Below, in pieces: positions 1 through 33,489 of a DNA stretch of 33,489 bases. The stretch is from an uncultured Synechococcus sp. (GTDB lineage Bacteria; Cyanobacteriota; Cyanobacteriia; PCC-6307; Cyanobiaceae), in the NCBI GenBank assembly GCA_913061215.1, contig CAJXSQ010000007.1, positions 1 to 33,489 of the forward strand, in the 5' to 3' direction. Position 1 is the first letter of the stretch; every line of letters starts with the position of its first letter. The notes beneath the pieces are model-generated. The model saw only the letters and a list, made by a program, of their open reading frames with translations, made no database searches and had not been told where the DNA came from. A program made the position numbers and the translations under genes.

Positions 1-5
1 CCAGC

Positions 6-1862
<1,857 letters not shown>

Positions 1863-1919
1863 CCGGGAACTGACGGGGCGGACTGGATCTCCCACAATGG
1901 CGCGATCACGGTTGGTGGC

Positions 1920-2843
1920 ATGTCTGAGCCTTCCCCCCGCCTGGGCCACTCCACCACCACGGCCTGGGGGTTTCTCGCTCCCGGGTTGATCCTGATCAGC
2001 CTTTCGGTGCTGATCCCGGCCGCCATGGCCCTGGTGATGAGCTTCACCCAGACGGGCCTGGATGTGAGCGAGCCGCTGCGCTTCGTGGGGCTGGCCAACA
2101 TCCGCCGGCTGCTCAGCGATCCGATGTTCTTCCGGGTGCTCGGCACCACCTTGCTTTATCTGGTGGGTGTGGTGCCGCCGGTGGTGCTGGGCTCGCTGGC
2201 TCTGGCGGTGCTGGTGAACCGGCAGCTGCCGGGGATCCACTGGTTCCGCGCGGCCTTCTACACGCCGGTGCTCGTGTCGATCGTGGTGGCGGCGATTGCC
2301 TTTCGCTGGCTTTATGCGGAAACAGGGCTGATCAATGGGTGGCTCAGCGCGCTCACGCGCGACGGTTGGCTGAGTGCGCTCTTCCCCGCCGGCTTCCAGC
2401 CGATCGGCTTCCTCACCAACCCCGTGCTGGCGCTGCCCTCGGTGATGCTGGTGACCCTGTGGAAGGGCCTCGGCTACTACATGGTGATCTTCCTGGCGGG
2501 ATTGCAGGGGATCAGCGCCGACCTTTACGAGGCCGCTGAGCTCGATGGCAGCGAGGGCTGGCGCAAGCATCTCGACATCACCCTGCCGCTGTTGCGCCCC
2601 TACGTGACCCTGGTGGCCGTGATCTCCGCCATCGCCGCCACCAAGGTGTTTGAGGAGGTGTACCTGATGACCCAGGGCGGCCCGGCCGATTCCACCCGAA
2701 CACTGGTTTATTACGTGTACGACCAGGCCTTCGCGGAGCTGGAGATCAGCTACGCCTGCACGGTGGGCCTGGCCCTGTTCGTGATCGTGCTGCTGCTCAG
2801 CCTGGTGCGCTTCGCCTTCGCCCGCGACCAGGGCTTCAGCTGA
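1920..2843 (+). CDS. Carbohydrate-type ABC transporter permease (MalF/UgpA-like)
   Basis: ATG at 1920 ([31 protein letters not shown]...). Multiple TM segments and the EAA motif region [25 protein letters not shown] are typical of binding-protein-dependent permeases. Confidence 0.9.
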
Positions 2844-2885
2844 ATGCGTCGCGGCTCGGATGCGACATTGATCCATTGACCAACC

Positions 2886-4148
2886 GTGCGCATGGGCGCT
2901 GCCACATCGATCGGAATCGTGGGCGGCGGTCAGCTGGCCTGGATGCTGGCCGAGGCTGCCCGCCGGCGCGGTGTGGAACTGCATGTGCAGACCCCAGGCC
3001 CCGGGGATCCGGCCGTGGCGCTGGCCAGCAGCGTGGTGCAGGCGGATGTGCGCGATGTGGCCGCCACGCGGGAGCTGGCTGGCCGTTGCAGCGCCATCAG
3101 CTTTGAGAACGAATGGGTGGATCTCGATGGCCTCGCGGCCCTGGCCGCCGATGGCGTCTGCTTTCTGCCGTCGCTGGATGCCCTGCGGCCACTGGTGTGC
3201 AAGCGCAGCCAGCGGGAACTGCTGCAGCGCCTGAACCTGCCTTCACCGGCCTGGTTCGTGCTCGAGCAGGTGTTGCCCGTGGCGGCCGATCCCGACCCTG
3301 GCGCCGAGGCCACACCTCAGCAACCTCCCACGCCCTCGGGGCCTGCCTTGCCCGCGGGGTTTGCCTACCCCGTGATGGCCAAGGCCGCCAGCGGCGGTTA
3401 CGACGGCAAGGGCACCGCGGTGTTGCGCAGCGACGCTGATCTTGAGGCGCTGCTCCAGCGCGTGGATCCGGCCGGCTGGATCGTGGAGGAGTTCGTGGCG
3501 TTTGAGCAGGAGCTGGCGGTGGTGGCCGCCCGCGATCAGCTCGGCCAGGTGGAGTGTCTGCCGATCGTTCAGACCCACCAGCATCAGCAGGTGTGCGATT
3601 GGGTTCTGGCGCCGGCTGAGGCGGGGCATGCCCTGCAGCAGGCCGTGCGCAACATCGCCGCTTCACTGCTCACCGCGCTCGACTATGTGGGCGTGCTCTC
3701 GATCGAGTTCTTCTACGGGCCCCGCGGCCTGATGATCAACGAGCTGGCCCCACGCACCCACAACTCAGGCCACTACTCGATCGAAGCCTGCGACAGCAGC
3801 CAGTTCGATCTGCAGTTGCTGAGCGTGAGCGGCGCCGCGTTGCCGGAGCCTCGCCTCCAGGCACCCGGCGCCCTGATGGTGAACCTGCTGGGCTTTGAAC
3901 AGCGTTCCGCGGACGATCCAGCCTCCGCCTATGAGGGCCCGCGCCAGCAGCTCTCTGCCCTGCCCGATGCTCACCTGCACTGGTATGGCAAGGCGGGATC
4001 CAGCCTCGGCCGCAAGCTCGGCCACATCACGCTGCTGCTGCGTGAACACGATCCGGCGGCCCGGCGTGAGGAGGCGATGCAGCGGCTGGATCAGGTGCGT
4101 GCGATCTGGCCCCTTCCGCCTGGACCAGCGAGCCCCGATCTGTCTTAA
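2886..4148 (+). CDS. purK: 5-(carboxyamino)imidazole ribonucleotide synthase
   Basis: GTG start; [23 protein letters not shown]-terminus, ATP-grasp signatures ([47 protein letters not shown]) characteristic of PurK. Confidence 0.96.
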
Positions 4149-4365
4149 GGTTCAGCCGGACTGCTGTGTTGGTGACTGCCTTCTACAGTTTTCTGATCTG
4201 ACTCCCTTTTCGACTTGGGGCGTCTGTCGCGACAGTGCCGTAAACCGGCCTCGTAGCCGGAAACGAATCTTCGCTTTGACTCCCCTTCTGGTTTATCCAG
4301 GTCGGAATCTGGGGCAGAACGGCACAGCGGTTCACCCTCTTGCAGCGCCATGAACCGATCAAGCG

Positions 4366-4611
4366 ATGTCTGATGACCAGCTGAAGGTTTTTCTGGAAGC
4401 AGTCCGGGCGGACGCGGGGCTTCGGGAGCAGCTCCAAGGCGCTGCCGACGCTGATGCTGTTGTGGCGATTGCCAAGGCGGCGGGTTTTGTGATTTCCGCT
4501 GAGGAGCTGAAAAAGGTTCAATCAGAGGTCTCGGAAGAAGAGCTTCAGACCATGGCTGGTGGTGGCATTTGGTCGATGGATTGCACGGGTGGGCACTGGG
4601 GGCCTTGCTAA
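4366..4611 (+). CDS. Nif11-type leader peptide, prochlorosin-like (ProcA-like) lanthipeptide precursor
   Basis: 81 aa: MSDDQLKVFLEAVRADAGLREQLQGAADADAVVAIAKAAGFVISAEELKKVQSEVSEEELQTMAGG | GIWSMDCTGGHWGPC. Nif11 leader pattern (DQLKxFLEAVxADxxLxEQL...ADADAVVxIAKxAGFxIxxEEL), a terminal GG motif, and a 15-aa core with one Ser, one Thr and two Cys. Confidence 0.92.
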   Translation: MSDDQLKVFLEAVRADAGLREQLQGAADADAVVAIAKAAGFVISAEELKKVQSEVSEEELQTMAGGGIWSMDCTGGHWGPC

Positions 4612-4653
4612 GTGCCGCGGATGTGCGTGCTCCTGGGGCGTTGAACGTTGGCT

Positions 4654-4932
4654 TCAGCCCTTGATCGCTGCCTGGATGCGTTGCTCGAGAGCGGCCGCAT
4701 CCAGGGCGGTCACGATGAACACCTCCTGAGCGCTGCTGCCCCGGCGGGCCACCAGCTTCCAGCCGCCCGTGATCGGTGTGGAGACCCTCAGGCGCAATTC
4801 CGGGGCGCGTCCTCTCACGCGTGCAATCACCGCTGGGGTGATGGTGTCGATCTCAGGCTCCCTGGCCAGGCGCTTCAGCAGCGGGATCAGTCCCTCCAGG
4901 TAGGTGCTGTGGGTGATCACCAGCCGTCCCAT
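4654..4932 (-). CDS. DUF2103-like conserved cyanobacterial protein
   Basis: [78 protein letters not shown] at 4932 immediately after the clpS stop on the same strand. Family name assigned from recall. Confidence 0.75.
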
Positions 4933-4934
4933 GC

Positions 4935-5216
4935 TCAACAGCGCTCCAGCGGAGCCATGGTGAGCCCTTCGGCGCTGAGCTGTTGGTGGTAGAGCTCCGC
5001 CTGCTCCAGCGGGCCGCTCCACACCTCAGCCGATCCCTGTCCATCGATCCGGTGAGCCAGCTCCCAGGCCCGGTCCGGCGTCATGCCCGGGATGTGGCGC
5101 ACCAGCACCTCCACCACGTGCTGAAAGGTGTTGTGGTCGTCGTCCAGCACGATCACCCGGGCGTTCGGGTAGCGCGCCTGGACGCGCTGGCGATCCACCA
5201 CCGCCTGCTCTGGCAT
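4935..5216 (-). CDS. clpS: ATP-dependent Clp protease adaptor ClpS
   Basis: [66 protein letters not shown] matches the ClpS pattern (DDxxN/TF, VxxVL, A...H..G.A.V). Confidence 0.92.
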
Positions 5217-5244
5217 GGGTCACAAGCCGCATGGGGCCTTCATT

Positions 5245-5258
5245 GTGCCCCCGGGCAC
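5245..5258. promoter_or_regulatory. Inverted repeat GTGCCC-CC-GGGCAC in the clpS/petN divergent intergenic region, upstream of a -10-like TTAAAAT
   Basis: Directly seen: gtgccc cc gggcac at 5245..5258, followed by ggTTAAAATcc at 5261..5270, upstream of the petN ATG at 5292. Confidence 0.35.
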
Positions 5259-5291
5259 TGGTTAAAATCCTTCCGAACTCTTTTCGCCACC

Positions 5292-5393
5292 ATGCTGATC
5301 ACTGCTGGATGGGCCGCTCTGTGCGCCGTGTTCACCTTCTCGATCGCGATGGTGGTGTGGGGCCGTAACGGCGACGGCACCATCAACTTCTGA
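5292..5393 (+). CDS. petN: Cytochrome b6-f complex subunit PetN (33 aa)
   Basis: [33 protein letters not shown]; single TM and the hallmark [14 protein letters not shown] of PetN. Embedded in a longer spurious track ORF (4983..5393). Confidence 0.95.
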
Positions 5394-5395
5394 TC

Positions 5396-5584
5396 GTGAG
5401 CGACGTTGCTGTCGCCGGCCTCACGCTCAACAACGTGCTGGCCATTGCAGCGGCTCTGCTGCTGGTGTTCGTGAGTGGCGGGGTGATCTACCTCTCCACC
5501 ATCGAATGGCGTGATCGCCGGCGCCGGCAGCAGCCCGTTCAGCCGCAGTCCAAGCCCAGAACCAAGGCCAAAGCCCTGCGGTGA
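5396..5584 (+). CDS. Small single-TM conserved hypothetical protein (62 aa)
   Basis: GTG start 2 nt after the petN stop; LNNVLAIAAALLLVFVSGGVIYLSTIEW TM followed by a basic tail RDRRRRQQP...KPRTKAKALR; the GTGA at its end overlaps the cofH start. Confidence 0.75.
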   Translation: MSDVAVAGLTLNNVLAIAAALLLVFVSGGVIYLSTIEWRDRRRRQQPVQPQSKPRTKAKALR

Positions 5585-6819
5585 CGCACCTTCAGGAGTC
5601 GTTCGACCCCTGGGCCTGGGATCGTTCCGCAGCCGTTCTGGCGCCGGTGCCGGCAGAGCCGGTCGGCCCCACGATCCCCTGGGATGCTGCAGCCCAGGCA
5701 GAGCTCGAGCGGGCCCTTGAGCCCGGCGCTGAGCCCGCCCTCAGCCACCCCCTCGCCTTGCGCCTGCTGCGTCAGCTGCCCTCGGAGCCGCTGCGGTTGA
5801 TGGCGGATGGCCGCCGCCGCGAGCTGGTGGGTGAGATGGTCACCTATGTGGTGAACCGGAACCTCAACTTCACCAACCACTGCCTGCAGCACTGCAGCTT
5901 CTGCGCCTTTCGCCGCGATGCCGGGGATCACGGCGCCTACTGGCACAGCTTCGAGGTTCTGCAGCAACGCGCCGCTGAAGCCCAGCGCCTCGGTGCCACC
6001 GAGCTCTGCATTCAGGGTGGGCTGAATCCTGCCGCTCGCCTTGATGGCTCGGCCCTGGCTTACTACCGCCAGCTGCTGCTGGCTCTGCAGGAGGCCGCAC
6101 CGGGGCTTCATCTGCACGCCTTTTCTCCCCAGGAGCTGCTGTTCATCGCCCAGCAGGATCAGCGGCCCCTGCAGGCGGTGATCGATGGCCTGATCGAGGC
6201 GGGGCTGGGATCGGTGCCGGGCACCGCTGCCGAGGTGCTCAGTGAGCCGGTGCGTCAGCGGCTCTGCCCGGAGAAGCTCTCGGCCCGTGAGTGGTGTGCC
6301 GTGGTGCTGCAGGTGCATCGCAGCGGCCTGCCCAGCACGGCCACACTGATGGCCGGCCACATCGAATCCCCGGCAGATCGCGCCGCCCATCTGCTCACGT
6401 TGGTGGCTCTTCAGCAGGAGGCCTGGCAGCATCAACACACCGGGTTCAGCGAGTTTGTGTTGCTCCCCTTCATCGGCGCCCAGGCCCCGGCGGCCCTGCG
6501 CCAGCGCGTGGGCCGCGACCAACCCGATCGCCCTGCGATGCTCGCGCTCACGGCGCAGGCGCGCCTGCTGCTCGGCCGCTGGATCGTGAACCACCAGCCC
6601 AGCTGGGTGAAGCTCACCCTGGATGGTGCCCGTGAAGCGCTCCGCTGGGGCTGCAACGACCTCGGCGGCACCCTGATGGAGGAGAGCATCACCAGCATGG
6701 CCGGGGCCCAGGGCGGCACCTGCCAGAGTCCGGCAGCCCTGCGCGCGGCGGCCACCAGCCTCGGACGACCGGTGCGTCAGCGCAGCACCCTCTATGGCGC
6801 GGTCGCGGTGTGCGCCTGA
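5581..6819 (+). CDS. cofH: FO synthase subunit 2 (radical SAM, CofH family)
   Basis: VVNRNLNFTNHCLQHCSFCAFRR with CX3CX2C radical SAM cluster motif, ELCIQGGLNP, HAFSPQE, GSVPGTAAEVL, ATLMAGHIE, FVLLPFIGAQAP: CofH signatures. Confidence 0.92.
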   Translation: MTHLQESFDPWAWDRSAAVLAPVPAEPVGPTIPWDAAAQAELERALEPGAEPALSHPLALRLLRQLPSEPLRLMADGRRRELVGEMVTYVVNRNLNFTNHCLQHCSFCAFRRDAGDHGAYWHSFEVLQQRAAEAQRLGATELCIQGGLNPAARLDGSALAYYRQLLLALQEAAPGLHLHAFSPQELLFIAQQDQRPLQAVIDGLIEAGLGSVPGTAAEVLSEPVRQRLCPEKLSAREWCAVVLQVHRSGLPSTATLMAGHIESPADRAAHLLTLVALQQEAWQHQHTGFSEFVLLPFIGAQAPAALRQRVGRDQPDRPAMLALTAQARLLLGRWIVNHQPSWVKLTLDGAREALRWGCNDLGGTLMEESITSMAGAQGGTCQSPAALRAAATSLGRPVRQRSTLYGAVAVCA

Positions 6820-8093
6820 ACATCCCGCCGCTGAACATGGAGCCCCTGAAGCGCCTGCCGCTCAGGATCACCGCGCTCACCACGGCCGTGGCCGTGCTGG
6901 TGCCTGCTCTGCTGGTGCTGTTGGTGCCCCGGCGCCTCGCCAGCGGGCTGGATCGCCTTCTGCCCGAGGCGGCTCTGCTGCAGAGTTTCCCGGCCCGACC
7001 CGGCTCAGCGCCGCCACCCCTCTGGCAGCAGCGCCTCGGGCCCCAGCAGGCCGCTGAGCTCTGGCGCAGGCAGCGGCGGCTGTGGTGGCAGTTCTGGGGT
7101 CCCCACGGCGACGCCGGGGCCTATCTGGTGTTCGCGGCTCCGCCCTCCACCCCGTTGCCGGCGGATGCCCTGCGGGTCGACGATCTGCTCGTGGTGGCCC
7201 CCAGTCCGCTGGCGCGGCAGCTGCTGCAGCAGCAACTGCGGCTGCGCCGTCGCCCCTCCCGGGGCCTGAACCAGCGCTGCAGCGAAGCCCTGATGCAACG
7301 GGAGGCGGTGCACTGGACGGGCACCGCCCTGGCCCAGATGCTCGGCCCGCTCTCGCCACTGGCCCTCAGCCTGCAGCAGGGATGTCTGCTGTTGAGCAGC
7401 GAAGGTTCGGCTCTGCTCTGGCAGGGCGAAGCCGAGGCCAGCCGCGATTCCCTGCAGCCAGCCCCAGCCCGGCTGGCGATCCCTGCGGCGTTGCCCCGAT
7501 CAGGTGCCACCCTGCTCGAGCTGCGGGGGCGCCGGCTTGAGCTGTTGCTGCGCGGTCTGCTGAGCACGGCGTTACTGCGCAATGCCCTGGCAGAGCGCTA
7601 TGGGCTGGGCCCGGAGCAGCTGCGGCGCCTGCAGGGTGCGCCGTTCGTGCTGCAGTTGCAGCCGCAGGCTGCCGGCACCTGGCGGGCGGGACTCTCCCTG
7701 TTGGTGCGCCTTCCCGGCGAACGCCAGCTGTGGGAGCGCTGGCTCGCGGATCTGAGCCGAGCGCTGGAGCAGCAGGGCCTGGCTCCCAGCCAGCCCGGCG
7801 GGGGCGTGACCCTCTGGGGCCGTGAGGATGGCACCTCCGTGGGGGGCTGGCGCTGGCTCAAGCCCGATCAGCTGCTCCTCTTCCTTGGCCCCAGCCCCGG
7901 CAGCACCGCCAACCTGGATGGATCAGCCGGCTCGGCCGACTGGCAGCTGAGCCTGAGTCCAGCAGCGCTGCAGGCGGCTCAGTTGCTGCCGCCCGGACTG
8001 CCCCTGGTGGTTCAGCGTTCCCAGGCGCTGTTGCTGCAGGGGCGGGCCGCTGCAGGCAGCACCGCCCTCTCGGGCCGCCTGGAGCTCAGGTAG
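6810..8093 (+). CDS. Conserved hypothetical protein with N-terminal TM anchor
   Basis: Open frame with strand-consistent codon usage; N-terminal ITALTTAVAVLVPALLVLLVP TM segment. Start may be 6810 (GTG/ATG region overlapping cofH) or ATG near 6837 (MEPLKRLPLRIT). Confidence 0.65.
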   Translation: MRLNIPPLNMEPLKRLPLRITALTTAVAVLVPALLVLLVPRRLASGLDRLLPEAALLQSFPARPGSAPPPLWQQRLGPQQAAELWRRQRRLWWQFWGPHGDAGAYLVFAAPPSTPLPADALRVDDLLVVAPSPLARQLLQQQLRLRRRPSRGLNQRCSEALMQREAVHWTGTALAQMLGPLSPLALSLQQGCLLLSSEGSALLWQGEAEASRDSLQPAPARLAIPAALPRSGATLLELRGRRLELLLRGLLSTALLRNALAERYGLGPEQLRRLQGAPFVLQLQPQAAGTWRAGLSLLVRLPGERQLWERWLADLSRALEQQGLAPSQPGGGVTLWGREDGTSVGGWRWLKPDQLLLFLGPSPGSTANLDGSAGSADWQLSLSPAALQAAQLLPPGLPLVVQRSQALLLQGRAAAGSTALSGRLELR

Positions 8094-8766
8094 CGCTGCC
8101 TTCAGCGGCGCGTTCGCGCCGGCGCCGCTCGGCGGCCACGGTCTCTTCCATCAGTTCCACCGCCTGGCTCATCTTCTCGATGTTGCTGGCGTAGAGGCTG
8201 AGGTCCTTGTCAACGCGGTCCTTGATCAGGCCCATGGCTTCGCCGATCTCATGGGCGGCGCTGCGCAGGGCCTGGGGCTCGATCGCTTCAGCGCCCTGGG
8301 CGCTCTGCAGCAGGCTGAGCAGGCCCACGGCCACCAGGCGGGAGTAGTGGAAATCGGGGCGTTGCACCTCGTGCAGCAGGCTGGCGATCAGCTCGGGCGC
8401 GCCTTCCCCCTGCTTGGAGAGCCAGCTTTTCACCTCCTCCAGGCTGTGGTGCCCCACCTGCTGGCGGGCCTGCTCGGCCTTGGCGCGCAGCGCCGTGCCA
8501 TCGAAGCCATTGGCGCTGCAGAGGGCCTGGAACAGGGGCTCGCGCTGCTCATCAGGCCGGTAGCCCTTGGAGAAGCTGTCGAACACCTGGGTGAGGCCCA
8601 CGGCGAACAGGCCGTCGGCCTGGAACCCCTTCTGATGGCTGAGCAGGTGCAGCTCCACCAGCAGCTCATCCACCAGCCGCCGGTAGATCGGCGCGATCAC
8701 GTGGGGGAAGGCGCTGTGAAAGGCACGCTTGCTATCGGCAACGGTGAGGCTCACGCCCACGCTCAC
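8086..8766 (-). CDS. thf1: Thylakoid formation protein Thf1/Psb29
   Basis: TVADSKRAFHSAFPHVIAPIYRRLVDELLVELHLLSHQKGFQADGLFAVGLTQVFDSFSKGYRP is characteristic of Psb29/Thf1. Confidence 0.94.
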   Translation of the reverse strand: MSVGVSLTVADSKRAFHSAFPHVIAPIYRRLVDELLVELHLLSHQKGFQADGLFAVGLTQVFDSFSKGYRPDEQREPLFQALCSANGFDGTALRAKAEQARQQVGHHSLEEVKSWLSKQGEGAPELIASLLHEVQRPDFHYSRLVAVGLLSLLQSAQGAEAIEPQALRSAAHEIGEAMGLIKDRVDKDLSLYASNIEKMSQAVELMEETVAAERRRRERAAEGSAT

Positions 8767-8854
8767 ATCGGTAAAGGTGGTTGGACCCTAGCTCGCGAGC
8801 AACGCTGATCCCGGCTGGAGCTCAGTAGGATCGCCCCAGCTGCTGAGCCCCACT

Positions 8855-9451
8855 GTGTCGATGATCCCGATCGTGATCGAAGAGTCGGGCCGGGGCGAAC
8901 GGGCGTTCGATATCTATTCCCGTCTGCTGCGCGAGCGCATCATTTTTCTGGGTGAGCCCGTCACCGCCGAATCCGCCAACCGGATCGTGGCCCAGCTGCT
9001 CTTCCTGGAGGCTGAGGATCCCGAGAAGGACATCTACCTCTATATCAATTCCCCTGGCGGCTCGGTGTACGACGGCCTCGGCATCTTCGACACGATGCAG
9101 CACATCAAGCCGGACGTGCACACCGTGTGCGTGGGCCTGGCCGCTTCGATGGGTGCCTTTCTGCTCTGCGCCGGCGCCAAGGGCAAGCGCAGCAGCCTCA
9201 CCCATTCGCGGATCATGATCCACCAGCCCCTGGGCGGGGCCCGCGGTCAGGCCAGCGATATCCGCATCCAGGCCGATGAGATCCTCTTCCTCAAGAAGAA
9301 GCTCAACCAGGAGCTCGCTGATCGCACCGGTCAGCCCCTGAGCCGCATCGAGGAAGACACCGACCGCGACTTCTTCATGTCTCCCGCTGAGGCCGCCGAG
9401 TACGGCCTGATCGACAAGGTGATCGACAAGCGCCCCGTGCGCGCTGTTTGA
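8855..9451 (+). CDS. clpP: ATP-dependent Clp protease proteolytic subunit ClpP
   Basis: [67 protein letters not shown]: catalytic Ser (ASMGAF) and His (MIHQP) motifs of ClpP. Confidence 0.97.
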
Positions 9452-9473
9452 TCCGATTGCTTGATGCAGGCCC

Positions 9474-9650
9474 GTGGGCCGCAAGCGGGGTGGTTCCGCG
9501 GACAAACCGGGTGGAAAAGGGTTGCCGCCCAGCCAGCGGCCCAGCAAGGTCTGTCCGGTGTGTGGCAGGCCTTTCAGCTGGCGCAAGAAGTGGGCCTCGG
9601 TGTGGGATCAGGTGATCTACTGCTCCGATCGCTGCCGCAACCAGCGTTGA
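9474..9650 (+). CDS. DUF2256 small zinc-ribbon-like protein (58 aa)
   Basis: Own translation from GTG at 9474: [58 protein letters not shown]; CPxC...CxxxC pattern and FSWRKKW typical of DUF2256. Below the size cutoff of the ORF track. Confidence 0.85.
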
Positions 9651-9671
9651 AGCACCGGCCTGATCCGGCAC

Positions 9672-9701
9672 AAAAAAGCCCGCGTCATCGACGCGGGCTT
9701 T
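9672..9701 (-). terminator. Rho-independent-type terminator at the ftsH 3' end (possibly shared with the DUF2256 gene)
   Basis: AAAGCCCGCGTC-ATC-GACGCGGGCTTT perfect 12-bp stem (9675..9686/9690..9701). On the minus strand the hairpin is followed by a run of six T (9672..9677 are A on +). Confidence 0.8.
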
Positions 9702-9729
9702 GTCGTGGAGCACTGAATCGCGGGGTGCC

Positions 9730-11688
9730 TCAGGCTTCTGCCGGCTGAGGGCTCGCTTCAGTCGCCGGTTCAGCCTCGGAAAGGAAGGGGGAGAAACGCT
9801 CCTTTTCGGGAACAGTGGTGAATTCGCTCACGATGGCGCGGAACTCATCACCATCCAGGCTTTCCTTCTCGATCAGCACCTCCACCACGCGATCCATACA
9901 GGCGCGGTTCTCAGCCACGAGCTTCACGGTTTCCTCGTAGCAGTTCTGCACGATCTGGCGCACCGCCAGATCAACGCGCGCTGCTGTGGCATCCGACCCA
10001 TCGCTGCGGGTCATCAGATCGCGGCCCAGGAACACCTCCTGGTTGCCGGCTTCCAGCGAGAGCTGGCCCACCTCGCTCATGCCGAAACGGGTCACCATCT
10101 GGCGGGCGATCGAAGCCACCTGCTGAATGTCGCCGCCGGCACCGGTGGTCACCTCAGCGTGGCCGAACACCACATCCTCCGCGGCACGGCCGCCCAGGGC
10201 GCCCATGATGCGGGCGCGCAGCTGGGCGCGGCTCACCAGCATCTGCTCCTCATCCGGCGAGAACCAGGTGAGGCCCTGGGCCTGGCCACGGGGGATCAGG
10301 GTCACCTTCTGCACCGGGTCGTGGGCTTTCACGAGGGTGCCCACCAGGGCATGGCCCACTTCGTGATACGCGATCAGGCGCTTGCTGCGGCCATCGGTGA
10401 GGGGCTTGCCTTCCATGCCGGCGATGATCCGGTCCACGGCGTCGTCGATCTCGGCCAGACCGGTGGCCTCCTTGCGGCGGCGGGCGGTGAGGATCGCCGC
10501 TTCATTCAGCAGGTTGGCCAGATCGGCGCCGGAGAAGCCGGGGGTGCGGCGGGCGATCGCTTCGAGGCTCACGTCGTCGGCGAGCTTCTTGTCGCGGGAG
10601 TGCACCTTGAGCACCGAGAGACGGCCCTTGATGTCGGGCACATCCACCTGCACCTGGCGATCGAAACGACCCGGACGCAGCAGGGCCGAATCGAGCACGT
10701 CGGCACGGTTGGTGGCCGCAATGATGATGATGCCGCTGTTGCCCTCGAAGCCGTCCATTTCGGTGAGCAGCTGGTTGAGCGTTTGCTCACGCTCATCGTT
10801 GCCGCCGCCCACACCGGCGCCGCGCTGACGGCCCACCGCATCGATCTCGTCGATGAAGATCAGGCAGGGGCTGTTTTCCTTGGCGCGCTTGAACAGATCG
10901 CGCACGCGGCTGGCGCCGACGCCCACGAACATCTCCACGAATTCCGAACCGGAGAGGGAGAAGAAGGGCACGCCGGCTTCACCGGCGATCGCCTTGGCCA
11001 GCAGCGTTTTGCCGGTGCCGGGAGGGCCCACCAGCAACACGCCCTTGGGGATCTTGGCGCCCACGGAGGTGAAGCGCTCAGGGGTCTTGAGGAAGGTCAC
11101 CACTTCCTGGAGGTCCTGCTTGGCTTCCTCCACGCCGGCCACGTCGTCGAACTTCACGCCGGTTTCGGCTTCCATCAGGAAGCGGGCCTTGGTTTTGCCG
11201 AACTGCATGGCCTGGCCGGGGCCGCCGGGCATGCCGTTACCGCGGCGCGCCAGGAACACCAGCACCCCGATCAGCAGCAGCGGGAAGAGCAGGTTGCCCA
11301 GCAGGCCCAGGGCGGGCGGTGCCTGCCGGGGCGGGTGGATGTCGAAGCTGATGCCCTGCTCCTTGAGGTTGTTCACCAGCTCGGGCGCGAGACCGGGCAG
11401 ATCCACGCGCAGGCGCTGCACGCGGTTGTCGAGGTCGGGATCCACCGCTTCCACCACGGCCGTGCGGCCGCCATCGAAGATGTCCACGGCGGTGACGCGT
11501 CCGGCATCCACGTAGTCGAGGAAGCGGCCGTAGCTCATGCGGGCCACCGCGGCATTGCGGGGAGCCACGGTGGGGCCGGCGGGCGCTCCCAGACGGGCTG
11601 AGCCGTTGCCGAGCACCTGCCAGCCCAGGAACAGAGCAACCCCGATGGGCAGAACCCAGAGAGCGATCGTGCGCCAGCGCTGGTTCAT
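9730..11688 (-). CDS. ftsH: ATP-dependent zinc metalloprotease FtsH
   Basis: [49 protein letters not shown] region ([23 protein letters not shown]), HEVGHAL (HExxH). Confidence 0.98.
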
Positions 11689-11771
11689 GGCAGCCTCAGC
11701 AGGTTGTGATGTTTAACAAGTGTAAAGCGAGCGCTGCCGCCAGCGGGGATCTCGGCAGCGCTGCCTTCTCA

Positions 11772-12062
11772 TCAGGAGGCTCGTTGCCACTCAGGCAGGG
11801 CGCCGGCGATGCCGCTGATCGGTGCCTGGCTCAGGGCTTCGGGTTCGTCCACGCAGAGCTCCTCCACCTGGATGCTCTCGCGCAGTTCCGGGCCGCCAAG
11901 GCCATGGGTCCAGATCTGAACCTGCGATTCCGGCGGCGCCAGAAAGCTCAGCAGTTCGAACGGAAACACCACCCGCTCCAGAAAGAACTCATCGGGGCCC
12001 ACGCAGCGCACGATCACCATCCGATCGCTGCTGTTGCGATAGCCACAGGTGAGCTGCGCCAA
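11772..12062 (-). CDS. DUF1830 domain protein
   Basis: LTCGYRNSSDRMVIVRCVGPDEFFLERVVFPFELLSFLAPPESQVQIWTHGLGGPEL matches the DUF1830 pattern (CxYxNxTxxxQxxRCxGPxxFFxERVVFPxE). Confidence 0.85.
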   Translation of the reverse strand: MAQLTCGYRNSSDRMVIVRCVGPDEFFLERVVFPFELLSFLAPPESQVQIWTHGLGGPELRESIQVEELCVDEPEALSQAPISGIAGALPEWQRAS

Positions 12063-12193
12063 GGGAAAAGCTGCCGAAAGGTCTCCTCATGAAGCCATCT
12101 CGTTGCAGGCGGGATGGTCGCAGTTGAAACCGTTTGTGAGCACGTTGCCCATCTTTGGGATTTCTTCGCTTTTGCGCGGCTTCCCGCCGCTGC

Positions 12194-13423
12194 TCAAAGG
12201 CTGCGCAGCGCGGTGATCGGATCCAGCCGTGCCGCCCTGCGGGCGGGAAGCACCCCGAACACCAAGCCGATCGAGCCGGAGAGGCCAACGGTGATCAGCA
12301 CACTCACCCCGCCGATGGCAGCCGGCAATGGCGTGACGGCGGCCACGGCCGCCACGGCCGAGAGCCCCACGGCACTGCCGATCACCCCGCCCAGGCTGGA
12401 GAGCACCAGGGCCTCCACCAGGAACTGGGCCAGCACATCGCTGCTGCGGGCACCGATCGCCTTGCGCAGGCCGATCTCGGAGGTGCGCTCGCTCACCGAC
12501 ACCAGCATGATGTTCATGATCCCGATGCCGCCCACCAACAGGGAGATGGCGCCGATCGCACCGAGCATCAGCGTGAGACCGCCGGTGATCGTGCCCACGA
12601 TCGAGAGCGCATCCTGCTGGGAGCGCACGGCGAAATCGTCCTCCCGCAGGATGTTGTGGCGCTGGCGCAGCAGGTTGGTGATCTGAAACTTGGCGGCGCC
12701 GGTGCTCGCTTCATCGTTGGCTTCCACGCTGATGAAGTTGAGGCTGACGCCATAGGTGGGATCGCGCCCCGACAGCTTGCTCACCATGGTGGTGAGCGGG
12801 ATGTAAGCCGCCTCATCCTGGTTCTGGCCGAACACGGCCCCCTTGGGCGCCATCACCCCGATCACTTCGAAGCTCTGATCGCGGATGCGCAGCTGCTGGC
12901 CCACGGCCGGGCCCACCGGCAGCAGCTTGTCGCGCAGATCAGGGCCGATCACCACAACGTTGCGGGCGGCGTCCATGTCGCGCTGATCGATGAAGCGGCC
13001 GCGGGCCACCTCGAAGCGGCGCACGGCCAGAAACTCCGGCGTGATGCCAGACACCGTGGTGCTGGTGCTCTTGGCACCGGCTTGCAGGACAGCGCTGAGG
13101 GTGATCTGCGGCGCCACCCGCTTCACGCTCGGCACCTGCTCGGCAATCGCTTCAGCATCCTCAAGCACCAGGGTCTTGGGAAAATCAATGCCCCGGCGAC
13201 GGCTGTCGTTGTTGCCCGGCACCACGAACAGCACGTTGGCTCCGAGGGTGTTGAGCTGTCCCTCTGCCAGGTTCTGGGCACCGCGGCCCACACCCACCAG
13301 GGTGATCACAGAGGCGTTGCCGATCACAATGCCGAGCATCGTGAGCAGGGAACGGAGACGGTTGGCCCGCAGGGTGGCCAGGGCCATCCCCACGGTTTCA
13401 CCCATGGCGAGCTTGGCGGCCAT
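12194..13423 (-). CDS. MacB/FtsX-type ABC transporter permease
   Basis: ALATLRANRLRSLLTMLGIVIGNASVITLVGVGRGAQ N-terminus, periplasmic MacB-PCD-like region, C-terminal GAIGAISLLVGGIGIMNIMLVSVSERTSEIGLRKAIGARSSDVLAQFLVEALVLSSLGG. Confidence 0.92.
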   Translation of the reverse strand: MAAKLAMGETVGMALATLRANRLRSLLTMLGIVIGNASVITLVGVGRGAQNLAEGQLNTLGANVLFVVPGNNDSRRRGIDFPKTLVLEDAEAIAEQVPSVKRVAPQITLSAVLQAGAKSTSTTVSGITPEFLAVRRFEVARGRFIDQRDMDAARNVVVIGPDLRDKLLPVGPAVGQQLRIRDQSFEVIGVMAPKGAVFGQNQDEAAYIPLTTMVSKLSGRDPTYGVSLNFISVEANDEASTGAAKFQITNLLRQRHNILREDDFAVRSQQDALSIVGTITGGLTLMLGAIGAISLLVGGIGIMNIMLVSVSERTSEIGLRKAIGARSSDVLAQFLVEALVLSSLGGVIGSAVGLSAVAAVAAVTPLPAAIGGVSVLITVGLSGSIGLVFGVLPARRAARLDPITALRSL

Positions 13424-13427
13424 CGGC

Positions 13428-14885
13428 CTACATGATCGTGGGATCGAGCACGGTGCCCTTGCCCACGATGCTCACCTTCACCAGATCGGTGGAGCCGCTC
13501 ACATCGGCCACCGTGCCGGCGGTCTGAATCACGAGGTCGCCTTCGCGCAGCAGGGCGTTTTCGGCGGCCATCTCCATGGCCTTGTTGAAGCTGGCGGTGG
13601 CGTTCTCAGCGTCGTCCACCAGCAGCGGATGCACACCCCACACCAGCTGCAGCTGGCAGGCCACCTTCTCCTCGCTGGTGATCGCCAGGATCGGTGTGCT
13701 GGGCCGGAACTTGCTCACATTGCGGGCCGTGGCGCCGCTCTTGGTGAGGGGCAGGATCGCCGCCGCCTCCAGCTGGCGGGCGATGGCGCTCACCGCGTGG
13801 CTGATGGCGTTGGGGATCGTGGAGGCCAGCTGGCCATCGCTGGCGCGGCGCGGGTAGTCGCGCTCGATCCGGCGGGCGATCTGGCTCATCGTGGCCACAG
13901 CCTCCACGGGGTAGTCGCCCACGGCGCTCTCGTTGGAGAGCATCACCGCATCGGTGCCATCGAGGATGGCGTTGGCCACATCGCTCACTTCAGCGCGGGT
14001 GGGCCGGGGGCAGCTCACCATCGAATCGAGCATCTGGGTGGCGGTGATCACCGGGATACCCAGGCCGTTGCACTTGCGGATCAGTTCCTTCTGCAGCAGC
14101 GGCACTTCTTCAGCCGGCATCTCCACGCCCAGGTCGCCGCGGGCCACCATCACGCCGTCGCAGAGCGGCAGGATCGCATCGATCTGATCGATCGCTTCGA
14201 ATTTCTCGATCTTGGCCACCACAGGTGTGTTGTGGCCGTGGGAGGCGATCAGCGCCTTGATTTCCTCCATATCGGAGGGGTTGCGCACAAAGCTGAGGGC
14301 CACCCAGTCCACCCCCTGCTGCAGACCAAAGGCCAGATCGGTGCGGTCCTTATCGGTGAGGGCGCGGATCGAAAGCTGCACATCGGGGAAATTCACCCCC
14401 TTGTTGTTCGACAGCACCCCGCCCACCGTCACGGTGCAGTAGAGGGTCTGATCACTCTTGTCCACGCGGTCGGCCACCATTTCCACGCGGCCGTCGTCCA
14501 GCAGGATCCGGCTGCCGGGCACCACCTCCTCGGCGAGCTTGTCGTAGGTGACGGTGGCGATCTCCTGGGTGCAGGCCACATCCCGGGAGGTGAGGGTGAA
14601 GGCATCACCCTTGGCCACGGTGATCGGGCCGTCCTTGAAGCGACCGAGGCGGATCTTCGGGCCCTGCAGGTCCTGCAGGATGCCGATATGAACATCGAGC
14701 TCCTCAGCCACGCTGCGGATCGTGCGGATCCGGGCGGCGTGTTCGCTGTGGTCGCCGTGGGAGAAATTGAGCCGGAACGTGGTGGCGCCCGCTTCGATCA
14801 GGCGCCGCAGCTGTTCCGGAGATTCGGTGGCAGGGCCGATGGTGGCCACGATCTTGGTGCGACGCGTGAGATCGGGCAGGGCCAT
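13428..14885 (-). CDS. pyk: Pyruvate kinase
   Basis: RRTKIVATIGPATESPEQLRRLIEAGATTFRLNFSHGDHSEH, VMVARGDLGVEMPAEEVPLLQKELIRKCN, PVITATQMLDSM. Confidence 0.97.
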   Translation of the reverse strand: MALPDLTRRTKIVATIGPATESPEQLRRLIEAGATTFRLNFSHGDHSEHAARIRTIRSVAEELDVHIGILQDLQGPKIRLGRFKDGPITVAKGDAFTLTSRDVACTQEIATVTYDKLAEEVVPGSRILLDDGRVEMVADRVDKSDQTLYCTVTVGGVLSNNKGVNFPDVQLSIRALTDKDRTDLAFGLQQGVDWVALSFVRNPSDMEEIKALIASHGHNTPVVAKIEKFEAIDQIDAILPLCDGVMVARGDLGVEMPAEEVPLLQKELIRKCNGLGIPVITATQMLDSMVSCPRPTRAEVSDVANAILDGTDAVMLSNESAVGDYPVEAVATMSQIARRIERDYPRRASDGQLASTIPNAISHAVSAIARQLEAAAILPLTKSGATARNVSKFRPSTPILAITSEEKVACQLQLVWGVHPLLVDDAENATASFNKAMEMAAENALLREGDLVIQTAGTVADVSGSTDLVKVSIVGKGTVLDPTIM

Positions 14886-14945
14886 TCGGCAGGGCCAAAG
14901 TTGAGGCCGACCCTATCATCGGGGCCCGCCAGCCCTGCTCTGCCA

Positions 14946-15275
14946 ATGGATCTCAATGCTTACCAGCAGGGCGCCCGGGCCACGGCGCGCTATCCCGATG
15001 TGGGCTCCAACCCGATCTATCCCACCCTCGGGCTCTGCGGCGAGGCCGGTGAGGTGGCCGACAAGGTGAAGAAGGTGTTGCGCGATCAGGGTGGTGATTT
15101 CTCCCCGGAGGCGCGCGAAGCGCTCAAGCTGGAGCTGGGAGATGTGCTCTGGTACGTGGCGCAGCTCTCCAGTGAACTCGGCTTCGAGCTCGAGGACATC
15201 GCCGCCTCCAATCTGGGCAAGTTGGCCAGCCGCGCGGCCCGTAACGTGATCGCAGGCAGCGGCGACGATCGCTGA
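14946..15275 (+). CDS. MazG-like nucleotide pyrophosphohydrolase
   Basis: MDLNAYQQGARATARYPDVGSNPIYPTLGLCGEAGEVADKVKKVLRD...LKLELGDVLWYVAQLSSELGFELEDIAASNLGKLASR: EAGEVADxxKK / ELGDVLWY MazG motifs. Start at 14946; the track extension to 12990 is antisense noise. Confidence 0.9.
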   Translation: MDLNAYQQGARATARYPDVGSNPIYPTLGLCGEAGEVADKVKKVLRDQGGDFSPEAREALKLELGDVLWYVAQLSSELGFELEDIAASNLGKLASRAARNVIAGSGDDR

Positions 15276-15313
15276 CGCTCCTGCTGCCGGCCTCGCTGTT
15301 CTGCGTTTCGCCT

Positions 15314-15814
15314 GTGCCCGTTCCGTGTTTCCGGCCTCTGCGTTCGCTGCTCGGCGCAGCGCTGATGCTGCTGCTGGTGCTGGCGGGTCCGCTGGCGGCA
15401 CCGGCCCTGGCCGCCACCCTCACGGTGAGCGAGGTGAGCCTCGATCCCTGTCCCACGGACGACATCGGCGCACAACCCCAGTTGCGCCGCCCCAGTGGAG
15501 CCAGCTGCTACGTGCTGCGCGGCACGGTGACCAACCCGGGGCGCAAACCGGTGGTGGACACCGATGTGTTCGCCCAGATCCTCGATGCCAGCGGTGAACC
15601 CGTGCTGCAGAACCGGGCCCGGGTGGGATCCATCGGTGATGTGCCCCCCGGCGATTCCAGCTTCGCCCTGCGGCTCGCCGTGCCGGCCGGTACCCCCGGA
15701 CCGTTCACTTTCTCCAACGTGAAGGCCCGGGGCTTCAAGGCACCCGTGCGCACCCGCGCCGGCGAGTTCGACGACCTGCTGCCGCTGGAGCAGGCCGTGA
15801 CCGAGGCTCAGTAG
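15314..15814 (+). CDS. Conserved exported/secreted protein of unknown function
   Basis: Signal-peptide-like N-terminus LRSLLGAALMLLLVLAGPLAAPALAATLTV, then TVSEVSLDPCPTDD...CYVLRGTVTNPGRKPVVDTDVFAQILDASG (Ig-like/FxLYD-like beta pattern). Confidence 0.75.
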   Translation: MPVPCFRPLRSLLGAALMLLLVLAGPLAAPALAATLTVSEVSLDPCPTDDIGAQPQLRRPSGASCYVLRGTVTNPGRKPVVDTDVFAQILDASGEPVLQNRARVGSIGDVPPGDSSFALRLAVPAGTPGPFTFSNVKARGFKAPVRTRAGEFDDLLPLEQAVTEAQ

Positions 15815-16098
15815 AAGCCGGGGTAGAAGAAGCCGCGGCTCTGCTCCAGGAGGCTCTGGATCAGCTGCAGGGCGAGAAAGGCGAGGATCGCCGAGAGGTC
15901 GAGGCCGCCCAGGGGAGGGATCAGGCCGCGGAAGGCGTTGAGGTAGGGGTCGGTGATGGCGCTCACGGTGGAGAGCACCGGGTTGCTCCAATCGAGATTG
16001 GGGAACCAGCTGAGCAGCACCCGCACCAGCAGGATCAGCGTGTAGATCGAGAGGGTCTGGGCCAGAACGCCGATCAGATCGCCGACCAGTGGGGACAT
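15808..16098 (-). CDS. YggT/Ycf19 family membrane protein
   Basis: LSIYTLILLVRVLLSWFPNLDWSNPVLSTVSAITDPYLNAFRGLIPPLGGLDLSAILAFLALQLIQ is the classic YggT repeat. Confidence 0.92.
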   Translation of the reverse strand: MSPLVGDLIGVLAQTLSIYTLILLVRVLLSWFPNLDWSNPVLSTVSAITDPYLNAFRGLIPPLGGLDLSAILAFLALQLIQSLLEQSRGFFYPGFY

Positions 16099-16150
16099 GG
16101 GTGCTCCTGCGTTGCCTTGACTTTATGGACCCGGCCAGCGGCGTGGCGGT

Positions 16151-16675
16151 TCAGGCCGCTTCCGCCCGGGGCCTGAGCTCCTCGGTTCGGATCGAGAAGG
16201 TGCGGTGGAACTTCTCACTCAGGCTGAGCCAGTAGGAGCGGCCCTCGCTCTGGCGTTTGCGCTCGATGAAGTTCTGCGCCAGCAGCTCCTTGATGTGGTC
16301 GTAGGCGCCGGAGCCGCGCAGCTCCACCAGCTCCGATTGGAGGATGCGCTTCTTGAGGGCGATGGTGGCCAGGGTGCGCAGGGCGGCCGTGGAGAGGTCC
16401 ACCGGCAGCAGGTTCTGCACCAGATCGCCGAGGCCGTCGCGCAGCTGCAGGCTGTAGCGCTGTCCCTCCTGGCGGATCTCCAGGGCGGTGTCGCGGTGGG
16501 CGTAATCGGCCATCAGGGTGATCAGGCCGAGCTCCACCTGATCGCGGTTGACGCCGCTGATCTCCGCCAGTTCCCCCAGGCTGAGGGAGCGCCCCTTCAG
16601 ATAGAGGATGGCCTCAAGCCGGGCCGGCAGGGACAGCGAAACCTCACCCTGCTTCTGGGTTGTGTCGTCCATCAC
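16151..16675 (-). CDS. scpB: Segregation and condensation protein B
   Basis: LPARLEAILYLKGRSLSLGELAEISGV...LEIRQEGQRYSLQLR...LSTAALRTLATIALKKRILQSELVELRGSGAYDHIKELLAQNFIERKRQSEGRSYWLSLSEKFHRTF. Confidence 0.92.
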   Translation of the reverse strand: MMDDTTQKQGEVSLSLPARLEAILYLKGRSLSLGELAEISGVNRDQVELGLITLMADYAHRDTALEIRQEGQRYSLQLRDGLGDLVQNLLPVDLSTAALRTLATIALKKRILQSELVELRGSGAYDHIKELLAQNFIERKRQSEGRSYWLSLSEKFHRTFSIRTEELRPRAEAA

Positions 16676-16696
16676 TGCCCCAGGCCATGCCGCAAG

Positions 16697-18280
16697 TTAT
16701 CCCACGCCCACAGCGCCGGCCACTTCCCCCAGGAAGAGCCTGTAGGCCGGGTTTTCCGTTTCATCCACAAAGCGGTAGCCCAGCCCGTCCAGGAAGTTGC
16801 GCCAGTCGTCCATCTCCTCGGGCGGCACCTGCACGCCCACCACGATCCGGCCCACGTCGGCGCCGTGGTTGCGGTAGTGAAAAATGCTGATGTTCCAGTT
16901 GGGGTGCAGGCTGGTGAGGAAGCGCATCAGCGCTCCCGGCCGCTCCGGAAATTCGAAGCGATACAGCAGCTCGCGGGTGTGGCTGCAGGCCTCGGTGGCG
17001 GCTGCCGGCATGCGGCCCCCCACCATGTGGCGCAGGTGCAGCTTGGAGAGTTCGTCGTTGGAGAGATCCAGGCAGGGGAAGCCGGCAGCCTGCAGGTCGT
17101 GGATCAGGTCCTGCTCATCGCGGCTGCCGCTGGTCTGCACGCCCACAAAGATGTGGGCGCGGCTGGGATCGGCCAGGCGATAGCTGAATTCCGTGAGGCT
17201 GCGGTTGCCCAGCAGCGTGCAGAACTGCCGCAGGCTGCCGGCCCGCTCCGGGATCTCCACCGCCAGCATCGCCTCGCGGTCTTCGCTGATCTCGGTGCGT
17301 TCGGCCACGAAGCGCAGCCGATCGAAGTTCATGTTGGCGCCGCAGGCCACCGCCACCAGCGTGCGGCCCTGCAGCCCGCGCCGCGCCACATCCGCCTTCA
17401 TCCCGGCCACCGCCAGTGCCCCGGCGGGCTCGAGGATCGAGCGGGTGTCCTCAAACACGTCCTTGATGGCGGCGCAGATGGCGTCGGTGTCCACGGTCAC
17501 CATGGCGTCCACATGGCGGCGGGCCAGCTCGAACGTCTGCTCTCCCACCTCCCGCACGGCCACGCCATCGGCAAACAGACCCACCTGGTCGAGCTTCACC
17601 CGCTCCCCCAGGGCCAGGGAGCGGGTCATCGCATCGGCATCCACCGGTTCCACCCCGATCACCTCCACCTGGGGCCAGAGCGCTTTCACGTAGGCGGCGA
17701 TGCCGGCGATCAGGCCGCCACCACCCACGGCCACGTAGATGGCATCGGGTGGTTCGGAGCACTGGCGCAGGATCTCCAGGGCGATGGTGCCCTGGCCGGC
17801 GATCACATCCGGATCATCGAACGGGTGGATGAAGGTGAGGCCCCGCTCCGCGCTCAGGCGCCAGGCCTCGCTGCAGGCGGCGTCGTACGTGTCGCCATGG
17901 AGCACCACCTCGGCGCCGCGGGCCGCCACCGCGCGCACCTTCATCTCAGGTGTGGTGACCGGCATCACGATCACGGCCCGGCAGCCCAGCTTCTGCGCCC
18001 CCAGGGCCACGCCCTGGGCGTGGTTGCCGGCACTGGCGGCGATCACACCGCGCTCCAGCTCCGTGGAGCTGAGGCCAGCCATCTTGTTGTAAGCGCCCCG
18101 CAGCTTGAAGCTGAACACCGGCTGCAGGTCCTCGCGCTTGAGCAGCACCGTGTTGTTCAGCCGGCGCGAGAGGTTCGGCGCCGGATCCAGGGGTGATTCG
18201 ATCGCCACGTCGTACACCCGCGCCCGCAGGATGCGCAGCAGCATCGGCAGGGAGCTGTCCTGGCTCTTGGTGTCGCTCAT
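16697..18280 (-). CDS. ilvA: Threonine ammonia-lyase, biosynthetic
   Basis: SRRLNNTVLLKREDLQPVFSFKLRGAYNKMAGLSSTELERGVIAASAGNHAQGVALGAQKLG (PLP Lys motif), VAVGGGGLIAGIAAYVK, tandem C-terminal regulatory ACT-like domains. Likely start 18280 (MSDTKSQ) or 18295 (MACEP). Confidence 0.96.
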   Translation of the reverse strand: MSDTKSQDSSLPMLLRILRARVYDVAIESPLDPAPNLSRRLNNTVLLKREDLQPVFSFKLRGAYNKMAGLSSTELERGVIAASAGNHAQGVALGAQKLGCRAVIVMPVTTPEMKVRAVAARGAEVVLHGDTYDAACSEAWRLSAERGLTFIHPFDDPDVIAGQGTIALEILRQCSEPPDAIYVAVGGGGLIAGIAAYVKALWPQVEVIGVEPVDADAMTRSLALGERVKLDQVGLFADGVAVREVGEQTFELARRHVDAMVTVDTDAICAAIKDVFEDTRSILEPAGALAVAGMKADVARRGLQGRTLVAVACGANMNFDRLRFVAERTEISEDREAMLAVEIPERAGSLRQFCTLLGNRSLTEFSYRLADPSRAHIFVGVQTSGSRDEQDLIHDLQAAGFPCLDLSNDELSKLHLRHMVGGRMPAAATEACSHTRELLYRFEFPERPGALMRFLTSLHPNWNISIFHYRNHGADVGRIVVGVQVPPEEMDDWRNFLDGLGYRFVDETENPAYRLFLGEVAGAVGVG

Positions 18281-18398
18281 CGGCTCGCATGCCATCGAAC
18301 CAGTGTGACAAGCCCCTGACATCCCCTCGCCTCTGTCCACCGAACCGCCAGTGGTCAGATCGGAGCACGTAGGCTGAGCGCCAATCAAGGCCCAGGGC

Positions 18399-20306
18399 AT
18401 GCATCTCAGCGAGCTGACGCATCCGAATCAGCTGCATGGTCTGAGCGTTCCCGAGCTCGAGGGCATCGCCCGCCAGATCCGTGAGCGCCATCTGGAGGTG
18501 GTGAGCACCAGTGGCGGCCACCTCGGTCCCGGTCTGGGTGTGGTGGAACTCACCCTGGCCCTGTATCAGACCCTCGACCTCGACCACGATCGGGTGGTGT
18601 GGGACGTGGGCCACCAGGCCTATCCCCACAAACTGATCACCGGTCGTTACAACGACTTCCACACCCTGCGCCAGCAGAACGGTGTGGCGGGCTATCTCAA
18701 GCGTTGCGAGAGCCCGTTCGATCATTTCGGTGCCGGCCACGCCAGCACCTCGATCTCAGCGGCCCTGGGCATGGCCCTGGCCCGGGATCAGCGCGGAGAG
18801 GATTTCAAGTGTGTGGCGGTGATCGGCGACGGCTCGCTCACCGGTGGCATGGCCCTGGAAGCGATCAACCACGCCGGCCACCTGCCCCACACCCGCCTGC
18901 TGGTGGTGCTGAACGACAACGACATGTCGATCAGCCCGCCGGTGGGGGCGCTGAGCACCCACCTGAACCGCATGCGGCACAGCAAGCCGCTGCAGTTCCT
19001 GCAGGACAACGCCGAGGAGGCGATCAAACACCTGCCCTTCCTGCACGGTGAGCTGCCCACCGAGCTGAAGAACCTCAAGGAGAGCATGAAGCGCCTGGCG
19101 GTGCCCAAGCTGGGCGCCGTGTTCGAGGAGCTGGGCTTCACCTACATGGGTCCGGTGGATGGGCACGACATCGCCGGCATGATCCAGGTGTTCCAGCAGG
19201 CCCACGCCCACGAAGGGCCGGTGCTGGTGCATGTGGCCACCACCAAGGGCAAGGGCTACGCCTACGCCGAGGAAGACCAGGTGGGCTACCACGCCCAGAG
19301 CGCCTTCGATCTGGCCACCGGCAAGGCCTACCCCTCCAGCAAGCCCAAGCCCCCCAGCTACAGCAAGGTATTCGGCCAGACGCTGGTGAAGATCTGCGAG
19401 CAGGATCCCCGCGTGGTGGGCATCACCGCGGCCATGGCCACCGGCACCGGCCTGGATCTGCTGGAGAAGGCCCGTCCGAAGCAGTATTTCGATGTGGGCA
19501 TCGCCGAGCAGCACGCCGTGACGATGGCGGCCGGCATGGCCTGCGAGGGACTGCGCCCGGTGTGCGCGATCTACAGCACCTTCCTGCAGCGGGCCTACGA
19601 CCAGCTGATTCACGATGTAGGCATTCAGAACCTGCCCGTCACCTTTGTGATGGACCGGGCCGGGATCGTTGGCGCTGATGGCCCCACCCACCAGGGCCAA
19701 TACGACATCAGCTATCTGCGCTGCGTGCCCAACTTCACGGTGATGGCACCGAAAGATGAGGCGGAACTGCAGCGGATGATGATCACCTGCCTGCAGCACG
19801 ACGGCCCCACCGCCCTGCGCATCCCCCGGGGCTCCGGCGAAGGCGCCGCCCTGATGGAGGAGGGCTGGGAGCCCCTGGAGATCGGCCGCGGTGAACTGCT
19901 CGCCGATGGCGACGACCTGCTGATCGTGGCCTACGGCGCCATGGTGTACCCCGCCATGGCCACCGCCGGGCTGCTGCAGGAGCAGGGTGTGCGCGCCGCT
20001 GTGATCAATGCCCGTTTCCTGCGTCCGCTGGATGAGGCGCTGATCCTGCCGATGGCGCAACGCATCGGCCGGGTGGTGACCATGGAGGAGGGCTGCCTGG
20101 CCGGTGGTTTCGGCGCTGCTGTGGTGGAAACCCTCAACGATCACGATGTGCTCGTGCCCGTGCATCGCATCGGCATCCCCGATCAGCTCGTGGATCACGC
20201 CACCCCGGATCAGAGCAAGCAGGCTCTCGGTCTCACGCCGCCGCAGATGGCCGATGCCATCCTCAAGCGCTTCAGTTCCCTGCGCCGCCAGGCTGTGGGT
20301 GTCTGA
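18399..20306 (+). CDS. dxs: 1-deoxy-D-xylulose-5-phosphate synthase
   Basis: [125 protein letters not shown]. Confidence 0.98.
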
Positions 20307-21495
20307 CACCAGCCGCTGTGATGTTCTGATCGCCGGCGCCGGACCGGCCGGGCTGTTGCTGGGCCGGTTGCTGGCCCAGGCCGGGGTGGCGGTGCAGGTG
20401 GTGGATCCGCTGCAGGATCTGCGCTGCGGCGCCTTCAGCAGTGCAGCCTTGCCGCTGGCTGCCGTGCACCACTTTCAGCTGCCTGAGCAGGTGCAGGCCG
20501 CCCACTGGAGCCAGTGGCAGCTGTTCGGGCCGGCGGCTGAGCGGCGGGCCTGGGCTGCGCCGGAGCCCCTGGGTGCCGTGCTCGATTTCGGTGCCTTGCG
20601 CCAGTGGTTGGCGCAGCGGGCCCGGGCCGCGGGTGCGGCGGTGCAGCTCGGCTGGAGTGTGCGCAGCTGGGAGCCTGCAGGCAGCGGAGCACGCGCCCGG
20701 CTGCGTGGGCCCGCCGGGCTGGAGCGGCAGGTGCAGTGCCGCTGGTTGGTGGATGCCACGGGGCAGCGGCGCGCCCTGATCGGCGATCCTCCCTTGAGCC
20801 ACGGCGCGTTGGTGAGCGGCAGCGGGGTGGAATGGCTGCTGCAGGTGCCGCCGGAGGCCTGGCAGCCCTGGGCGGATCGGCTCAGCTTCATGCTCGGCAG
20901 CCACTGGGTGCCCCAGGGCTACGGCTGGGTGTTTCCCATGGCCAGCGGCCAGCTGAAGCTGGGGGTGTGCCGCCTGCAGGATCCGCGGCGCACGCAGCCG
21001 CCGCTGCACCAGCTGCTGCGGCAACTGCAGGCACGGCTCGGCCTGGAGGAGGCGCGGGTGCTGGACCGCCATGGCGGTTTGATCCGCAGCACGATCCGGC
21101 GGCGGGAGCCGCATCAACGGGGGCCGCTGCTTGCCCTAGGCGATGCCGTGAGCACGGGCAATCTGCTCGGCGGTGAGGGCATCCGCCACGCGATGGCCAG
21201 CAGCGAAGTGCTGGCACCGCTGTTGCTGGAGGCGCTTGGCGGCCGCTCGGAAGCGCTGGCGGCCTATCCGCGGCGCCTGCGCCGCCGGCTCGGCTGGCGC
21301 TGGTCGCTCAGCGGCCGCTTGGCCCGCCGCACCTGGCTGGGCCTGCAGAGCGCCCATGCCGATCAGCGGCTGGGGCGCCTGCTTCAGGGGCTGGAAGCCG
21401 GCAGCAGCGCTGCCGACCTCTCAGCCTTGCTGTTCGACTACCGCTTTGAGCGCTACGGCCTGCGGGCGCTGCCCTACCTGTTGGGCTGGCGCTGA
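20299..21495 (+). CDS. FAD-dependent oxidoreductase, geranylgeranyl reductase/lycopene cyclase-like
   Basis: GTG at 20299 overlapping the dxs stop; [31 protein letters not shown] (Rossmann GxGxxG), [63 protein letters not shown]. Confidence 0.85.
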
Positions 21496-21500
21496 GCGGT

Positions 21501-21758
21501 TCAGATCACGCCGCGGGCAGCCAGGCCCAGGATGGCGCCCATGCCGAGCACATGACCGAAGGAGGTGGTGGCCAGCAGGGAGGCGTGGCTCATGCCGCCG
21601 AACATGGCGGGATTGGGCAGCTGAGCACCTTCGTTGGGGTACTTGATGGTGGCCTTGCCGATGCCGATGGCGATCACGTTGGCAACGATCATCACCAGGC
21701 CCACCTTGGGCGACCAGGACACGGAAGCGGGGGCGATGGCCAGCAGGGGAGCGAGCAT
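21501..21758 (-). CDS. psaK: Photosystem I reaction centre subunit PsaK
   Basis: SWSPKVGLVMIVANVIAIGIGKATIKYPNEGAQLPNPAMFGGMSHASLLATTSFGHVLGMGAILGLAARGVI is characteristic of PsaK. Confidence 0.95.
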   Translation of the reverse strand: MLAPLLAIAPASVSWSPKVGLVMIVANVIAIGIGKATIKYPNEGAQLPNPAMFGGMSHASLLATTSFGHVLGMGAILGLAARGVI

Positions 21759-21826
21759 CGAATTCTCGGGCGACGCCTCATCTTCCAGGCGGCCCCAGCG
21801 ATCCGCACGCGCCGCTTAAGACTTGT

Positions 21827-22156
21827 TCACTGCTCCTGCTCGTTCGCCCGGCGGCTGAACCCCAGCAGCACCAGCACATTGCTGAGGGTGAGAAAGGCCT
21901 CAGCGCCGCCGTGCAGGGCATCCACATCCGCCAGCTGCCGGCCGGTGGTGGCCTCCGCCAGCAGGGCCGCCGCGATGGTGACCAGCACGAACAGCAGCGT
22001 GAGCGCAAAGCCCCACAGGGCCAGCTTCGGCATGCGCCCGGAGCGCCAGCTCCACCAGAGAAAGGCCAGATAGGGAAACAGCGACAGGCCGAAGAACGGC
22101 GCCGGATCGATCCGGCTGAGGCTTTCGAGCAGCGTGGAGGCGTTGATCGCGATCAT
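21827..22156 (-). CDS. DUF3593 family membrane protein
   Basis: IDPAPFFGLSLFPYLAFLWWSWRSGRMPKLALWGFALTLLFVLVTIAAALLAE...LADVDALHGGAEAFLTLSNVLVLLGF; start overlaps the upstream DUF2499 stop. Confidence 0.82.
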   Translation of the reverse strand: MIAINASTLLESLSRIDPAPFFGLSLFPYLAFLWWSWRSGRMPKLALWGFALTLLFVLVTIAAALLAEATTGRQLADVDALHGGAEAFLTLSNVLVLLGFSRRANEQEQ

Positions 22157-22446
22157 CGCGCTCGCCGCGCCAGGTTCCAGGCTGCCCCTGCCATGGCGGT
22201 GTTGCCTGCGGCGGTGCAGGCCGCCTGCAGCACCACCAGGCCCTTCAGTTCGATGGGGTTATCGAACAGGTGCCAGGTGCAGGCCGCCATGGCACTCACC
22301 AACGCCGGAAGCATCGCCAAGGCCAGCCAGTTCCACTCCGGTTCACCGCGCCGCTGGCCCCAGGCCTGGATCGCCAGCATCGCCAGCCCCCACTCCAGCA
22401 CGGAGGCAACGTGGATCCACCAGGTGGGCAGCGAAAGGGCGTGCAT
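22153..22446 (-). CDS. DUF2499 family membrane protein
   Basis: MHALSLPTWWIHVASVLEWGLAMLAIQAWGQ...MAACTWHLFDNPIELKGLVVLQAACTAAGNTAMA is typical of DUF2499. Confidence 0.85.
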   Translation of the reverse strand: MHALSLPTWWIHVASVLEWGLAMLAIQAWGQRRGEPEWNWLALAMLPALVSAMAACTWHLFDNPIELKGLVVLQAACTAAGNTAMAGAAWNLARRAR

Positions 22447-22464
22447 GCCCCCGGTTCTACACGT

Positions 22465-23013
22465 TCAGCCGGCTGCCTGGAGGCGCAGGAAGCTGTCGCG
22501 CCGGTGGAAGTCGGGCTCGCTGCCGCTGTGGCGCAGGGCCCAGTAGCTGCAGCCCAGCCCCTCGCAGGCCAGCACGCTGGTGATCGACAGATCCAGATCG
22601 GTGGGATCGGGCAGCAGTGCGTGCAGATCCAGGCGCAGCCGCATCTCCAGGTCGCCACACCGGCGCTGCAGGCTGTAGGGCAATCCCACGATCAAGCCTT
22701 CAGGCTCCAGTCCGCTGCGGTAGCCGCTGAGCCTGTAGGCATTCCAGTGGCCATTGGGGGCGAGATTCAGCTCCCAGTAGGCCTCGGCACCGGGCGCGCT
22801 GAAAAAGGCTTCGAAGCAAGTGGACTGCCAGAGCCCATCGCGGCGTTCGATCAGCCCCGTGGCGGGCGGACACCACACCAGGCCCTGGGGATCGCGCAGG
22901 CGCAGCTGCAGATCGAGCTGTGGTTGCCGCCACAGCGCGCGGGCCTGCAGCTGGATCCTCTCCAGGCCCTGCTCCGGGCGGAACGGTTGCAGCGTTAACC
23001 AGGCAGGCTCCAT
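22465..23013 (-). CDS. DOMON-like domain protein
   Basis: MEPAWLTLQPFRPEQGLERIQLQARALWRQPQLDLQLRLRDPQGLVWCPPATGLIERRDGLWQSTCFEAFFSAPGAEAYWELNLAPNGHWNAYRLSGYRSG; start in TGATGG overlap with the upstream stop. Confidence 0.8.
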   Translation of the reverse strand: MEPAWLTLQPFRPEQGLERIQLQARALWRQPQLDLQLRLRDPQGLVWCPPATGLIERRDGLWQSTCFEAFFSAPGAEAYWELNLAPNGHWNAYRLSGYRSGLEPEGLIVGLPYSLQRRCGDLEMRLRLDLHALLPDPTDLDLSITSVLACEGLGCSYWALRHSGSEPDFHRRDSFLRLQAAG

Positions 23014-24134
23014 CAGCTCCGCACGCCCGCTGTGGTGCAAGCGAGATCCCCCACCAGCTGGCGCAACGCACCCATCTGCTGCTCGATGCTGGCGGTGAGC
23101 TGGAACTGCACCATGGCCCGGTGCAGGTTCTGCTCCGGCCGGCTGATGCGGAAGTAGGTGTCGCCGTTGAGGTGGTCGCTGAAAAAGCGCAGCCCCAGCT
23201 CGAAGCTGATCAGGCGTACGGCATCCGGGATCAGGCGCACCTCCGCCGGGCTGAGGCTGCTGCCGGCCACGCTGAAATAGCCCGTGAGGATCTCGGCCGC
23301 CAGGTTGAGATCGAAGTGCACGGCATCGCGTTCGAGGGTTTCCTCGCCCAGTGGGTTGCAGCCGGAACGCAGGCAGTCGCCGATGTCGTAATGCACCAGG
23401 CCGGGCTTCACGGTGTCGAGATCGATCAGGGCCACGGCCTGGCCACTGCGGCGATCGAGCATCAGGTTGTTGATCTTGGGATCGCCGTGGATCGGCCGCT
23501 CCACCAGTTCACCGCGCTGCCTGGCGCGCTCCAGCACATCGCAGATCGGTTCCCGGTCGCGGATGAAGCGCATGCAGCGCTCCGTGTCCGCCGAAGGTTG
23601 CAGGCGCGTCTGCACCAGGGCGCGGCGGTAGGCCTGCAGGTAGCCGGGGGTGATGTGGAAACCCTCCAGGGTGTCCGCCAGCGCGGCCGCAGGCAGATCG
23701 CTCACCAGTTGATGGAACAGCCCCAGGCCGATGCCCAGCTCCCTGGCCTGGCTGGGGCTCTCGATCACATCAACGCTTCTGGCCTCCTCCACGTAGGTGA
23801 GCATGCGCCAGGTTTCACCCTTCGGGCACCGGTAACCGGTGAGGCCTTCAGCCTGGGTGCGCAGTAAGCGCGGCAGCTCCCAGCGCCGCTGCGGCAGGGT
23901 TGCCCGCTTGCGCTCCACGTGGGCCGTGAGCACCTCGAGGTTGTGCAGCACCAGATCGGGGCGCTGAAACACCGCCCGGTTGAGCCGCTGCAGAACGCTG
24001 GTGCCGCTGGCACTGCGCACGCGATAGGTGGCGTTCACGTTCCCGTGGCCGAGGGGCTCGATGGAGTGGATGCTGCCCGCGCCGTGAAACGCTTCCGCGA
24101 TGGCCGTCAGTTCGGCAGTGCCCAAGTCATGCAA
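23013..24134 (-). CDS. Aminoglycoside phosphotransferase-fold kinase (APH family), possible small-molecule/sugar kinase
   Basis: GHGNVNATYRVRSASGTSVLQRLNRAVF, VERPIHGDPKINNLMLDRRSGQAVALIDLDTVKPGLVHYDIGDCLRSGCN: Brenner-like HGDxxxxN and DxD motifs. Confidence 0.85.
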   Translation of the reverse strand: MHDLGTAELTAIAEAFHGAGSIHSIEPLGHGNVNATYRVRSASGTSVLQRLNRAVFQRPDLVLHNLEVLTAHVERKRATLPQRRWELPRLLRTQAEGLTGYRCPKGETWRMLTYVEEARSVDVIESPSQARELGIGLGLFHQLVSDLPAAALADTLEGFHITPGYLQAYRRALVQTRLQPSADTERCMRFIRDREPICDVLERARQRGELVERPIHGDPKINNLMLDRRSGQAVALIDLDTVKPGLVHYDIGDCLRSGCNPLGEETLERDAVHFDLNLAAEILTGYFSVAGSSLSPAEVRLIPDAVRLISFELGLRFFSDHLNGDTYFRISRPEQNLHRAMVQFQLTASIEQQMGALRQLVGDLACTTAGVRS

Positions 24135-24142
24135 GATTCAAA

Positions 24143-24186
24143 CCGCTGATTGCAAGCACGTTGACACTTGTTGCGTCAATCAGTGG
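24143..24186. repeat. Inverted repeat / nested hairpin between two minus-strand genes
   Basis: CCGCTGATTG (24143..24152) and CAATCAGTGG (24177..24186) pair over 10 positions with one wobble; inner CAAG (24153..24156)/CTTG (24167..24170). Confidence 0.5.
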
Positions 24187-24214
24187 TGCAGAGGGGTCAG
24201 AACCTGGGCTGGAA

Positions 24215-24472
24215 TCAGTTGGAAACCGTGCTGCGCTGGAGGCTCTCACCCTGGTCGCGTTCGATCTCCCGCCGCAGTTGATGGCGGATGTGATCCGGTG
24301 ATTTGTATTGCCTCGGCAGACAGTTGTGCAGCGTGGTAAGCCGGCTCCAGCACAGCGTTTTCTCAATGCTTGCCGCTGGCCGGCCCTCCAGCAGAAGCTG
24401 TTTCAGTGCCTTGCGGTAAAGAAAGTATTTGGCCTCCAGTTCAGCGATCGTGAGTCCCTGGCTGTCGCTCAT
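24215..24472 (-). CDS. Small conserved hypothetical protein (85 aa)
   Basis: MSDSQGLTIAELEAKYFLYRKALKQLLLEGRPAASIEKTLCWSRLTTLHNCLPRQYKSPDHIRHQLRREIERDQ; coherent helical protein, protein-like composition. Confidence 0.6.
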   Translation of the reverse strand: MSDSQGLTIAELEAKYFLYRKALKQLLLEGRPAASIEKTLCWSRLTTLHNCLPRQYKSPDHIRHQLRREIERDQGESLQRSTVSN

Positions 24473-24620
24473 GAGCTGCCTACCTGGCGGTGCGGTTGTT
24501 ACACCGTACGTGAGCTGCGGGGCCTGCGTCGTCTGCGACGGGAGCGCTGTAGCACTGAATACGGCGCTGTTCGCAGCAAAGATTCACAACCACGGCTTGG
24601 ACCTGCGCTGGCGGTCCGCT

Positions 24621-24869
24621 TCAGACGCCGTTGATCCACTGCCTCCCCAGCGGCACGAGCGAACGGCTCACCTCCGCCCATGGAAACGGCTGCTCCGGCC
24701 GTGTGCTGTCGGCCACCAGCTCAGTGCCCAGCCCATCGTGCACATCCTCGAGAGCCTGCTGAAACGGGATGGAGCACAGCGTGGCGTACACGCGGGCGAT
24801 GGCATTGATCTCACCGGGGCTGCTGCTGCCCTGGAGGTAGCGATCGCGCAACTGTTCAGCGCTGTGCAT
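24621..24869 (-). CDS. Small conserved hypothetical protein (82 aa)
   Basis: MHSAEQLRDRYLQGSSSPGEINAIARVYATLCSIPFQQALEDVHDGLGTELVADSTRPEQPFPWAEVSRSLVPLGRQWINGV; protein-like composition, strand-consistent. Confidence 0.6.
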   Translation of the reverse strand: MHSAEQLRDRYLQGSSSPGEINAIARVYATLCSIPFQQALEDVHDGLGTELVADSTRPEQPFPWAEVSRSLVPLGRQWINGV

Positions 24870-24956
24870 GGTGGGGCTGGGAGCACTGGCTGCAGGCTCG
24901 GTGGGCGGTCCAGAGGCGGCAAGAGCTGTTCACCCCTGTTCACACGGGCGCGTTGT

Positions 24957-25769
24957 TCAGCTGGATGCCGAGGTGTAATGCCGCAGGGCATAACGCCAGA
25001 ACAGCCGCGTGCCCACCAGCGCCAGCGTTGCGGCCGCCAGTGAGCCGAACACCCAGCTGGCTGAACTGCGGCCCAGGAGCGCTTCTGCCGGCACGGTGGT
25101 GAGAAAGGCCACCGGCAGCACGAAGGTGAACACCAGCCGCAGCGCAGCGGGATAGGCACTGATCGGATAGCGCCCAGCCACGAGCGTGTAGCGCAGCACT
25201 TCGGTGGCATTCCAGATCTTCACGAACCAGATCGAGAGGCTCGCCAGCAGAAACCAGAGGCTGTAAAGGATCAGAGCACCGCTCACCAGCAGCACCACGC
25301 CGATCAGCAAACCCAGCGGCGAGATCGCACTGGAGCGTTGCATCAGGGCCCAGCCGATCAGGGCCAGGCCTGCCGCGATTCCCGGCAGGCCCCAGGGCGA
25401 GAAGCTGCGGGTGGATAACCAGAACTGGCTGTCGATCGGCTTGAGCAGCACGAAATCCAGCGTGCCGTTCTGCACATGGTTCACGATCTGGCTGAGGTTG
25501 GGCTGCAACACGCAGCTGGTGAAGCCATCGAGCAGGGTGTAGAGGCCCAGCACCACCAGCGCTGCATCCCAGCTCCACCCTCCCAGCGATGCGCCGTTGC
25601 CGAACAGCAGCCTGAGCACGAACAGGCTTCCCACCAGATTGCCCACCACCGCCAGCAGCTCCACCACGAGGTTGAGCTGGTATTCGAATTCGGCCTGGAG
25701 CGAACTCAGCCAGAATCGCCGCAGGCTCCTGCCGTAGCGGCCGATGCGATGGAGATGGTGGCCATCCAT
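24957..25769 (-). CDS. ABC-2 type transporter permease (subunit 2)
   Basis: MDGHHLHRIGRYGRSLRRFWLSSLQAEFEYQLNLVVELLAVVGNLVGSLFVLRLLF...ILYSLWFLLASLSIWFVKIWNATEVLRYTLVAGRYPISAYPAALRLVFTFVLPVAFLTTVPAEALLG (DUF990-like). Confidence 0.87.
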   Translation of the reverse strand: MDGHHLHRIGRYGRSLRRFWLSSLQAEFEYQLNLVVELLAVVGNLVGSLFVLRLLFGNGASLGGWSWDAALVVLGLYTLLDGFTSCVLQPNLSQIVNHVQNGTLDFVLLKPIDSQFWLSTRSFSPWGLPGIAAGLALIGWALMQRSSAISPLGLLIGVVLLVSGALILYSLWFLLASLSIWFVKIWNATEVLRYTLVAGRYPISAYPAALRLVFTFVLPVAFLTTVPAEALLGRSSASWVFGSLAAATLALVGTRLFWRYALRHYTSASS

Positions 25770-26572
25770 CAGGCTCCCATCGCTCCATAGCGGCGCACGC
25801 CCAGCTTCCACAGCACCAGGCTGATCGGCAGCAACACGGCGCACCACAGGGCCAGACGCGCGAACCCATCGATCACATCCACCGCTTCACCGGCGAGCAG
25901 CTGGGCTGGAAAGGCCACCATCGAGGGAAAGGGTGTGCAGTCTGCGAGTCGCCGGATGGCGGGTGGAAAGGCCTGCAGCGGTGCCACCAGTCCCGAGAGA
26001 AACAGATAGGGAATCAGCGCCAGGCGATCCAGTGCAGCCGCCCGTTCGCTCCAGAAGCAGAGCATCGTGAGAATCGTTTGCAGCAGAAAGCGCAGTGCAA
26101 AGGCGCCGAGGATGGCGAGGACTCCGAGCACCAGTTGGCTCAGGGAGGGAATCCAGAGCAGGCTGGGTTGCAGCACAGCCAATGCGGCCAGCATCACCGC
26201 CACAAACGGCACGCGTGTGGCCTGTTCCGCCAGATGCGCCGCCACGTAGCGCCAGAGGGGCTGCACCGGCTGCAGCAGATAGGGCGACAGCCGGCCCTGC
26301 AGCGCATCCTCTTCAAACACATGAATCAGCCACACCACGCTGAACTGGCGCACCACAAAGGCAGCCACGAAGTAGTGGCTGAGCTGCGCCCCACTCAGGC
26401 CTGCCGTTGCGGCGCCGTTGGAGTCGCGCCACACGGCCAGCATGATCAGGGGCAGCACACCGGAGAGCGCCCAGAGCGCAATCTCGGCCCGGTATTCGAG
26501 CATCAGGGCGTACTGGCTGGACAGCAGCGCCCGGGCGATCCGGCCTGCTCTCTGGAGGCGACGCCTGGTCAC
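25769..26572 (-). CDS. ABC-2 type transporter permease (subunit 1)
   Basis: Likely GTG start at 26572 overlapping the ATPase stop (GTGA); ALLSSQYALMLEYRAEIALWALSGVLPLIMLAVWRD...FVVRQFSVVWLIHVFEEDALQGRLSPYLLQPVQPLWRYVAAHLAEQ. The longer track ORF (to 26887) runs antisense-frame through the ATPase gene. Confidence 0.87.
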   Translation of the reverse strand: MTRRRLQRAGRIARALLSSQYALMLEYRAEIALWALSGVLPLIMLAVWRDSNGAATAGLSGAQLSHYFVAAFVVRQFSVVWLIHVFEEDALQGRLSPYLLQPVQPLWRYVAAHLAEQATRVPFVAVMLAALAVLQPSLLWIPSLSQLVLGVLAILGAFALRFLLQTILTMLCFWSERAAALDRLALIPYLFLSGLVAPLQAFPPAIRRLADCTPFPSMVAFPAQLLAGEAVDVIDGFARLALWCAVLLPISLVLWKLGVRRYGAMGA

Positions 26573-27588
26573 CGCTCCGCTCCGGCGCTGCGGAACAGCG
26601 CTCCGATCAGCTCCTCCACCGGCGGATCGCTCACCTCCAGATCCACCACGGGAAAGTTGGCCAGCAGCGCTGCCACCTGGTCGGTGAGGCGCTCCCGCGG
26701 GATCAGCAACTGCACGTGGTGGCCGTGGTGCGTCTCCAGTTCGCCGTAGGGCCTGAAGGCTTCCGCTGGCACGCTCTGCTGCAGTTCCAGGCGCACCTGG
26801 CGGCAGGGGGCCAGGCGGCTGGTGAGCGCCTCCAGCGGCCCGTCGTGGAACAGTTCGCCCTGGTGAATCAACAGCACCCGATCGCACAGGGCGGTGATAT
26901 CGCCCATGTAGTGGCTGGTGAGCAGCACGGTGGCGCCGGTGCGGCGGTTGTAGTCGGCCAGGAAATCGCGCACGCGGGCCTGAGCGTTCACATCCAGCCC
27001 CAGGGTGGGTTCATCCAGAAACAGCACCGCCGGGTTGTGCAGCAGCGCCGCCAGCAGCTCGGCCTTCATCCGCTGCCCCAGGGAGAGCTTGCGCACCGGC
27101 CGGTGCAGCTCCTCGCCCAGTTCGAGCATCTCCGCCAGGGTGGCGATGCGCCGCCGGGCTTCCGCTTCATCGATGCCGTACACGGCGGCATTCACCCGCA
27201 GGGAATCCAGCGGCGGTAGATCCCAGATCAGCTGCTGGCGATTGCCCATCACCAGGGTGATCTGCTGGAGGAATCGCTCCTGCCGCCGCTGGGGCAGGCA
27301 GCCGGCCACCTCCAGCTGTCCTGCCGAGGGGTGAATCAGGCCGCTGAGCATCTTCAACGTGGTGGTTTTGCCGGCGCCGTTCGGCCCCAGAAAACCCACC
27401 ATCTCCCCCGGTTCGATCACAAAGCTCAGATCGCGCACCGCCTCCACCCGGCGGTAGCGACGGTGCAACAGGTGCTGCACCGTGCCCGCCAGGCCTGGCT
27501 GCTTATGGGCCACGCGAAAGCTTTTGCACAGCCCTGTCGCCCGCACGATCGGCCCGGCTGAGGGCAGCACCGCTTCAGAAGGGCTCAC
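26569..27588 (-). CDS. ABC transporter ATP-binding protein (ABC-2 exporter)
   Basis: VRDLSFVIEPGEMVGFLGPNGAGKTTTLKMLSGLIHPSAG (Walker A), KLSLGQRMKAELLAALLHNPAVLFLDEPTLGLD (signature and Walker B). GTG start at 27588 or an upstream start in the preceding gene. Confidence 0.93.
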   Translation of the reverse strand: MSPSEAVLPSAGPIVRATGLCKSFRVAHKQPGLAGTVQHLLHRRYRRVEAVRDLSFVIEPGEMVGFLGPNGAGKTTTLKMLSGLIHPSAGQLEVAGCLPQRRQERFLQQITLVMGNRQQLIWDLPPLDSLRVNAAVYGIDEAEARRRIATLAEMLELGEELHRPVRKLSLGQRMKAELLAALLHNPAVLFLDEPTLGLDVNAQARVRDFLADYNRRTGATVLLTSHYMGDITALCDRVLLIHQGELFHDGPLEALTSRLAPCRQVRLELQQSVPAEAFRPYGELETHHGHHVQLLIPRERLTDQVAALLANFPVVDLEVSDPPVEELIGALFRSAGAER

Positions 27589-27919
27589 AGGCCGCGCGGT
27601 AGGTGTCGAGCTGTTGGCGCAGGGCCTGATCCACAGCGGCACCGGGCTGCTCGGCCAGGTTCTGGGCCTGTTTCACCTGCTCGCAGGCCAGATCATTCTC
27701 ACCACGATTGAACAGATCACCGGCCGCCCGCAAGGCGGACTGCAGCTCCGTTGGTGTGCCGGATGGCGCGGCCGGCTGTGTTGGTGCAGGCTTGGTGTCC
27801 CTGGGAGGGGTGGGTTTGATCTGCGGTGCGGGATCAGGCCGGCGGCAGGCGCCGAGGCCTGCCGTGAGCAGGGCCAGGCCGATCAGTGACCAGCGACAAC
27901 GGCGGTTGCGTGTTGGCAT
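27575..27919 (-). CDS. Putative lipoprotein (114 aa)
   Basis: MPTRNRRCRWSLIGLALLTAGLGACRRPDPAP: lipobox-like LGAC after a hydrophobic stretch, Pro-rich linker, then an alpha-helical domain TELQSALRAAGDLFNRGENDLACEQVKQAQNLAEQ. Confidence 0.7.
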   Translation of the reverse strand: MPTRNRRCRWSLIGLALLTAGLGACRRPDPAPQIKPTPPRDTKPAPTQPAAPSGTPTELQSALRAAGDLFNRGENDLACEQVKQAQNLAEQPGAAVDQALRQQLDTYRAACEPF

Positions 27920-27930
27920 CGTTGTTCCCT

Positions 27931-29409
27931 TCAGCTCAGCACAGCAGCCTGCTCGGGCGTGAGCCGTCCGGCCGCCAGCAGCGCCTGGGTGATCCGTTCG
28001 ATGTTGAGCACCGCATGCACGCGGTAGCCCAGGCCCTCCAGCCGTTCGCGCGCCCGGCGATCCCGTTGGCCGCCGTGGTCGATGAACACCACCACATCCT
28101 TCACCACCAGCCCGGAACTCTCCAGCTTGGCGATGCCCTCGAGCACGCTGCCGCCGGTGATCAGGATGTCGTCCACCACCACCACCTGATCGCCTTCGTT
28201 GAAGTCGCCTTCGATCAGGCGGCGAGCGCCGTGGGCCTTCACCTCCTTGCGGGGATAGATCAAGGGCTTGTGCATCGAGAGCGACAGCCCTGTGGCCGTG
28301 GGCAGGGAGCCGTAGGGAATGCCGGCAATGCGATCGAACTGCAGCTGCTCCAGCAGGCCGCTGTAGCTGTGCAGCACGCGATGGAACAGGTTCGGGTCGG
28401 AGATGATCTGGCGCAGATCGATGTAGTAGTTGAACACCGCGCCTGATGCCTGCACGTACTCCCCGAACAGCAGGCAGCCGATATCAAACAGATCCACGAT
28501 CAGCTCCGCCAGCGGATCGCTGTCGCCCTCGCCGGTGGGTTCCGGGTCCGCCAGCCACACCGCGCAACTGTCGGCCGCACGCGCCGGCTGTCGCTCCAGC
28601 CAACGCTGCCGCCGGCGATTGATCAGCCCCTTGAGCGCGGCGGCCTGTTCGCTCAGATCGTCCTCCACGAGCAGGTTCTGCGGCAGCGGCAGCAACAGTC
28701 CGTCCGCGGCGTCGTTCAGCCCAGCCTCCAGCAGGCCATCGAGCCGTTCTTCCTCGCTCCAGATGCTCCGCAACATCAACACCCGCTCCGGTGCCGCCCG
28801 GCGCACCTGGGCCAGCACCGCCGGATCGCTGGTGCCCACTTCCAGCAGCAATTGGTCGGGCGTGCCCCAGAGCTGGCTTTCCCGCACGATCTGCAGGAAC
28901 AGCGGATCGGCTTCGCTGGGGTGGTACTGGATGCGTTTGGCCGCCGGGTTGGAGCTGCGGCAGGTGATCACCACCGCTTTGTCGGCATAGAGCAGGAAGG
29001 GAGCAGCGATGTCCTGCCCCGCCAGGGGCGAGAGGCTCACCGCATCCACCCCCAGATCCCGGAACAGGTAGTGCGCCAGGGCGGTGGAGGAATTGAGGTC
29101 GCCGTGCTTGGCGTCGATGATCAGCGGCAGATCGCGCGGCACCAGGTCGCGCACCTCCAGCAGCAGCTCCAGCCCCAGTGGCCCCAGGGCCTGATAGAAG
29201 CCGAGGCTGGCCTTGATTGCACACACGTGCGGGCTGGTGGCCTCCACCACGGCCTTGATCCAGTGGCGGGCCTGGCTGAGGAAGGAGCGGTTGCCCATCC
29301 CATGCCGCAGCGCCCAGCTCTGCAGCATCTCCGGATTGGGATCGAGCCCGGTCACCAGGAGCGACTGGCGCTCGGCGATGGCTTCGGTGAGTTGAACGAA
29401 GAAGCCCAT
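27931..29409 (-). CDS. pyrFE: Bifunctional orotidine-5'-phosphate decarboxylase / orotate phosphoribosyltransferase (PyrF-PyrE fusion)
   Basis: N-terminal OMPDC: LLVTGLDPNPEML..., IIDAKHGDLNSST; C-terminal OPRT: YYIDLRQIISDPNLF..., GIPYGSLPTATGLSL, QVVVVDDILITGGSVLEGI (PRPP-binding motif). Start MGFFVQL at 29409. Confidence 0.95.
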   Translation of the reverse strand: MGFFVQLTEAIAERQSLLVTGLDPNPEMLQSWALRHGMGNRSFLSQARHWIKAVVEATSPHVCAIKASLGFYQALGPLGLELLLEVRDLVPRDLPLIIDAKHGDLNSSTALAHYLFRDLGVDAVSLSPLAGQDIAAPFLLYADKAVVITCRSSNPAAKRIQYHPSEADPLFLQIVRESQLWGTPDQLLLEVGTSDPAVLAQVRRAAPERVLMLRSIWSEEERLDGLLEAGLNDAADGLLLPLPQNLLVEDDLSEQAAALKGLINRRRQRWLERQPARAADSCAVWLADPEPTGEGDSDPLAELIVDLFDIGCLLFGEYVQASGAVFNYYIDLRQIISDPNLFHRVLHSYSGLLEQLQFDRIAGIPYGSLPTATGLSLSMHKPLIYPRKEVKAHGARRLIEGDFNEGDQVVVVDDILITGGSVLEGIAKLESSGLVVKDVVVFIDHGGQRDRRARERLEGLGYRVHAVLNIERITQALLAAGRLTPEQAAVLS

Positions 29410-29491
29410 CCGCCGGACCGCGGCAAGGTTGTTGATAGGAGATTGCCGGCCCCCAACGGCGGCTGCAGACACAGCTCGTAGCAAAAAACAG

Positions 29492-30595
29492 TCAGCCCCG
29501 CGGGCAGTCGCGCGCCATGAGCACGCCGGCCTGCCCCTTGCCGTCGCGGTCGATCGGCTGGGGGTCGAAGTCGTCGTCGCTCACATCAAAGCTGCCGCTG
29601 GAGCAATACAGGCTCAGGGTGCGTTCGGTGTAGGCCCCCTCGGCCCGTCCCTTGCCCTGCTGGGCGGCCATGCCGATGCACTGCTGCTGGCTGCCCCAGA
29701 TGCAGCTGGCGGCGCCGAGCAGTCCGCCCACCAGATTGGTGGCGATCTGCTGGTCGCGTTCAATCTCGAAGCGGCGCACCGCGTAGCGCCGGCGCCCGAG
29801 CAGTTTGTCCTTCTGGGTCTGTCGCAGAGGCCGGCTGAAGGTCTCCTGGGTGTCCACCATCCACGGGCCGAGGCTCTGTCCCGGCGTCAGCTGGCTGGCG
29901 ATCCCGCGGGTGAGGGCCTGAAAGCGATCCTTGGGATAGCCGTGATGCTGGGCGGCCAGTCGCTCGTAGTCGCCCATCTCGAACAGCAGATTCGCCGTCT
30001 GGGTGAAGTCGTCCACGCCGATCGCGCCCTGGCTGAGCATCCAGCCCAGAAACACCCCGGTACGCCAGTCGGCGGCGAGCTCCTCCTGCTTCACCGTGAG
30101 GTTGAAGTTGCTGCGGTAGGGCCCGCGGCCCTGCTCGCGGTTCACGTGGTGACCCCATTCGTGGGCCAGCACCGCCAGGTCCAGCAGCAGCAGATCCTGA
30201 TCGCTCTTGCCGCGGGCACTGCGCACACTCCGGCGCAGATTCAGGGCCATCGCCAGCTCCTTGCTGGAGGGGCAGTAGTAGGCCATCGGGTGTTCAACCC
30301 GCTTCACCCCGCAGCCCTCGGCCTTATCGCCGGCGAAGAGCAGCCTGGGCTGCTCGCGGCTGTTCCAGAAGCGGTTGAGCAGCTTGTGGGCATGGCGCAG
30401 ATAGCGCTCACGCTGCCCTTGGCCCGAGCCGGTCTGTCTGAGCGCCTCCAGTTGCCTGGCCTCCGCTGCGCTGGGAAGCTGCAGCTCTGGCGGTGGGCCC
30501 TGGCCCGGAGCCCAGGGCTCTGCCCAGCCTGAGGGACACAGGAGCAGCCCGGCCAGGAGCACAACGGGCAGGCGCCGGAGCGAACGATGGGGCAT
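29492..30595 (-). CDS. Putative neutral zinc metallopeptidase, exported
   Basis: Signal peptide LRRLPVVLLAGLLLCPSGWA; YYCPSSKELAMAL, LAVLAHEWGHHVN (HExxH), QEELAADWRTGVFLGWML (third Glu ligand), consistent with YpfJ-like Zn_peptidase proteins. Confidence 0.82.
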   Translation of the reverse strand: MPHRSLRRLPVVLLAGLLLCPSGWAEPWAPGQGPPPELQLPSAAEARQLEALRQTGSGQGQRERYLRHAHKLLNRFWNSREQPRLLFAGDKAEGCGVKRVEHPMAYYCPSSKELAMALNLRRSVRSARGKSDQDLLLLDLAVLAHEWGHHVNREQGRGPYRSNFNLTVKQEELAADWRTGVFLGWMLSQGAIGVDDFTQTANLLFEMGDYERLAAQHHGYPKDRFQALTRGIASQLTPGQSLGPWMVDTQETFSRPLRQTQKDKLLGRRRYAVRRFEIERDQQIATNLVGGLLGAASCIWGSQQQCIGMAAQQGKGRAEGAYTERTLSLYCSSGSFDVSDDDFDPQPIDRDGKGQAGVLMARDCPRG

Positions 30596-30622
30596 GGCCT
30601 GGCCGGATCGTTGCTGGGATTT

Positions 30623-31207
30623 CTACTGCGACCGCCGCTGTCGCTGCAGGGCCCAGGCCGCCAGCACCCCGCCGGCAAAACCACTGGCGTGGCCGATCCA
30701 GCTCACCCCCGCCGGGGAGAACAGGGGGATCAGGCTGGGCAACACGCCGCCGTAGGCCACCAGACACACCAGCGACAGCAGCAGCGACAGGGGGCGCTTC
30801 TCCAGCCAGCCGATCAGCAGCAGGTAGCCCAGCAGCCCATACACCACCCCGGAGAGGCCGTGGCTGGCGGTGGGCCAGAACAGCCACACCGGGATCGCCG
30901 TGGCATACACCCCGAGCCACACCGCCAGGTAGTCGCGCCGGCTTTTGGTGAGCACCAGCCAGGAGAGCGGCAGAAACAGCAGGCTGTTGGCCAGCAGATG
31001 GCTGAAGCCGCTGTGGCTGAAGGGAGCGGTGAGCACCCCGATGAAGGGGCCGCGCGGTGTCATCGGCAGATTCCAGCTGCCGCGGAAGAACAGCTGATCG
31101 ATCAGCTCCTGCCCCCAGGGGATCAGCAGAATCAGCGCTGGGATCAGCAGGTTCGTACCCAGTCGCGCCAGGTTGCGATCCAGGCGCTGGCCAAGGCTCT
31201 CCTTCAT
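30623..31207 (-). CDS. Rhomboid family intramembrane serine protease
   Basis: APFSHSGFSHLLANSLLFL (HxxxN), TASHGLSGVVYGLLGYLL (GxSG catalytic Ser), VSWIGHASGFAGGVLAA (catalytic His). Confidence 0.9.
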   Translation of the reverse strand: MKESLGQRLDRNLARLGTNLLIPALILLIPWGQELIDQLFFRGSWNLPMTPRGPFIGVLTAPFSHSGFSHLLANSLLFLPLSWLVLTKSRRDYLAVWLGVYATAIPVWLFWPTASHGLSGVVYGLLGYLLLIGWLEKRPLSLLLSLVCLVAYGGVLPSLIPLFSPAGVSWIGHASGFAGGVLAAWALQRQRRSQ

Positions 31208-31770
31208 CGCTGCGGACTCAGGCGGAAGGCCAGAACGGCGAGGGCCTCATCGGGGAGTCCGAGAAAGCGATCCAACCAGGCTTCGCCACAGGGTTGCACC
31301 AGGGCGGCACCCACCATCAGCCCGGCTTGATCACCCTGCTGCGGGCGACCCTCGCAGCGATGCCGCCGGCTCTCCAGGCTCCCGGTGCTGAGCGTGGTGT
31401 TCACGATCAGATCCGGGGCGCGGTAGCGCACGGCTCCGCCAGCGCGCAGTTCAAAGCGGAACCGCGCCTCAAACTGCAGCTCCACCCTGCCGCTGGCAGG
31501 TTCGATCACGCCCTCCAGCCGCTCGGGTTCGATGCTGATGCTCAGCCCCGGTGGCAGGGGCAGGCCGAGAAAGCGGGTGGTGCGGCTGCAGAGGGCGGGG
31601 ATGCTGGTCTGCGTGGCTGGGAAGCTGAGCGCAACGGCGCTGCCGGCCGCGGGCACGGCTGTGGCATGGGCCACACCGCCGGCGGCGTTGTAGCGGAAGC
31701 GCGGGTAGCGGCCGATCACCAGGGCGCAGCCCGGCAGGGTGGTGAGCCGCCAGCGGTCAGCTTCAGCCAC
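31204..31770 (-). CDS. Conserved cyanobacterial hypothetical protein (DUF1997-like)
   Basis: SIPALCSRTTRFLGLPLPPGLSISIEPERLEGVIEPASGRVELQFEARFRFEL...APDLIVNTTLSTG; GTG at 31770 overlaps the upstream stop (GTGGCTGA), ATG at 31800 also possible. Confidence 0.7.
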   Translation of the reverse strand: MAEADRWRLTTLPGCALVIGRYPRFRYNAAGGVAHATAVPAAGSAVALSFPATQTSIPALCSRTTRFLGLPLPPGLSISIEPERLEGVIEPASGRVELQFEARFRFELRAGGAVRYRAPDLIVNTTLSTGSLESRRHRCEGRPQQGDQAGLMVGAALVQPCGEAWLDRFLGLPDEALAVLAFRLSPQR

Positions 31771-32341
31771 CGCGCAGATCCCGCAAGGCTCCGCGGCCAT
31801 GCAGATCAGCCAGCTCGCTGTAGCCGCCGATCAGTTGGCCATCGATGTGAACCTGCGGCAAGGGACCCGGAGCAGGCTCGATCAGCGCGAAGGGAATGCC
31901 CAGCCCCCGCAACAGACGTTCAGCCCGCCGCGACCACGGGCAGTGTTCGGCGACCGCCAGCTGCACCCGCACCGGCGGCGCCGCGGCGTTGGTTGCCGGC
32001 ACCGGTACCGGCTCCGGCTCGAGGAAGCCCACCAGCAGATCGGCCCCCTTGAGCACATGGCTGCCGTGCTCGAGGTGTCCGCCCCACACCTGGCAGCTTC
32101 CATCGGAAAAGCTCAGATGCAGGTGCACCCCCTGGGGGGTGAGGGTGCCCTGCAGCGTGATGATCTCCAGGTCGCCCTGCAGCACCGTGGGGCCTTGCCG
32201 TCCCGGGCAGGCGAAGCTGGCCTGGCTCATGTTGCCCACCACGCTGAGCACGAAGCCCACGCTGTTCTCGCGCTGCGCAATCGCTTCGAGGCTGCGGCGC
32301 AGATCAGCCCCGGGCTCGAGGTGGAAGGGCTTGGCCCGCAT
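31763..32341 (-). CDS. DUF296/PCC-domain protein fused to a glutaredoxin-like domain
   Basis: N-terminal MRAKPFHLEPGADLRRSLEAIAQRENSVGFVLSVVGNMSQASFACPG...LEIITLQGTLTPQGVHLHLSFSDGSCQVWGGHL (DUF296/PPC); C-terminal VQLAVAEHCPWSRRAERLLRGLGIPFALIEPAPGPLPQVHIDGQLIGGYSELADLHGRGALRDL (glutaredoxin fold, CPWS). Confidence 0.85.
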   Translation of the reverse strand: MRAKPFHLEPGADLRRSLEAIAQRENSVGFVLSVVGNMSQASFACPGRQGPTVLQGDLEIITLQGTLTPQGVHLHLSFSDGSCQVWGGHLEHGSHVLKGADLLVGFLEPEPVPVPATNAAAPPVRVQLAVAEHCPWSRRAERLLRGLGIPFALIEPAPGPLPQVHIDGQLIGGYSELADLHGRGALRDLRGG

Positions 32342-32347
32342 GCGTGG

Positions 32348-32476
32348 TCAGCGCTTCAGCAGCTCAGAGGGTACCCACTGGGCGAGGCGTTGTTCGTGAC
32401 GCACCAGCTGGTAGCGGTTGAAGTCGCTGGGTTGATGGTTGTAGCGGCCCTTCAGCTCATGCAGCTGCTGCCGCAT
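32348..32476 (-). CDS. Small conserved hypothetical protein (42 aa or slightly longer)
   Basis: MRQQLHELKGRYNHQPSDFNRYQLVRHEQRLAQWVPSELLKR; compact protein-like sequence, 6 nt downstream of the PCC-Grx gene start; upstream TTG start at 32506 also possible. Confidence 0.5.
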   Translation of the reverse strand: MRQQLHELKGRYNHQPSDFNRYQLVRHEQRLAQWVPSELLKR

Positions 32477-32534
32477 GGCCAGAAGGACAGGGTTGTTCTC
32501 GTTCAATCGCGATGGCCGGATCCTTGAGAAAAGA

Positions 32535-32777
32535 TTAAGTGTCTGGTGGTCGCTGCGGGCCGTGGGCCGCCTCCCTGGTGCCAGAGCTTCTGAACTCTTC
32601 ACATCGATGGCCGCGGGGTGGCGGCAGCTCCAGGGCAACCACTTCAACGCTGCAGGCCGGGAACAGTTCCCGGGCCGCCAGGTAGGCCTGGGCGTGGCTC
32701 TGGGCGTGCATCTCCATCCGGGTGACACCACCGCCGCCGGTGTGCACCAGCAGTTGACACAGAAACGCCACGCTCAC
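32535..32777 (-). CDS. Small hypothetical protein
   Basis: Contains VTRMEMHAQSHAQAYLAARELFPACSVEVVALE, which looks like a real short domain; the C-terminal tail is low-complexity and less convincing. Confidence 0.45.
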   Translation of the reverse strand: MSVAFLCQLLVHTGGGGVTRMEMHAQSHAQAYLAARELFPACSVEVVALELPPPRGHRCEEFRSSGTREAAHGPQRPPDT

Positions 32778-32797
32778 CCCCTGTAGACACCCATCAG

Positions 32798-32850
32798 GCT
32801 GTCACAGCAGGGGCGACGATGCGGCAAAAGTCGGCCGGTCTTGTCACAAG
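32798..32850. promoter_or_regulatory. Two palindromic TGT-C-ACA elements (GCTGTCACAGC and CTTGTCACAAG) in a divergent intergenic region
   Basis: Directly seen at 32798..32808 and 32840..32850; centres 42 bp apart, upstream of the ATG at 32906. Confidence 0.4.
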
Positions 32851-32905
32851 TCGCTGCTACGGAGCTGACAGGCCCGGGCTCGGCATCTATGTATTGGGGG
32901 TCAGG

Positions 32906-33489
32906 ATGTCAATCCCAATGTTGAAGCTGCTCGCCGGTCTGGCCGGTGCAAGCGTCGTTCTTGCCGGCGCCGCTCAGGCCATCCCCCTCACCGCCCGCAC
33001 CGTCTGCGTGAACTGCGTCGGCCCCCGTTCCGACGTGCTCAACCCCCTCGACGGCACCAACGACACCCCGGTTCCCGGCGGTCTGGTGCGTCGTTCCGGC
33101 TACACCTACGACGAGCTGGAAGCCGGCCTGTCCAAGAACTACTCCGTGGATGTGGTCGCCGTTGCCGACTTCCTCTACAGCGACAAAGGCGTGCAGTTCC
33201 TCAAGGACAGCATCGGCCAGAACAACTACACCCCCTACTACAGCCAGCAGAACGCCCTGCAGGCCGTGCGCAGCGCCATCATCCTCGATTCCGTGGATGG
33301 CAAGCTCTCCGGCTTCGGCATGATGAACCTGCTGCCCGTGGATGAGCGCCTCCAGGGCGCCATGAACGTCTGCAACGTGGACGCCAGCAACACCGAGCGC
33401 AAGACCTCCCTGCTCAGCTGGTACGTGAACACCCCCGCCTGCATCGCCGCCTACACCCAGGTGACCCAGTCGGCTCCCGCCGCTGCTCC
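32906..33489 (+). CDS. Exported protein with DUF1400-like domain (partial, runs off the window)
   Basis: MSIPMLKLLAGLAGASVVLAGAAQAIPLTARTVCVNCVGPRSD...SGYTYDELEAGLSKNYSVDVVAVADFLYSDKGVQFLKDSIGQNNYTPYYSQQNALQAVRSAIILDSVDGKLSGFGMMNLLPVDERLQGAM...; signal peptide, similar in layout to DUF1400 N-terminal domains of cyanobacterial alpha/beta hydrolases. Open to the end of the window. Confidence 0.75.
   Translation, partial: MSIPMLKLLAGLAGASVVLAGAAQAIPLTARTVCVNCVGPRSDVLNPLDGTNDTPVPGGLVRRSGYTYDELEAGLSKNYSVDVVAVADFLYSDKGVQFLKDSIGQNNYTPYYSQQNALQAVRSAIILDSVDGKLSGFGMMNLLPVDERLQGAMNVCNVDASNTERKTSLLSWYVNTPACIAAYTQVTQSAPAAA

Follow-up and report, generated by a model that had tools for sequence, protein, structure and literature searches.

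The window analysed here, a stretch of 33,489 nucleotides, is one contig of the picocyanobacterial genome G000, an assembly of 1.9 Mb in 181 contigs that is 84.3% complete. Directly behind the gene of the 6S RNA it contains a small precursor gene of the ProcA type, flanked on both sides by conserved genes:

2886..4148, + strand: purK (phosphoribosylaminoimidazole carboxylase ATPase subunit), conserved left flank; Pfam ATP-grasp and PurK_C, syntenic in the genus
4155..4337, + strand: 6S RNA (SsrS/SsaA/Yfr7) gene; Rfam RF00013, 92.6 bits (gathering threshold 46.4)
4296..4340, + strand: 3' terminus of the 6S RNA gene, a putative attachment site present once in the window; duplicated around islands in the relatives G013, G016 and G023
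4366..4611, + strand: ProcA-type Nif11-leader precursor ORF of 81 aa, from the ATG at 4366 through a stop codon whose last base is 4611
4366..4563, + strand: leader of 66 aa with the C-terminal EEELQTMAGG; TIGR03798 spans residues 1-66
4564..4608, + strand: core GIWSMDCTGGHWGPC by translation; predicted cleavage after GG, as in the family
4654..5022, - strand: DUF2103 protein, conserved right flank, true start uncertain; Pfam DUF2103, 64 bits
4935..5216, - strand: clpS; Pfam ClpS, 53 bits, orthologue syntenic in the genus

The ORF starts 28 bp past the 6S RNA gene, which separates it from purK and is 91-100% identical within the genus; purK followed by 6S is a known gene order of cyanobacteria (PMC1242208). 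Nothing enzyme-like adjoins the ORF.

Precursor, Leader, and Core

The predicted protein matches the NCBIfam profile leader_Nif11 (TIGR03798) with 71 bits and an E-value of 7e-20, above the curated cut-off of 32.3 and over the full length of the profile (positions 1-68 of 68), and the Pfam Nif11 profile with 59 bits. Its leader is up to 65-75% identical to those of precursors in other genomes, these values being reached with the LanM-positive genomes G300 and G247. The two family scores and the leader identity found elsewhere rule out a chance ORF. The protein is thus a Nif11-leader RiPP precursor and, by its ProcA-type leader with a double-Gly end and its ring-competent core, one of the prochlorosin type (ProcA/SyncA). 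Four residues of the core, two Cys and two Ser/Thr, are able to form (methyl)lanthionine: Ser4, Cys7, Thr8, and Cys15. On these residues, as well as on the 81-aa ORF at 4366-4611, the 66-aa leader ending in MAGG and the core codons 4564-4608, the initial annotation agrees with the translation, and its likening of the leader to Nif11 and ProcA leaders is borne out by the profile scores. The non-overlapping rings Ser4-Cys7 and Thr8-Cys15 that it proposed are a possible arrangement, conjectural and unsupported in this host, and other patterns are possible too.

The closest counterpart of the core among 79 cores of relatives (WTMKCT in G052, against WSMDCT in the window) was rejected as a homologue, the likeness being matched or exceeded by 82% of shuffles. 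Searches with the precursor in phages, plasmids, and IMG/VR gave no match, and in a tree of 72 leaders the sequences were too short for a supported placement of the gene. Two other types of Nif11 protein were noticed among the relatives. The precursors of L037 (3603-3953) and L035, both in G014, have two successive double-Gly leader ends, ELAIVAGG followed by DKELEGVAGG; in L037, the inner portion of the precursor also matches the CTB bacteriocin family. In addition, a short Nif11 protein with a conserved NDIPGEYN end and no double-Gly site is widespread (L015-L018, L020-L022, L024, and other loci of the genus) and is similar to group F, left unexplained in PMC10783134.

Modification Machinery in the Host and Its Genus

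In established prochlorosin biosynthesis, the leader is bound by a ProcM-like LanM, which dehydrates Ser and Thr residues; addition of Cys then forms the (methyl)lanthionine rings, and cleavage after GG removes the leader during export. No enzyme for leader binding and dehydration, cyclisation, or leader cleavage was identified in G000. LanM was searched for with the profile TIGR03897 (a DUF4135 search, in which no control matched, was set aside). Of the 400 family genomes, 31 gave a match, 27 of them above the cut-off and those in G257 and G318 very weak; the search found none in the 84%-complete G000, window included, and none in the 25 genomes of the genus, 14 of which are at least 90% complete. 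The match in G257 (C1:1859264-1859392, in L176) covers only 43 residues, in a complete genome with two ProcA-type precursors, and is perhaps the remnant of a lost LanM.

At the same 84% completeness, neither a LANC_like domain nor a C39 peptidase was found in the available sequence of G000. C39 domains are present in 15 of the 16 congeners searched, some of the matches being weak, so their absence from the assembled part of G000 may be due to incompleteness or to loss. A single ProcA-type precursor was found in this 84%-complete assembly, beside different Nif11 proteins.

The absence of LanM, protease, and transporter genes of the pathway from the window had already been noted, and the observation extends to the whole available genome. 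The initial annotation had made its reading depend on a LanM in the host genome, and within the limits of an 84%-complete assembly none was found. Its stand-alone ProcA/SyncA-type precursor with a ring-competent core is supported; an operating lanthipeptide pathway in this host is not, with no LanM seen in G000 or in the 25 genomes of the genus. Because a prochlorosin in the strict sense is a lanthipeptide whose producing genome encodes a ProcM-like LanM, and none was found here, the gene is filed as a ProcA-type Nif11-leader RiPP precursor and not as a prochlorosin lanthipeptide, an assignment to be read with the 84% completeness in mind. Compared with the prochlorosins and synechococsins (ProcA and SyncA, class II lanthipeptides made by ProcM and SyncM), it is alike in the Nif11 leader of ~66 aa with its MS(D/E)(D/E)QL start and (D/E)ELxxxxGG end, in the short variable core with Cys and Ser/Thr, and in the distance of the gene from any LanM. 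It differs in that no LanM or C39 exporter was found, in being one precursor instead of many, and in its place behind the 6S RNA gene and its foreign composition.

The 6S RNA Gene as an Insertion Site

The initial annotation overlooked the 6S RNA gene directly upstream, the anomalous codon composition of the ORF, and the insertion hotspot at which it lies; together, these indicate horizontal acquisition. In the window, with a GC content of 67%, nine other genes have a GC3 of 0.81-0.88, vs. 0.60 in the precursor. Low values were also obtained for precursor leaders in two congeners, G014 and G016 (0.41-0.61, vs. 0.82 and 0.86 for their clpS genes). In G002, G009, G010, G011, and G018 no such gene is found between 6S and DUF2103, and purK and DUF2103 are ~230-280 bp apart vs. 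506 bp in the window, which thus holds an insertion of foreign composition. Scans for a promoter or terminator between 6S and the ORF, in which only sigma-70 patterns were used, gave results no better than shuffles. The same gap is occupied in G004 and G015 (L107 and L111) by a small conserved membrane-type ORF, MDNRLPLTILFSALMLSVLPLAAGLYLHGHMSIAAVLKNAFG or a close variant.

The relatives G013, G016, and G023 carry ~6-10 kb of DNA between the complete 6S RNA gene and a repeat of its 3'-terminal 45-50 bp (94-100% identity), so that the 6S RNA gene is an insertion hotspot in these genomes. The islands, each bounded by the second copy of the 6S 3' end, are:

L039 (G016), 4598-11058: island at 6S
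L125 (G013), 4820-11503: island at 6S
L127 (G023), 4327-14241: island at 6S

Their cargo differs, and two of them (G016 and G023) encode a tyrosine recombinase, a Phage_integrase protein located just inside the far 6S copy. The two integrases are homologous, with 65% identity over 312 residues; that of G016 is in two pieces in different frames. The G016 island also contains an IS481-type transposase and three ProcA-type genes with Cys-free cores, one of them lacking a proper start; the precursor ORF of the window has the opposite orientation to these genes. The two marks of a 6S-site integrative island, a second 6S 3' end and a tyrosine recombinase, are both missing here: the window has no second copy, and the 84%-complete G000 has no integrase related to those of the islands. 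The stretch TGCAGCGC directly after 6S is common to the window, G016, G021, and G023, occurs as a variant in G013, and is lacking in the remaining genomes of the comparison. In G023 it is found behind the far 6S copy as well, and it may be host sequence.

Similar elements are the tycheposons, tyrosine-recombinase islands of picocyanobacteria that have been described at tRNA genes (PMC10872708). The G016 and G023 islands are like them in that they are inserted site-specifically where a small RNA gene ends and have repeats, a recombinase, and variable cargo; they differ in using 6S instead of a tRNA gene and in their size of 6-10 kb, and the window keeps neither repeat nor recombinase. The island integrase has no match in IMG/VR or phages, and the att stretch none in IMG/VR. 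A paper describing the 6S RNA gene as such an attachment site was not found, a weak negative as most subscription journals lay outside the search.

Orphan Precursors across the Family

The lists of LanM matches and precursors (the latter at E <= 1e-8) in the 400 family genomes were compared by hand. A ProcA-type precursor occurs in 42/400 genomes, 27 of which have a LanM match as well; 15 of the 42 are without LanM, nine of these 15 being at least 97% complete, and four genomes have a LanM and no precursor. LanM-positive genomes usually hold many precursors, whereas G000 holds one. Orphaning itself is already known, since LanM was reported in only 9 of 12 precursor-bearing strains (PMC10783134).

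The cores of the two groups differ in composition. Cys-containing cores make up 49/55 in LanM-positive genomes vs. 7/24 in LanM-less ones (Fisher p = 2e-7), and genomes with such cores are 22/22 vs. 5/13 (p = 5e-5); these figures are indicative, as they comprise the best-scoring loci only and genes within a genome and related genomes are not independent. G257 was counted here as LanM-less, the 43-residue stretch being its sole LanM match. The window gene is like the LanM-less precursors (3/12 strains in PMC10783134 and 15/42 genomes here) in having no detectable LanM. Most such cores in the genomes analysed here are Cys-free; that of the window is one of the smaller number of orphan cores that keep a ring-competent make-up. 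In G213, a near-complete genome without LanM, two precursors (L094 and L146) have near-identical Cys-free cores, RAFSWGVGNSGL and RAYGNGVGNSGL.

Origin and Fate of the Gene

The best explanation, to which a probability of about 60% is given, is that a prochlorosin-type (ProcA/SyncA) substrate was acquired horizontally at an insertion hotspot of the 6S RNA gene, lacks its enzyme, and is present as cargo or relict. An orphaned substrate is most likely because neither LanM nor C39 exporter was found in the host. A single precursor gene would have been acquired and inserted in the gap from the 6S RNA gene to DUF2103, entering by the 3' end of the 6S gene through which the genus appears to take up foreign DNA repeatedly; it may have come on an island whose remainder was later lost. 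In the source lineage, a promiscuous ProcM-like LanM would bind the leader and dehydrate Ser4 and Thr8, Cys7 and Cys15 would close the rings, and a C39 exporter would cut the leader after GG. In its present host it would be a substrate without enzyme, giving no lanthionine product and perhaps transcribed by read-through from 6S, which is a possible route. Several findings count against this explanation: the 84% completeness of G000, the missing second 6S copy and integrase, the orientation opposite to the G016 genes, and the C39 exporters common in the genus. Furthermore, there is no visible decay, since the ORF is intact and the core, in contrast to most orphan cores, still has its two Cys and two Ser/Thr. 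The gene may be recent or still under selection.

The same intact ORF and ring-competent core would suit a working stand-alone substrate that yields a two-ring peptide, the genes of its ProcM-like LanM and C39 exporter lying in the 16% of the genome that is missing. The incomplete assembly, the C39 domains of 15 of 16 congeners, and the Cys-containing cores of all 22 LanM-positive genomes sampled, as in the window core, agree with this; it is nevertheless judged unlikely, given the lack of LanM in the 25 genomes of the genus and the single precursor of G000. Alternatively, cleavage and export could yield a linear or disulfide-bonded peptide that lacks lanthionine, or another RiPP enzyme could modify the precursor. 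The two core Cys could form a disulfide, and YcaO clusters with SyncA-type precursors have been described (PMC10783134). In the LanM-less G274 the precursors directly adjoin NHLM-type export genes, which lie ~2.5 kb away in G018, and this makes the use of precursors without LanM plausible in the family. For the window gene, however, such a use has a low probability, with no C39 peptidase in the assembled part of the 84%-complete G000 and no enzyme-like neighbour of the ORF. Misassembly or contamination of a metagenome-style assembly could account for the anomalous GC3 in a genome of 181 contigs, but the ORF sits inside a purK-6S-DUF2103-clpS order kept across the genus and near-complete congeners carry foreign DNA at the same place, so this origin is very improbable.

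Implications

The orphaned-substrate reading carries a caution for annotation: a Nif11 precursor is not automatically a lanthipeptide, as about one third of the precursor-bearing genomes sampled in the family show no LanM and their cores are mostly Cys-free. A wider proposal, tentative and rather doubtful at present, is that in Cyanobium-like picocyanobacteria small tyrosine-recombinase islands use the 6S 3' end as their attachment site and carry prochlorosin precursors unaccompanied by the enzyme. Substrates would then travel independently of LanM, remaining as cargo behind 6S until they reach a host that has it. The islands at the 6S RNA gene offer a concrete, testable vehicle for the horizontal spread of precursors, so far suggested from nearby recombinase genes, and they are a more interesting by-product of the analysis than the precursor gene itself, which belongs to a known type.
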